Shown in pieces: positions 1-55,270 of a stretch of DNA of 55,270 bases. The DNA comes from an uncultured Chitinophagaceae bacterium (GTDB lineage Bacteria > Bacteroidota > Bacteroidia > Chitinophagales > Chitinophagaceae): the NCBI GenBank assembly GCA_937858715.1, contig CALLZY010000042.1, positions 1 to 55,270 on the forward strand. Direction: 5' to 3'. The notes under the pieces are model-generated. The model had not been told where the DNA came from. It worked only from the letters and a program-made list of their open reading frames with translations, and made no database searches. The position numbers and the translations under genes were made by a program. Each line of letters begins with the position of its first letter. Position 1 is the stretch's first letter.

Positions 1-974
1 GAAAGAGTGGTAGAAAGAATATTGCCCCCTTCGGAAGAATAACCAAATGCTTTTAACTGGTTTTTATCACTGAAGTACTCTTCTCTGAGTGTGAGGCCAA
101 ACCAGGACAGCGGGTCATAGTTCAGGTACAAAGCAGCGCCACCCCATGATTTGTTTTTGATGTTCTTTGCACCATCCCAGAATTGAGTGGCATTGAGTGT
201 CCCATTTACACCGATGTTGAATTTGTCGTTGAACTTAGCTGTAACTACTGCATCGAACTGGTTGGTGACAGATGTGTCGGGGTTTTTTCCTTCCACATAG
301 TTCAGGTAAATTTTTATTTTATCAGTAGGGGCGAAACTGTACTGTGCGATGACAAACTTTTTGTTGATGTGGTCTTCAGCAGGGATCCTGTAATCTGTGG
401 CGTTAGAAACACCAAGCATAAAACTATGTTTGCCTTTTGATACTTCTGCTTTTAAACCTGTATGTGAGAAAGGTCCGTTGGTGAACATATAACTCATGCT
501 GTAGTTCCGGTTAAGTTGCGGGTCAAGCAGTTCGTACCCGACATGTGTGGCCCATGTGCCGGCAGTAAACTTCAGCCAGTCGGTTGGTGAATAACTGATA
601 TAGAGTTGTTTAATTGCCTGTGTAATTCCTTCATCAGTGTATGAGAAATCTTTTGCTCTCTGGCCAAATCCAAGATCGGCCACTGCATTAATTTTATCTC
701 CCTTATGTTCTAATTTAACACTTGCCATTCCTAATGAAAAGGCATTGTGTGATTGTGTAAAACTGGTGAGGCTGTTGGCTGTTGATTTAGCAAAATCATA
801 TTTGAAATAAACATCAGCAGAACCTGTAATGGTCAGGACTGGCTCTTTTGGAGCTGCTTCCGGAGCAGCAGAAGCTGAGTCGGGGATGGGAGTATAAACA
901 ACTGAGGCAGTTTGAGAAATTGCGATGTGTGCAGACAGCATGGTTATTGCTGCCACAAAATATTTTTGTAACAT
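1..974 (-). CDS. Outer-membrane beta-barrel porin, BBP2 family (3' part outside window)
   Basis: I translated this by eye from the ATG at 974; about 324 codons are present and the frame leaves the window open. The N-terminus is a signal peptide (MLQKYFVAAITMLSAHIAIS, then Q), followed by a short Pro/Ala/Glu-rich linker and repeated amphipathic strands typical of a beta barrel (for example ITGSADVYFKYDFAK and LKFTAGTWATHVGYELLDP). The alternation and the GTWATHVGYE region resemble the Bacteroidota 'beta-barrel porin-2' (BBP2, OmpL-like) group, which I recall as often found next to amt. It lies directly downstream of amt on the same strand, so a role in passing small nitrogen solutes through the outer membrane is a reasonable inference. 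A hairpin in the gap suggests partly separate transcription. The substrate is unknown. Confidence 0.8.
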   Translation of the reverse strand, partial: MLQKYFVAAITMLSAHIAISQTASVVYTPIPDSASAAPEAAPKEPVLTITGSADVYFKYDFAKSTANSLTSFTQSHNAFSLGMASVKLEHKGDKINAVADLGFGQRAKDFSYTDEGITQAIKQLYISYSPTDWLKFTAGTWATHVGYELLDPQLNRNYSMSYMFTNGPFSHTGLKAEVSKGKHSFMLGVSNATDYRIPAEDHINKKFVIAQYSFAPTDKIKIYLNYVEGKNPDTSVTNQFDAVVTAKFNDKFNIGVNGTLNATQFWDGAKNIKNKSWGGAALYLNYDPLSWFGLTLREEYFSDKNQLKAFGYSSEGGNILSTTL

Positions 975-1002
975 TGTAATACATTTTAGATGTTAAGAAA
1001 AG

Positions 1003-1055
1003 GGCACAGCAGGAATAGGCTTTTGCGAGAAGATTATTCCGATTAATGCAGTGCC
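1003..1055 (-). terminator. Nested stem-loop between amt and the porin gene
   Basis: GGCACAGCA at 1003-1011 pairs with TGCAGTGCC at 1047-1055 with one mismatch, and inside it GGAATA (1012-1017) pairs with TATTCC (1035-1040). On the minus strand the outer arm is followed by CTTTTCTT, so it could end amt transcripts or act as a 5' UTR structure of the porin gene. On the plus strand it is also followed by T-rich sequence. Confidence 0.5.
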
Positions 1056-1078
1056 TTTTTCGATTTTATTTATTTAGG

Positions 1079-2479
1079 TTAATGGCTGACAGATTTTTCT
1101 TCAACTGTTCCATTGTTATGAACCAATAATGTTCCCTGTACGTATTTTTCGTTGTGTTGTGTAGCATCCAGGCCTTCTTCTTCCTCTTCTTCACTTACCC
1201 TCATCGGGATTACGAAATTGATAAATTTAAATATGCCATATGAAACTGCAAAGCTGTAAGCAGCCACAATTGCAAGTGCTTTCAACTGGGTAAAGAAGAA
1301 CTCTGGATTACCATAGAATAATCCTTCCGGGCCGCCTTTTATTCCATGAACAGCGGTGCTGGCGAACACACCTGTAAGCACCATGCCCGTCATGCCACCT
1401 AAGCCGTGGCAGGGGAATACGTCCAGTGTATCGTCTAATTTTGATTTCTGTTTGATACTGACAGCAATGTTTGAAACAAGGGCGCCAACCACACCGATGA
1501 TGATACTTTGGGGGATACCTACATATCCGGATCCGGGAGTAATAGCCACCAGGCCAACAACAGCACCAATACAGAAACCAATAACAGAAGGTTTTTTACC
1601 TTTTATTACATCGAAGAACATCCAGGCAAGACCTGCTGCAGAAGCAGCCGTTGTGGTTGTACCTAAGGCGTTAACCGCAAGTGGAGTTGAGCCCACAGCC
1701 GAACCGGCATTGAAACCAAACCAGCCGAACCACAATAACCCGGTTCCAATAAGTACATAAGGAACGTTTGCCGGTGGAATTTCCTTTTGCTCAATATGCG
1801 ACCTTCTTCTTTTCAATACCATTGCTCCTGCAAGCGCAGCACAACCTGCTGTAATATGAACAACTGTACCTCCGGCAAAATCCCAAGCTCCCATTTTTGC
1901 CAGAAATCCTTCAGGATGCCAGCTCCAATGGGCAACAGGTGCATATACAAGCAGCGAAAACAGTACTATAAACAGCAGGTAAGATGTAAACCGGATTCTT
2001 TCTGCTACAGCACCTACGACCAGTCCGGGAGTGATGATGGCGAACATCAGTTGAAACAGCGAGAACAGGGATAGAGGAATTGTGTTTGCGGCAGGCCAGG
2101 CAGCCCCGGATTTCACGCCGTTATAAAAGGCGTAGGTTCCGGGATTACCCAACAGTCCGTTAATGGATTCTCCAAAAGCAAGACTAAATCCGCAGGTTAT
2201 CCAAAGCACTCCAACCACACCGGCGGCAACAGTACTCTTGATCATGGTTGAAATCACATTTTTGCGATGTACCATACCGCCGTAAAAAAAGGCCAGGCCA
2301 GGAGTCATCAGGAAAACCAATGCTGTCGAAACAAGCACCCAGGCAATATCAGCTGAACTGTATTGCGGGTCGTTTGGACCTGGTACAAAATCGGCCGCCG
2401 GCTTAATAAACATGGCAATTATTGCAACCGCTACTAACAGTACAAATGGCAAGATTTGTTTTGCTTTTCTTCTACTCAT
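1079..2479 (-). CDS. amt: Ammonium transporter Amt
   Basis: A 466-residue polytopic inner-membrane protein of the Amt/MEP/Rh family that conducts ammonium into the cytoplasm. Visible marks are the family signature TPGLAFFYGGMV (residues 59-70), about eleven membrane segments after an N-terminal hydrophobic stretch (11-25) that may act as a signal sequence, and the two pore histidines in APVAHWSWHPEG (His184) and VFPCHGLGG (His358). The cytoplasmic tail begins with a run of Glu and keeps the GLDATQH stretch, the region that in family members couples pore opening to PII proteins. No PII (glnK) gene is adjacent. The gene lies downstream of gltBD but is separated from gltD by a strong terminator and a 190-bp AT-rich leader, so it probably has its own promoter and nitrogen control. 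Confidence 0.97.
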   Translation of the reverse strand: MSRRKAKQILPFVLLVAVAIIAMFIKPAADFVPGPNDPQYSSADIAWVLVSTALVFLMTPGLAFFYGGMVHRKNVISTMIKSTVAAGVVGVLWITCGFSLAFGESINGLLGNPGTYAFYNGVKSGAAWPAANTIPLSLFSLFQLMFAIITPGLVVGAVAERIRFTSYLLFIVLFSLLVYAPVAHWSWHPEGFLAKMGAWDFAGGTVVHITAGCAALAGAMVLKRRRSHIEQKEIPPANVPYVLIGTGLLWFGWFGFNAGSAVGSTPLAVNALGTTTTAASAAGLAWMFFDVIKGKKPSVIGFCIGAVVGLVAITPGSGYVGIPQSIIIGVVGALVSNIAVSIKQKSKLDDTLDVFPCHGLGGMTGMVLTGVFASTAVHGIKGGPEGLFYGNPEFFFTQLKALAIVAAYSFAVSYGIFKFINFVIPMRVSEEEEEEGLDATQHNEKYVQGTLLVHNNGTVEEKSVSH

Positions 2480-2511
2480 GCTTTACAATTTAAAAATATT
2501 AATAATGTTGA

Positions 2512-2525
2512 ATAATTATTGTGAA
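2512..2525 (-). promoter_or_regulatory. Candidate nitrogen-related site shared with glnA leader
   Basis: The plus-strand string ATAATTATTGTGAA lies 33-46 bp upstream of the amt ATG. The leader of glnA carries ATGATTATTGTGAA at 32897-32910: 13 of 14 bases agree, with an uninterrupted 11-base match. Both leaders are AT-rich, so chance similarity is a real possibility. Confidence 0.3.
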
Positions 2526-2614
2526 AATACTTTTTAATTAGTATAACACTTGTTAGTTATATAAATATTAATTATATTAATATGAATAAAATGAGAATAA
2601 TGATTGCTAAATGC

Positions 2615-2650
2615 AAAAAAATAAGCACTTAGATAAGTGCTTATTTTTTT
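2615..2650 (-). terminator. Rho-independent terminator of gltBD
   Basis: AATAAGCACTT and AAGTGCTTATT form an 11-bp perfect stem with loop AGAT, flanked by A6 on the left and T8 on the right. On the minus strand the hairpin starts about 25 bp after the gltD stop and runs into U6. The symmetry means it could also work on the opposite strand. Confidence 0.85.
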
Positions 2651-2674
2651 TAATGTATTGTTTAAAGCAGAATT

Positions 2675-4177
2675 TCAGAAGAATTGAAGTATTGCATCCT
2701 TGGTTTCCAATATTGAAAAATTGTTGTTATTGAGAAACTCATCCACTTTTCTGGCACATTCCCTGCCTTCGCTTATAGCCCAAACTACAAGGCTTTGCCC
2801 ACGGCGCATATCGCCTGCTGCAAAAACTTTGGAGATATTGGTGCGGTATTCTTTTTCGGTCGCTTTTACATTACCTCTTTCGTCAAGGTCAATTCCCAGG
2901 TCAGAGAGCAGTCCTGTTTGCTGCGGATGCAGAAATCCCATTGCCAGCAATGCCAGTTCACAAGGAATTTCTCTTTCGCTGCCGGATACTTCAACAAAAC
3001 TTGCAGGGCGGCTATCAACAATCTTCCACTCCAGGTCAACAATTCTGAGTGCTTTCAGATTGCCATTTCCGTCGCCGATAAATTCTTTTGTTGCCACTGC
3101 CCATTTTCTGTCGCAACCTTCTTCATGCGAAGTGGTTGTTTTTAACAGCATAGGGTAGGAGGGCCAGGGCATATGATCATTTCTTTCTGACGGCGGTTTA
3201 GGCAGCAGTTCAAACTGTGTTACTGATTTTGCACCGTGCCTGTTTGAAGTTCCCACACAATCGCTGCCGGTATCACCACCACCGATAACAACTACATTTT
3301 TGCCAGAAGCTTTAACTTCTTTGTCCAGAATATTACTTTCAATTTCTGCATTTGCAAGAAAATCTTTACCGGTAACCCGTTTGTTATTCTGCTTTAAGAA
3401 ATCCATGGCAAAGTGAACGCCGTTTAATTCCCTTCCGGGAACGTTCAGGTTGCGGGGAACGGTGCTGCCGCCTGCCAGAACAATAGCATTGTATTCTCTG
3501 AGTAAATCGTTGATGCTTACATTAACGCCAACATTTGCATGGCATTTAAACACCACACCTTCTTCTTCCATTACTGCCACTCTTCTGTCAATAACCCATT
3601 TTTCAAGTTTGAAATCTGGAATGCCGTAACGTAATAATCCTCCGGGAGCATCATCTCTTTCAAATACAGTTACTGAATGGCCTGCGTAGTTTAATTGTGC
3701 TGCTGCCGCTAGTCCGGCAGGGCCAGAACCAATAACAGCAACTTTTTTCCCTGAACGGAGATTGGGTTTCCTGGGTGTTACAAAACCTTTTTCGAACGCA
3801 ATCTCGATGATATGTTTCTCAATTTCTTCAATTGTTATCGCAGGCTGGTTGATGCCGAGAACACAGGCGGTTTCGCAGGGAGCGGGGCAGATGCGACCGG
3901 TGAATTCAGGAAAATTATTGGTTGAAGAGAGAATATCATATGCCTCTTTCCAATTCTTTTTATACACGGCATCATTAAATTCCGGTATCACATTTCCCAA
4001 CGGACATCCGTTGTGGCAAAATGGAACACCGCAGTTCATACAACGGGCTGATTGCTGATTCAGTTTTTCATCGCTGAATTTTTCAACAAACTCATTGTAG
4101 TGCTTCAAGCGTTGTTCAACCGGTTGCTTGCCCGGGAGTTCTCTGTTATATTCTTTAAATCCTGTTGGTTTGCCCAT
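2675..4177 (-). CDS. gltD: Glutamate synthase (NADPH) small subunit
   Basis: 500 residues; transfers electrons from NAD(P)H through FAD and iron-sulfur centres to the large subunit so that 2-oxoglutarate and glutamine give two glutamates. The N-terminal part carries the ferredoxin-like cysteine sets C46/C49/C54/C58 (CMNCGVPFCHNGC) and C97/C101/C105 (CPAPCETAC). The FAD Rossmann motif GSGPAG is at 150-155 and the NADPH motif GGGDTG at 299-304; near the C-terminus VFAAGDMRRGQSLVVWAI is the usual FAD-closing motif. Length matches the family. It follows gltB by 50 bp in what looks like one operon and ends at a strong terminator. Confidence 0.97.
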   Translation of the reverse strand: MGKPTGFKEYNRELPGKQPVEQRLKHYNEFVEKFSDEKLNQQSARCMNCGVPFCHNGCPLGNVIPEFNDAVYKKNWKEAYDILSSTNNFPEFTGRICPAPCETACVLGINQPAITIEEIEKHIIEIAFEKGFVTPRKPNLRSGKKVAVIGSGPAGLAAAAQLNYAGHSVTVFERDDAPGGLLRYGIPDFKLEKWVIDRRVAVMEEEGVVFKCHANVGVNVSINDLLREYNAIVLAGGSTVPRNLNVPGRELNGVHFAMDFLKQNNKRVTGKDFLANAEIESNILDKEVKASGKNVVVIGGGDTGSDCVGTSNRHGAKSVTQFELLPKPPSERNDHMPWPSYPMLLKTTTSHEEGCDRKWAVATKEFIGDGNGNLKALRIVDLEWKIVDSRPASFVEVSGSEREIPCELALLAMGFLHPQQTGLLSDLGIDLDERGNVKATEKEYRTNISKVFAAGDMRRGQSLVVWAISEGRECARKVDEFLNNNNFSILETKDAILQFF

Positions 4178-4227
4178 GAGATGTGAATATGTTAATTAGT
4201 TTATTAGAGTTGATCAGTCTGCACTTG

Positions 4228-7200
4228 CTACGCCTTTGTCTTCGCTGTATTGTTCTTTTGCTGCAACACTTTTTTATAATCTCTTGGAAATACTTTTACG
4301 AAGTGTTTTAGCTGGTTGTCAAGATCGCCGAGCAGGAATTTGGCCACACTGCTGCCAGTGTAATCATAGTGCTTTTGTATCATGGTAAACAGTTCATTCT
4401 TGTCGTTCAGGTCGCACTCATCAAGGTCAACCATTTCCTGGTTACAGTTGTTGGCAAATCTTCCTTTTATATCATATACATATGCGATGCCTCCGCTCAT
4501 GCCTGCAGCAAAGTTTCTTCCCGTATCTCCAAGAATTACCACCTGGCCGCCGGTCATGTATTCGCAGCCATGGTCGCCGATAGATTCGACAACAACATTT
4601 GCTCCGGAGTTTCTTACGCAGAAACGTTCCCCGGCTTTGCCCCTGATAAATGCTTCGCCAGAAGTGGCCCCATAGAATGCCACATTTCCGATGATGCTGT
4701 TATCTTCAGGGGTGTATGTCGCTTCTTTTGGAGGATAAATGATGAGCCTGGCACCACTTAGCCCTTTACCGAAATAGTCATTAGCATCTCCTTCGAGTTC
4801 AAGTGTAATACCTTTTGTATTGAAGGCGCCAAAACTTTGCCCTGCAGTGCCATTGAAATTGAAATGAACAGTATTGTCTGCCAATCCTTCGGCTTTATAT
4901 TTTTTGGTTATTTCGTTGGAAAGAATGGTGCCTACAGTGCGGTCAGTATTCTTTATTGCAAATGCTGCTGTAACTTTTTCTTTTTTATCAATCGCAGGGG
5001 TAGCAGCTTCTAATAATTTCCAGTCAAGACTATCGGCCAATCCATGGTCTTGCGATTCTGCACAATGCAAAGCTGTGTACATTGAGTTGGGTTCTTTATA
5101 CAGTACAGCCGACAAGTTCAGGTTTTTATACTTCCAGTGCTGAATATTTTCTCTTACTTCAAGGTTATCAACCTGACCAATCATTTCGTCAACAGTTCTG
5201 AAACCAAGGTCGGCCATAATTTCTCTCAGCTCCTGGGTTATCATTTTAAAGAAGTTCACTACATGGTCTGGGTCGCCTTTAAACCTGCCACGAAGCTCCG
5301 GGTCTTGTGTGGCCACACCTACAGGGCAGGTGTTCATGTGGCATTTGCGCATCATAATGCAACCTTCCACAATTAGGGCGGCAGTGGCAATGCCCCATTC
5401 TTCAGCACCAAGCAGAGCCGCGACAGCAATATCTCTTCCGGTTTTTAACTGTCCATCAGCCTGCACCACCACACGGCTGCGCAGTTTGTTTTTCACCAGT
5501 GTCTGATGCGTTTCTGCAAGTCCCAGTTCCCACGGCAGTCCTGCATGTTTAATAGAACTCACCGGTGATGCACCGGTGCCGCCATCATAACCGGCAATCA
5601 AAACCACATCAGCTTTTGCTTTAGTAACACCGGCGGCTATAGTACCAACACCAGCTTTACTTACCAGTTTCACACTTATTCTTGCCTGCCTGTTGGCATT
5701 CTTTAAATCATAAATCAGCTGGGCAAGGTCTTCAATTGAATAGATGTCGTGGTGCGGAGGAGGAGAGATTAATCCCACACCCGGCGTACTGTGTCTTGTT
5801 TTGCCGATCCAATCATCCACTTTATGTCCGGGCAATTGTCCGCCTTCACCGGGCTTGGCGCCCTGTGCCATTTTTATTTGCAGTTCATCGGCTTCAGTTA
5901 AATACAAACTGGTTACACCGAATCTCGCCGAAGCAACCTGCTTGATTGCACTGCGCATAGAATCGCCATTTGGCAACGGCTCGTATCTTTTTTCATCTTC
6001 ACCACCTTCACCCGTATTGCTTTTTCCTCCCAAGCGGTTCATAGCAATGGCCAGTGTGGTGTGGGCTTCCCATGAAATGGAACCGAAGCTCATTGCACCG
6101 GTGGCAAAGCGTTTATAAATTTTTTCTGCTGACTCTACTTCATCAATACTGATAGATGGCCTGTTTTTTCTGAACTGGAACAGGCTGCGAAGTGTACAGG
6201 CTTTCTCGCTTTGGTCGTTAACAGATTTTGAATATTTCTTAAATGTAGCGTAGTCATTCATTTTAGTTGCATGTTGCAACAGGTGAATGGTTTGCGGATT
6301 GAACAGGTGAAATTCTCCCTTTCTCTTCCACTGATAAATGCCTCCAACAGGCAGCCTGTCAGCAGGAATATCTTTTTTGCTGAAAGCAAAGTAATGTTTG
6401 GCAAGAACTTCCCGGGCAATTTCATCTAACCCCATTCCTTCTATCCGGGAAGTTGCACCGGTAAAATACTTGCTTACTACATCTTTGTTCAATCCAAGTA
6501 TTTCAAAAATCTGGGCACCCTGGTATGACTGCAACGTGGAGATGCCCATTTTTGAGAATACTTTAAGCAATCCGTCATTTACTGCTTTGATGTAGTTCTT
6601 CTTTAACTCATCTTCTGTTAAGGTAGTTTGCAGTTTACCTGTTTCCAGTAAGTCTCTTATTGAAGACATGGCGAGGTAAGGGTTGATTGCTGTTGCACCG
6701 AAGCCAATAAGACATGCGAAATGATGCACTTCCCAAACATCTCCGGCTTCAACAATAATACCTACCTGGCCTCTCATCCCTTTGCGGATAAGGTGGTGAT
6801 GTATGGCCGATGTTGCCAGTAGTGACGGGATAGGAGCATGGTTAGAGTCAATGGCCCTGTCCTGAAGAATCAATACTTTAAAACCATCCTCTACTGCATC
6901 CACAGCGTATTGGCAGATTCTGTCCAGACCTCTTTTCAAAGAACCCGGTTTGCCATCAGCACGGAAATAACATTGAATCGTTTTTGATGTAAACAAGCCT
7001 GTATCAATACTCCTGATTTTTTCCAGTTCATAATTACTTAGCACCGGATGCTTGAGTGCCACACTGTGACAGGTAAGCGGATCTTCGACAAGCAGGTTGC
7101 CATTATTGCCGGCAAATGTAGCCAGCGACATTACCAGCCTTTCACGAATGGGGTCAATCGGGGGATTGGTAACCTGTGCAAACAACTGCTTGAAATAACT

Positions 7201-8745
7201 GCTAAGGTGCTGCGGCTGGTCGCTTAAGACAGCCAGCGGCACATCGGTTCCCATCGAGCCAATAGGCTCTTTCCCTTCAAGTGCCATTGGTGCAATGATT
7301 GTATCGAGGTCTTCGGTGGAGAAGCCAAATGTTTTTTGATATTTAAATACCTGTTCATGCTCCAGGTGTGTGAACATGATTCTTGGCTGAGGCAATTCCT
7401 CAAGCCTGATTTTATATTTATTCAACCATTCGCCATACGGTTTTTGAGAACAGATGTCTTTCTTCAAATCTTCATCGCTGATGATTTTTCCTTTTTCCAT
7501 ATCCACCACAAACATCTTTCCGGGTTGCAAACGGCCTTTCTCCAGGATAAGTGCCGGTTCAACAGGTAATGCGCCGGTTTCAGACGCCATGATGACACGG
7601 TCATCTTTCGTAACGCAATATCTTGACGGACGAAGACCGTTTCTGTCTAAAGTGGCACCAATAATTTTTCCATCAGTAAATGAAATAGAAGCTGGCCCGT
7701 CCCACGGTTCCATAAAGCAGGAATGGAATTCATAAAAGGCTTTTTTCACCGGGTCCATCTCATCATGTCCATCCCATGCTTCCGGTATCAGCATCATCAT
7801 TACATGTGGTAAAGAACGGCCAGTAAGAGTCAACAGTTCAATCATGTTATCGAGACAAGCAGAATCACTCTGTCCTTCCGTAACGATTGGCAGCAGCATT
7901 TCCATTTCTTCATGAGTGAAATATGGAGATGTGAATCCTTTTTCGCTTGTTTTGAGCCAGTTTAAATTTCCCTGCAGGGTATTAATCTCTCCGTTGTGTG
8001 CAATAAAACGGAAAGGCTGTGCCAGTTTCCAGGAAGGAAAAGTATTAGTGGCAAATCTCGAGTGTACCAGACCAAATGCACTTACTACCCGTTTATTACT
8101 TAGATCTGGAAAATATTGTCTTACCTGGTGGCTGGTTAATTGCCCTTTGTAAACAATTGTTTTGTAAGAAAGGGATGCGATGTAAAAACCTATTTCGTCT
8201 TTCCTTACTGTGTTGTTGATGATGTGAGAAGCATAATTACGCAGTATGAAAAGTTTTCTTTCAAACTCGTCAGGGTTTGAAATATGATCGGGGCAGGCAA
8301 CAAATATCTGTTCAATCTCCGGTTCTACGCTTAAAGCTGTTGGGCCAATGCCATCTGTGTTAACCGGAACTTTTCTGTAGGTAAGTACCTCAATGCCTAA
8401 TTTTTCAGCAGTGCGGTTCAGGATTTCACGGCATTCTTCTCTTAACCGGATTTCCTTTGGAAAGAAAACCATACCTGCTGCATATTTTCCGAAAGATGGC
8501 AGGTGTACTCCTGATTTCAAACATTCGTCAAAGAAAAACTCATGCGGTGTCTGAATCATAATGCCGGCTCCATCACCGGTATTATTCTCACAGCCACAGG
8601 CACCACGGTGTTCCATATTTTCCAATACAGTCAGTGCATCAGAAATATGCTGGTGCGACTTATGTCCTTTTATATTTGCAACAAATCCGATGCCGCATGC
8701 ATCATGCTCAAAAGAAGGATGATATAATCCCTGGTTGCCTGCCAT
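4228..8745 (-). CDS. gltB: Glutamate synthase large subunit
   Basis: About 1505 residues; splits glutamine, channels ammonia to an FMN site and aminates 2-oxoglutarate. I chose the ATG at 8745 (MAGNQGLYHPSFEHDACGIG) over an upstream in-frame ATG at 8799, because GltB proteins begin with a short propeptide just before the catalytic Cys; here Cys17 of HDACGIGF would be the mature N-terminus. Domains in order: class II amidotransferase (about 17-430), central domain, FMN-binding synthase domain (GGSGTGASPVSS-type region is seen as GGTGASPVSSIKHAGLPWE), the 3Fe-4S cysteines in CIMMRKCHMNTCPVG, and the C-terminal GxGxG beta-helix. First gene of gltBD. The 138-bp gap to ilvA holds a palindrome. Confidence 0.96.
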   Translation of the reverse strand: MAGNQGLYHPSFEHDACGIGFVANIKGHKSHQHISDALTVLENMEHRGACGCENNTGDGAGIMIQTPHEFFFDECLKSGVHLPSFGKYAAGMVFFPKEIRLREECREILNRTAEKLGIEVLTYRKVPVNTDGIGPTALSVEPEIEQIFVACPDHISNPDEFERKLFILRNYASHIINNTVRKDEIGFYIASLSYKTIVYKGQLTSHQVRQYFPDLSNKRVVSAFGLVHSRFATNTFPSWKLAQPFRFIAHNGEINTLQGNLNWLKTSEKGFTSPYFTHEEMEMLLPIVTEGQSDSACLDNMIELLTLTGRSLPHVMMMLIPEAWDGHDEMDPVKKAFYEFHSCFMEPWDGPASISFTDGKIIGATLDRNGLRPSRYCVTKDDRVIMASETGALPVEPALILEKGRLQPGKMFVVDMEKGKIISDEDLKKDICSQKPYGEWLNKYKIRLEELPQPRIMFTHLEHEQVFKYQKTFGFSTEDLDTIIAPMALEGKEPIGSMGTDVPLAVLSDQPQHLSSYFKQLFAQVTNPPIDPIRERLVMSLATFAGNNGNLLVEDPLTCHSVALKHPVLSNYELEKIRSIDTGLFTSKTIQCYFRADGKPGSLKRGLDRICQYAVDAVEDGFKVLILQDRAIDSNHAPIPSLLATSAIHHHLIRKGMRGQVGIIVEAGDVWEVHHFACLIGFGATAINPYLAMSSIRDLLETGKLQTTLTEDELKKNYIKAVNDGLLKVFSKMGISTLQSYQGAQIFEILGLNKDVVSKYFTGATSRIEGMGLDEIAREVLAKHYFAFSKKDIPADRLPVGGIYQWKRKGEFHLFNPQTIHLLQHATKMNDYATFKKYSKSVNDQSEKACTLRSLFQFRKNRPSISIDEVESAEKIYKRFATGAMSFGSISWEAHTTLAIAMNRLGGKSNTGEGGEDEKRYEPLPNGDSMRSAIKQVASARFGVTSLYLTEADELQIKMAQGAKPGEGGQLPGHKVDDWIGKTRHSTPGVGLISPPPHHDIYSIEDLAQLIYDLKNANRQARISVKLVSKAGVGTIAAGVTKAKADVVLIAGYDGGTGASPVSSIKHAGLPWELGLAETHQTLVKNKLRSRVVVQADGQLKTGRDIAVAALLGAEEWGIATAALIVEGCIMMRKCHMNTCPVGVATQDPELRGRFKGDPDHVVNFFKMITQELREIMADLGFRTVDEMIGQVDNLEVRENIQHWKYKNLNLSAVLYKEPNSMYTALHCAESQDHGLADSLDWKLLEAATPAIDKKEKVTAAFAIKNTDRTVGTILSNEITKKYKAEGLADNTVHFNFNGTAGQSFGAFNTKGITLELEGDANDYFGKGLSGARLIIYPPKEATYTPEDNSIIGNVAFYGATSGEAFIRGKAGERFCVRNSGANVVVESIGDHGCEYMTGGQVVILGDTGRNFAAGMSGGIAYVYDIKGRFANNCNQEMVDLDECDLNDKNELFTMIQKHYDYTGSSVAKFLLGDLDNQLKHFVKVFPRDYKKVLQQKNNTAKTKA

Positions 8746-8855
8746 GTAGTAAATGTTAGTTTTAAATAATACAGCCGTTAACTCAATTTCATACAGCAAG
8801 CAAACGACTGAAAATACAAATTAGCTTTCAAACGGATACCAGTTTTTCAAAGCAA

Positions 8856-8875
8856 TTATCCACACATTGTGTGGA
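8856..8875. other. Palindrome between ilvA and gltB, containing a DnaA-box-like 9-mer
   Basis: TCCACACA (8859-8866), one base, then TGTGTGGA (8868-8875) form an 8-bp perfect inverted repeat directly after the ilvA stop and upstream of gltB. No U-run follows on the minus strand, so it is a poor intrinsic terminator; it could be an operator for gltB or end ilvA mRNA decay. The left side also spells TTATCCACA (8856-8864), the consensus DnaA box, but it is a single copy. Confidence 0.4.
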
Positions 8876-8883
8876 CAGGGTTT

Positions 8884-10170
8884 CTAAATTAAATAGCCAA
8901 ACAGTTGATCGTTCTTGTTTATTTCCGAGAACCCAATATTTGAAGTCCTCATCTTTTGCAATAGCAAATCATAATCCGTACGGCTTTGCAACTCAATGCC
9001 AACTAATGCCGGTCCATTCTCTTTGTTTGTTTTCTGCATATATTCAAAACGGGTTATGTCATCTGTAGGGCCGAGTACGTTGTTTACAAATTCTTTCAAA
9101 GCTCCGGGACGCTGCGCAAAACTGATAAGGAAATAATGTTTCAATCCTTCATATTGGAGGCTTCGTTCCTTTATTTCCTGCATCCTGTCAATGTCGTTGT
9201 TGCTGCCGCTTACGATGCAAACAACATTTTTTCCTTTTATTTCGTCAGCATAATCATCCAGGGCGGCGATGGATAGTGCACCTGCAGGCTCGGCTACAAT
9301 AGCATCCTCGTTATACAATTTGAGAATAGTTGTACATACCTTTCCTTCAGGTACAAGGTGCATATCATCCAGCACTTCTTTGCATATGTCAAAGGTTAAG
9401 TCGCCAACTCTTTTTACTGCTGCTCCATCTACAAACCTGTCAATAGAATCAAGTGTAACCGGATAACCATTTTTAAGTGCTTCAAACATGGCCGGGGCAC
9501 CTTCAGGTTCCAGACCTATGAGTTTGGTCTTTGGCGAATAAGTTTTAAAATAAGAACCAACACCGGCACTTAAGCCTCCACCTCCAACCGGGATAAAGAG
9601 ATAATCAAGGCCTCCTCCATCTCCTCCGAAGGAGGAGGGCAGGTCGTTTAACTGCTCAATTATCTCAACGCCAACTGTTCCCTGTCCTTCAATTATTTTA
9701 TAGTCATCAAAAGGGGGTATAAAAGTCATCTTGTTTTCTTCTGTATATTTCTTTGCGGCAATAGCACAATCATCAAAGGTGTCACCCACAAGGATTGTCT
9801 CTATGTTTTCTTCACCAAACATACTTACCTGGTTTACCTTTTGCTTTGGCGTAATCACAGGCATAAACACAACACCTTTTGCTTTCAGTTTCCGGCAACT
9901 GTATGCAAAGCCCTGTGCATGGTTTCCGGCACTGGCACATACGACACCTTTTTCAAGTTGTTCTTTTGGCAATGTGCTCATCATGTTATAGGCTCCCCGC
10001 AGTTTATAGCTGCGTACCACCTGGAGATCTTCCCTTTTCAGATAAACATTGCAGCCGTACTTTTTGGAAAGCCGGGTATTGCGTTGTAATGGAGTTTTGT
10101 GCACTACTTTTTTCAAACGCAATGCTGCAGCGATGAAATCCAATGATGTATTATTTGTTGTTGAGCTCAT
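8884..10170 (-). CDS. ilvA: Threonine ammonia-lyase (biosynthetic threonine dehydratase)
   Basis: 428 residues; PLP enzyme that turns threonine into 2-oxobutyrate, the first step to isoleucine. PLP lysine is K56 in RSYKLRGAYN; SAGNHAQGFAY (80-90) and the glycine loop PVGGGG (194-199) bind substrate and phosphate. The C-terminal part (about 335-428: RPGALKEFVNNVLGP, then ITRFEYM) is the ACT-like regulatory domain, so isoleucine feedback is likely. An extra loop of about a dozen residues (LPSSFGGDGGG, 177-187) stands just before the DYLFIPVGGGG strand and is encoded by a palindromic repeat. Last gene of the ilv run, 76 bp after ilvC; that gap holds a small palindrome GACTGCCAGTC (minus strand). 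Confidence 0.96.
   Translation of the reverse strand: MSSTTNNTSLDFIAAALRLKKVVHKTPLQRNTRLSKKYGCNVYLKREDLQVVRSYKLRGAYNMMSTLPKEQLEKGVVCASAGNHAQGFAYSCRKLKAKGVVFMPVITPKQKVNQVSMFGEENIETILVGDTFDDCAIAAKKYTEENKMTFIPPFDDYKIIEGQGTVGVEIIEQLNDLPSSFGGDGGGLDYLFIPVGGGGLSAGVGSYFKTYSPKTKLIGLEPEGAPAMFEALKNGYPVTLDSIDRFVDGAAVKRVGDLTFDICKEVLDDMHLVPEGKVCTTILKLYNEDAIVAEPAGALSIAALDDYADEIKGKNVVCIVSGSNNDIDRMQEIKERSLQYEGLKHYFLISFAQRPGALKEFVNNVLGPTDDITRFEYMQKTNKENGPALVGIELQSRTDYDLLLQKMRTSNIGFSEINKNDQLFGYLI
9611..9643 (-). repeat. GC-rich palindromic element, type A, in ilvA
   Basis: Core CTCCTCC-GAA-GGAGGAG at 9621-9637 on the plus strand. Read on the minus strand it is CTCCTCCTTCGGAGGAG, then AT, then GGAGGAGGCCTT, matching the layout of the copies at leuD and leuC (palindrome, short spacer, GGAGGC). 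It is translated in frame as an extra Ser/Gly-rich loop in IlvA. Confidence 0.7.
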
Positions 10171-10246
10171 TTCAATTATGTTTTCTACAATGACTGCAAG
10201 CTTTTTCAGGACTGGCAGTCTTTGCAGAATGATTTTATATCACAGC

Positions 10247-11305
10247 TTAAGCTTTTGAAGGCTGATTCTCCGGACGAAGAGAACGAACTGTTTTTCCGGC
10301 TTGCCACAATTCACTTTCACGCAGCTCTTTTAATTCTTCTTCCAGTTTTTCACGGTAGTCTGCTTTGCTGTTACTGTCAATAGAACGCTGTGATTCTTTG
10401 CCAGTGGCTACACTGTCGTATAATTCATTAAACACAGGTGCAGTAGCATCCCGGAATTTTTTCCACCAGTCTAAGGCACCACGTTGTGCAGTGGTTGAGC
10501 AGTTGGCATACATCCAGTCCATACCGTTTTCGGCTACCAATGGCATTAATGATTGTGTGAGTTCTTCCACCGTTTCATTAAATGCTTCCGAAGGAGAGTG
10601 GCCTCTTTCACGCAATACCTGGTATTGTGCTGCGAAAATGCCTTGTATGGCCCCCATCAAAGTGCCTCTTTCACCAGTAAGGTCGCTGTACACTTCTTTT
10701 TTGAAATCGGTTTCAAACAAGTAACCGCTTCCCACTGCAATCCCCAGCGCAATGACACGGTCAAAAGCTTTTCCTGTTGCATCCTGGAAAATGGCATAGG
10801 AACTGTTAAGTCCACGGCCTTGCAGGAACATTCTTCTTAGAGAAGTACCACTGCCTTTCGGTGCCACTAAGAATACATCAACATCTTTGGGAGGAACGAT
10901 GCCGGTTTGTTCATTGAAAGTTATGCCAAAGCCATGTGAGAAATATAAGGCTTTACCTGGCGTCAAATGCTTTTGAACAGTTGGCCATAATGCGATTTGT
11001 GCAGCATCGCTTAACAGATAGCAAATGATAGTTCCTTTTTGCAGGGCTTCCTCAATTTCAAATAAAGTTTCGCCGGGCACAAATCCGTCAGCGATAGCTT
11101 TGTCCCATGTCTTAGAGTTTTTTCTCTGACCTACTATTACATTAATTCCATTGTCTTTTTGGTTTAATGCCTGGCCGGGGCCCTGCACACCATAACCGAT
11201 AACAGCCACAGTTTCATTTTTGAGCACTTCCTGTGCTTTGCTTAGCGGGAACTCTTCCCTGGTTACTACGTTTTCTTCAACGCCGCCGAAATTTAATTTT
11301 GCCAT
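10247..11305 (-). CDS. ilvC: Ketol-acid reductoisomerase
   Basis: 352 residues; Mg- and NAD(P)H-dependent isomeroreductase that converts acetolactate or acetohydroxybutyrate to the dihydroxy acids. The N-terminal Rossmann motif is GYGVQG (37-42), followed by the cofactor-choosing loop VGQRKNSKTW. Metal-site acidic residues lie in the helical C-terminal half (SDLTGERGTLMGAIQG and ETVEELTQSLMPLVAENG). Length fits the short, one-knot class. ATG at 11305 is 33 bp after ilvN; the operon order ilvBNC is the usual one. No sign of damage. Confidence 0.96.
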   Translation of the reverse strand: MAKLNFGGVEENVVTREEFPLSKAQEVLKNETVAVIGYGVQGPGQALNQKDNGINVIVGQRKNSKTWDKAIADGFVPGETLFEIEEALQKGTIICYLLSDAAQIALWPTVQKHLTPGKALYFSHGFGITFNEQTGIVPPKDVDVFLVAPKGSGTSLRRMFLQGRGLNSSYAIFQDATGKAFDRVIALGIAVGSGYLFETDFKKEVYSDLTGERGTLMGAIQGIFAAQYQVLRERGHSPSEAFNETVEELTQSLMPLVAENGMDWMYANCSTTAQRGALDWWKKFRDATAPVFNELYDSVATGKESQRSIDSNSKADYREKLEEELKELRESELWQAGKTVRSLRPENQPSKA

Positions 11306-11338
11306 GATTATCTGTTTTGTATTTGTTTTAGTGATTGT

Positions 11339-11929
11339 TTACATTGAAAACACTTTTTCATTTTCATTTAGGAACTCATTTTCTATTGCCTCCTCACCTG
11401 GTTCTTTCATCTCAAATTCTTTTAGTCTTTCATGGAACCTGTTACTGCCTTTGATAATGCCCACACGGCCCGTTCTTACAAACTCTATGAGGCCGTAAGG
11501 TTCCAGCACTTTAATCAGTGCTTCAGTTTCTTCCCGGTGACCCGCAACTGCGAAAACGGTATAGTCTTTTCTGATGACTACTGTGTGTGCTCCATTTTCC
11601 CTCAATAGCCTTTCTACTTTTACTTCAGATGCGATAATGTCAGTTGGCACTTTATACAATGCCAGTTCCTGCCAAACGATTTCGTTTTCGGTATTGTAAT
11701 ATGCTTTTAGCACATCCACCTGTTTTTCAATCTGCCTGCACAGCTTTCTCACAACGTCTTCATATTCGTTAATGACGATAGTAAAACGGTGTACACTGTC
11801 CACCTCGGTAGGGGAAGTGTTCAGGCTGTCTATGTTAATTTTTCTTCTGGAGAAGATAATGGCAATACGATTCAGTAAACCAACATGGTTCTCCGTATAA
11901 ACTGTAATTGTAAACTCTTGTTTGTTCAT
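11339..11929 (-). CDS. ilvN: Acetolactate synthase small (regulatory) subunit
   Basis: About 196 residues; binds and activates IlvB and gives valine feedback. The N-terminal ACT domain is plain (FTITVYTENHVGLLNRIAII, then SRRKINIDSLNTSPTE, about 5-80), followed by the C-terminal small-subunit domain (EVKVERLLRENGAHTVVIRKDYTVFAVAGHREE region). The frame is open to a TTG at 11938, but the ATG at 11929 is the better start. It begins 18 bp after the ilvB stop, so the pair is very likely translated from one mRNA in equal amounts. Confidence 0.94.
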   Translation of the reverse strand: MNKQEFTITVYTENHVGLLNRIAIIFSRRKINIDSLNTSPTEVDSVHRFTIVINEYEDVVRKLCRQIEKQVDVLKAYYNTENEIVWQELALYKVPTDIIASEVKVERLLRENGAHTVVIRKDYTVFAVAGHREETEALIKVLEPYGLIEFVRTGRVGIIKGSNRFHERLKEFEMKEPGEEAIENEFLNENEKVFSM

Positions 11930-11947
11930 CTTCTGCAATTGAATAGT

Positions 11948-13723
11948 TTAAATTTCTTCTTTACTTAAAACGATTTCTGCAACCCCACGTCCCTGTGGCA
12001 CCATCGGAAAAACATTGTTTTCCTTGCCAACCATCACTTCCAGCAGGAATGTGCCATCGGAGTGAAGCAGTTCTTTTATTGCTTCTTTTAAATCTTTCCT
12101 TTCTGAAATGCTTTTACCGGGAATGCCAAAACCTTTTGCCACCTGTACAAAATCCGGGCTTTGAATATCTACAAACGAATATCTTTTTTCATGGAATAGT
12201 TGCTGCCACTGCCTCACCATACCTAAAAAATTATTGTTGAGGATAAGCAATTTTACATTTGGCTTAAACTGCATTATGGTGCCCAGTTCCTGGATAGTCA
12301 TCTGAAAACCACCATCTCCAATTATCGCTACTACCGTTCTGTCTGGTGCGCCATAGCTGGCACCTATTGCAGCAGGCAAGGCATAGCCCATCGTTCCTAA
12401 GCCGCCACTGGTTATATTACTTTTACTATGATTGAACTTTGCATAACGGCAAGCCACCATCTGGTGTTGTCCAACATCGGTAACGATGATAGCATTACCG
12501 TTGGTTTGTTCATTCAGGGTTTTTATCACTTCACCCATGGTAAGTATTTCGCCGGTTGGGTTCAGTTCATCATGAATTACTTTTTCTTCTTCTTTTTGCT
12601 TGTATTCTTCAAATTTTTGCAGCCATTGCGGATATACTTTTTGCTCAATTAAACCAGTAAGCATTGGCAGCGTTTCTTTGCAATCACCCCATACTGGCAC
12701 ATCGGCTTTTACGTTTTTGTCAATTTCAGCTGGGTCAATATCCAGATGAATGACTTTTGCCTGCTTGGCATATTTATCCAAACGTCCTGTTACACGGTCA
12801 TCGAAACGCATACCGATTGCAATCAGCACATCACATTCATTGGTTAATACATTCGGACCATAATTGCCATGCATACCCAGCATTCCCATTGCCAGCGGAT
12901 GATCAGTGGGAATAGCACTCATGCCCATTATCGTCCATGCAGCGGGAATACCAGCTTTCTCAATAAATGCTGTAAATTCCTTTTCTGCTTTGCCGAGAAT
13001 AACTCCCTGGCCGAAGATGACAAAAGGTTTCTCTGCTGCATTAATCAGCTTTGCTGCTTCTTCAATATACTCTTTACGAACGATTGGCTTGGGACGATAG
13101 CTGCGGATATGTTCACATTTCTCGTAGCCGGAATATTCAAACAATTGCAACTGGGCATTCTTGCTGATGTCAACAAGTACAGGCCCGGGCCTTCCGCTGT
13201 TGGCAATATAAAAAGCCTTTGCAAGTACATGCGGGATTTCATTAGCATCTGTCACCTGATAATTCCATTTTGTAACAGGAGTTGTAATGTTGATTACATC
13301 AGTTTCCTGGAAAGCATCTGTGCCCAGCAGGTGTGCAAATACCTGTCCTGTTATACAAACAACAGGAGTGGAGTCAATCATGGCATCTGCCAAACCTGTT
13401 ACAAGGTTTGTTGCTCCTGGCCCGCTGGTTGCAAATACAACCCCTGTTCTTCCACTAGACCTTGCATAGCCTTGAGCAGCATGAATAGCTCCCTGCTCAT
13501 GACGGACCAATATGTGTTTGAGTTTGTCGTTGTAATCATATAGGGCATCATATATAGGCATGATAGCACCACCGGGATAACCGAAGATAGTGTCCACTCC
13601 CTCGGCAATCATTGCTTCTAATACTGCTAAAGAACCACTTATGCCCCCATCCCCTGAAGGGGAGATTGCAGGTGTCTTTTTTTCTGCTGCTGCTTTCATA
13701 TTCTGTATTGTCTCCATAATCAT
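11948..13723 (-). CDS. ilvB: Acetolactate synthase large (catalytic) subunit
   Basis: 591 residues; ThDP-, FAD- and Mg-dependent carboligase making acetolactate and acetohydroxybutyrate. Catalytic Glu76 is in VRHEQGAIHAAQGYARSSGR; the ThDP/Mg motif is the IIGDGGFQMTIQEL to ILNNNFLGMVRQW region near the C-terminus. Two neighbouring ATGs (13723 and 13717) can serve as start. Residues about 18-29 (PAISPSGDGGIS) in the N-terminal tail, just before the conserved SGSLAVLEAMIAEGVD segment, come from a palindromic repeat; the tail is variable in the family, so activity should be unaffected. Followed by ilvN, preceded by a 67-bp gap holding another repeat copy. Confidence 0.96.
   Translation of the reverse strand: MIMETIQNMKAAAEKKTPAISPSGDGGISGSLAVLEAMIAEGVDTIFGYPGGAIMPIYDALYDYNDKLKHILVRHEQGAIHAAQGYARSSGRTGVVFATSGPGATNLVTGLADAMIDSTPVVCITGQVFAHLLGTDAFQETDVINITTPVTKWNYQVTDANEIPHVLAKAFYIANSGRPGPVLVDISKNAQLQLFEYSGYEKCEHIRSYRPKPIVRKEYIEEAAKLINAAEKPFVIFGQGVILGKAEKEFTAFIEKAGIPAAWTIMGMSAIPTDHPLAMGMLGMHGNYGPNVLTNECDVLIAIGMRFDDRVTGRLDKYAKQAKVIHLDIDPAEIDKNVKADVPVWGDCKETLPMLTGLIEQKVYPQWLQKFEEYKQKEEEKVIHDELNPTGEILTMGEVIKTLNEQTNGNAIIVTDVGQHQMVACRYAKFNHSKSNITSGGLGTMGYALPAAIGASYGAPDRTVVAIIGDGGFQMTIQELGTIMQFKPNVKLLILNNNFLGMVRQWQQLFHEKRYSFVDIQSPDFVQVAKGFGIPGKSISERKDLKEAIKELLHSDGTFLLEVMVGKENNVFPMVPQGRGVAEIVLSKEEI
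13643..13664 (-). repeat. GC-rich palindromic element, type B, in ilvB
   Basis: Core CCCCTGAAGGGG at 13651-13662. Read on the minus strand: TCCCCTTCAGGGGA, TG, then GGGGCAT. The same GGGGCAT tail is found in the copy 110 bp away at 13768. It is read in frame as Ser-Pro-Ser-Gly-Asp-Gly-Gly near the IlvB N-terminus. Confidence 0.7.
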
Positions 13724-13765
13724 TTGCTTTTGTGAACATTTTTAACTTTAGGAATTTCATGTCCT

Positions 13766-13790
13766 GGGTCCCCTTTAGGGGACAGGGGCA
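13766..13790 (+). repeat. GC-rich palindromic element, type B, ilvD-ilvB gap
   Basis: GTCCCCT-TT-AGGGGAC at 13768-13783 followed by AGGGGCA, ending exactly at the ilvD stop codon (13791). It is the only intergenic member of the six copies. Here the palindrome-then-G-run direction is plus, opposite to the genes. It could also act as an RNA processing or decay hairpin between ilvD and ilvB. Confidence 0.7.
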
Positions 13791-15473
13791 TTATTCGTCT
13801 GTTACACATCCCTGATCTGCAGGTTTCACTGTCTTGGCATATTTATACAGGATACCTTTTGTAGCTTTCAGTTCAGGCTGCTGCCAGTTCTTTTTTCGTT
13901 TTGCAATTATTTCATCACTCACTTTCAAATTGATGGTATTATTGATAGCATCAATTTCGATAGTGTCATTATCTTCTACGAGGGCAATAAGTCCGCCATC
14001 AAAAGCTTCGGGTGTGATATGGCCCACAACAAAACCATGTGTGCCACCGCTAAAACGTCCGTCTGTAATTAATGCAACTGATTTACCAAGGCCTGCACCA
14101 ATAATTGCACCAGTTGGCTTCAGCATCTCAGGCATTCCCGGGGCACCCTTAGGACCTATGTATCGTATAACCACAACATCGCCGGCTTTAACTTTTCCTG
14201 ATGCGATGCCATCAATAAAATCTTTTTCTCCATTAAAAACTCTGGCTGTTCCTTCAAACCGTTCACCTTCTTTTCCGCTTATTTTGGCAACACTTCCTTT
14301 TTCGGCAAGATTACCATACAGGATTTGCAGGTGCCCCGTTTTCTTCAATGGTTGTTCTAACGGGTGAATAATGTCCTGGGCTGTAAAATCTAAATCCGGG
14401 ACACCTGCCAAATTCTCTGCAACCGTTTTTCCGGTTACTGTCAAACAATCGCCATGCAGTAAATTATTTTTTAGGAGGTATTTCATCACGGCCGGAACAC
14501 CGCCATGTTTGTGTAAATCTTCCATCAGGTGTTTTCCTGATGGTTTAAAGTCGGCTAATACCGGAACCTTATCGCTTATTTTTTGAAAATTATCCTGAGT
14601 TAAATCCACTCCCACACTTTTTGCAATTGCAATCAGGTGCAGCACAGCATTAGTGCTTCCTCCCAATACCATTACAACTGTTATCGCATTCTCAAATGCT
14701 TTTAGTGTCATGATGTCTTTAGGAGTAATATTCTTTGCAAGCAGGTTCTTAATAGCTTCACCAACTGCCGCACATTCCTTTTGTTTCTCCTCACTGATTG
14801 CAGGATTAGAGGAAGAGAAAGGCAGACTCATTCCCATTGCTTCAATCGCTGAGGCCATTGTATTTGCAGTGTACATACCACCGCAGGCACCTGCGCCGGG
14901 ACAGGAGTGCTTTACAATTCCCTGAAAATCGCCTTCGCTTAGTTTACCGGCAATTTTTTGTCCCAATGCTTCAAAGGCACTTACAATGTTCAGGTCTTCG
15001 CCTTTATAATGACCAGGGGCAATCGTTCCGCCGTACAGCATAATGGCCGGACGATTAAGCCTTCCCATTGCTATTACAGATCCAGGCATATTTTTATCAC
15101 AACCGGGTATGGCGATCAATGCATCGTAATATTGTGCCCCGGCATTTGTTTCGATACTGTCAGCAATTACATCACGGCTTACAAGACTGTACCTCATACC
15201 ATCTGTTCCCATACTGATACCATCACTCACACCGATTGTATAAAAACGCAAACCCAATAAACCTTCTGTGGCGTTCACACTGTCTCTTACATTAGTGGCG
15301 AGATCGTTCAGGTGCATATTGCAGGGATTGCCATCCCATCCCATACTAACAATACCAACCTGGGCTTTATTGAAATCTTCTTCTTTAAAGCCAATAGCAT
15401 AGTACATAGCCTGAGCAGCTGGCTGAGTTGGGTCCTGCGTAAGTACTTTTGAATATTTATTTAAATCACTCAT
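13791..15473 (-). CDS. ilvD: Dihydroxy-acid dehydratase
   Basis: 560 residues; iron-sulfur enzyme that dehydrates the dihydroxy acids to 2-oxo-isovalerate and 2-oxo-3-methylvalerate. Cluster cysteines are seen in the CNMHLNDL region near the N-terminus, [10 protein letters not shown] and [16 protein letters not shown]; the C-terminal [19 protein letters not shown] is the other family signature. Length is normal. It starts 16 bp after ilvE and stops directly at a palindromic repeat. Intact. Confidence 0.97.
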
Positions 15474-15489
15474 ACCGTTTCAGATAATT

Positions 15490-16368
15490 TTATATTTCGC
15501 TTTCGGTTACTTTTTGTTTGTATCTCTCTTGTATTTTCCGGCTCAGCGTATCATTCCATAGTGCCGGAAAAACTGTATCATCCAGGCTCTCCCAGCCGAT
15601 AACTTCAGCAGCAGTTCCACAGAAGAAAGCAGCCTCTGCGGCTTTTAATTCACTTGCAGAAACTGTTTTTTCTACAACCTGGATAGATAATTCAGTACAT
15701 ATTTCCAGTACAGTTTCTCTAGTAATTCCGGGCAAGATATTACCGGTGGCCGGTGTAAAAAGAGTGCCTCCTTTTTCATAAAACACATTGGCTCCGGGGC
15801 CTTCAGCAACAAACCCATTCATATCAGAAAGCAAGGCTTCATCAAATCCATTCGCTTTAGCCTCCTGGCTGGCGAGAATGGAGTTTACATAATGACCGCC
15901 AGCCTTGGCTGTAATTCTAAAACCTTTTGGATTGGGGCGCTGAAAAGAACTTGACATCACCCTTAATAACTTTTCTCCCAGAAATGGCTGCATTTCCCAC
16001 ACTTCAATTACAATAAAAGATTCTTTATTTTGAACGAAACTCATATTCGCCGGAGCATAGATTAATGGCCGGATATAAGCATCGCTGAGTTGATTTCTTT
16101 CTAACAACTCGTAGGTAATTGAAATCAGGTTTTCTGTTTCCCATTTATAGGGCATATTCAGTGCATCGGCAGATTGCTTAAGTCTGTCGTAATGTTCAGT
16201 GGCTTTAAATATCCTTGTGCTGCCGCTGCTCGTTTTATAAGAGCGAATACCTTCAAATACGGAATATCCATAGTGCAGGCTCTGGCTATAGAAATCCATC
16301 TTGGCATCTGCAGCTTTAATAAATCCGCCGTTAAGGTATAAGACTGTATGTTCGTTATAATATGCCAT
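15490..16368 (-). CDS. ilvE: Branched-chain amino acid aminotransferase
   Basis: 292 residues, fold-type IV PLP aminotransferase; moves the amino group of glutamate onto the three branched 2-oxo acids. Marks: the N-terminal LNGGFIKAADAKM, SLHYGYSVFEGIRSY, the PLP-lysine region ITAKAGGHYVNSILASQEAK, the phosphate-binding GFVAEGPGANVFY, and GITRETVLEI. First gene of the ilv run. Its ATG is only about 20 bp past the U-run of the terminator at 16381-16415, so its expression depends on readthrough of that hairpin; the upstream leader ORF explains how this can be set by Ile/Val supply. Confidence 0.95.
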   Translation of the reverse strand: MAYYNEHTVLYLNGGFIKAADAKMDFYSQSLHYGYSVFEGIRSYKTSSGSTRIFKATEHYDRLKQSADALNMPYKWETENLISITYELLERNQLSDAYIRPLIYAPANMSFVQNKESFIVIEVWEMQPFLGEKLLRVMSSSFQRPNPKGFRITAKAGGHYVNSILASQEAKANGFDEALLSDMNGFVAEGPGANVFYEKGGTLFTPATGNILPGITRETVLEICTELSIQVVEKTVSASELKAAEAAFFCGTAAEVIGWESLDDTVFPALWNDTLSRKIQERYKQKVTESEI

Positions 16369-16380
16369 TCATTTTTTTAA

Positions 16381-16415
16381 TTAAAAAGAAACCCGCCTTT
16401 TTTGGAGGCGGGTTG
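16381..16415 (-). terminator. Attenuator (terminator hairpin) in the ilvE leader
   Basis: On the minus strand AACCCGCC, a 9-nt loop and GGCGGGTT form an 8-bp perfect GC-rich stem (16414-16390), followed by TCTTTTT. It lies upstream of ilvE rather than behind a gene unit, about 27 nt past the leader-ORF stop. The 5' arm with its loop edge (CCGCCTCC, plus 16404-16411) can instead pair with GGAGGTGG of the leader ORF (plus 16449-16456): eight pairs, one a G.U. Confidence 0.85.
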
Positions 16416-16441
16416 CTGTATATTTTGATTTTTTAGTTTTA

Positions 16442-16540
16442 TCATGCACCACCTCCGTTTGAAGAAGATATAATAATCACCACCACAATAATAATTGCGG
16501 CAACAGAGGTAATGACATTATATGTACTATTCTTCAACAT
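16442..16540 (-). CDS. Ile/Val-rich leader peptide of the ilv operon
   Basis: Short ORF, 32 codons plus TGA, which I translated codon by codon from the ATG at 16540. It begins MLKNSTYNVITSVAA, residues 16-24 are three Ile, three Val, three Ile (codons ATT x3, GTG x3, ATT, ATT, ATA), and it ends SSSNGGGA. Nine control codons in a row, followed by a terminator and a competing antiterminator, is the layout of an amino-acid attenuator. The last codons (GGA GGT GG) are the antiterminator strand: a ribosome stalled on the Ile/Val codons leaves them free, while a ribosome that reaches TGA covers them and lets the terminator form. The peptide itself need have no other function. I know of no named counterpart in this phylum. 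Confidence 0.85.
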   Translation of the reverse strand: MLKNSTYNVITSVAAIIIVVVIIISSSNGGGA

Positions 16541-16557
16541 GAAGGATGTATGTGTTG

Positions 16558-16565
16558 TAAATATA
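16558..16565 (-). promoter_or_regulatory. Possible -7 box for the ilv leader transcript
   Basis: Minus-strand TATATTTA differs by one base from the Bacteroidota TAnnTTTG box and would start RNA about 10 nt before the leader ATG. A T-run lies upstream (minus strand 16585-16579), without a clear -33 TTTG at standard spacing. Just upstream, GGCGGGT (minus 16573-16567) is complementary to the terminator's 5' arm and would be present only in transcripts reading through from leuB. Confidence 0.35.
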
Positions 16566-16682
16566 CACCCGCCGTTTCAAAAAAAGAACTCAGCAAGCAA
16601 TTATTTTAAGGTATATGGTAAAAGGTATGAGGGAAAAGGGGTTTACGATTGTTTGTATTCCTTCTGCCTTAAGCCTTCTAAC

Positions 16683-17798
16683 TTATATTATCGTTGACTT
16701 CCTTAATTCAATATTTTCATTATTAACCGGCCCGGAAATTTTACCACACACAAAATCACTGATCAGTTCACCAATCGTTGAAGTGAAGTAAAAATTGACA
16801 GGGTCAATATCTTTTGTTACAAATGAATTCAGCAATGTCCAGTTCACAGCATCACGGACTACCTGCGCCTCATCTTTCATCTCTAAATGGTCAAGCAACA
16901 TGGCAGCCGACAAAATAGAGCCAATAGGATTGGCGATGTCTTTTCCTGCAGCCTGCGGATACGAACCATGTATTGGTTCAAACAGTGCAGAACCTTTGCC
17001 AATAGATGCTGAAGGTAATAAACCGAGAGAGCCGCTTATTACACTGGCTTCATCACTCAGTATATCTCCAAACATGTTCTCTGTGAGAATTACATCAAAC
17101 TGCTTCGGGTTGACAATAATCTGCATAGAAGCATTATCTACAAACATATAATCAACAGCCACATCAGGAAACTGTGGTGCCAGTTCCTGAACCACTTTTC
17201 TCCACAGTCTCGATGTTTCAAGTACATTGGCTTTGTCAACTAATGTCAGTTTCTTTTTTCTTCTTTGCGCATGTTGAAAAGCCAGTTTGGCTATGCGTTC
17301 AATTTCTTCACGGCTGTAAGAACAATCATCAAGGGCATAAGAGCCGTCAGCAGCGGTTTCTTTTTTGCCAAAATAAATACCGCCGGTCAGTTCTCTGTAA
17401 ATAACAAAATCCACACCTTCAATATGTTTGCTCTTTAATGGAGAGAGGTGGAATAATGATGAGTATGTGCTTACCGGCCTTATATTGGCAAATAGCTGTA
17501 ATGATTTACGCAGTTTGAGTAATCCTTGTTCAGGTCTTACTTTGGCTGTAGGGTCGTTGTCGTATTTAGGATGACCAATGGCGCCGAAAAGAATTGCATC
17601 ACTGTTCAGGCAGGTTGTAATTGTTTCATCAGGCAGGGGATTGCCTGTTTTATCAATAGCATCTGCTCCCATCAGGCAATAGCTGTATTCAAATTCATGT
17701 TTAAATGTTTCAGCTACAGCATTCAATACCCGAATGGCCTGTTTGGTAACTTCCGGGCCAATGCCATCACCTTCAATAACTGCAATTTTCTTTTTCAT
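16683..17798 (-). CDS. leuB: 3-isopropylmalate dehydrogenase
   Basis: 371 residues; NAD-dependent oxidative decarboxylase giving 2-oxoisocaproate, the leucine precursor. Marks: IAVIEGDGIGPEVTKQAIRV at the N-terminus, the substrate-binding RELTGGIYFG with its Tyr, the Lys in LVDKANVLETSRLWR, and the metal-binding ENMFGDILSDEASVISGSLG. Last of the leuACDB run, 8 bp after leuD. Behind it comes the 314-bp leader region of ilvE. I see no terminator directly behind leuB other than the attenuator hairpin. Confidence 0.97.
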   Translation of the reverse strand: MKKKIAVIEGDGIGPEVTKQAIRVLNAVAETFKHEFEYSYCLMGADAIDKTGNPLPDETITTCLNSDAILFGAIGHPKYDNDPTAKVRPEQGLLKLRKSLQLFANIRPVSTYSSLFHLSPLKSKHIEGVDFVIYRELTGGIYFGKKETAADGSYALDDCSYSREEIERIAKLAFQHAQRRKKKLTLVDKANVLETSRLWRKVVQELAPQFPDVAVDYMFVDNASMQIIVNPKQFDVILTENMFGDILSDEASVISGSLGLLPSASIGKGSALFEPIHGSYPQAAGKDIANPIGSILSAAMLLDHLEMKDEAQVVRDAVNWTLLNSFVTKDIDPVNFYFTSTIGELISDFVCGKISGPVNNENIELRKSTII

Positions 17799-17806
17799 AT
17801 TAACGA

Positions 17807-18460
17807 TTATCCTCTTTGCGTTTCAAATTTTTCTATATCTTCTTTTATACTTAATAAATAATCAATATCGTCATACCCGTTCAGTAAACAGGTTTTCTTA
17901 TAACTATTGATTTCAAAAAAATCAGATTCTCCTGTTGAATTGATTGTAATTGTTTGTTTCTCCAGGTTAACCGTAAGTGTTTCCTCATTTGAGAGTGAAA
18001 AAATCTTTTGAAGAAAATTTTCACTTACCTGCACGGGGAGTACGCCGTTGTTCAGTGCATTGTTTCTGAAAATGTCCGCAAAAAAACTGGAGACAACCAC
18101 TTTGAAACCATAATCGGCTAATGCCCATGCTGCATGCTCTCTCGAGGAGCCACAACCAAAATTTTTCCCGGCAACAAGAATTTCTCCGGCGTACTGTGAC
18201 TGGTTAAGGGGAAAATCTGCTTTTGGTTTTGATTCATCATCATTCTCATACTTCCAGTCACGGAAAAGATTCTTGCCAAAGCCTTCTTTGGTTGTAGCCT
18301 TTAAGAAGCGGGCAGGTATAATCTGATCAGTATCGATATTCTCGATATTTACCGGGACAAATCTGGATACAAAGCCTCCCTGCCCTCCGAAGGAGGGTTC
18401 TGGATTTCCGCTATTTTGGGAATGCTTAATACTATTCGACAATTTACTCGTACTATTCAT
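17807..18460 (-). CDS. leuD: 3-isopropylmalate dehydratase small subunit
   Basis: 217 residues; with LeuC isomerises 2- to 3-isopropylmalate. Core motifs [14 protein letters not shown] and [18 protein letters not shown] are intact. The N-terminus is longer than in typical LeuD, which opens only a few residues before the [12 protein letters not shown] segment. Here about 33 residues precede it, and the part [11 protein letters not shown] is encoded by a palindromic repeat. The first 15 residues ([15 protein letters not shown]) look unrelated to the family. Starts 24 bp after leuC, and the neighbouring leuC tail carries another repeat copy. Confidence 0.95.
18374..18397 (-). repeat. GC-rich palindromic element, type A, in leuD
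   Basis: Perfect 15-base palindromic core CCCTCCGAAGGAGGG at 18383-18397. On the minus strand it is CCCTCCTTCGGAGGG, CA, GGGAGGCTT, nearly the same as the copy 100 bp away at 18490. Read in frame as Pro-Ser-Phe-Gly-Gly-Gln-Gly-Gly in the LeuD N-terminal extension. Confidence 0.75.
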
Positions 18461-18484
18461 AAATACTTTCCAAATTTTAGGATT

Positions 18485-19903
18485 CTAAAGCCCTCCTTCG
18501 GAGGGGTTGGGGAGGCTTCTTGGGTCTGTTACAACTCCTGTTATGGCTGCCGCCGCCGCTGTAAGCGGACTGGCCAATAATGTTCTGGCACCGGCACCTT
18601 GCCGTCCTTCAAAGTTTCTGTTGCTGGTGCTGATGCAGTATTTGCCAGCAGGTATCTTGTCTTCATTCATACCCAGACATGCAGAACATCCTGGTTGGCG
18701 GAGCATGAAGCCAGCCTCTTCAAATATTTTATCTATGCCTTCTTTTACAGCCTGTGCCTCCACCTGCTTGCTGCCCGGAACAATCCACACTTCCACATCA
18801 TCAGCTTTTTTCTTTCCTTTTACAAATGCCGCCACCAGCCTCAAATCTTCAATTCTTGAATTGGTACAACTTCCGATAAACACATAATCTATTTTTTGCC
18901 CTTTGATGGCTGATCCCTGCTGCAGTCCCATATATGCCAGCGATTTGCTCAGGCCGGATTTATCACTCTCATTAATTGTTTCTGTTGTAGGAATAGTTTC
19001 TGTGACACCAATTCCCATTCCTGGATTGGTGCCATAGGTAATCATGGGTTCAATATCTTCTGCCTTAAAATGATATTCTTTATCAAAAACTGCATCCTTA
19101 TCGCTATATAATGTTTTCCAATAGGTCAAAGACTTTTCCCAATGTTCCCCTTTAGGGGATAGGGGTTTTCCTTTAATGTATTCAAACGTTGTTTCATCAG
19201 CCGCAATCAGGCCACAGCGGCCACCCATTTCAATACTCATATTGCAAATGGTCATTCTTGCTTCCATACTTAATGAACGGATAGCAGAACCGGCAAACTC
19301 CACTGCATAACCTGTTGCTCCGCTGGCAGTAATTTTTGATAAGATGTACAGAACAATATCTTTTGACACAACACCTTTACTGAGTTCGCCATCAACAGTT
19401 ATACGCATCAGTTTGGGTTTGCTTTGCAGCAAACACTGTGTGGCCATCACCATTTCCACTTCGCTGGTACCAATTCCAAAAGCGATGGAGCCAAAAGCTC
19501 CGTGAGTGGAAGTGTGGCTGTCACCGCAAACTATCGTCATGCCGGGTTGGGTTACTCCGAGTTCAGGGCCTATCACATGCACAATACCCTGAAAGGGATG
19601 TCCAAGACCGAATAATTCAATATTGTGTTCTGTGCAGTTCTTAACCAATGTTTCTACCTGCTTGCGGCTCAGTTCTTCTTTAATAGGCAGGTGCTGGTTC
19701 AGCGTAGGTACATTGTGGTCGGCTGTGGCCACCACCTGCTTTGGCCGGAACACTTTTATGCCACGGTTGTTTAAGCCGGTAAATGCCTGCGGACTTGTTA
19801 CTTCATGAATAAAATGCCTGTCGATGTATAATACAGAAGGGCCATCGTCAATAGTTTTAACGATATGCTTTTCCCATATTTTCTCAAATAATGTTTTTGC
19901 CAT
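18485..19903 (-). CDS. leuC: 3-isopropylmalate dehydratase large subunit
   Basis: 472 residues, aconitase family with a 4Fe-4S cluster. Cluster cysteines are in [13 protein letters not shown] and in [11 protein letters not shown]; other marks are [14 protein letters not shown] and [12 protein letters not shown]. Two palindromic repeats touch this gene. One encodes [10 protein letters not shown] inside the region where other LeuC proteins have a similar G-x-x-x-x-PKG stretch, so it is length-neutral. The other encodes the very C-terminus (LPNPSEGGL) and leads directly into the stop codon. 4 bp separate it from leuA. Confidence 0.97.
18490..18518 (+). repeat. GC-rich palindromic element, type A, at the leuC 3' end
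   Basis: CCCTCC-TTC-GGAGGG core at 18491-18505, then a short spacer and GGGGAGGCTT. Reads on the plus strand, opposite to leuC. It encodes the last residues of LeuC (Pro-Asn-Pro-Ser-Glu-Gly-Gly-Leu) and ends three bases before the stop codon region (minus CTTTAG). Confidence 0.75.
19146..19165 (+). repeat. GC-rich palindromic element, type B, inside leuC
   Basis: TCCCCT-TT-AGGGGA at 19146-19159, then TAGGGG. It shares TCCCCTTTAGGGGA, then A-GGGG after one variable base, with the copy at 13766-13790 and is on the plus strand against the gene. Translated in frame as Pro-Leu-Ser-Pro-Lys-Gly-Glu. Confidence 0.65.
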
Positions 19904-19907
19904 AATC

Positions 19908-21074
19908 TTATGCTGCTGCTACTTTCCGGTATTCTTTTGCAATAGTTTCAAGGTCGGTGTCTTCTACTTCCTTTTTTATATCCGCCACTTTTAAAAACTC
20001 GTTGTACAACACATCCACATCGTTTCTGTCAAACTGGAAACCCAGTTTCTGAAAACGATAGGCAAGGGCACTGCGGCCACTTCTGGCTGTCAGTACAATT
20101 TTAGAACTGTCTGCACCTACTTCCTCAGGTGCGATGATTTCATAAGTCTGGGCATCTTTCAAAAAGCCATCCTGGTGTATGCCTGATGAGTGGGAGAAGG
20201 CATTGCTGCCTACAATCGCTTTGTTTGGCTGCACCGGCATCCGCATTGTATCAGATACAAGACGGCTTATCGGGTTTAACTGTTCCGATTTGATAGTGGT
20301 GAACAGTCCCAGGTCTTTATGCTGTTTTATTATCATAGCCACTTCTTCCAGCGATGTATTACCAGCCCTTTCGCCCAGGCCATTAATGGTACATTCAATT
20401 TGTCTTGCTCCGGCAATCACACCGGCAATAGAATTGGCAGTTGCCAGGCCCAAATCATTATGACAGTGACAGGAGATTACTGCTTTATCAATATTCGGTA
20501 CGTTATTTACTAAGTAGGCAATTTTCTGGCCGTACTGATAAGGCAGGCAGTAGCCGGTAGTATCCGGAATATTAACTGTGGTGGCTCCTGCTTTTATCAC
20601 TGCTTCAATTACTCTTGCCAGGTAGGCATTATCAGTTCTTCCGGCATCTTCGGCATAGAATTCAACATCGTCTGTAAAGTTCCTGGCCCATCTTACACAT
20701 TGAATGGCTCTTTGGAGAATCTCATCCTGTGTGGAGTTGAACTTGGCCTTAATATGCAAATCGGAAGTGCCAATGCCGGTATGGATTCTTGGTCTTACTG
20801 CATATTTTAGTGCCGCTGCGGCAACCTCAATATCTTTCTGTACAGCACGGCTCAGGCCGCATACAGTAGCATTCTTTATATTCTTTGCTATCTGGCTTAC
20901 CGATTCAAAGTCGCCAGGAGAAGAAATAGGGAAACCCGCTTCAATAATATCAACACCTAAGTCTTCCAGTTGCAAGGCCAGTTCCAGCTTTTCTTTTGTA
21001 TTAAGTTTACAGCCCGGCACCTGCTCGCCGTCGCGGAGGGTGGTATCAAAAATGAAGACTTTTCCGTTTGCCAT
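19908..21074 (-). CDS. leuA: 2-isopropylmalate synthase, short form without regulatory domain
   Basis: 388 residues; Claisen condensation of acetyl-CoA with 2-oxoisovalerate, the committed leucine step. The TIM-barrel marks are [14 protein letters not shown] (9-22), the metal histidines in [15 protein letters not shown], and [13 protein letters not shown]; the linker region [15 protein letters not shown] is present. The protein ends at EYRKVAAA shortly after the linker, so the C-terminal allosteric domain of about 120-130 residues found in long LeuA (about 520 residues) is missing. Leucine feedback on the enzyme is therefore doubtful and control may rest on the RNA leader upstream. First gene of the leu run. 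Confidence 0.95.
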
Positions 21075-21097
21075 AATTAATTGATAATTTGGGATAT

Positions 21098-21208
21098 AAA
21101 AAAAGCAGGCTGCTTATTTTTGTGCCAGTCCCGGAACATCGTTTAGAAAAACATTGTAGCAGAACGGGCATGCTTGCTTGCTATTAATTCATTCAATAAA
21201 CAACCTGC
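21098..21208 (-). ncRNA. Structured 5' leader of leuA (candidate cis-regulatory RNA)
   Basis: Three nested helices on the minus strand. P1: GCAGGUUGUUUAUU (21208-21195) with AAUAAGCAGCCUGC (21118-21105), 14 pairs, two G.U. P2: UGCCCGUUCUG (21170-21160) with CGGGACUGGCA (21133-21123), 10 pairs, one mismatch, two G.U. P3: ACAAUGUUU with AAACGAUGU (21157-21136), 8 of 9 pairs, loop UUCU. P1 runs into U7 (21104-21098), 24 nt before the leuA ATG. An alternative short hairpin AAGCA-GCC-UGCUU can form from the 3' arm alone and also precedes the U's, so P1 and the short hairpin are mutually exclusive. Which one stops transcription cannot be told from one sequence. Function is inferred. Confidence 0.65.
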
Positions 21209-21333
21209 GTGGCTAAATTAACTTTATAGGTGGGGCCGGTAAAAACAAAATAGGGTGTATTTTACACTTTATAAACCGGGGTTGACCCTCTGAAAGCCTC
21301 TCCTGTATTGTGTTTTGCAAAAACTGAATTACG

Positions 21334-22893
21334 ATGCCTAACCGCTCTGCCGATAACCTGTTTCAGCTTATTAAATCTCTTGAAAAAGGGGAGAAGCGGA
21401 ATTTTAAGCTCTATGTAAAGCGCAACACCGGGACTGATGACCTCAAGATCATCCAGTTGTTTGATGCGCTGGATAAGATGAACGATTACGACGAGCCACT
21501 GCTGCTAAAAAAAGCAAAAGGGGTAACCAAGCAACAGCTTTCCAACCTGAAGGCGCATTTGTACAAACAAATCCTTTCCAGCCTGCGGCTGATAAGTGAG
21601 GAAGACAATATTGACATCCGGCTGCAGGACCTGATGGGGCAGGCCCGCATTCTTTACAACAAAGGGCTTTATATGCAAAGTCTGAAGGTGCTCGAACGGA
21701 TGAAAGACATGGCCCGCACTTACCAGCAGCTTACCTACTGGCAACAGGCTTTGTTCTTCGAGAAAAGAATAGAAACACTCTATATAACCCGCAGTATGCA
21801 GGACAGGGCCGACCTCCTCTCTGCCGAATCGGATATGGTGGGCAACCAGATTGTACTGGTAAATAAGCTCTCCAATCTTTCCCTGCAATTGTATAGCTGG
21901 TACATACAACACGGCCATGCCCGCAACGAGAAAGATGTAAAAAGCATCAGGGCTTTCTTTGATATTAATCTTCCTGCTGAAGCACAGCAGGCTTCTGGTT
22001 TTTACGACAGGCTCTACCTGTATCAGTGCTATGTTTGGTATGCCTTTATACGGCAGGACTTCCTTCAGTTTTACCGGTATTCGCAAAAATGGGTTGATAT
22101 TTTCAACCTGTATCCGGGGCTTATAAAGCAGGAGGCCGCCAACTATATAAAGGGTATGCACAACCTGATGACGGCCCATTTCAACCTGCTGCAGCATGAT
22201 AAGCTGGCCGAAACCATCAGAATATTTGAACACTTTGTAAAGCAAAAGCACCTGCAGGAAAACGAGAACAACCGCCTGCTGGCCTACCAGTATTTATACA
22301 CTGCCCGCATCAATCTCTATTTTTTGCAGGGCAATTTCAGTAAAGGGTTAAGACTGGTTCCCTTCCTGGAAGAGATGCTCAAAAAATATTCTCTCTATCT
22401 TGATTCCCACAGGGTTTTGGTGTTTTATTATAAAATTGCTTCACTTTATTTTGGCAGTGGCAACGATGAAAAAGCAATTGATTACCTTAACAGGATTATT
22501 AACCAGAAAGGCGACCTGCGTACCGATTTGCAATGCTATGCCCGGCTGCTCCACCTGATTGCGCATTACGAATTGGGCAACTTCGACCTGCTCGAGTACC
22601 TTATTAAATCGGTGTACCGCTACATGTCGCGGATGCAGAATATGAGCCGGGTCGAAGAGGAGATGTTTGCCTTTCTGCGCCGTTCTTTCAGGGTGGGGGC
22701 ACATGCCCTGCGGCCCGAGTTCGAAAAGCTGTTGCACAAGCTCAGAAAATACGAAGGCAATCCGTTGGAGGCCCGGGCCTTCGCTTATCTCGATGTTATC
22801 TCCTGGCTCGAAAGCAAAATAAGCGGGGTAAATGTTCAGGACATCATCCGTGAGAAATACCTGCAGGGCGGCCACGGACATAAGCTTGCATAA
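21334..22893 (+). CDS. Unrecognised cytoplasmic protein, alpha-helical repeats
   Basis: 519 residues, no signal peptide or membrane segment. I do not recognise a named family. The sequence is almost entirely helical, rich in Leu, Tyr, Gln and Arg, with repeated helix pairs such as KGLYMQSLKVLERMKDMA, YIKGMHNLMTAHFNLLQHDKLAETIRIF and GNDEKAIDYLNRIINQKGDL, which look like degenerate TPR units from about residue 100 on. The N-terminal 70 residues (FQLIKSLEKGEKRNFKLYVKR) are basic and may be a separate domain. It is read away from leuA, and the 260-bp gap holds the leu leader; a sigma70-like TTGACC/TATTGT pair (21282 on) upstream is weak. Codon use looks like the conserved neighbours, so it is probably a core gene of the lineage. 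Confidence 0.75.
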   Translation: MPNRSADNLFQLIKSLEKGEKRNFKLYVKRNTGTDDLKIIQLFDALDKMNDYDEPLLLKKAKGVTKQQLSNLKAHLYKQILSSLRLISEEDNIDIRLQDLMGQARILYNKGLYMQSLKVLERMKDMARTYQQLTYWQQALFFEKRIETLYITRSMQDRADLLSAESDMVGNQIVLVNKLSNLSLQLYSWYIQHGHARNEKDVKSIRAFFDINLPAEAQQASGFYDRLYLYQCYVWYAFIRQDFLQFYRYSQKWVDIFNLYPGLIKQEAANYIKGMHNLMTAHFNLLQHDKLAETIRIFEHFVKQKHLQENENNRLLAYQYLYTARINLYFLQGNFSKGLRLVPFLEEMLKKYSLYLDSHRVLVFYYKIASLYFGSGNDEKAIDYLNRIINQKGDLRTDLQCYARLLHLIAHYELGNFDLLEYLIKSVYRYMSRMQNMSRVEEEMFAFLRRSFRVGAHALRPEFEKLLHKLRKYEGNPLEARAFAYLDVISWLESKISGVNVQDIIREKYLQGGHGHKLA

Positions 22894-22980
22894 AATAGCG
22901 GGAGGTCAGTGAAAAAATCAAACCTCATTTATCTCTTGCTTTCAAAAGAAAATAATAGATTGTTATATGTTGAATGTAAT

Positions 22981-23187
22981 TATGGCGGCTAACGGTTACA
23001 GCTTGGCGATGTGGCGGAAATAGTATTCCGTCTGCTCGGTACTGCTGATGATTAATGTTTTGCTGCCGAAGTTAAGAACTTAAGTTGAACGGTGAACGTC
23101 GAGCCCGAACTTCTGATTGGATATGCACTACAGCCGATTGTACTTCCGTTCGCCGCCATATAGCCAAACTGCTTGTTGGCGGAAGTA
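22981..23187 (-). repeat. attC-like inverted-repeat region, left edge of AT-rich island
   Basis: The 317-bp gap 22894-23210 holds no gene. TATGGCGGCTAACGG (22981-22995) and CCGTTCGCCGCCATA (23146-23160) pair at 14 of 15 bases; TACTTCC (23141-23147) pairs with GGAAGTA (23181-23187). On the minus strand the order CGCCAAC, CAGTTTGGC ... GCCAAGCTG, CGTTAGCC copies the R''-L''...L'-R' plan of an integron attC site, but the 7-base cores do not match GTTRRRY exactly and no integrase is present. GTTGGCGGAAGTAAA (23175-23189) recurs inverted at 25512-25526 with one change. Confidence 0.45.
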
Positions 23188-23210
23188 AAATTTCATTAAA
23201 TAAACTTTCA

Positions 23211-23828
23211 TTAGTCAAAAACATACCCTAACATTAAACCCCCATGAACTGGACTTATATTTCGTCCTTTGTCATAGATAGAAAAGTCTTTTACAAAAGC
23301 AGATACTCCGAAGAAAGCACCCAAATGTAATTTCCCAATTTGTTTTTGATACCCTAAATTTATAAAAGTTCTTGTATTGCCTTCAAAGGCATCTTTTGAA
23401 GTTTGGTTAATTAGGACAATTGGATTTGTAAATAAGTTTTGTTCAATTGCTAAGTAAGGGCAAGAAAAATTTAAAACTGGTTTTTCTTTCTTTTGCCTTC
23501 TTTTTAATGTGAAATAGTATCTTGCTTCAATTGCTGAATACAAGTGAAAACTGGTTTGATAACGGTTAGATGAACTACCAAATTTTCTCACAGAAGTGCC
23601 TATTCCTATTTTACCCAAAAAAGAAAATGAATTTTTTATACGATGTTCGTAAATACCCGATAATGTTATTGTCTCATATTCAGGGAAAATTGGCTGTGTA
23701 ATATCAATTCGGTAAATGTTTGCTTTAATATAATCTACACTTTTGCTTTTTGCTTCTATATTTTTTGATTGTGCAAATATTAAATGCGGTAGTGTTATTA
23801 TGAGAAGTAATAATTTGAATTTTTTCAT
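23211..23828 (-). CDS. Unrecognised small outer-membrane-like protein
   Basis: 205 residues with a clear signal peptide (MKKFKLLLLIITLPHLIFAQ) and a mature part of alternating hydrophobic strands (SFLGKIGIGTSVRKFG, SAIEARYYFTL, HLGAFFGVSAFVKDF) ending in GGLMLGYVFD. Ending on an aromatic-hydrophobic-acid strand fits an eight-stranded type beta barrel, but I recognise no family. It is AT-rich with Lys/Asn/Ile-heavy codons, unlike the conserved genes on either side. It has its own transcription unit, since a strong terminator separates it from the lipoprotein gene upstream. Both lie between inverted repeats and were probably acquired. Confidence 0.7.
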   Translation of the reverse strand: MKKFKLLLLIITLPHLIFAQSKNIEAKSKSVDYIKANIYRIDITQPIFPEYETITLSGIYEHRIKNSFSFLGKIGIGTSVRKFGSSSNRYQTSFHLYSAIEARYYFTLKRRQKKEKPVLNFSCPYLAIEQNLFTNPIVLINQTSKDAFEGNTRTFINLGYQKQIGKLHLGAFFGVSAFVKDFSIYDKGRNISPVHGGLMLGYVFD

Positions 23829-23840
23829 TTATAATATTAT

Positions 23841-23876
23841 AAAAAAGAGGCACAACATTAATTAATGTTGTGCCTC
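23841..23876 (-). terminator. Rho-independent terminator of the lipoprotein gene
   Basis: A 30-base perfect palindrome at 23847-23876, arms GAGGCACAACATTAA and its complement, followed on the minus strand by T6 (23846-23841). It begins 10 bp after the stop at 23886 and sits in the 57-bp gap before the next gene. Confidence 0.9.
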
Positions 23877-23885
23877 ACTCGGTTA

Positions 23886-25424
23886 TTAAATTCTTACAAT
23901 TCTAATCCCGTGCCAAACACTTCCAACTCTTGCTCTACCAAAGAAACTACCCGACTTCATGTCATAGTTATAATGATATTGGGAAGGGTAGCCGCCAACA
24001 CCACCGCCTTGTGTCCAACTGCCACCAATATTCCAATCAAATGTCCAAGTATTTTGATGTGAATACCCTTCTGGCTTTTCCGCCTTTCCAATTACCCATT
24101 TTAACCTATATTGATTGTCTAATTCATTTACCTTTTTTGTGTAATTCGCATAAGTAGATAGATAGGTCGGATCAATTGAATTAATAAGCTTTGTTTCTAT
24201 CAACTTAAAAGCATTGTTATACACATTGCCTACTACTGAATTAAATTGCTTGTTTACAAACGATGCTACTTCTGCATTGTTTAAGGTGTAACCTAATGCT
24301 GAATAATTAACTTTTAAATTTAAGGTGTGAACAACCCAATTACCAATCTCAAAGTCTGCAAGTCCTTCAAATGTCGGACGTGTAATTGTGCTAAACTGTT
24401 GTGGATGTGGGAAAATGTAATCAGTTTCTAAAGACATATTGTCGCAACCAACAATAATTTCGTCTGCATTGGATGGTCCCCAATAGGTAATCCAAAGGAA
24501 TTTTTTCTCTCTTTGAATTTTAGCTTTAATATCTATTTTGTGAAACCCAAATCCTGCAATCGCAATATCAATTTTCTGGGTTTTAAAAACAAGTCTTCTT
24601 TTTGCCCAGTCGTTAAAAACAATACCTACTTCTTTGTCAAAACTTGCACCAACTGTTGAATTTACGTAATAATCAGGTATTGAACCACCTGGGGCTCCAC
24701 CACCACCAGTTCCACCACCACCTGTCGGATAACCGCCGCCATCGTCAATGTATTGCACTCGAGATGCTAAAATGTCGTTTGAGGCATCATCAGTACGAGT
24801 TATGCCTTGTTGAACTAAGTACTCATCACCTATCAGCAAAGTTTCATTAGGTGTCTTTATGTAACTAGAATCAAAAAAAATATTATTTTTGTTTGATTCA
24901 TAAAAAGAAAGGTAATCTGATAGAGAGGACAAATTTGCCTTGAATAGTCCAATGCGTGTAAACTGATACAATGTATCTGCTACAATAACTTCCATTTCAG
25001 GATTAACTACATTCGCCAAATTATCTACTGGCAACATAAATGATTTCATATCATTAATAAATTCTGTAGAGTCAACTTCTAATGGGTCACTTGAAGTTGC
25101 ATTTGAGGCTGATGAAGCAACAGCAGATGAAGTAGTAACGGATTTGGCTAGGTTATATTCATCAATGTGGACTTTAAAAGTCTTGAAGCCGTTTGTAGTT
25201 CTATTAGCATAGTTAGGGTCTTTTTCGGTATTCTCATAAAAGGATTTGAAGCTTGCTGTTGAGTTAAATTGTAAAACTCCATTTGGAAAATATGCATCTT
25301 TTCTTACTAAGGGGTTTTCAATAACTTCTTGTTTATCTGTATTTCCTAAGTCATTTTTTTTACACGAGAAAAGCGCAAATAGTATGACAGTGACTATTGG
25401 TAATTGTCTTTTAAATAAATTCAT
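23886..25424 (-). CDS. Unrecognised lipoprotein
   Basis: About 512 residues from the ATG at 25424; the frame is open to an upstream ATG at 25472, but MNLFKRQLPIVTVILFALFS followed by Cys is a lipoprotein signal with lipobox LFSC, so I prefer the inner start. A stretch of about 20 Gly-rich residues (GGGYPTGGGGTGGGGAPGG) splits an N-terminal helical/loop part from a C-terminal part with a Trp-rich tail (WTFDWNIGGSWTQGGG). No named family is recognised. Likely surface or periplasm-facing, anchored by the lipid. AT-rich like its neighbour at 23211 and unlike guaC. A run of A's precedes the ATG in place of a Shine-Dalgarno sequence. Confidence 0.75.
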   Translation of the reverse strand: MNLFKRQLPIVTVILFALFSCKKNDLGNTDKQEVIENPLVRKDAYFPNGVLQFNSTASFKSFYENTEKDPNYANRTTNGFKTFKVHIDEYNLAKSVTTSSAVASSASNATSSDPLEVDSTEFINDMKSFMLPVDNLANVVNPEMEVIVADTLYQFTRIGLFKANLSSLSDYLSFYESNKNNIFFDSSYIKTPNETLLIGDEYLVQQGITRTDDASNDILASRVQYIDDGGGYPTGGGGTGGGGAPGGSIPDYYVNSTVGASFDKEVGIVFNDWAKRRLVFKTQKIDIAIAGFGFHKIDIKAKIQREKKFLWITYWGPSNADEIIVGCDNMSLETDYIFPHPQQFSTITRPTFEGLADFEIGNWVVHTLNLKVNYSALGYTLNNAEVASFVNKQFNSVVGNVYNNAFKLIETKLINSIDPTYLSTYANYTKKVNELDNQYRLKWVIGKAEKPEGYSHQNTWTFDWNIGGSWTQGGGVGGYPSQYHYNYDMKSGSFFGRARVGSVWHGIRIVRI

Positions 25425-25490
25425 TTTTTGTTTTTTTTGTAAAGTTATTAAAGTTGTTTTGAATCTTCTCATAGTGGGTGGACAGCCCTT

Positions 25491-25526
25491 TGTAACCGTT
25501 GGGTGTTGTGATTTATTTCCGCCAAC
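25491..25526 (+). repeat. Right edge of the AT-rich island: inverted copies of left-edge motifs
   Basis: TGTAACCGTT (25491-25500) is the inverted copy of 22991-23000. TTTATTTCCGCCAAC (25512-25526) is the inverted copy of 23175-23189 with one mismatch. CGTTGG (25497-25502) and CCAACG (25522-25527) also pair with each other. The stretch 25425-25940 has no convincing gene; it holds this edge, a 16-base palindrome, a hairpin cluster and the guaC terminator. Confidence 0.45.
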
Positions 25527-25654
25527 GATTGTATTTATGCTATTATACGCTATTAACCCAATTCCTTATCCCCTCAAAACCAACAAAATAGTGATATACA
25601 TTTTGTATTGTCAATAGCGTCAATGCAATTTATCGCAAATTGTAATATGTGCCA

Positions 25655-25670
25655 ACCGTAGTACTACGGT
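25655..25670. promoter_or_regulatory. 16-base perfect palindrome upstream of the island genes
   Basis: ACCGTAGTACTACGGT followed by ATTTTTATTT. No gene ends before it on the plus strand, so an operator or an insertion-site trace is as likely as a terminator. Confidence 0.3.
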
Positions 25671-25747
25671 ATTTTTATTTCGCAAGCCGCAAACCAGCCA
25701 TTATTACAGCCCCGTTCTCTGTACTGTTGTCCAAATAATCAACAGTT

Positions 25748-25807
25748 ATGCTTCGTTTGTCCAAAGGACTCCTTCGGAGCAACGAAGCATCAGCTTTGTA
25801 AAAGCTG
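25748..25807. repeat. Three-hairpin palindromic cluster
   Basis: ATGCTTCGTT (25748-25757) pairs perfectly with AACGAAGCAT (25781-25790). Inside lie GTCC-AAA-GGAC (25759-25769) and TCC-TTC-GGA (25770-25778), giving a three-way junction. Directly next is CAGCTTT-GTA-AAAGCTG (25791-25807). The inner CTCCTTCGGAG equals the core of the type A elements of the leu/ilv cluster. Confidence 0.5.
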
Positions 25808-25884
25808 GCAACACTACCGGCTTTCAATCCTGCCTTTCCTCTGTGCCTTAATCTGGTTATCTGTGGTTAATAAATTCAAACACT

Positions 25885-25908
25885 AAGGGCTGCCGTAAGG
25901 CAGCCCTT
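25885..25908 (-). terminator. Terminator behind guaC
   Basis: AAGGGCTGCC-GTAA-GGCAGCCCTT, a 10-bp perfect stem, 33 bp after the guaC stop on the minus strand. The U-run on the minus side is weak (AGTGTTT); on the plus side TTTTCC follows. Confidence 0.6.
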
Positions 25909-25940
25909 TTCCTTTAATTAATAATTTCAGTGTCGGCTCC

Positions 25941-26981
25941 TCACTCCCCAAACCACTCATTGTGCTGTTCGTTCACACGAATAAATGTGGTGCGTTTTGA
26001 TAATTCCTTCAGTGCCCTTGCACCAACATAAGTGCAGGCCGATCGAAGCCCTCCCAGTATATCCTGCAAAGTATCAGCCACAGGGCCACGGTATTTTATC
26101 TGTGTTGTCTTGCCCTCCGATGCACGGTAATCAGCCACCCCCCCGGCATATTTATTCATCGCAGTCTCGCTGCTCATGCCATAAAACAGCTTGTATTGTT
26201 TTCCGTCCTTCTCCACCAGTTCACCGCCGCTTTCTGTATGCCCCGCCAGCATACCGCCCAGCATCACAAAATCGGCACCGCCGCCAAATGCCTTTACCAC
26301 ATCGCCTGGCACCTTGCAGCCACCGTCTGAAATGATTTGCCCGCCTAAGCCATGTGCCGCATCCGAACATTCAATAATGGCCGACAGTTGCGGGTAGCCA
26401 ACTCCCGTCTTTACCCTCGTTGTGCACACCGAGCCGGGGCCAATGCCCACCTTAATAATATCTGCACCCGACAGCAGCAGTTCTTCCACCATCTCGCCTG
26501 TAACCACATTGCCCGCAATAATCACCTTGCCGGGATATTTCTTGCGGGTGGCCCGTACAAAACCTACAAACTTTTCGGAGTAGCCATTGGCCACATCAAT
26601 ACAAATAAAACGAAGTGCTGCGTTTTCTTTCAGGATGGCATCAAGTTTGGCCGCATCAGCATCACTGGTGCCGGTGCTCACTGCAATATGGTCGGCAATG
26701 CCATTGCCAGTCGTCTGCATAAACTGCTTCCACTGTTCAGTGCTGTAATGCTTGTGTATCGCCGTAAACAGTTTGAAGGAAGCAAGGGCCGTGGCCATTT
26801 CAAAAGTGCCCACAGTATCCATATTGGCCGCCATAACGGGAATGCCCTCCCAGTGGCCACCCCCGTGCAGGAAGGTGAACTTCCTGTTAAGGCTTACTTC
26901 TGATCTTGTACCCAATGTGGAGCGTTTGGGGCGCAGCATCACATCCTTAAAACCCAGCTTGATGTCCGATTCAATATGCAT
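25941..26981 (-). CDS. guaC: GMP reductase
   Basis: 346 residues of the IMPDH/GMPR barrel family, without CBS domains; reduces GMP to IMP with NADPH, letting guanine nucleotides be recycled. Marks: [18 protein letters not shown] at the N-terminus, [19 protein letters not shown] with the active-site Cys, [20 protein letters not shown], and [13 protein letters not shown]; the length equals that of GMP reductases (about 345), while IMPDH is near 490. A minus-strand TAAATTCG about 18 bp upstream resembles the -7 box with one change. Single-gene unit with its own terminator. Confidence 0.93.
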
Positions 26982-27098
26982 TGCTTGTTCTTTTGTGGCG
27001 AATTTAATGATGTTTGTTGCATGCAGAATATTTTATTCAGCACAGCAGCATTCAGCAGGGCGGGGGAATGATGTAACTTTATAAGGCAACAGTATTAA

Positions 27099-28109
27099 TT
27101 GGATTCGCTTACACATATTGCCATCGGTGCCTGCCTTGGCGAGGCAATGGCCGGAAAAAAACTCGGCAAACGGGCCATACTCTATGGCGCACTGCTGCAC
27201 AGCCTGCCGGATATTGATGTGATGTGTGTACTATGGATGAGCACTCCCGAAAGCCTGCTTGCCCACCGTGGCTTTACACATTCTTTTCTTTTTGTGGTGC
27301 TGATAACTCCGGTGCTGGCCTGGCTGGCACAACGCTGGAACCGCAGCAAACCGGTTACATATAAAAAGTGGATAGTAATGACGGCCATCTTGCTGCTGGC
27401 GCATCTTTTTGTGGATGCCACCAATGCCTATGGTGTGGCCTGGTGGGAACCTTTCAGTCACAACCGGGTAATCTGGAACTGGACGTATGTGTTCGACCCG
27501 ATGTATTCCCTGTGGCTGATACTGGCGATGATTGTCTTATTGTTCTTACGAAAAAATCATCCGGGCAGGAGAATATGGGTGAAGATTGGTTTAGGCATCA
27601 GCACTGTTTATTTGCTTACCTGCGGACTGATAAAGTACAAGATTGACAGCGATGTGAGAAGCATATTGAAGAAACAGCAGGTGGCCTATAGCGATTATTT
27701 TACCACACCTGCACCGATGAACAACCTGCTTTGGTTTGTAGTCGCTGCCAACGATTCCGGATACCATATCGGCTATCGTTCTTTATTTGATCTGAAAAAA
27801 AAGATGGACTTCCATTTCATACCCCGTAATGAAAAGTTGCTAAAGCCCTGGCAGCAGGATGAAGATGTGCATCGTTTAAAACGTTTTTCAAAAGGTTTTT
27901 ATGCTGCCTCACTGCGGGGAGATACGGTTATACTCAGCGATCTGCGTTTTGGCCAGATGATGGGCTGGAAGGATAACGCCGCCCCCTTTGTATTTTATTA
28001 CTATGTACAATATCCAAAAAGCAACCGTTATGTAATGCAGCGGGGAAGGTTTAAGGGTTGGGACAGGGAAACACTCTTATCCTTACTTCGGAGAATGGCA
28101 GGGAAGTGA
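27099..28109 (+). CDS. DUF457 / YdjM-type membrane metal-dependent hydrolase
   Basis: 336 residues. The start codon is TTG at 27099 (TTG GAT TCG CTT ACA CAT); it is favoured because family members begin MDSxTH, which this start gives exactly (MDSLTHIAIGACLGEA). Conserved acidic and His residues DSLTH, LPDIDV and HRGFTHS form the presumed metal site, and four to five membrane helices follow (about 60-180), with a soluble C-terminal half. The family is known as membrane-bound hydrolase-like proteins of uncertain substrate. It converges on the PLD-like gene with 5 bp between stops. Confidence 0.85.
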   Translation: MDSLTHIAIGACLGEAMAGKKLGKRAILYGALLHSLPDIDVMCVLWMSTPESLLAHRGFTHSFLFVVLITPVLAWLAQRWNRSKPVTYKKWIVMTAILLLAHLFVDATNAYGVAWWEPFSHNRVIWNWTYVFDPMYSLWLILAMIVLLFLRKNHPGRRIWVKIGLGISTVYLLTCGLIKYKIDSDVRSILKKQQVAYSDYFTTPAPMNNLLWFVVAANDSGYHIGYRSLFDLKKKMDFHFIPRNEKLLKPWQQDEDVHRLKRFSKGFYAASLRGDTVILSDLRFGQMMGWKDNAAPFVFYYYVQYPKSNRYVMQRGRFKGWDRETLLSLLRRMAGK

Positions 28110-28114
28110 TGCAA

Positions 28115-29293
28115 TTATTCTTGCTTAAAGTAGAAAGTAAAAACGTTAAGAGTGTTGTTGATAAAGCTATAGCAGAACCGCTGCCATATCCTTCTGAAAA
28201 TATTTTTTGATGCAGGGTTATTCTCTTTTGTTATCCGCTTGCAGTGTTTCTTGATAATGTCATTCATGATTTGTTCTGCTTCATGTGCCGCTTCATGGTC
28301 TTTAATATCTAAGTTCAGCTCAAGGCTGGCATAGGCACTGATGTTATTTACGTTGTAAGAGCCAATGGTGGTCCATACAGAGTCATAAGAGGCCATCTTC
28401 GCATGAAGAACCGTATCCTGGTATTCGTAAATTTCAATGTTATTGCGCAGCAGCCAGTCATAGAGGTAGCGTTCGGCATGTTTGGCCATGCTGATGTCGG
28501 AACGTCCGGCAAGAATCACCCGTACTGCCACTCCTTTTTTTGCAGCAAGTGCTAACCGCTTACGGAAGAACCGTCCGGGAAGAAAATAGCTGCACATTAT
28601 TGTCATGTGGTCTTCTGCATGGTTGAACATGGCGAGGTAGCTGTTCCAGACTTCTTTTTTTCTTTTCACCCAGTCGTTTCTTCTGATGCGAACCTGGACT
28701 CTTTCGTTGTGGTGTATCTGCTCAGATTGTGCTTGTTGCCATTTAATTTCTGCAGAGGATAGTCTTTTTCTTTCGCCCCACATTTGCATACAAATCTTTT
28801 GCAGCAGTGCAGCAGTTTCACCCTGTACATAAGCAGCCATATCGAGCCAGGCTGGTTCATCGGGCAGGTCATTATACCGGTCGCAAACATTTATGCCGCC
28901 TACCAATGCGTGAAAGCCATCCACCACTACAACTTTATGATGAAGCCTCCGGCCAAAGTAAAAATGTTTGCTCCTGAACAGCGGTTCAAACCATTTCAGT
29001 TTAATGCCTGAATACAGAATATCATATATTGTCTTTTCATGCAGGTGTTGCGAAGCAAATCCATCAAGGTGAAGAAAAACCTGCACACCTCTTGCTACCG
29101 CCTTCTTCAGGCTTTCGATAACATCTTTTCCGGTTTCATCATCAGTAAAAATGTAAAACTGCAGGTGGACAGAATACAAGGCTTTGTCAATCAGGCGGGT
29201 CAGCAAAGAGAAATAATCTTTGCCGCCTCTTACAAACTGAACTTTGTTGCAGGAGGTGTAACCGCTGTGTTTAATACGCCGAAGTGAACTCAT
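28115..29293 (-). CDS. Phospholipase D-family protein, cardiolipin synthase-like
   Basis: About 392 residues from the ATG at 29293 (MSSLRRIKHSGY); an upstream in-frame ATG at 29371 gives no recognisable sequence. Two HxKxxxxD motifs are complete: HHKVVVVD with following GFHALVGGIN, and HAKMASYD with following SVWTTIGSYN. There are no N-terminal membrane helices, as in ClsB-type enzymes, while the tail (FCYSFINNTLNVFTFYF) may touch the membrane. Probably joins phosphatidyl groups to make cardiolipin. I give no gene symbol because ClsA, ClsB and ClsC types cannot be separated by eye. Confidence 0.85.
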   Translation of the reverse strand: MSSLRRIKHSGYTSCNKVQFVRGGKDYFSLLTRLIDKALYSVHLQFYIFTDDETGKDVIESLKKAVARGVQVFLHLDGFASQHLHEKTIYDILYSGIKLKWFEPLFRSKHFYFGRRLHHKVVVVDGFHALVGGINVCDRYNDLPDEPAWLDMAAYVQGETAALLQKICMQMWGERKRLSSAEIKWQQAQSEQIHHNERVQVRIRRNDWVKRKKEVWNSYLAMFNHAEDHMTIMCSYFLPGRFFRKRLALAAKKGVAVRVILAGRSDISMAKHAERYLYDWLLRNNIEIYEYQDTVLHAKMASYDSVWTTIGSYNVNNISAYASLELNLDIKDHEAAHEAEQIMNDIIKKHCKRITKENNPASKNIFRRIWQRFCYSFINNTLNVFTFYFKQE

Positions 29294-29417
29294 TGTTTCT
29301 GACCTCAAACCTAAAATTACAGCGTATTTAATGGAATGAGTGTAATCACTGCCAGGTTTGATGCAACTCATTTTAATTGGCTGAAAGATGGATTAACTTT
29401 AAGCAAAAGGCAGACAT

Positions 29418-29600
29418 ATGATGCTGATACACTTAGCGGGGTCTGCAATCGGGCAGCACATCCCCGAAATACTTGGCTGGCTTATAGCGGCATCAGTATT
29501 AACGCTTCTTCTCTGGAAAGGCAAGAAGGTACTGTGCAGGCTGCTGCAAATCTGTTACTACTGTTTCATAAAGAAAGGATCCTGCTTTTATCAGGCATAG
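29418..29600 (+). CDS. Possible small membrane protein
   Basis: 60 residues in the 361-bp gap between divergent genes (29294-29654). One membrane segment (EILGWLIAASVLTLLLW) is followed by a basic, Cys-rich tail (KGKKVLCRLLQICYYC). ATG ATG start. An overlapping longer frame reads poorly. I see no other feature in the gap except weak T-rich promoter-like sequence before 29655. Could be chance. Confidence 0.3.
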   Translation: MMLIHLAGSAIGQHIPEILGWLIAASVLTLLLWKGKKVLCRLLQICYYCFIKKGSCFYQA

Positions 29601-29654
29601 GTTACCGGTTTACAGTTCTTTGGAGTAATTTATTTTTCATAAAAAACTTACTGT

Positions 29655-30131
29655 ATGAAAAGAGTAAAACGTCCTGATGTGAAAGCGGGTATTTGGATTG
29701 ATACAGATAATGCAGTGGTGGTAAAGATGGAAGGGGAAACAGAAGCAGTTATTTCGGCAGTAGATTCAGGTATTGAAAGCAGGGTGCGGTTTCCGGGAGA
29801 GGGAAAAAGGTTTGCCCGTTTTGGAAGCACATTTATGAGTGATGAAGAAAAGAAGGAGAGAAGATTACAACTGCAGTTGAAAAGATATTATAAGCGTATA
29901 ACTTCCATTATTTCAGATGCAGATTATCTATGTATTTACGGGCCAGGAAAAAGAAAGCTGGAGTTGCAGCACTTTCTTGAGCACAATACCGGATTTCACG
30001 GTAAGCTGATGGAATGTGAAAACTCAGGCAAGGTAAAACCCTCTCTTTTGCTGGAAAAGGTGAAACATTTTTTTGAGGGGCCGGTATTCAAGTCCTGGAG
30101 AAGAAGTAAAAGGAAAGAACCAGGACTGTAA
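29655..30131 (+). CDS. Unrecognised cytoplasmic protein
   Basis: 158 residues, strongly basic. Predicted alternating strand/helix: AGIWIDTDNAVVVKMEG, a charged helix EEKKERRLQLQLKRYYKRITSII, then DADYLCIYGPGKRKLELQHFLE, and a Lys/Arg-rich tail. The order strand, long helix, strand-GPG-helix recalls eRF1/Pelota-like folds of bacterial proteins loosely called translational machinery or host-attachment proteins, but I cannot name a family. No signal peptide. Stands alone between divergent and convergent neighbours. Confidence 0.7.
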   Translation: MKRVKRPDVKAGIWIDTDNAVVVKMEGETEAVISAVDSGIESRVRFPGEGKRFARFGSTFMSDEEKKERRLQLQLKRYYKRITSIISDADYLCIYGPGKRKLELQHFLEHNTGFHGKLMECENSGKVKPSLLLEKVKHFFEGPVFKSWRRSKRKEPGL

Positions 30132-30186
30132 GTTACCTGAAAGTGCCCGGCTCTTTCTATGCTTGCTTTGAGGAAAGCAAATTTGG

Positions 30187-30519
30187 TTACCAGCCCAACA
30201 GATCAATCATTCCCTTAATAGTGAATACTACTCCGATGGTGGTAAGTCCGTAAAGGACAAATTTGATATCTGCGGAGCCGCTTCCAATAAGGAACAATGT
30301 AAGCATACAACCAATAACCAGCAGGGCAAGACCGATAGAACAGCAGGCAAAGCCAACTTTCCTTTTTCTTGTAAGCCGGATTGATTTCAGTTTTTCAAAA
30401 ATGTCTGAAAGAAGGTTTTCGGGTGTTCCTTTCTTTTGTAACTGAAGTGTAATTTCTTCGTGGCTGTACCCGCTTCTCTGAAGCGAATCAGCAAATAGCA
30501 GCAAATCGTTCTGTTCCAT
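30187..30519 (-). CDS. Small membrane protein, unrecognised
   Basis: About 110 residues from the ATG at 30519 (MEQNDLLLFADSLQRSGYS). The N-terminal 45 residues form a helix-turn pattern (GYSHEEITLQLQKKGTPENLLSDIF) that resembles small UBA- or recombination-protein-X-like helical modules; two membrane segments follow (FACCSIGLALLVIGCMLTLFLI and FVLYGLTTIGVVF). An upstream ATG at 30588 would overlap the glnA terminator and is rejected. No function assigned. Confidence 0.65.
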   Translation of the reverse strand: MEQNDLLLFADSLQRSGYSHEEITLQLQKKGTPENLLSDIFEKLKSIRLTRKRKVGFACCSIGLALLVIGCMLTLFLIGSGSADIKFVLYGLTTIGVVFTIKGMIDLLGW

Positions 30520-30573
30520 ACAGAATGTTGGTTTTTGTTTCTGATTGTCAAGATAAGATTTTTTCCAAAAAAC

Positions 30574-30596
30574 AAAAAAACCGCCCAATTGGGCGG
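30574..30596 (-). terminator. Rho-independent terminator of glnA
   Basis: CCGCCCAATTGGGCGG, a perfect 16-base palindrome at 30581-30596, followed on the minus strand by T7. It begins 24 bp after the glnA stop. Confidence 0.9.
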
Positions 30597-30620
30597 CTTG
30601 TAAGGGTTTTAGTTTCTGGA

Positions 30621-32810
30621 CTATCGTAAAAAAAGCAATTCTCTGTATTTAGGCAGGTACCACTCTCTGTCATCAACAAGCAGTTCCAGTTTGTCAACAT
30701 GATAGCGGATGGCATCAAAATAAGTGTCTTTCACTTTTGCCTGGTAAGCAAGTGCCTTTTCACGGGTGTTTTCAATCGCATTTGCTTCTTTTCTAGCCAG
30801 CAGCATTTTTTCTACCAGGTCGCTGGTTTTATTGATATGCTCAGATATTTTTTCCAGTATTTGCTTCTGGTTTGCAAAAGCCGATTCAGTTAATCCTGCT
30901 TCTTTCAATCCGCGGATATTGTTAGCCAGCAGGTTCTGGTAGCGGATAGACGGAGGAAGAATATGGCTGGTGGCCAGTTCGCCCATGATGCGGCTTTCAA
31001 TCTGCACTTTCTTGATGTATTTCTCCAGCTCAATTTCATGCCTTGCTTCCAGCTCATTGTGAGCATAAATGTCGTTTGACTCGAAAAGTGCCTTTGCCTT
31101 ATCAGTAACCATTGCGTCTAAAGCAAGTGGTGTTGTTTTTACATTAGGTAAACCTCTTTTTTCAGCTTCTTTTGCCCATGCTTCACTATAGCCATCGCCT
31201 TCAAAAAGTACTTTCTCGCTGGCAACGATATACTGACGGATAATATGCATGATAGCAATTTCTTTCTTCTCGCCTTTTTCTACCAGTGCATCTACTTCCT
31301 TTTTGAAAGTTTTCAGTGTTTCGGCCACGATGGTGTTGAGAATGGTCATCGGGTTTGCACAATTGGCAGTTGAGCCCACAGCCCTGAATTCAAACTTGTT
31401 TCCTGTAAAAGCAAAGGGTGATGTTCTGTTTCTGTCTGTATTGTCAAGCAGCAGGTCCGGAATGGTTTTGTAGATGTCAATTTTCAGCATGCTCTCATCC
31501 GTCTCATCCATCTCGTCAGTTACTCTTTCTTTTACATCAGCAAGCACTTTTGCCAGATACTGGCCTATGAAAACAGAAATGATGGCCGGAGGAGCTTCGT
31601 TGGCACCCAGGCGGTGGTCGTTACCGGCAGAAGCAATTGAAGCCCTTAGTACATCAGCATAATCATGTACAGCCTTAATTGTATTTACAAAGAAGGTGAG
31701 GAACATCAGGTTGGTCTTTGGAGTTTTTCCGGGGGCCAGCAGGTTAACGCCGGTATCGGTGGCCATACTCCAGTTATTGTGTTTGCCGCTTCCGTTAATG
31801 CCGGCAAATGGTTTTTCATGAAGCAACACTCTTAGTTTATGTCTTCTCGCTACCCTGTCCATCACATCCATCAGAAGCGAGTTATGGTCAACTGCCACGC
31901 CTGCTTCTTCGAAGATAGGAGCACATTCAAACTGGGCAGGGGCTACTTCGTTATGTCTTGTACGCAGCGGAATGCCAAGCTTGTAAGATTCATTTTCGAA
32001 ATCCCTCATGTATGCATACACCCTTTCAGGAACAGAACCAAAGTAGTGGTCTTCTAACTGCTGGTTTTTGGCTGATGAGTGACCAAATACTGTTCTTCCT
32101 GTCATAACCAGGTCGGGCCTTGCGTTAAAGAGGGCTTCGTCAATAACAAAGTACTCCTGCTCCCAGCCAAGTGTGGAAGTTACTTTTGAAACATTTTTGT
32201 CAAAATAATTACATACTTCTACAGCAGCTTTATTCAATGCATCAATCGATTTCAGCAGCGGAGCTTTATAATCGAGAGATTCACCGGTATATGAAACAAA
32301 TATTGTAGGGATACAAAGAGTTTTTCCTTCTCCAATCTCCATAATAAATGCAGGCGAGGAAGGATCCCATGCAGTATAACCTCTGGCTTCAAAAGTGGCC
32401 CTTAGTCCGCCGCTGGGGAACGACGAAGCATCTGGTTCCTGCTGAACGAGGGCATCGCCTTCAAATTGTTCTATTGCTGTTCCATCACTCTTGATAGTGA
32501 AGAATGAGTCATGTTTTTCAGCTGTGGTGCCTGTTAGCGGCTGAAACCAGTGTGTGAAGTGGGTAACTCCTTTGCTTTCTGCCCATGACCTGATACCACT
32601 GGCAATCTGGTTAGCCATTGCCCTGTCAATCTTCTGGTGTGCTTTAATGGAAGCCTGCAGGCTTTTATATGCTTCATCGCTAAGAAATTCTCTTGCCACT
32701 TTAAGTGTGAAAACATTGCTGGCGAATATGCTGGTGATTTTTGTGGGTGAATCAACCTTTACAGATGAGCCCGAAACCAAATTTGTGAGACCATTAAAAC
32801 GTAAGGACAT
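30621..32810 (-). CDS. glnA: Glutamine synthetase, type III
   Basis: 729 residues; ATP-dependent amidation of glutamate with ammonium. Length and the GSIII-specific N-terminal domain (FGLTNL-type opening, FASNVFTLKVAREFLSDEAYKSL) separate it from GSI (about 470). Signatures: THWFQPLTGTTAEKHDSF, TLGWEQEYFVID with metal-binding Glu, HNEVAPAQFE, HEKPFAGINGSGKHNNWSM and the C-terminal NRTSPFAFTGNKFEFRAVGS. The GSIII C-terminal helical part (ENTREKALAYQAKVKD) is complete. It is transcribed alone from a 180-bp AT-rich leader with several TGTGAA repeats and a motif shared with amt, and ends at a strong terminator. Some workers call this type glnN. Confidence 0.96.
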   Translation of the reverse strand: MSLRFNGLTNLVSGSSVKVDSPTKITSIFASNVFTLKVAREFLSDEAYKSLQASIKAHQKIDRAMANQIASGIRSWAESKGVTHFTHWFQPLTGTTAEKHDSFFTIKSDGTAIEQFEGDALVQQEPDASSFPSGGLRATFEARGYTAWDPSSPAFIMEIGEGKTLCIPTIFVSYTGESLDYKAPLLKSIDALNKAAVEVCNYFDKNVSKVTSTLGWEQEYFVIDEALFNARPDLVMTGRTVFGHSSAKNQQLEDHYFGSVPERVYAYMRDFENESYKLGIPLRTRHNEVAPAQFECAPIFEEAGVAVDHNSLLMDVMDRVARRHKLRVLLHEKPFAGINGSGKHNNWSMATDTGVNLLAPGKTPKTNLMFLTFFVNTIKAVHDYADVLRASIASAGNDHRLGANEAPPAIISVFIGQYLAKVLADVKERVTDEMDETDESMLKIDIYKTIPDLLLDNTDRNRTSPFAFTGNKFEFRAVGSTANCANPMTILNTIVAETLKTFKKEVDALVEKGEKKEIAIMHIIRQYIVASEKVLFEGDGYSEAWAKEAEKRGLPNVKTTPLALDAMVTDKAKALFESNDIYAHNELEARHEIELEKYIKKVQIESRIMGELATSHILPPSIRYQNLLANNIRGLKEAGLTESAFANQKQILEKISEHINKTSDLVEKMLLARKEANAIENTREKALAYQAKVKDTYFDAIRYHVDKLELLVDDREWYLPKYRELLFLR

Positions 32811-32896
32811 GCTGTGTTTGATTTAAATTAAAAAATAAAATATGTATTGTTTTCTTCAGCGAATGTATAAATAAATAGCATTTCTGTGAAAAAAAT

Positions 32897-32910
32897 ATGA
32901 TTATTGTGAA
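32897..32910 (-). promoter_or_regulatory. Candidate nitrogen-related site in the glnA leader
   Basis: Plus-strand ATGATTATTGTGAA, 87-100 bp before the glnA ATG; see the amt copy at 2512-2525. Neighbouring TGTGAA (32885) and TGTGAT (32916) make a run of similar units. A minus-strand TACATTCG closer to the gene resembles the -7 box with one change. Confidence 0.3.
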
Positions 32911-32992
32911 GAGTATGTGATAAATTTTGAAAAAAAATTAAAATACAAACGAGTGTAAGAACGTAAAAGAACAGAAAGAAGTTTACAGAGTT

Positions 32993-34264
32993 TTATTTAG
33001 TAATGTATTTTTCAATTACATTATTTATTCTTTTCCAATCGGTTAAGGCTGCCACCGGGATAACAAGCAGGGGTAGGATAATGCTCCTGTACCTGACGAT
33101 AGCGCCGAGGTTACTTTGGCTGAAACCTATTGATAAAAGGATGGAAAAGGAGAGATAAATGCAGAAAAGCGAGAAGGCTTTGTTTAAAATACCGTTTCTC
33201 CGGAAAAAAATGAACAGAATAAATAATAGGAGGATAACATTAATCTCCACCGCCGCTGCTAAGGATAGGATATGTTTTACATCACCCGGAAAAGGCCTGA
33301 TGGCTGACAAGCTTATAGCCTGAGGTGTATTAAGCAAGAAACTTTTTGCTGTCGGTTCCAGCTCTTTTATAGGAACTGAAGAGGCCCCCACAATCTGTAA
33401 AAATTCCTTTTGCTTGCCCGCAACTGCGGCAGGAAAATCAAGAGCAGGGCTTATATACCTGACATTGAAGAAGAGGATTGTGAAAAGAATATATGATATA
33501 GCATAAACCCATTTTTCCTTTCCAGGAAATTGTTTTGCAATCAGCCAGACGATAACAGCAGCTATGACCAGGGGAAGTACAAAGTTGCGTAACGCTAATA
33601 TCAGGAGAAGCCCTGTAATTATACTTAGTATTCTTTTTATTCCCCACTTGTTTTCCTTAAGCCCAAAGTAAACAGAATAGATTACCATTCCCATTCCTGT
33701 AAAAAGAATTCCTTCCTTACCAAGGCCACTTGTCCAGAAAAGAAAGGAAGGAATGAGAAAAGTGAACAATACCAATGTCAGTTTTCTGCCAGGAAAAACA
33801 TCAGACATCACCCTTAACAAAGCGATAGGTCCAAAAAGGGAAATAAAGGAGTACAAAATGACATTAACGTAATAACTACCAAAAGAGAAAATATTGAAAA
33901 CAGAGAGCAGTTTGATGAAAATATTTGCTTTCAGATCGTTCCAGTAAGAACCTGATGATCCCAGGAAATTTGTAAGGTTCTGTTTGTGAGCATTACTAAA
34001 GAGATTCGTCAGATATTCCTGTGGATTTGAAAATAATAAGTTGTATTCTTCTATACTTAGTTTGTGATAGTTCCAGGTATCATACATCTGGGCAAGACCG
34101 CCGTAATATGTGCCAATCCACCCATAGAAAATGCCAGCCATTATTTTTAACAAAAAAAGAATGATAACCTGAGTTTGGCTAAGTCCGGCATTTCTGAAGA
34201 ACTTTACCTTGGTTACTAACCATGCAAACAGGGTAAGGTATAATATGAATAACAGGTACTCCAA
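32993..34264 (-). CDS. Polytopic membrane protein, possible cell-surface polysaccharide function
   Basis: 423 residues with about ten membrane helices (for example LLFILYLTLFAWLV, VIILFLLKIMAGIFYGWIG, VILYSFISLFGPIALL, IINVILLLFILFIFF-type segments) and a soluble loop after the first helices containing YDTWNYHKLSIEEYN. The plan of an early acidic/aromatic loop and a late GFSQSNLGAIVRYRSIILPLL segment resembles uncharacterised O-antigen-polymerase or GT-C-like membrane proteins in this phylum. No adjacent glycosyltransferases. Function not assigned. Divergent from purL with 115 bp between. Confidence 0.7.
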   Translation of the reverse strand: MEYLLFILYLTLFAWLVTKVKFFRNAGLSQTQVIILFLLKIMAGIFYGWIGTYYGGLAQMYDTWNYHKLSIEEYNLLFSNPQEYLTNLFSNAHKQNLTNFLGSSGSYWNDLKANIFIKLLSVFNIFSFGSYYVNVILYSFISLFGPIALLRVMSDVFPGRKLTLVLFTFLIPSFLFWTSGLGKEGILFTGMGMVIYSVYFGLKENKWGIKRILSIITGLLLILALRNFVLPLVIAAVIVWLIAKQFPGKEKWVYAISYILFTILFFNVRYISPALDFPAAVAGKQKEFLQIVGASSVPIKELEPTAKSFLLNTPQAISLSAIRPFPGDVKHILSLAAAVEINVILLLFILFIFFRRNGILNKAFSLFCIYLSFSILLSIGFSQSNLGAIVRYRSIILPLLVIPVAALTDWKRINNVIEKYITK

Positions 34265-34379
34265 AGCATTGATTTCTGTTGCAAAATAGCCAAAATGAAG
34301 TGATTATCAACACAAAGTTGACAAGTTCTGTTTTAAGCCAACACGACAAACTGTAATTTCGCCACACAATAATATTATA

Positions 34380-36611
34380 ATGGAAGTAACTGTTAAAACA
34401 GCCCAGCAGCTTCGCTTAACTGCTGAAGAATTTGAATTGATAAAACAAAAACTGGGCAGAACTCCCAATTTTAATGAGTTATGCGCCTTCTCAGGTATGT
34501 GGAGTGAACACTGCAGTTACAAAAATTCGATTAAGTGGCTGAAGACTTTACCAAGAGAAGGTGGCAGGATGCTGGTTAAGGCTGGAGAAGAAAATGCCGG
34601 TTTGATGGATATTGGCGATGGGTTGGGTTTAGTATTTAAAATAGAATCTCATAACCATCCTTCAGCGATTGAGCCTTTCCAGGGAGCAGCAACAGGTGTG
34701 GGCGGCATTCACCGGGATATTTTCACTATGGGTGCAAGGCCCATTGCATCGCTCAACTCACTTCGTTTTGGAAAACTTGAGGAAGATAAAACACAGCATC
34801 TTTTATCAGGAGTTGTACATGGGATTGGTCATTATGGAAACTGTTTCGGTGTACCTACTGTTGGCGGCGAAATATATTTTGATGATTGTTATCATACAAA
34901 TCCACTGGTGAATGCAATGAGTGTGGGCATTGTAAAGGCTGGTGAAACGGTTTCGGCTACTGCATTAGGTAAAGGTAATCCTGTGATGTTTGTTGGCAGT
35001 GCTACTGGTAAAGATGGGATAGGTGGCGCATCGTTCGCATCTGCAGATATAACACATGAAAGTGTACAAGAGTTGCCGGCTGTGCAGGTGGGCGACCCAT
35101 TCCAGGAAAAGAAACTGCTCGAAGCCTGTCTAGAGGTAATTCAAACAGGTGCAGTGGTAGGGATGCAGGACATGGGTGCGGCTGGCATTATATGCTCAAC
35201 TGCTGAAATGAGTGCAAAAGGAGAAGTGGGTATGCGAATTGATTTGGACAAAGTGCCTGCACGACAGAAAAATATGAAAACATGGGAACTGTTACTAAGT
35301 GAGAGCCAGGAAAGGATGTTGCTGGTGGCAGAAAATGGAAGAGAGGATGAAGTGACCAGGGTTTTTGAAAAATGGGATTTGCCCTGTTCGGTTATTGGTG
35401 AAGTAACTGACGATGGACTTCTTAACTTTTTTATGAATGGAGAACTAGATGCTTCAATTCCGGCACATGAACTGGTACTAGGCGGCGGTGCTCCGCAATA
35501 CGAAAGAGAGTATAAAGAGCCAAAATATTTTGATGAGATAAAGAAGTTTAACCCGGACACAGTTAATGTGCCTGGTGATTTGAAAGCTGTTGCCGAAAAA
35601 CTGATACAACTTCCGTCCATTGCCTCAAAGCGCTGGATTTATCAGCAGTACGACAGCATGGTGGGGACAAATAATACTTCAACCAATACCCCAACTGATG
35701 CGGCAGTAGTATCAGTTAAGAATACAACAAAAGGTATTGCTATAACCACCGACTGTAACAGCCGCTATGTATTTGCTGATCCATATAAAGGGACCATGAT
35801 TGCTGTAAGTGAGGCGGCCAGGAATATTGTATGCAGCGGTGGCCAGCCATTAGGTATCACCAACTGCCTGAATTTTGGTAATCCTTACGATCCGGAAGTA
35901 TATTACCAGTTTGTGCAGGCCATTAAAGGCATGGGTGATGCCTGCCGGAAGTTTGACACACCTGTTACTGGCGGCAATGTAAGTTTCTATAATCAAAATC
36001 CTGACGGGCCAATTTATCCCACACCAACAATTGGCATGGTAGGCTTGCTGGAAAATGTAGATGAGAAGATGACGCTGGACTTCAAGAATGACTACGATTT
36101 TATTTATGTACTTGGTGAGATAAATGATGATATTAATTCATCTCAGTATCTGGCTAAAGTATGTGATGTTGAATATTCACCGGCGCCATATTTTGAACTG
36201 GAGAAAGAATTTGTTTTACAACAAAAAATTGCAGAATTGATTTCAAAGAAAATTATTTCTTCTGCCCATGACATCAGTGAAGGTGGCCTGTTTGTTACTT
36301 TGTGCGAATCTGGCTTTACCCGCAATCTTGGATTCTCAATAAATACAAAAGAAGGAGTTCGTAAAGATGCTTTCCTCTTTGGCGAAGCACAAAGCAGGGT
36401 GGCGGTAACAGTGGCTCCTGACAAGGTTGAGACATTTTTGAGCCTGACTGGCGGAATCGATTGTGAAATGATTGGTCATGTTACGAAAGGCGAAATTCTG
36501 GTTAACGAAGCTTCATGGGGAGAGATTGGTGAGTGGAAGGAAAAATATGATACTTCAATAGAAAAATACCTGGCGAAGGAAGATGCAGGTTCAGCATTAA
36601 GTTCAATCTGA
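34380..36611 (+). CDS. purL: Phosphoribosylformylglycinamidine synthase II (small PurL)
   Basis: 743 residues; ATP-dependent amidation of FGAR to FGAM in purine synthesis. This is the short PurL, which works with separate PurQ and PurS; neither is in the window. Marks: FNELCAFSGMWSEHCSYKNS near the N-terminus, KIESHNHPSAIEPFQGAATGVGGIHRD with the catalytic His, and in the second half NVSFYNQN and SAHDISEGGLFVTLCE. A TAATTTCG near 34355 resembles the -7 box with one change. Its TGA overlaps the ATG of the next gene by one base, implying coupled translation. Confidence 0.96.
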   Translation: MEVTVKTAQQLRLTAEEFELIKQKLGRTPNFNELCAFSGMWSEHCSYKNSIKWLKTLPREGGRMLVKAGEENAGLMDIGDGLGLVFKIESHNHPSAIEPFQGAATGVGGIHRDIFTMGARPIASLNSLRFGKLEEDKTQHLLSGVVHGIGHYGNCFGVPTVGGEIYFDDCYHTNPLVNAMSVGIVKAGETVSATALGKGNPVMFVGSATGKDGIGGASFASADITHESVQELPAVQVGDPFQEKKLLEACLEVIQTGAVVGMQDMGAAGIICSTAEMSAKGEVGMRIDLDKVPARQKNMKTWELLLSESQERMLLVAENGREDEVTRVFEKWDLPCSVIGEVTDDGLLNFFMNGELDASIPAHELVLGGGAPQYEREYKEPKYFDEIKKFNPDTVNVPGDLKAVAEKLIQLPSIASKRWIYQQYDSMVGTNNTSTNTPTDAAVVSVKNTTKGIAITTDCNSRYVFADPYKGTMIAVSEAARNIVCSGGQPLGITNCLNFGNPYDPEVYYQFVQAIKGMGDACRKFDTPVTGGNVSFYNQNPDGPIYPTPTIGMVGLLENVDEKMTLDFKNDYDFIYVLGEINDDINSSQYLAKVCDVEYSPAPYFELEKEFVLQQKIAELISKKIISSAHDISEGGLFVTLCESGFTRNLGFSINTKEGVRKDAFLFGEAQSRVAVTVAPDKVETFLSLTGGIDCEMIGHVTKGEILVNEASWGEIGEWKEKYDTSIEKYLAKEDAGSALSSI

Positions 36612-37591
36612 TGGAGAAGAATAAAACAATATTGCTTACCGGTGCTGCCGGTTTTATAGGAAGCTATCTGTTGGGCAACCTCAACCGGAAAGGTTATGGG
36701 CAAATAATTATAGCCGATGATTTCAGCAGGGCTGATAAAGAAGTGAATTACAGTTCCAAAAAATTTATTGCCAGGGTTGAGAGAGAAGAACTGTTTGATT
36801 GGTTAGTAAAAGAGAACTCGGCAATTGATTTTGTTTTTCATCTTGGGGCAAGGACTGATACTACTGAGTTTGATTATGCTGTGCATGAAAAACTAAATGT
36901 GGAGTATTCGAAAAAAATCTGGAATTATTGTACTGAAAGAAATATTCCTCTTGTTTATGCATCTTCCGCAGCCACTTACGGAAGTGGTGAGTTGGGTTAC
37001 AAAGACAGCCATGAAATAGTTGGGCAGTTAAAACCCTTGAATCCTTATGGCGTATCAAAGAATGAATTTGACAAATGGGCTCTTGCGCAAAATACTTGTC
37101 CCCCTCATTGGGCAGGATTGAAGTTTTTTAATGTGTATGGTCCAAATGAATATCATAAAGGCCGGATGGCCAGTGTGATTTTTCATTCATTTAATCAAAT
37201 ACGGGCAACAGGTAAAGTAAAACTCTTCAAATCGCATCGTCCAGATTTTGCTGATGGCCAGCAACTCCGTGATTTTATCTATGTGGAAGATGTGGCAAAG
37301 GTTTGCTGTTGGCTGATGGATAATACAGTTGCATCCGGTCTTTATAATCTGGGTACCGGTAAGGCGAGAAGTTTTGAAGACCTTGTAAAGGCAACTTTTG
37401 CAGGTATGGATAAAGAACCGGTGATCGAATACATCGATATGCCGGAAGATATCAGGGATAAGTATCAGTATTTTACAGAAGCTGATATGACTAAACTGAT
37501 TTCAGCCGGGTATGATGCTACTTTCTTTTCCTTAGAGAAGGGAGTTGTTGATTATGTAAGACAGTTCCTGCTGCAAAAAGCTTACTACTAA
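36611..37591 (+). CDS. hldD: ADP-L-glycero-D-manno-heptose 6-epimerase-like NAD-dependent epimerase
   Basis: 326 residues, short-chain dehydrogenase/epimerase fold. NAD motif GAAGFIGSYL (12-21), DDFSRADKEVN after the second strand in place of the usual acidic pair, catalytic YGVSK (Tyr and Lys), and the HldD-like stretch FFNVYGPNEYHKGRMASV. The latter favours heptose epimerase over GalE or dTDP-glucose dehydratase. The product would feed LPS inner-core heptose. It shares one base with the purL stop (TGATG) and ends at a terminator, so purL-hldD form a two-gene unit. Confidence 0.88.
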   Translation: MEKNKTILLTGAAGFIGSYLLGNLNRKGYGQIIIADDFSRADKEVNYSSKKFIARVEREELFDWLVKENSAIDFVFHLGARTDTTEFDYAVHEKLNVEYSKKIWNYCTERNIPLVYASSAATYGSGELGYKDSHEIVGQLKPLNPYGVSKNEFDKWALAQNTCPPHWAGLKFFNVYGPNEYHKGRMASVIFHSFNQIRATGKVKLFKSHRPDFADGQQLRDFIYVEDVAKVCCWLMDNTVASGLYNLGTGKARSFEDLVKATFAGMDKEPVIEYIDMPEDIRDKYQYFTEADMTKLISAGYDATFFSLEKGVVDYVRQFLLQKAYY

Positions 37592-37624
37592 ATCGTTTCA
37601 AAAGATTATATTTACAGAAATGCT

Positions 37625-37657
37625 TGCCACTCCGGTTTTTCCGGGCTGGCATTTTTT
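37625..37657 (+). terminator. Rho-independent terminator behind hldD
   Basis: TGCCA...CCGG-TTTTT-CCGG...TGGCA, about 10 pairs with one mismatch and one G.U, followed by T6. It starts 34 bp after the hldD stop and ends 15 bp before the proC ATG, so proC needs readthrough or a promoter within this short space. Confidence 0.8.
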
Positions 37658-37671
37658 ATAAAACGAGATTT

Positions 37672-38469
37672 ATGAAAAAGAAAATTGCAATTATTGGCGG
37701 CGGTAACCTTGGTGCATCTATTGCGGATGGTTTGATACAAAGCCAGTTCAGCCAGCCGAAAGACATAACGGTTACACGGCGGAACCTTTCTGCTCTCAGC
37801 CGTTTTGCTGAGAACGGCTGTATCGTTCACAGTGATAATAAGAGAGCAGTAAAGGACAGTGAGATTATTATACTCGCTGTGAAGCCTTATAATTATGCCG
37901 ATGTGGTGAAGGAGCTGAAACCTGTCCTGAATCCCAAAAAGCATGTGCTGGTTTCTGTGATTACCGGTGTGTGGATTGAACAATTGCAAAAAGCCATAGG
38001 TAAACCTGTTCCTGTTATCAGGGCTATGCCCAATACTGCGATTGCGATTCAGCAGAGCATGACTTGTATAGCCCATGCCGGAGCTTCGGCCGGGCAGGTA
38101 ACATACATTCAGCAATTGTTTAACCAGCTTGGCAAATCTGTAATGATTGACGAGAAACTGATGGACGCAGCCACAGTCTTAGGTGCTTGCGGCACTGCCT
38201 ACGCTATGCGTTACATCCGGGCGAATATACAGGGCGGTATTGAAATTGGATTTGATGCAATTACCGCTTCGCTGATTGCAGCACAAACGATTAAAGGGGC
38301 CTCAGAACTTTTACTCCAAAAAGGCACACATCCGGAATATGAGATTGATAAAGTAACTACTCCAAAGGGGGTTACCATTGCCGGATTAAATGAGATGGAG
38401 CACCAGGGCTTCAGTTCGGCCATCATTAAAGGATTGGTAACAAGCTATAACAGGGTGTTGAAAGTTTAG
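37672..38469 (+). CDS. proC: Pyrroline-5-carboxylate reductase
   Basis: 265 residues; NAD(P)H-dependent last step of proline synthesis. Rossmann motif IAIIGGGNLGASIADGL at the N-terminus, then TRRN for cofactor choice, AVKPYNYADVV, VISVITGVWIEQL-type core, RAMPNTAIAI, and the C-terminal signature region VTTPKGVTIAGLNEME. The ATG at 37672 is chosen over an upstream in-frame TTG (37624), which lies within the terminator hairpin. It converges with the next gene, 3 bp between stops. Confidence 0.95.
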   Translation: MKKKIAIIGGGNLGASIADGLIQSQFSQPKDITVTRRNLSALSRFAENGCIVHSDNKRAVKDSEIIILAVKPYNYADVVKELKPVLNPKKHVLVSVITGVWIEQLQKAIGKPVPVIRAMPNTAIAIQQSMTCIAHAGASAGQVTYIQQLFNQLGKSVMIDEKLMDAATVLGACGTAYAMRYIRANIQGGIEIGFDAITASLIAAQTIKGASELLLQKGTHPEYEIDKVTTPKGVTIAGLNEMEHQGFSSAIIKGLVTSYNRVLKV

Positions 38470-38472
38470 TTT

Positions 38473-39576
38473 TTAATACACTTCACCGGTTATCATATTA
38501 ATCTGGTATATGGTTTTTTCTTTTTTCAGTTTATTAGAGGCAAGATTATCAATTGGTGTTGCACCAAAAGAAGGCGAATTGTCTGGAATTGTAGTGCTGG
38601 CAGCATCCATTGTTCTCGAAAGAAGTCCTTTTGGCGCTGTTACATAGTAAGGAGAGCCATAAAAAAACCAAGTGTTATTTTGTTTTTGCAGCTTGTAACT
38701 GTTAGCCCCCCGGAGTATGTAATAATCTGTCCCGTCATAATATCCCCAGCAGGAAGGAATTAACACCCTTGCGTTACTGCTATCACTGTAAAGCCGGATT
38801 GAATAGGTGTTTATTTCCTCGTAAAAACCTGGGAAGCTTTGCTGGTTTGCTTTAAAATCATCAAAGGTGAGAAAAACACCTCTTTTTATCTCTTTTACCT
38901 TAAGGATTGGGATATCAAATCTGGCAGCATATACAGAGTCAACAAAACTACTTGAATAAGTTTTTTTATTAGCAAGCAATGTCTCTGTGTCTGTTTTTTT
39001 TAAAAGATTAAAGAGAGAGTCAAAAGGTTGTTTTAAAAGAGCCCATAAATTTTCTGTATTAAAGGGCTTGAAAGAAAAAACATCTTCAATTTTTACTAAC
39101 GTTTTAAAACTGCCATTTGTCGTTGAAAAAACATCCATTTCAATGATGCAAGCCCCAACATTATACAAATCCCCATGTTTATATTCTTTCATTATTTTCC
39201 TGAAATAACGGGCAGTATCAATATTTCCTGTCAGCTTCAGTTTTTTTAAGATAACATATAGTTTCTTATCTGATAAAGAATCCAGGTTTCTTGCAAAATA
39301 GCTGTTCATCTCAGCAGAAAGGAATGAACTGCTGTTTCTATCAGCAACAATCTTTTTCAGGCTATTTTGATTTATGTAGCCATATGTTGTGGTATCAAAG
39401 CGAAAATCTTTTACGATTATTTCATTAAATGGGATATTGGTATCGGTTTTTGAGAATATATCTGTCCGTTTTACAGTACAATATGAGATTTTATCAATGT
39501 TCTTTCCGCTTTGAGATGCGCCAGGCAGGAATGAGAAAGCCAGTAAGGCTGAAGCAATGAATTTTCCCGGATACAT
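38473..39576 (-). CDS. Unrecognised secreted protein
   Basis: 367 residues with a signal peptide (MYPGKFIASALLAFSFLPGASQ). No membrane helix follows. The middle contains LYVILKKLKLTGNIDTARYFRK and GACIIEMDVFSTTNGSF, strand-rich, and the end has a short repeat-free strand region WFFYGSPYYVTAPKGLLSR. No family recognised; probably periplasmic or surface-exposed. Codon use is average for the window. Divergent from pyrG. Confidence 0.7.
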   Translation of the reverse strand: MYPGKFIASALLAFSFLPGASQSGKNIDKISYCTVKRTDIFSKTDTNIPFNEIIVKDFRFDTTTYGYINQNSLKKIVADRNSSSFLSAEMNSYFARNLDSLSDKKLYVILKKLKLTGNIDTARYFRKIMKEYKHGDLYNVGACIIEMDVFSTTNGSFKTLVKIEDVFSFKPFNTENLWALLKQPFDSLFNLLKKTDTETLLANKKTYSSSFVDSVYAARFDIPILKVKEIKRGVFLTFDDFKANQQSFPGFYEEINTYSIRLYSDSSNARVLIPSCWGYYDGTDYYILRGANSYKLQKQNNTWFFYGSPYYVTAPKGLLSRTMDAASTTIPDNSPSFGATPIDNLASNKLKKEKTIYQINMITGEVY

Positions 39577-39649
39577 TGTTCTATATGTTTTCCACTAAGT
39601 TATCGCCTTTTTTGTGGAAATGATTTTTTTCATCCAATATGAATAGGGT

Positions 39650-39657
39650 TATCTTTG
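39650..39657 (+). promoter_or_regulatory. Putative promoter of pyrG
   Basis: TATCTTTG matches TAnnTTTG exactly; a run of seven T's ends 19 bp upstream at the -33 position. RNA would start near 39663, about 90 nt before the pyrG ATG. Confidence 0.5.
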
Positions 39658-39744
39658 CATGACCTCCCGGAGTTTTTCCTGTTTCCCTGTACTTCCGCTG
39701 GTCCAATCACTTTTTATTTAGTTTTTAAAGGTTCGCCAAAATAA

Positions 39745-41403
<1,659 letters not shown>

Positions 41404-41477
41404 AAAAGCCGGCAAAATGTATGAAAAGGCTGGGTAAAAGGTGGTATGATCAGTCTGCAGGCAACCCGTGAAACCAC

Positions 41478-41510
41478 TATCTTTGCGTCCGCCCCGCATT
41501 ATTGGCGGGG
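41478..41510 (+). promoter_or_regulatory. Putative yidC promoter and 5'-terminal RNA hairpin
   Basis: TATCTTTG (41478-41485) with TCTG 20 bp upstream. The expected start, about 41491, is the first base of GCCCCGC-ATTATTG-GCGGGG (6-bp GC stem, 41492-41510), so the mRNA would open with a hairpin 24 nt before the ATG. Confidence 0.5.
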
Positions 41511-41534
41511 ATTCAATTTTAAATATTTCACAGG

Positions 41535-43379
41535 ATGAAATTCGACCGTAATACCATTATTGGGTTTGTATTGTTAGCCGCCCTGTTTATCGGCTATTTT
41601 ACGATTATCAATAAAGACCAGTCTGCTTACAAAAAGACGCAGCAGGCTAAGCAGGATTCAATCAACCGGAGAAATGATTCGCTTGCAAAAATCAACAAGC
41701 CAAAGGATGATTCTCTTAAGAAAGTGGTTGATTCTGTTACCTCTGTTGCCAATGCCGGTGCTTTTGTTGCAGCTTCAGATACCAATGAAAAGGTAATTTC
41801 TGTTGAGAATAGTCTGATTAGGGTTTCTTTCTCAACCAAAGGCGGACAGGTTAAGAAGGTTGAACTTAAGCAGTATAAAGGCCAGGACAGCAACTTTGTA
41901 AGAATGGCCGGAACTGAGTTTGACAAACTGAGTTACAGGATTAATACTGGTAAAACGAGTGAGGAAACTGCTAACCTGAATTTTGCAAAGATTGATTCTT
42001 CTTCAAATGGAGGTAATAAAACGATTTCGTTCACTTTAGCTCCGCAAGACAGCAGTGGTCAGTACATTGTACATGAGTACACCATTAAGCCGGATGATTA
42101 CATGATTGATTTTAATGTGAAAATGAATGGCGTTGACCATCTGCTTCAGCAGGGGGCAATGGTGGTTAACTGGCAATATGCAGCTCCCCAGCAGGAATCA
42201 GATATTTCGTACGAAAAACAAAATACACAGGTTGGTTATGTAAAAGATGGTGAATTTGATTATCACACCATTGGACGTAAAAAAAGTAAAAGCTTTGAAG
42301 AATCAGTTGACTGGGTTGGGGTAAGGCAACGTTTCTTTTTCGGTGCATTAACGGCAAAACAGAAATTTACATCCGGTGATATGCAGTGGGAGATACCTGC
42401 TGATTCTGCAAGAATGGTTGTGAAAGCTACTGCTAATATGAAACTGACAGTAAAACCGGGTGCGCCGTCAGTTATTCCTTTCAGCCTCTATTATGGACCT
42501 TCAGAATATCATATTTTGAAGAAGTACGACATGAAGTATGAAAAGCTGATTAACCTCGGTCAGGGTATTTATTCGTTTGTAAGGCCAATCAACAAGTATC
42601 TTATCATGCCCATTTTCGACTTCTTTAAGGGGTTTGCAGGAGGTATGGGCTTGGCCATTGCATTACTTACCATTTTCATACGGCTTCTTACATCACCATT
42701 GTTATACAAAAGCTATCTAAGCGGTGCAAAAATGCGGGTACTGCGGCCAGAACTGGCACAGCTGAAAGAAAAGCTTGGAGCCGACCAGCAGGCTTACAGT
42801 ATGGAGCAAATGAAATTATTCCGTGAAGCTGGTGTAAATCCGTTAGGAGGTTGTTTGCCTGCGTTATTACAAATCCCCATATTCTTCGCCTTATTTAGTT
42901 TATTCAGTTCCGATATTGCCCTGCGTGGAGCCGAATTTCTTTGGTCAAGCGACCTGGCGGCTTACGATGCCCCTATAAAATTTGGGTTTAATATCCCGTT
43001 GTTAGGAAGTCATATCAGTTTATTTAACGTAACGGCAACACTGACCAGCTTCCTGATTTCTGTTTACAGTATGAGCATGACTCCCGATCAAAGCAACCCG
43101 ATGCTGAAGTACATGCCTTACATTTTCCCTATTTTCCTTCTTTTCTTCTTTAACAGTCTGCCTTCGGCGCTGACCTGGTATTATACTGTGTCTAATCTGA
43201 TTACTTTGGGTCTTCAATTTGTTATTCAGACTTATATAATTGACCATGATAAGATATTGGCGAAAATGGCCGAAAACCGTAAGAAGCCAAAAGCAAAATC
43301 CAAGTGGCAGGAAAGGCTGGAGCAAATGCAGGAACAGCAAAAGAAATTAAAAGATATGCAGCAGAAAGGGAAGCGTTAA
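41535..43379 (+). CDS. yidC: Membrane protein insertase YidC
   Basis: 614 residues; inserts and folds inner-membrane proteins with or without SecYEG. Membrane helix 1 (TIIGFVLLAALFIGYFTII, 8-26), a Lys/Asp/Ser-rich linker, the large periplasmic beta-domain (about 90-350), then the conserved five-helix core (GGMGLAIALLTIFIRLLTSPLLYKSY on; GCLPALLQIPIFFALFSLF) and a basic tail (KKPKAKSKWQERLEQ) that contacts ribosomes. The hydrophilic-groove Arg of the core is in TIFIRLLTSP. Length and order are those of Gram-negative YidC with a long linker as in Bacteroidota. Ends at a strong terminator. Confidence 0.97.
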   Translation: MKFDRNTIIGFVLLAALFIGYFTIINKDQSAYKKTQQAKQDSINRRNDSLAKINKPKDDSLKKVVDSVTSVANAGAFVAASDTNEKVISVENSLIRVSFSTKGGQVKKVELKQYKGQDSNFVRMAGTEFDKLSYRINTGKTSEETANLNFAKIDSSSNGGNKTISFTLAPQDSSGQYIVHEYTIKPDDYMIDFNVKMNGVDHLLQQGAMVVNWQYAAPQQESDISYEKQNTQVGYVKDGEFDYHTIGRKKSKSFEESVDWVGVRQRFFFGALTAKQKFTSGDMQWEIPADSARMVVKATANMKLTVKPGAPSVIPFSLYYGPSEYHILKKYDMKYEKLINLGQGIYSFVRPINKYLIMPIFDFFKGFAGGMGLAIALLTIFIRLLTSPLLYKSYLSGAKMRVLRPELAQLKEKLGADQQAYSMEQMKLFREAGVNPLGGCLPALLQIPIFFALFSLFSSDIALRGAEFLWSSDLAAYDAPIKFGFNIPLLGSHISLFNVTATLTSFLISVYSMSMTPDQSNPMLKYMPYIFPIFLLFFFNSLPSALTWYYTVSNLITLGLQFVIQTYIIDHDKILAKMAENRKKPKAKSKWQERLEQMQEQQKKLKDMQQKGKR

Positions 43380-43403
43380 AATCTACCTGTAGCAAATTAA
43401 GAG

Positions 43404-43437
43404 ATGGGTCAGGAGATTCTCCTGGCCCATTTTTGTT
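43404..43437 (+). terminator. Rho-independent terminator of yidC
   Basis: ATGGGTCAGGAG-ATT-CTCCTGGCCCAT, 12 pairs with one G.U, then TTTTTG. Begins 25 bp after the stop. Confidence 0.9.
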
Positions 43438-43531
43438 TAATATTTCAGAAAATGACCAGCATTAGCATTCGCTTGCAACTAATTAGCTAATTTGGCACAT
43501 CTTTTTATTGTTATTTAATGAACATAATAGA

Positions 43532-44194
43532 ATGAAAAGCATATTTAAGATAACAACAGTTGGTGCACTACTCCTGATTTCTACGCTGGGTTCAGCACAA
43601 CGAAAGCTGACAGAAGCCACTATTTCTTATGACATTGTGATTAATACGAGTAACCAAACACCACAGGCTGCCGACCTGCTGGATGGGGCAACCAGTGTTA
43701 TATACCTGAAAGGCAACATGAGCCGTTCAGAAATGATAAGTTCTTTGGGTACTCAGGCAACTATTGTTGATGGGAAAACCGGCAATGTGACTGTTCTAAA
43801 GGAATATGGCGATCAGAAATACATGATTAAAATGACCGCAGAAAACTGGAAAGAGTCCAATAAAAAATCTGACGGGGTTGTGTTTACTTATTATGAAGAA
43901 TATAAAATCATTAAAGACTATAAATGTCAGAAAGCAATTGGTAAAATGGTAGATGGTACCGAGTTTACCGTTTACTTTACCAAAGAGCTGATACCTTCTA
44001 ATATGGATGTGCAGTATATCAATAAGAATTTGCCAGGCCTTGCCATGCAGTACGAAGCAAAACTGGGGAAGATGAATGTAACCTATACAGTTTCATCTAT
44101 AAACTTTAACCCTGTGGCACAATCAAAATTTGACCTGCCAAAATCTGGTTTCAGAGTAATGACTTATGAAGAAAGTAAAGGCGCTGGTAATTAG
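43532..44194 (+). CDS. Secreted GLPGLI/DUF4412-like protein
   Basis: About 220 residues from the ATG at 43532; signal peptide MKSIFKITTVGALLLISTLGSAQ. The mature part has the pattern of the Bacteroidota GLPGLI/DUF4412 group: an early ATISYDIVI strand, DGKTGNVTVL, a middle FTYYEEYKIIKDYKCQKAIGK with single Cys, FTVYFTKELIP, and NKNLPGLAMQY, close to the name-giving motif. Function of the group is unknown. An in-frame TTG at 43508 only adds residues before the signal peptide. Its stop overlaps the convergent gene by four bases. Confidence 0.7.
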   Translation: MKSIFKITTVGALLLISTLGSAQRKLTEATISYDIVINTSNQTPQAADLLDGATSVIYLKGNMSRSEMISSLGTQATIVDGKTGNVTVLKEYGDQKYMIKMTAENWKESNKKSDGVVFTYYEEYKIIKDYKCQKAIGKMVDGTEFTVYFTKELIPSNMDVQYINKNLPGLAMQYEAKLGKMNVTYTVSSINFNPVAQSKFDLPKSGFRVMTYEESKGAGN

Positions 44195-44568
44195 TTGCGC
44201 TGAGTAATACGGTTATTGATCCCTATCGAAATCCTGCTTACAACAACATTCTTTTTAAGCGGAACAACAATTGATGTCCCATCTTTTTGAACAGTTACTG
44301 TTGTATTTAAACGGATTACCTTTTTTTCTGCAGCTAAAGAGTTTGTATTCAATATAGTGCTGCCTCTGTAAGTATAGTTGGAGCGTAATGTTATAGTCCC
44401 GGGCTTGTAGTTGCTTCTTGTGATAGCAACATTTCCATTCCTGTTAGCTCTTCCCCTGCCATCGCCCAAAGTTGCGAAAGAAGCAACAGCAGTAACTGTA
44501 AATAAAGCGATTACAGCTATTTTTCTGCCAGCCAGTCTCAACGATATAGTTAGTTTGGGCTTGTTCAT
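44191..44568 (-). CDS. Unrecognised small secreted protein
   Basis: 125 residues; N-terminal basic region then membrane-like segment (KIAVIALFTVTAVASFA) typical of a signal peptide, followed by a Arg/Asn/Thr-rich, strand-prone mature part (NVAITRSNYKPGTITLRSNY, VIRLNTTVTVQKDGTSIVVP). No Cys. No family recognised. A minus-strand TATTTTTG (44581-44574) just before the ATG fits the -7 box but is very close to the start. The 248-bp gap to the TPR gene holds a 7-bp hairpin TCTGGGG/CCCCAGA (44696-44718) of unknown use. Confidence 0.6.
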   Translation of the reverse strand: MNKPKLTISLRLAGRKIAVIALFTVTAVASFATLGDGRGRANRNGNVAITRSNYKPGTITLRSNYTYRGSTILNTNSLAAEKKVIRLNTTVTVQKDGTSIVVPLKKNVVVSRISIGINNRITQRN

Positions 44569-44790
44569 TTTTACAAAAATAAGTACAAAAATCGGAAATT
44601 AACAAAGTGTTAGTCCAGAACTTTAATACATTATTAACGTTACAGACGTAAAATTGTTACAAATCGTTTGCAGAAACTTGCAGCTATTTTACACATCTGG
44701 GGAAAACTACACCCCAGACACTATAAAGGATGTGTTAACTTGTTGAAACATAGTGCTAATAAGGTCTTTTTCCAAGCATGGGTACTTAAC

Positions 44791-44798
44791 TATATTTG
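44791..44798 (+). promoter_or_regulatory. Putative promoter of the TPR gene
   Basis: TATATTTG, exact TAnnTTTG, with TTTT 20 bp upstream. It overlaps an alternative TTG start (44796), which supports the ATG at 44817. Confidence 0.45.
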
Positions 44799-44816
44799 TT
44801 CATCAAATTTGGCTTA

Positions 44817-46241
44817 ATGAGGGAGAATAATCCTTACCGGGAAGACAAAGAACAGATGCGGGAACTGCTAAAGCAGTACGAGAACCTGAAAAATGGCCGG
44901 AGCCATTCATTTCTGGAAGAAGAGGCGTTTGAAACACTGATAGACTTTTTTCTTGAAAAAGATGATATTACAAAAGCTGCTGAGGCTGCGGAAATTGGCT
45001 GTGAGCATTTCCCTTATTCTTCTTTACTTCTTATAAAAAAGGCTGATGTATTACTGGCAAACCGCCGCTACCGTGATGCGCTGGAAATTCTGGATCAGGT
45101 TAGTGTGCTTGATGCAAGGGATATAAATATTTTCATATTAAAAACTGATGCCTACCTGGCGTTAGATATGCATGAGAAAGCCGTTGCATTGCTCGAAGAA
45201 GCAGTGGCTTCGTTTGAAGGAGAGGAGAAAATTGATCTGTTGTTCGAACTGGCAGATGTTTATGATGACCACGAGGATTTTGAAAAAGTGTTTGACTGTT
45301 TGCAAATGATTTTAAAAGAAGAGCCTAACAATGAAGAGGCACTTCACAAAATATGTTTCTGGACCGATTTTACCGGTCGCAATGAAGAGAGCATTAAACT
45401 GCATAAAGAAATTATTGATGAGTATCCCTATAATGAACTGGCATGGTTTAACCTCGCTGCAGCCTATCAGGGACTGAAACTCTATGAAAAATCTATTGAT
45501 GCTTATCAGTATGCACTGGCAATAGATGATAAGTTTGACTATGCTTACCGTAATATGGGGGATGCCTATATCAGGCTGAGAAAGTATAAAGAGGCAATAG
45601 AGGTATTAGAAAAAGTGACGGAGTTATCAAAACCTGAAGATGTGATTTTCGAGGCATTGGGATATTGTTATGAGAAGCTGAAGAAATATGCCCAGGCCCG
45701 TTTTTATTACAGAAAAGCATCACATCTGCGGCAGGATGACAGCCGGTTACTTTATAAAGTAGCGTCAACCTATTTTAACGAAAATCTCTGGGAAAGCTGT
45801 CTGAAACAGCTGGATACAGCTTTGCAGATGCACCGGTTGCAGCCGGAATATAATCTGATGGCTGGTGAGTGTAAGATGCAGTTAGGCCAGTATAAAGAGG
45901 CTATTCAATTCTTTACAAATGTAGTTGCTGTAAGACCAAAGAACACAAAAGGCTGGGAAGCATTAATCAGGGGTCTGTATAGCATTGCTTTCTTTGAAGA
46001 TGCGTTGGAGCAGTCCGAAGCAGCCATTATTGCCACTGGGGGGAAGGCTATTTTTGCGTATTACAAAGTCGCTACCTTATTGGCATTAGGAAAATCCAAA
46101 GAGGCGTTGATACAATTAGAGGAAGCTATGCGGTCGCAGCCCAAAATGCTTAAAAAATTTGTTGAGCTAAATCCTTCTGTATTACAAAACCAGCAGGTAG
46201 TGGATGTTATTGCGAGGTATAAGAGAAATAAGTCAATATAA
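44817..46241 (+). CDS. Tetratricopeptide repeat protein
   Basis: 474 residues from the ATG at 44817 (MRENNPYREDKEQM), no signal peptide. At least ten TPR-like units can be counted, among them YRDALEILDQVSVLDARDIN, YEKSIDAYQYALAIDDKFDY, YKEAIEVLEKVTEL, and YKEAIQFFTNVVAVRPKNTK, with the usual A/G/Y/P spacing. Cytoplasmic scaffold; partner unknown. The aspartate/glutamate load is high. It stands before comA-aroE on the same strand with about 100 bp between. Confidence 0.85.
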   Translation: MRENNPYREDKEQMRELLKQYENLKNGRSHSFLEEEAFETLIDFFLEKDDITKAAEAAEIGCEHFPYSSLLLIKKADVLLANRRYRDALEILDQVSVLDARDINIFILKTDAYLALDMHEKAVALLEEAVASFEGEEKIDLLFELADVYDDHEDFEKVFDCLQMILKEEPNNEEALHKICFWTDFTGRNEESIKLHKEIIDEYPYNELAWFNLAAAYQGLKLYEKSIDAYQYALAIDDKFDYAYRNMGDAYIRLRKYKEAIEVLEKVTELSKPEDVIFEALGYCYEKLKKYAQARFYYRKASHLRQDDSRLLYKVASTYFNENLWESCLKQLDTALQMHRLQPEYNLMAGECKMQLGQYKEAIQFFTNVVAVRPKNTKGWEALIRGLYSIAFFEDALEQSEAAIIATGGKAIFAYYKVATLLALGKSKEALIQLEEAMRSQPKMLKKFVELNPSVLQNQQVVDVIARYKRNKSI

Positions 46242-46289
46242 GGTACTTCTGTACTGCTCAAAATCAGCCAGTTGATATTTTTTCTTCCT

Positions 46290-46297
46290 TATTTTTG
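46290..46297 (+). promoter_or_regulatory. Putative promoter of comA-aroE
   Basis: TATTTTTG, exact match to TAnnTTTG; a TTG at 46272 is somewhat close for a -33 element. Its place, 43 bp before the ATG at 46340, argues against the longer in-frame start at 46295. Confidence 0.45.
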
Positions 46298-46339
46298 TCG
46301 AAATCGGAAAGTTTCTTCCGCTGTAAAAAAACTTACTAT

Positions 46340-47113
46340 ATGAACTTCAGTCTTACACAAATTCCGGACAGATATATTAAGCCCCGCACATCAGGTATTA
46401 CAATGGTAATGGATAAAGGATTAAGTGTGGAGGAAACTAAAAATTTTTTGAGTGTGGCCCATCCGCATGTAGATTTGGTGAAGCTGGGCTTTGGTACTTC
46501 TTATGTAACTCCTAACCTGGAAGAAAAACTGGAGGTTTATCGTTCCTACAATATGCCTGTTTATTTTGGCGGCACTTTATTTGAAGCCTTTCTTATCCGA
46601 AACCAGTTTGAAGATTATATTTCTGTGTGCAAAAATTTTGGCATCAGTTACATGGAAGTAAGCGACGGGTCAATTACTATTCCGCACTCAGAAAAATGCG
46701 GGTATATTGAAAAACTAACTAAGCATGGAACGGTTTTAAGTGAAGTAGGAAGTAAAGATGCTGCCCATATCATTCCACCTTATAAGTGGATAGAACTGAT
46801 GAAGGCAGAACTGGATGCTGGATCCACCTATGTAATTGCAGAAGCAAGAGAAGCCGGAAACGTTGGCATCTACCGTGGCAGTGGAGAAGTAAGGGAAGGT
46901 CTTGTTCAGGAAATACTGACACAAATACCCGGTGAGAGAATTCTTTGGGAGGCTCCGCAAAAAGCCCAGCAATTATACTTTATTGAACTGCTTGGATGTA
47001 ATGCTAACCTTGGAAATATTGCTCCGTCAGAAGTTATTTCTCTTGAGGCCATGCGTATAGGTCTTCGTGGCGATACATTCGAAATGTTTCTTACAAAAAA
47101 GGAAACTACCTGA
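46340..47113 (+). CDS. comA: Phosphosulfolactate synthase family protein (ComA)
   Basis: 257 residues from ATG 46340 (MNFSLTQIPDRYIKPRTSG). TIM-barrel of the ComA family: GITMVMDKGLSVEETKNFL, VDLVKLGFGTSYVTPNLEEKL (Lys and acidic residues of the PEP/Mg site), FGGTLFEAFL, ISYMEVSDGSITIP and IAEAREAGNVGIYRG are complete. ComA adds sulfite to phosphoenolpyruvate to give phosphosulfolactate, known from archaeal coenzyme M synthesis. In Bacteroidota that coenzyme is not expected; a link to sulfonate lipids or another sulfonate is inference. The stop overlaps the aroE ATG (TGATG), so the two are translated together. Confidence 0.88.
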   Translation: MNFSLTQIPDRYIKPRTSGITMVMDKGLSVEETKNFLSVAHPHVDLVKLGFGTSYVTPNLEEKLEVYRSYNMPVYFGGTLFEAFLIRNQFEDYISVCKNFGISYMEVSDGSITIPHSEKCGYIEKLTKHGTVLSEVGSKDAAHIIPPYKWIELMKAELDAGSTYVIAEAREAGNVGIYRGSGEVREGLVQEILTQIPGERILWEAPQKAQQLYFIELLGCNANLGNIAPSEVISLEAMRIGLRGDTFEMFLTKKETT

Positions 47114-47850
47114 TGCGAATATTCGGCTTAATTGGCTATCCTTTGTCTCATTCTTTTTCCAAAAGTTATTTTGAAAGAAAGTTTGAAAAGGAAGGATTAG
47201 ACGACTGCCGGTTTGAGAATTTTTCTATTTCCTCAATCAGTGATTTGATTAATCAGGTCATACCTAGTAATCCCGGCCTTGAAGGAGTGGCTGTTACAAT
47301 CCCTTATAAACAGGCAGTACTGCCTTTTCTGCATTCAGTTGATGGTATTCCTGAGGGTCTCCGGGCATGTAATTGTATAAAAATCAAAGAAGATAAACTG
47401 GCAGGATTTAATACGGACTATATCGGTTTTCAGGAAAGCTTCAAAACTGGTCTCAGGCCCCATCATAAGCAGGCTCTGGTTTTGGGTAATGGCGGAGCAA
47501 CTGCATCAGTAATTTTTGTATTACAAAGAATGGGGATCGCATACAAGATAGTAAGCCGCCAGCTGCACAATGGATCCGATTACGTTTATGAGGAGATTAC
47601 AGGAGACATTATCAAGCAATACCCTTTAATAATTAACACAACACCATTGGGAATGTATCCCAATACGGACACTTGTCCACCTCTTCTTTATAATGCCATC
47701 AGTTCACAACATTACCTTTACGACCTAGTGTATAATCCTGAACTGACATTGTTTCTTCAGAAAGGAAAGGAAAAAGGCGCAGCCGTGAAAAATGGAGCTG
47801 ATATGCTGGTGATACAGGCAGAAGAAAACTGGAGAATCTGGAATTCCTGA
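47113..47850 (+). CDS. aroE: Shikimate dehydrogenase
   Basis: 245 residues; NADPH-dependent reduction of 3-dehydroshikimate. N-terminal substrate part FGLIGYPLSHSFSKSYF (Ser pair binding shikimate) and VTIPYKQAVLPFL (catalytic Lys), Asn/Asp of FNTDYIGF, then the Rossmann motif VLGNGGATASVIFVL and NTTPLGMYPNTDTCPPL. It is about 25-30 residues shorter than the E. coli enzyme, as in many Bacteroidota. Coupled to comA by a one-base overlap, which ties an aromatic-pathway gene to a PEP-using enzyme. Confidence 0.93.
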   Translation: MRIFGLIGYPLSHSFSKSYFERKFEKEGLDDCRFENFSISSISDLINQVIPSNPGLEGVAVTIPYKQAVLPFLHSVDGIPEGLRACNCIKIKEDKLAGFNTDYIGFQESFKTGLRPHHKQALVLGNGGATASVIFVLQRMGIAYKIVSRQLHNGSDYVYEEITGDIIKQYPLIINTTPLGMYPNTDTCPPLLYNAISSQHYLYDLVYNPELTLFLQKGKEKGAAVKNGADMLVIQAEENWRIWNS

Positions 47851-47865
47851 TTTTGCTAACTCTAA

Positions 47866-48111
47866 TTAGTTCTTTTCAACCCTTTTACCAAAAAGATAGC
47901 CTGCAGAACAAAGAACCACAGCACCAGCAGCAACCCAAACTAAATTTCCGCCAGAAGCGATGTACGCAACAACACCTCCAAGTATTGCCCCTAATACAGC
48001 AAAAACAAAGGTAGTACCTGTTTTTTGCCTTATATGCGATAATTCCCCATGAACATGTTTGTAATCCTTAAGCCGGTGCTTATGATCTTTTCTGTGATGT
48101 GAACGAGCCAT
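47866..48111 (-). CDS. Small membrane protein, His-rich N-terminus
   Basis: About 81 residues from the ATG at 48111. The N-terminal third is rich in His/Lys/Arg (ARSHHRKDHKHRLKDYKHVH), followed by two glycine-rich membrane segments (FVFAVLGAILGGVVAYIASGG, WVAAGAVVLCSAGYLFG). No family recognised; metal binding by the His cluster is possible but not shown. A longer frame to 48192 adds a stretch without support. Confidence 0.55.
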   Translation of the reverse strand: MARSHHRKDHKHRLKDYKHVHGELSHIRQKTGTTFVFAVLGAILGGVVAYIASGGNLVWVAAGAVVLCSAGYLFGKRVEKN

Positions 48112-48350
48112 ATCCTTTTTTTTGTGGTGAAAAGGTACAAAAAACAGAATATTCAAAAAATGATTATTGGTGAGCCGTGATTTATTTATCAACTTTTTCT
48201 CAAGGGGAAGCGGCTATTTTTCTTATTTCCCGGGGTATCAAATCCTGAATAACCAGTATCAGTCATTCACATAATTTTAGTCATGCACAAATGGCAAAAA
48301 TGGGCTAATTTGCCGCAAAATATAAAACGGTCTAAAATCAACTTTTGCCA

Positions 48351-48785
48351 ATGAAACACGAATACTGGATTAATGTTACCCATGCTGACAACAGGCTTGT
48401 TATATACCTTGACGGAGAAATAATATGGGACAGTAATATTACCCACGATGATCCGGAAATGAATCATTTTATCAATATTACTGAAGGTCTCGAGGAGCAT
48501 TCAAGGCATACTAACGAACTGATTTTTGAAGGGTTTAACGATCACTATGGTGAGAAGCATGATGATGGAGATTTTAACTACTGGCACTTTACATACCGTG
48601 TTTTCAGGCGGGATATTAATGATGCAGGAGAAGTAACTGCCGAAACAGATATACTGGAACCATTTAATGAAAGACATCTTTCCAACCCCAATATTACTGC
48701 GATTGAAAATGTATATCATATAGTGCTGAAAGATGGTAAATACAGGGTAATGCAAAACAGCCTGAAAAAGAATTTCTATAAGTAA
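48351..48785 (+). CDS. Unrecognised soluble protein
   Basis: 144 residues from ATG 48351 (MKHEYWINVTHADNRLVIYL), acidic, no signal peptide. It looks strand-rich with many His, Asp, Asn and Trp residues, including NHFINITEGLEEHSRHTNELIF and DFNYWHFTYRVFRRDIND. The fold may be a beta sandwich; no family named. A TTG at 48345 two codons upstream is ignored. A weak terminator follows. Confidence 0.65.
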   Translation: MKHEYWINVTHADNRLVIYLDGEIIWDSNITHDDPEMNHFINITEGLEEHSRHTNELIFEGFNDHYGEKHDDGDFNYWHFTYRVFRRDINDAGEVTAETDILEPFNERHLSNPNITAIENVYHIVLKDGKYRVMQNSLKKNFYK

Positions 48786-48808
48786 TTTTTTAGTTAATTA
48801 GATTTTGG

Positions 48809-48826
48809 TGCCCTGTTGTCAGGGCA
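48809..48826 (+). terminator. Probable terminator hairpin
   Basis: TGCCCTG-TTGT-CAGGGCA, 7-bp perfect stem, 24 bp after the stop at 48785, then CTTTACGTT (poor U-run). 27 bp further is the next ATG. Confidence 0.5.
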
Positions 48827-48852
48827 CTTTACGTTACACAAAGTTTTACAGA

Positions 48853-49380
48853 ATGCAGTTCAGTAATCACCATATAAGCATTGCTTCTTTTGAAGATGTA
48901 TCAGATATTACCATTCTGCTGAATAGCGCCTACAGGGGAGAGGCCTCTAAAAAAGGCTGGACAACGGAAGAACACCTGATTGGAGGTGATACAAGATCGA
49001 CAGACCAGTTAACTGCCGATACTATGAAAGAAGAGAAAAGTGTTTTTTTGAAATATACAGAAGATGGGGAGATTATTGGTTGTGTCAATCTTCAGGAGCA
49101 TGGTGAAAAAATCTATCTGGGTATGTTTAGTGTGGCACCAGGCAGGCAAGGAAGCGGAATAGGAAAGGAAATACTTAAGGCTGCAGAGGAGTATTCTCTT
49201 TCAGTAAACTGCGGAATTATATACATGTCGGTTATTTCAGTAAGAACAGAACTGATTGACTGGTACAAACGCCACGGCTATGCTGATACAGGCATCCGCA
49301 AACCTTTTGTAGAGGATAACATTACCGGCAAGCATAAAATGCCCCTCGAGTTTCTGTTTTTGGAAAAAAATATCAGATGA
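48853..49380 (+). CDS. GNAT-family N-acetyltransferase
   Basis: 175 residues from ATG 48853 (MQFSNHHISIASFEDVSDI). GNAT core: the acetyl-CoA strand and loop MFSVAPGRQGSGIGKEIL (V-x-P then QGSGIG as Q/R-x-x-G-x-G/A) and the closing YMSVISVRTELIDWYKRHGYADTG. Substrate not predictable. Upstream in-frame start 48805 lies within the terminator hairpin and is rejected. Confidence 0.85.
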   Translation: MQFSNHHISIASFEDVSDITILLNSAYRGEASKKGWTTEEHLIGGDTRSTDQLTADTMKEEKSVFLKYTEDGEIIGCVNLQEHGEKIYLGMFSVAPGRQGSGIGKEILKAAEEYSLSVNCGIIYMSVISVRTELIDWYKRHGYADTGIRKPFVEDNITGKHKMPLEFLFLEKNIR

Positions 49381-49414
49381 ACGGTTTCTGGCTGTTTTAA
49401 GCACACATTCTTGT

Positions 49415-49422
49415 TACATTTG
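49415..49422 (+). promoter_or_regulatory. Putative promoter of the DUF6370-like gene
   Basis: TACATTTG, exact TAnnTTTG, 16 bp before the ATG; T-rich -33 region, not a clear TTTG. Confidence 0.4.
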
Positions 49423-49437
49423 AGGTAAATCAGCACA

Positions 49438-49803
49438 ATGAAAATCGTCAGCCTTTTTGTATCGTTATTCCTGTTTGCCGGTATTGCATCTGCCCAAACA
49501 GGCAGTACATTATCAGTAGTTCCTGACAGTACAAAAAAAGTTGAAGTGGTTAAAACTGCCTGCGGACAATGCATGTTTGGAATGAAAGCTGACGGATGCA
49601 CTTTGGCTGTTCAGATCAAAGGGAAAAAATACTTTGTAGAAGGGACAACAATAGATGACCATGGGGATGCGCATGCTGCGGATGGTTTTTGTTCAGCCAT
49701 TCGTAAAGCAGAAGTACAGGGTGAGGTAGTAAATGGGAAATTTAAGGTGACTTACTATAAACTATTGCCCTCTGGCAAGGGTACAAACACACAGGGGCAT
49801 TAA
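49438..49803 (+). CDS. DUF6370-like secreted protein
   Basis: 121 residues. Signal peptide MKIVSLFVSLFLFAGIASAQ. The mature domain has three Cys in the order ACGQCMFGMKADGC, then DDHGDAHAADGFCSAIRKAEV with a fourth, resembling the Bacteroidota DUF6370 family as I remember it. The C-x2-C and a nearby His/Asp cluster would suit metal binding or a disulfide, which is inference. The ABC ATPase gene begins 15 bp downstream. Confidence 0.72.
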   Translation: MKIVSLFVSLFLFAGIASAQTGSTLSVVPDSTKKVEVVKTACGQCMFGMKADGCTLAVQIKGKKYFVEGTTIDDHGDAHAADGFCSAIRKAEVQGEVVNGKFKVTYYKLLPSGKGTNTQGH

Positions 49804-49818
49804 CCGCCTGATTTCATT

Positions 49819-50814
49819 ATGGCTTTTCTAGAAGTAAAGAATGTTACCCGTATTGAGAATGGCTCACTTTTATTGAGTGAAACCAGCTTTGTGCAGCAGG
49901 AAAACGAAAAAATTGCTATTGCAGGAGAAACAGGTTCGGGCAAAACATCATTGCTGAAAATAATAGCCGGGTTAATACAGCCAGATTCCGGTGAAGTTTT
50001 TTTTGAGGGCAAAAGGGTTCCCGGCCCTAATGAAAAACTGCTCCCGGGCCATGCAAAAATTGCTTACCTGAGCCAGTATTTTGAATTAAGAAATAACTAT
50101 CGGGTGGAAGAAGAACTAGAGTGTAAAAATCTTCTTTCAGATGAGCAGGCTGCTTTAATTTATAAAGTTTGCCAGGTAGAGCATTTGCTCAAAAGGAAGA
50201 CCGACCAGCTTTCCGGAGGCGAAAGGCAACGGATTGTTTTAGCAAGATTGCTCACCACCTCACCCAGGTTGCTGCTGCTCGATGAACCTTTTTCGAATAT
50301 GGATATGGCACATAAGCGAACAATCAAACAGGTGATTCATGACATAGGTGAGCAGTTAGAAATAACTTGCATGCTTGTTTCACATGAGCCGGCCGATACT
50401 CTTTCATGGGCCGACAGGATACTGGTGATGAAAGCCGGGGCAATAGTACAGCAGGGCAGTCCCAAAGAAATTTATTCTCAACCAGCTTCAGAATACACAG
50501 CCGGGCTTTTTGGCGACTATATCATTCTCTCTGAAATGGTGACTGATTATTTTTCAGCCGGATTCGGATTGCAAAACCAGCATAAAAAAATCCTCTTCAG
50601 GCCAGAGCATTTTGTTCTTAGCACAAAAGAGGATTCTTTGGTAAAAGGAGAAATAAGGAATATCAGTTTTGCCGGAGGCAGCTACCTGCTCTCGGTTTCC
50701 TTTCTTGATCAGTTAATTCCAGTACGGACACTAAACAACAAACTATGTGCAGGGGATAAAGTTGCTGTTATTCCCGATATCTCCAAAGCCTGTTATCTGA
50801 GCGAAATTGATTAG
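49819..50814 (+). CDS. ABC transporter ATP-binding protein
   Basis: 331 residues. Walker A GETGSGKT (36-43), signature LSGGERQR (131-138), Walker B LLLLDEP (151-157), H-loop in LVSHEPADTLSWADR. Residues about 235-331 (NQHKKILFRPEHFVL, then KGEIRNISFAGGSYLLSV) form a TOBE-like domain as in importers of the MalK/PotA/ModC type. No permease or binding protein is adjacent, so its partner is elsewhere or it serves another role. 15 bp behind the DUF6370-like gene; convergent with the next gene by a four-base overlap. Confidence 0.9.
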   Translation: MAFLEVKNVTRIENGSLLLSETSFVQQENEKIAIAGETGSGKTSLLKIIAGLIQPDSGEVFFEGKRVPGPNEKLLPGHAKIAYLSQYFELRNNYRVEEELECKNLLSDEQAALIYKVCQVEHLLKRKTDQLSGGERQRIVLARLLTTSPRLLLLDEPFSNMDMAHKRTIKQVIHDIGEQLEITCMLVSHEPADTLSWADRILVMKAGAIVQQGSPKEIYSQPASEYTAGLFGDYIILSEMVTDYFSAGFGLQNQHKKILFRPEHFVLSTKEDSLVKGEIRNISFAGGSYLLSVSFLDQLIPVRTLNNKLCAGDKVAVIPDISKACYLSEID

Positions 50815-51101
50815 AGAGTAATCACACTGTTTGTTCCGCCAAATTCATTTTCTACTTCAGTATCTGCTTCCGGTTCGTTATGCCATTCGCTTTCGTTCAC
50901 TTTGTATTTGAATTCGTGAGTTGAATCTTTAGGAAGGTTAATTTCTGCACTAAAGCTGCCGTCTTTTTTCTTTTTCATCGAAAGTGGCTCGTTCCAGTTG
51001 CCGTTAAGTCCCAGCACTTCAATAGTTTCAGCATTTTCAGGTGAAATAGAAAACTTCACTTTACAATAGTCCTTAGTCTTGTAGTAGGTTTTTTGTACCA
51101 T
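50811..51101 (-). CDS. Stand-alone isoamylase-early-set / AMPK-CBM-like domain protein
   Basis: 96 residues, no signal peptide. The whole protein is one immunoglobulin-like glycogen-binding fold: VKFSISPENAETIEVLGLNGNWN, then SMKKKKDGSFSAEINLPKDS and HEFKYKVNESEWHNEPEAD, which is the W-N-x2-x-P...F-Y-x-V pattern of CBM48/AMPK-beta domains. Cytoplasmic binding to glycogen or a regulatory role is inference. The 208-bp leader holds a hairpin at 51218 that could attenuate transcription. Overlaps the convergent ABC gene stop. Confidence 0.8.
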   Translation of the reverse strand: MVQKTYYKTKDYCKVKFSISPENAETIEVLGLNGNWNEPLSMKKKKDGSFSAEINLPKDSTHEFKYKVNESEWHNEPEADTEVENEFGGTNSVITL

Positions 51102-51217
51102 TTTTTATTTTTTGATTAGCAATTCTTAACGAAAAACGTTCTTCAGATGGGTGGCAATCGTCAGGCGAGGGATTAAGGACAGGTTCAAAACCCTTAATTC
51201 CGTCTGATTAAAAAAGT

Positions 51218-51230
51218 AACCCACAGGGTT
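51218..51230 (-). terminator. Small hairpin with U-runs on both sides
   Basis: AACCC-ACA-GGGTT, then ACTTTTTT on the minus strand and ATGTCTTTTTTT on the plus strand. It lies upstream of the CBM-like gene, so on that strand it would be a leader attenuator; a second inverted repeat (GGATTAAGG 51170 region with CCTTAATTCC 51192 region) could compete downstream. Weak stem. Confidence 0.35.
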
Positions 51231-51309
51231 ATGTCTTTTTTTGAGCGAAAGTGCAAATATGCAGTTATAAGTAAGAAAATAATGGCGTATTTTTCCCCCT
51301 GATGTTAAT

Positions 51310-51858
51310 ATGCTGAATCCCAGGTTCCATCCATTCCCCGCTATCAATACAGAGCGGTTAGTGCTTCGTGAAATTAAGGCCGAAGACAAGCGGGAAGTTT
51401 TCCTCCTCCGTTCCGATAAACGGGTACTTGCCTTTCTGGGTAAAGAGCCTGCCCGCCGGATGCAGGAAGCTTCTGAGTATATCAGGATGATAAAACAGTC
51501 TGTTGAAGAAAATCTGTCAATATTATGGGCTATTTCTCTGAAAGAGACCCCGGCATTGCTTATTGGCACTATTTGTTTCTGGAACCTGCAAAAAGAGAAT
51601 CACCGGGCTGAAATAGGATATGTGCTGCATCCTGACTTCTGGCAGAGAGGAATAATGAAAGAAGCATTAAATGCAGTACTGCGTTATGGCTTTGAAGAGC
51701 TGAAATTACACAGCGTTGAAGCCAGGCTGCTTGCGGCTAACAAACCTTCAGCATTCTTGCTGGAATCAGCCGGTTTTGTGAAGGAGGGCCAACTGAGGGA
51801 AGAGATGTATTTCAGGGGAAATTTTTATGATACGGTTATTTATTCCCGCTTGCGGTAA
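51310..51858 (+). CDS. GNAT-family N-acetyltransferase, RimJ/RimL type
   Basis: 182 residues. FPAINTERLVLREIKAEDK at the N-terminus and the core EIGYVLHPDFWQRGIMKEAL, KLHSVEARLLAANKPSAFLLE, GFVKEGQLREEMYFRGNFYDT are those of the RimJ/RimL/SpeG-like acetyltransferases acting on protein N-termini or small amines. Here the pyrophosphate loop is QRGIMKEA. ATG start at 51310, no signal peptide. Substrate not assigned. Confidence 0.87.
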   Translation: MLNPRFHPFPAINTERLVLREIKAEDKREVFLLRSDKRVLAFLGKEPARRMQEASEYIRMIKQSVEENLSILWAISLKETPALLIGTICFWNLQKENHRAEIGYVLHPDFWQRGIMKEALNAVLRYGFEELKLHSVEARLLAANKPSAFLLESAGFVKEGQLREEMYFRGNFYDTVIYSRLR

Positions 51859-51909
51859 TATCCGGTTACCGGGCAGGACAGTCTTTTAGGTTTTATCGGG
51901 CATCTCACT

Positions 51910-51917
51910 TAAATTTG
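51910..51917 (+). promoter_or_regulatory. Putative pdhB promoter
   Basis: TAAATTTG, exact TAnnTTTG, 24 bp before the ATG, with T-runs upstream but none at ideal spacing. Confidence 0.4.
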
Positions 51918-51940
51918 CCCACCTGTTTAAAAAGATAAAA

Positions 51941-52930
51941 ATGGCAAGAATTATAGCATTCAGAGATGCACTCAGAGAAGCAATGAGCGAAGAAATGAGA
52001 AGAGATGACCGGGTTTTTCTGATGGGAGAAGAAGTGGCAGAATACAACGGAGCATACAAAGTAAGTCAGGGAATGCTGGCTGAATTCGGCCCGAAAAGGG
52101 TTTTGGATACTCCTATATCTGAGCTTGGTTTTACAGCAATAGGTGTTGGTGCAGCTCAAAACGGATTGCGTCCGATTGTGGAGTTTATGACCTGGAACTT
52201 CGCTGTTCTGGCTTTAGACCAAATTTTAAACACTGCTTCTAAAATGCTGGCAATGAGTGGTGGACAAATAACTTGCCCTATTGTTTTCAGGGGCGGAAAT
52301 GCTTCTGCTGGCCAGCTTGGGGCTCAGCACTCTACGGCCTTTGAAGCCTTGTATGCCAATATTCCGGGAATAAAAGTGGTGTCGCCCAGCAATGGTTATG
52401 ATGCAAAGGGATTGCTGAAACAGGCCATCCGGTTTGAAGAAGACCCTGTAATGTTTATGGAAAGCGAACACCTGTATGGCGAGAAAAGCGAAGTACCCGA
52501 AGAAGAATATTATATTGAATTAGGAAAGGCTGATATTAAGAAAGCCGGAAAAGATGTAACCATCGTTTCTTTCAACAAAATGATGAAAGTGGCACTTGGA
52601 GCCGCTGCCGAGCTTGAAAAAGAAGGTATCAGTGCTGAGGTAATAGATTTGAGGACAATCCGTCCGCTTGACTGGATGACCATCCTTGAAAGCGTTAAGA
52701 AAACCAACAGGCTGGTTATTGTTGAAGAACAGTGGCCATTCTCCTCGATTTCTTCGGAAATATCTTATCGCATACAAAAAGAAGGCTTCGACTACCTGGA
52801 TGCGCCAATCAGGCGGATAACCGCTGCAGATGCACCGTTGCATTACGCACCAAATCTTGTAGCTGCCGCCCTGCCAGATGTTCCAAGAACCGTTAAACTG
52901 GTAAAGGAAGTTATGTATCAGGTTAAATAA
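51941..52930 (+). CDS. pdhB: Pyruvate dehydrogenase E1 component, beta subunit
   Basis: 329 residues; with the alpha subunit forms the ThDP-dependent E1 that decarboxylates pyruvate and acetylates E2. Marks: REAMSEEMRRDDRVFLMGEEVAEY, the ThDP Glu in LDTPISELGFTAIGVGAA, GQLGAQHSTAFEALYANIPG and VVSPSNGYDAKGLL; the C-terminal transketolase domain ends in VPRTVKLVKEVMY. Confusion with branched-chain oxo-acid dehydrogenase E1-beta is possible, but the sequence is closer to PdhB. The alpha subunit is not in the window, so genes for this complex are dispersed. Single transcription unit with terminator. Confidence 0.93.
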   Translation: MARIIAFRDALREAMSEEMRRDDRVFLMGEEVAEYNGAYKVSQGMLAEFGPKRVLDTPISELGFTAIGVGAAQNGLRPIVEFMTWNFAVLALDQILNTASKMLAMSGGQITCPIVFRGGNASAGQLGAQHSTAFEALYANIPGIKVVSPSNGYDAKGLLKQAIRFEEDPVMFMESEHLYGEKSEVPEEEYYIELGKADIKKAGKDVTIVSFNKMMKVALGAAAELEKEGISAEVIDLRTIRPLDWMTILESVKKTNRLVIVEEQWPFSSISSEISYRIQKEGFDYLDAPIRRITAADAPLHYAPNLVAAALPDVPRTVKLVKEVMYQVK

Positions 52931-52953
52931 TTATTGAGCCAATATTAACTGCG

Positions 52954-52983
52954 AACCCTGCATTTTGCAGGGTTTTCTTTTTT
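52954..52983 (+). terminator. Rho-independent terminator of pdhB
   Basis: AACCCTGC-ATTTT-GCAGGGTT, 8-bp perfect stem (52954-52974), then TTCTTTTTT. 23 bp after the stop. Confidence 0.9.
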
Positions 52984-53065
52984 CAGTTGGGTATTTTTAC
53001 TAATTGGTAAAGATTTTTGAATCAGGATGCAGCGTTTCGCTATTATTCCCCCATCTTTGTAATGG

Positions 53066-53125
53066 TTTTTCATAGGATATTGGATTTTAAAACGAGGCTG
53101 GGTTTCTACCCGGCCTCTATTTTTG
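53066..53125 (+). ncRNA. Candidate small RNA ending in a terminator hairpin
   Basis: The pdhB unit already ends at 52954-52983, yet a second terminator-like hairpin stands at 53094-53117: GAGGC-TGGGT-TTCT-ACCC-GGCCTC, ten pairs with one G.U, followed by TATTTTTG. A CATCTTTG (53052-53059) close to TAnnTTTG lies about 40 bp before it, so a transcript of about 60 nt is possible. The last bases TATTTTTG also form an exact -7 box that could serve the regulator gene downstream. No protein frame is evident. Confidence 0.35.
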
Positions 53126-53199
53126 TAATTATCCTCAGTAATATATCCTCTCTGGCTTCAGACCAAAAAAGGTAACTTCGCACACCCAAATACCATAAT

Positions 53200-54360
53200 A
53201 TGCCTGACATTCTGATAATAGATGATGAAAAAGCCATTAGAAAGACTCTCAGCGAAATTCTCTCCTTTGAAGGGTATAAGGTTGACGAAGCTGCTGATGG
53301 TGAAGAAGGGGTAAAAAAAATCAAAGAAAAGATATATGATCTTGTCCTTTGCGATATCAAGATGCCAAAACTTGATGGCATTGAATTTTTGCAAAAGTCA
53401 AATGAGATAAACCCTGATGTGCCGGTAATCATGATTTCTGGTCATGGCAATATTGAAACAGCAGTTGAGGCTGTTAAGAAAGGCGCATACGACTATATTT
53501 CCAAACCACCCGATTTAAACCGGTTGCTTATTACCATCCGCAATGCGATGGATAAAAGCACCCTTGTAACCGAGACGAAAGTGCTGAAACGGAAAGTGAG
53601 CAAGGTGCAGGAAATGATTGGTGAATCAGAACCTATCAGGAAAATAAAAGAAACGATTGACAAGGTGGCCCCCACAGAAGCAAGGGTGCTTATTACCGGC
53701 GAAAATGGCTCGGGGAAAGAACTGGTGGCACGGTGGATACATGAGAAAAGCAACCGTTCCGGAGCACCGTTAGTTGAGGTAAACTGTGCAGCCATTCCGA
53801 CAGAACTGATAGAGAGTGAACTTTTCGGACATGAGAAAGGTTCTTTTACTTCTGCCATTAAACAACGCATAGGTAAGTTTGAATCTGCCAACGGCGGTAC
53901 ATTATTTCTTGACGAGATTGGGGATATGAGTGCTAATGCTCAGGCAAAAGTTTTAAGGGCATTACAGGAAGGAAAGATTACAAGGGTGGGGGCAGATAAA
54001 GACATCAGTGTTGATGTAAGGGTAATTGCCGCCACTAATAAGGATTTACTGAAAGAGGTGGAAGCAAAAAATTTCAGGCTAGACTTATATCACAGGCTTG
54101 GCGTTATCATCATACATGTGCCATCATTAAATGAAAGGAGGGATGATATTCCGCTGCTGGTTGAAAAATTTCTGGGGGATATTTGTTCGGAATATGGCAC
54201 GGCTGTCAAATCAATCGAAAAGCCTGCCATAAAATTGTTGCAGGAGTACGATTGGACAGGAAACATCCGTGAACTGCGGAATGTGGTGGAGCGGCTGGTG
54301 ATTTTATCCGGTAAAACGATTACCGAAGAGGATGTAAAGACTTATGTGATGCCGCGGTGA
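53200..54360 (+). CDS. NtrC-type response regulator without DNA-binding domain
   Basis: 386 residues: receiver domain (1-120) with phosphorylated Asp52 in LVLCDIKMPKLDG and Lys102 in SKPPD, then a sigma54-interaction AAA+ domain (about 138-375) with Walker A GENGSGKE (167-174), Walker B GGTLFLDEIGD (232-242) and arginine-finger region FRLDLYHRLGVI. The GAFTGA loop that touches sigma54 reads GSFTSA (214-219). The protein ends at VKTYVMPR right after the AAA+ domain, so the C-terminal Fis-type helix-turn-helix is missing. It may act without DNA binding or on another target. No histidine kinase is adjacent. A TAACTTCG at 53173 is a near -7 box. Confidence 0.9.
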   Translation: MPDILIIDDEKAIRKTLSEILSFEGYKVDEAADGEEGVKKIKEKIYDLVLCDIKMPKLDGIEFLQKSNEINPDVPVIMISGHGNIETAVEAVKKGAYDYISKPPDLNRLLITIRNAMDKSTLVTETKVLKRKVSKVQEMIGESEPIRKIKETIDKVAPTEARVLITGENGSGKELVARWIHEKSNRSGAPLVEVNCAAIPTELIESELFGHEKGSFTSAIKQRIGKFESANGGTLFLDEIGDMSANAQAKVLRALQEGKITRVGADKDISVDVRVIAATNKDLLKEVEAKNFRLDLYHRLGVIIIHVPSLNERRDDIPLLVEKFLGDICSEYGTAVKSIEKPAIKLLQEYDWTGNIRELRNVVERLVILSGKTITEEDVKTYVMPR

Positions 54361-54415
54361 TTGGGCTTTAGCAAAACTTTGATTATTTAATATTTTGGCA
54401 GGCAGATTATAGTGA

Positions 54416-54423
54416 TATTTTTG
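54416..54423 (+). promoter_or_regulatory. Putative lepB promoter
   Basis: TATTTTTG, exact TAnnTTTG, with TTTG at 54394-54397, 18 bp upstream: the best two-box match in the window. 20 bp before the ATG. Confidence 0.5.
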
Positions 54424-54443
54424 TCGCCATTAAAACAAGGCTT

Positions 54444-55270
54444 ATGCCAGCAAAACACATTTTTATTGTTTATTTAATCGGTACGCTGATTGTTTTTCTG
54501 CCATCATTTGGTTTGGCAAAACTGTTTGCAAAAGCCGGTGCCCCTTCCTGGAAGGCTTACATCCCATTTTATAATACATGGGTGATGCAGGATCTGGCTA
54601 AGCGTCCCAAACATTGGGTGTTCTGGCAGTTTATTCCGGTAGTAGGCTGGTTTATCAGCCCTGGTATTTTTATTGAGTTTGCCAAAGTGTTTGGCCGGTT
54701 TTCTTTTGGCGCACATACCGCTGCTTCTTTGCTGGCACCAGTGTATTTCCCATACCTGGCCTATAAAGAGAACCCTAAGTTCGTTGGCCCTGAAGAAGTA
54801 AGAAAACACAAAAAACCCGGATGGCGGGAATGGGTGGATGCAGGCATATTTGCTGTAGTGGCGGCTACCTTAATCCGCACATTTATTTTCGAGGCATACA
54901 CGATACCAAGCTCTTCGATGGAAAAAACTTTACTTGTGAAGGATTTCCTTTTTGTTAGCAAGCTTAGTTATGGCCCGCGGATTCCTAATACACCTCTGTC
55001 GTTTCCATTTGTTCATAATTATTTGCCCTTTGGTTCCAGCAAAAAATCATATTCTGAGGCAATAAAAATTCCTTACACAAGGTGGTTCGCTTCCCCGGTG
55101 AAAAGAAATGATTGTGTTGTGTTCAATTTTCCTGAAGGGGACACTGTTATTAACCTCCCGGGTTTTCAGTCGGCACAGCCTTACTATGACATGATACGGG
55201 AACTGGACGGCACAATGTCTGATGCCAGAAGGCAGCAAATACTGAATAACCCGGATTATCCTATCGCTGT
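54444..55270 (+). CDS. lepB: Signal peptidase I (3' part outside window)
   Basis: I translated this from the ATG at 54444; 275 codons are present and the frame is open at the window end. The N-terminus is a two- to three-helix membrane part (IFIVYLIGTLIVFLPSFGLA, WVFWQFIPVVGWFISPGIF) preceding the usual anchor DAGIFAVVAATLIRTFIFEAY and the box TIPSSSMEKTL, where Ser158 is the expected catalytic serine. Long insertions follow (RIPNTPLSFPFVHNYL and a region rich in Tyr/Asp), as in large Bacteroidota LepB. The catalytic Lys (KRV-x-G-x-PGD motif) would lie beyond the window. KRNDCVVFNFPEGD is the start of the second strand. Confidence 0.92.
   Translation, partial: MPAKHIFIVYLIGTLIVFLPSFGLAKLFAKAGAPSWKAYIPFYNTWVMQDLAKRPKHWVFWQFIPVVGWFISPGIFIEFAKVFGRFSFGAHTAASLLAPVYFPYLAYKENPKFVGPEEVRKHKKPGWREWVDAGIFAVVAATLIRTFIFEAYTIPSSSMEKTLLVKDFLFVSKLSYGPRIPNTPLSFPFVHNYLPFGSSKKSYSEAIKIPYTRWFASPVKRNDCVVFNFPEGDTVINLPGFQSAQPYYDMIRELDGTMSDARRQQILNNPDYPIA

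Follow-up and report, generated by a model that had tools for sequence, protein, structure and literature searches.

In Escherichia coli, the ilvXGMEDA operon (NC_000913) is preceded by ilvL, a leader of 32 codons with a Val/Ile run (there VVVIIIP), a preference for GTG and ATT codons, and a downstream terminator-like hairpin with a U-run. The ilv locus described here resembles it in these traits. Operon order and terminator differ, however, Shine-Dalgarno-led initiation is not expected in Bacteroidota, and the control runs of the family contain few Leu codons (19 of 414), unlike ilvL with its several. A search for peptide similarity to ilvL gave no alignment at E values up to 100, a weak test for sequences this short. 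In Actinobacteria, according to the text of PMC1262725, ilv genes also follow Ile/Val/Leu codon runs and terminators, but the ilvB runs extend into the terminator, and replacing codons of the Streptomyces coelicolor leader had no effect; the present leader has its run apart from the terminator, together with a conserved antiterminator.

Closer relatives have been described within the phylum. Leader-peptide attenuation was reported in 2021 before amino-acid operons of Flavobacterium psychrophilum, where the 5' elements before pheA and hisG are called conserved in the family; these regions share the phylum and the proposed mechanism with the present leader, but the text, supplements aside, contains neither an ilv leader nor an antiterminator analysis (PMC9723704). 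Bacteroid-trp RNA (RF01692) is also described as a cis-regulatory RNA of the phylum (text of PMC2864571), leader-like sORFs are mentioned in general terms in the text of a B. thetaiotaomicron map (PMC7366714), and Bacteroidia ribosomes are described as failing to use Shine-Dalgarno sequences (abstract of PMC9976891). A preliminary description of this DNA, made from its letters, knew of no named ilv leader in the phylum; this stands for Rfam, but with attenuation before amino-acid operons already reported (text of PMC9723704), the novelty of the present case is limited. We found no description of an ilv leader in Bacteroidota in the literature searched, supplements aside. Vitreschak et al. 2004 (FEMS Microbiol Lett) are reported to name Bacteroidetes/Chlorobi, in their abstract, among the groups with candidate attenuators.

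The window, the whole stretch of 55,270 nucleotides that was analysed, carries an ilv operon on its minus strand whose gene order E-D-B-N-C-A matches its Pfam domains, with leuB in front. The gap between leuB and ilvE is 314 nt long and contains the leader ORF and the terminator. The features are as follows.

16565-16558, minus strand: possible -7 box TATATTTA of a Bacteroidota-type promoter, a degenerate copy
16540-16442, minus strand: leader peptide ORF of 32 codons, MLKNSTYNVITSVAAIIIVVVIIISSSNGGGA, conserved in relatives, with its ATG at 16540 and its stop codon at 16444-16442
16514-16502, minus strand: region 1, predicted in the centroid fold to form an outer protector helix with region 2
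16501-16482, minus strand: predicted inner hairpin GCCGCAAU-UAUU-AUUGUGGU, overlapping the control codons
16495-16469, minus strand: control codons ATT ATT ATT GTG GTG GTG ATT ATT ATA (Ile3 Val3 Ile3)
16456-16449, minus strand: region 2, GGAGGTGG, putative 5' strand of the antiterminator, located where the leader ORF ends
16414-16382, minus strand: predicted intrinsic terminator, a 9-bp stem (16414-16390) and a U-rich tail to 16382
16411-16404, minus strand: region 3, CCGCCTCC, partner of region 2 (antiterminator) or region 4 (terminator)
16368-15490, minus strand: ilvE (Pfam PF01063), first gene of the operon proposed to be controlled
15473-13791, minus strand: ilvD (Pfam domains)
13723-11948, minus strand: ilvB (Pfam domains)
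11938-11339, minus strand: ilvN (Pfam domains)
11305-10247, minus strand: ilvC (Pfam domains)
10170-8884, minus strand: ilvA (Pfam domains)

Coordinates and translation of the leader ORF, with IIIVVVIII as residues 16-24, agree with the preliminary description, as do the ATG of ilvE at 16368 and the eight-base pairing between the end of the ORF and the 5' side of the terminator, which joins regions 2 and 3 by 8 bp, one of them U-G. What had been called an 8-bp GC terminator is indeed a terminator with a U-run, but its stem, in which 16414-16406 pairs with 16398-16390, has 9 bp, 6 of them G-C; this is the highest G-C pair count among the minus-strand terminator-like sites between 8000 and 23000. 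Twelve nucleotides separate the end of the control run from region 2. The window contains, in short, a small leader ORF whose codon run specifies products of the operon, a probable intrinsic terminator between that ORF and the first gene, and a predicted antiterminator that excludes the terminator and sits where a ribosome at the stop codon could cover it. A separate ORF of 22 codons (16445-16377) begins within the leader stop region and crosses the terminator, with GGAGG at a Shine-Dalgarno-like spacing before it; it is lost in some aligned relatives, such as L002.

From these parts and their conservation, we consider it very probable that ilvEDBNCA are under the control of a ribosome-mediated transcription attenuator of the trp/ilv type, and that the leader most likely switches the ilv genes on at Ile or Val shortage, much as in E. 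coli. RNA polymerase would start just upstream of the leader ORF. With charged Ile- and Val-tRNA in ample supply, the ribosome would reach the stop codon and cover GGAGGTGG, and the terminator would form before ilvE. With either charged tRNA scarce, it would stall within the nine-codon run and leave GGAGGTGG free to capture CCGCCTCC ahead of synthesis of the 3' arm of the terminator, so that transcription would continue. If the leader were left untranslated, upstream sequence would probably tie up region 2 and transcription would stop. Anatomy, conservation, linkage to the first ilv gene, covariation of the terminator and co-evolution of the antiterminator are what sequence comparison establishes for this attenuator; promoter use, stalling, termination and the response to amino acids are what we infer for the ilv leader.

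The preliminary description held that relatives without an Ile/Val-rich ORF and hairpin at this place would speak against attenuation; comparison with relatives supports it. An IlvE match at E ≤1e-60 occurs in 54 of 147 Chitinophagaceae genomes, and in the 53 loci examined (that of G047 is cut off) the leader precedes ilvE in 49 (30/30 in a first set and 19/23 further ones). Another 47 family genomes have ilvD without such an ilvE, and there the leader stands before ilvD in 32, 30 of these found by script (two of the 30, L156 and L178, being weak) and L149 and L179 by eye. Present before either gene, the leader is therefore tied to the first ilv gene and not to ilvE or leuB alone. Among named loci of a public collection, leader and terminator were found in 75 of 80 (70 by script after removal of the false L109, and L093, L097, L101, L102 and L106 by eye), with titles that name Chitinophagaceae, Chryseobacterium, Cyclobacteriaceae, Pedobacter, Pontibacter, Hymenobacter, Crocinitomicaceae and one MAG labelled Calditrichota. 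In that MAG (L105), a similar leader, MKKISLLLINIILVIIIT, and a terminator precede ilvE. Named and unnamed loci overlap in part (L002 and L033 share a leader), so these counts are not independent.

Elsewhere in the phylum, 20 of 60 stretches had, in the 1.6 kb before ilvD, a terminator and a leader in which 7 or more of 9 codons were I/V/L, compared to 0 of 60 on the opposite strand. The 60 were chosen by hand from 83 non-family genomes with an IlvD match, 43 of 44 with the nearer ilvD type and 17 of 39 with the most distant one; in the latter 0/17 pass, L266 having a weaker match (6 of 9). By these methods the leader is absent from 4/53 ilvE loci, 15/47 ilvD-first loci and 40/60 outside-family stretches, three of the 40 having a weaker 6-of-9 match. 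The terminator finder takes unbroken stems only and missed the E. coli ilvL terminator, and its loop limit apparently missed L093, L101, L102 and L106, so its negatives are conservative. L076 counts as negative because the contig ends at that point. For the analyses that follow, 110 ilvE loci gave 101 script-positives, 83 without near-identical copies and 82 distinct loci without the false positive L109, split into 46 of CCGCCTC type and 36 others; the boundary between family-type and other loci is drawn slightly differently in the synonymous-codon, leuB-gap and switch-fold analyses.

The position of leuB, directly upstream on the same strand, together with the U-run of the hairpin, brings up another reading, in which the hairpin only terminates leuCDB and the small ORF is there by chance. 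The leader, however, keeps its place before whichever ilv gene comes first, ilvE or ilvD, and is kept in 15 of 23 loci where no leuB end is seen upstream (by its C-terminal motif). The run is conserved as coding sequence, covariation links region 2 to the terminator arm, and in several loci outside the family a separate terminator, as read by eye, stands before the leader, all of which makes a mere leuCDB terminator highly improbable. The leader is found in 0/7 loci when leuB ends at most 60 nt before the ilv gene, and in 66/70 when the gap is larger, three of the four exceptions having gaps of 81-120 nt. The leader is thus missing where leu and ilv genes look joined in one unit, and its losses would fit fusion to the leu genes.

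The run itself shows a coding signal. Among the 414 run codons of the 46 distinct CCGCCTC-type leaders, 407 have T at the second position and 395 have A or G at the first; the residues are I in 214, V in 173, L in 19 and others in 8. Codon choice is skewed as well: ATT makes up 0.88 of Ile codons in the control runs versus 0.39 in the long ORFs of the same loci, and GTG 0.67 of Val codons versus 0.29 (the window's own long ORFs have 0.53 and 0.27). The same two preferences can be read in the sequence of E. coli ilvL (L219); the inner hairpin, slow decoding, or both may explain them. As the peptide is short and strongly hydrophobic, it might instead be a membrane peptide with a function of its own that lies before the ilv genes by happenstance. 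Leader length, N-terminus and the residues after the run nevertheless differ between families, only the I/V/L run and the G-rich codons of region 2 being kept, and such a peptide would leave the cognate His, Phe/Tyr and Trp runs before cognate genes, described below, unexplained; we hold this alternative to be as improbable as the leuCDB terminator.

Covariance, which the preliminary description had put forward as a check on attenuation, is found for the terminator and, between families, for the antiterminator. Two alignments were used: A1, with 45 of 48 listed sequences (L008, L016 and L078 omitted), and A2, with 77 sequences over the stretch from run to terminator (omitting ten named second-batch loci, the divergent loci of the first batch other than L015, near-duplicates, and any segment longer than 150 nt). 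The terminator is paired in 99.0% of 693 cells in A2, with 27 double changes and with none of 500 shuffles as good, and in 100% of 405 cells in A1. The antiterminator is paired in 92.5% of 616 cells in A2, compared to 50-71% when slid by one to three columns, and in 93.3% of 360 cells in A1; double changes amount to 2 cells in A2 and none in A1, this within-family covariation being slight because the strands are nearly invariant there. Between families both antiterminator strands change. When each of 19 hand-chosen representatives of several families paired its own region 2 with its own terminator arm, the summed energy was -290.7, versus -205.9 (sd 12.8) with permuted partners, and 0 of 20,000 permutations came as low. 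Against shuffled sequences, at most 5 of 100 shuffles reached the pairing of the locus itself in 46/46 CCGCCTC-type loci and in 31/36 of the others; in some single loci (such as L057, L082 and L083) the pairing was no better than swaps. On this evidence, antiterminator and terminator co-vary between families.

These data also bear on two readings in which the ribosome does not govern termination. Short ORFs before genes are common, and reinitiation from leader to gene has been proposed for Bacteroidetes among other groups (text of PMC4833913), so the leader ORF might act on translation, by reinitiation or by occlusion of the ilvE start. That is very unlikely, though less so than the two alternatives already weighed, given a covarying stem between ORF and gene (its U-rich tail present by search design) and a distance from terminator to gene of 7 to 230 nt (574 and 645 nt in two loci that may have another gene in between), which ill suits occlusion of a start site. 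The remaining reading, in which a metabolite-binding riboswitch or a T-box controls the terminator, accounts for a 5' region that contains one and is the least probable of all. No Rfam family matches the window at its gathering score; the best leader match is Thr_leader (RF00506), at 25.4 bits versus a cut-off of 55, and Trp_leader (RF00513) and Phe_leader (RF01859) reach 19.5 versus 41 and 18.8 versus 55. What is conserved, moreover, is codons and two pairing strands rather than an aptamer. Bacteroid-trp (RF01692) is presumably a trp leader, and both the window and the trp leader of its own genome score below the gathering score of that family.

The switch itself was examined by folding the RNA in successive states. 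With the window RNA free from 16458, as if a ribosome had stalled at the last control codon, and region 4 not yet made, it folds as the antiterminator. At full length the same RNA has a minimum energy of -19.1 kcal/mol as antiterminator versus -17.3 as terminator, while for RNAs that end at 16390 or 16386 the terminator state has the lower energy, and in the ensemble of the RNA that ends at the stem with region 2 free the terminator has 0.66 versus 0.24 for the antiterminator. The same states were computed for the 82 distinct loci and 47 of the 49 second-batch positives (L156 and L178 left out). While arm 4 is still missing, half or more of arm 3 is engaged in the antiterminator in 91/94 family-type and 34/35 other loci, compared to 589/1880 and 273/700 in controls with shuffled spacers. 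Once arm 4 is made, the terminator dominates in 87/94 and 32/35 with region 2 free, in 93/94 and 35/35 with a ribosome at the stop codon, and in 87/94 and 34/35 with the ribosome absent. Since exposure of region 2 does not usually keep the terminator from winning at full length, the switch has to be kinetic. Kinetic switching is accepted for classical attenuators.

All four classical attenuator parts can be drawn in the window sequence, and the protector step is the weak one, since the 1:2 helix is not conserved pair by pair and the minimum-energy fold of the window pairs region 2 elsewhere. Without a ribosome, the leader has a folding energy of -50.2 kcal/mol (z = -4.56 versus 200 shuffles). 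Besides the terminator, its centroid fold has a 13-bp helix of 16514-16502 with 16459-16447 and, within the control codons, an inner hairpin of 8 bp; in the minimum-energy fold region 2 pairs not with region 1 but with 16548-16541, just before the leader start. The ribosome-free ensemble gives region 2 pairing probabilities of 0.62 for region 1, 0.31 for the start region and 0.00 for region 3. This predicted masking of region 2 is absent from the preliminary description. Across relatives, the outer 1:2 helix is paired in 58% of cells versus 42-56% in slid registers, with no covariation found, and it is unsupported as a conserved element. In synonymous-codon tests on 49 leaders (45 of the family type plus L015, L016, L023 and L057), which are mutually related so that the counts are not independent, the excess was modest: the mean z was -1.12 for the fold of the whole ORF (p ≤0.05 in 16 leaders), -0.98 for the inner hairpin (10 leaders) and -0.62 for the outer duplex (9 leaders). 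Permutation of codons within each leader gave -0.80 for the inner hairpin (5/49 leaders). Hairpins that resemble it occur in many of the 49, in moderate excess over synonymous codons.

A promoter search with a Bacteroidota-type consensus found a -7 box about 25 nt before the leader start in 48/82 loci, where 15.8 were expected, and in 31/82, where 2.0 were expected, the box was accompanied by TTG 18-22 nt upstream. Bacteroidota-type promoters before the leaders are thus probable, and in the window, whose degenerate copy was not counted, TATATTTA is a possible -7 box of a likely promoter just upstream of the leader ORF, which the preliminary description does not mention.

The combination of leader and terminator is closely confined to this place. 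A scan of 2,177,788 bases on both strands (the window and the first 110 loci) gave 259 terminator-like sites. Of combinations that join a small ORF (8 or more of 9 codons I/V/L) to a terminator no more than 60 nt away, 89 lay before ilvE, and the one other in these 2.18 Mb was the same site in the window file. A covariance model built from A2 matched 85 of 147 family genomes at E 0.001, once in each, and 78 of the 85 matches adjoin ilvE or ilvD as their coordinates were compared by eye; the other seven lie in G004 (an ACT_5 gene), G014 (a Phe/Tyr leader), G047, G076, G099, G113 and G135. Two further candidates were rejected. A second ilv copy in the own genome came down to a match of the terminator pattern inside an apparent phosphoenolpyruvate carboxylase gene, as read by eye, and is put down to chance; before leuA (window 21330-21075) we saw no cognate run by eye, and no minus-strand terminator-like site is listed there.

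Other amino-acid genes have leaders of their own. In the genome of the window, MIRNLHTHHHFLLCQGRP, with His codons, and a terminator precede hisG (L213, on C61); MTTMNAYFGFYFYYFFFGKRPGMLLLKTN, with Phe/Tyr codons, and a terminator precede a prephenate dehydratase gene (L214, on C251); and MKQYNNNTWWWHTTLTGL, with Trp codons, and a terminator precede a chorismate-binding gene of trpE type (L218, on C10). Next to two homoserine dehydrogenase matches in this genome no leader was seen, L215 stopping short of the gene start. Among 22 further model matches, mostly weak (L184 and L192-L212), 19 have a cognate leader, with leaders and the genes behind them read by eye and Pfam consulted for L184 only; L208, L209 and L211 have none. 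The 19 comprise six His leaders before hisG, two Thr/Ile leaders before aspartokinase, one Phe/Tyr leader, and Ile/Val leaders before ilvA (two), ilvE (two) and genes like the AHAS small subunit (six, including L184).

That ribosome-mediated attenuation is the default control of amino-acid operons in much of Bacteroidia, for ilv, his, phe, trp and thr, is a tentative proposal to which we give a little less than an even chance. Attenuation appears to be in wide use in a phylum that lacks Shine-Dalgarno initiation, and this would imply coupled transcription and translation. Attenuation needs a ribosome close behind RNA polymerase, and its wide conservation therefore makes coupling in Bacteroidota directly testable. 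If our reading is true, the two processes are closely coupled in a phylum that does without Shine-Dalgarno pairing, and a Shine-Dalgarno-like GGAGG can be a structural antiterminator strand within an ORF, usable there because the anti-Shine-Dalgarno sequence is hidden. The bias towards ATT and GTG, as in E. coli ilvL, would then mark codons selected for stalling beyond amino-acid identity. The leader would also be a specific and conserved element of control over branched-chain amino-acid synthesis across a large phylum, one without an Rfam match.

Some of the further leaders come from well outside the family. The His-rich leaders before apparent hisG genes (L195, L201, L202, L204, L205 and L210) belong to other families of the class and phylum, and the Thr/Ile-rich leader that begins MTINNTTIITIITTG, before an aspartokinase-like gene (L206, L207), to another family of the class. 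Ahead of an apparent prephenate dehydratase gene in G014 (L203) stands a Phe/Tyr leader in which GGAGGCGG and CCGCCTCC resemble the ilv pair. In G004 an ilv-type leader (L184) precedes a stand-alone gene with an ACT_5 domain, half a megabase from ilvE, and ilvE itself lies 81 nt behind leuB.
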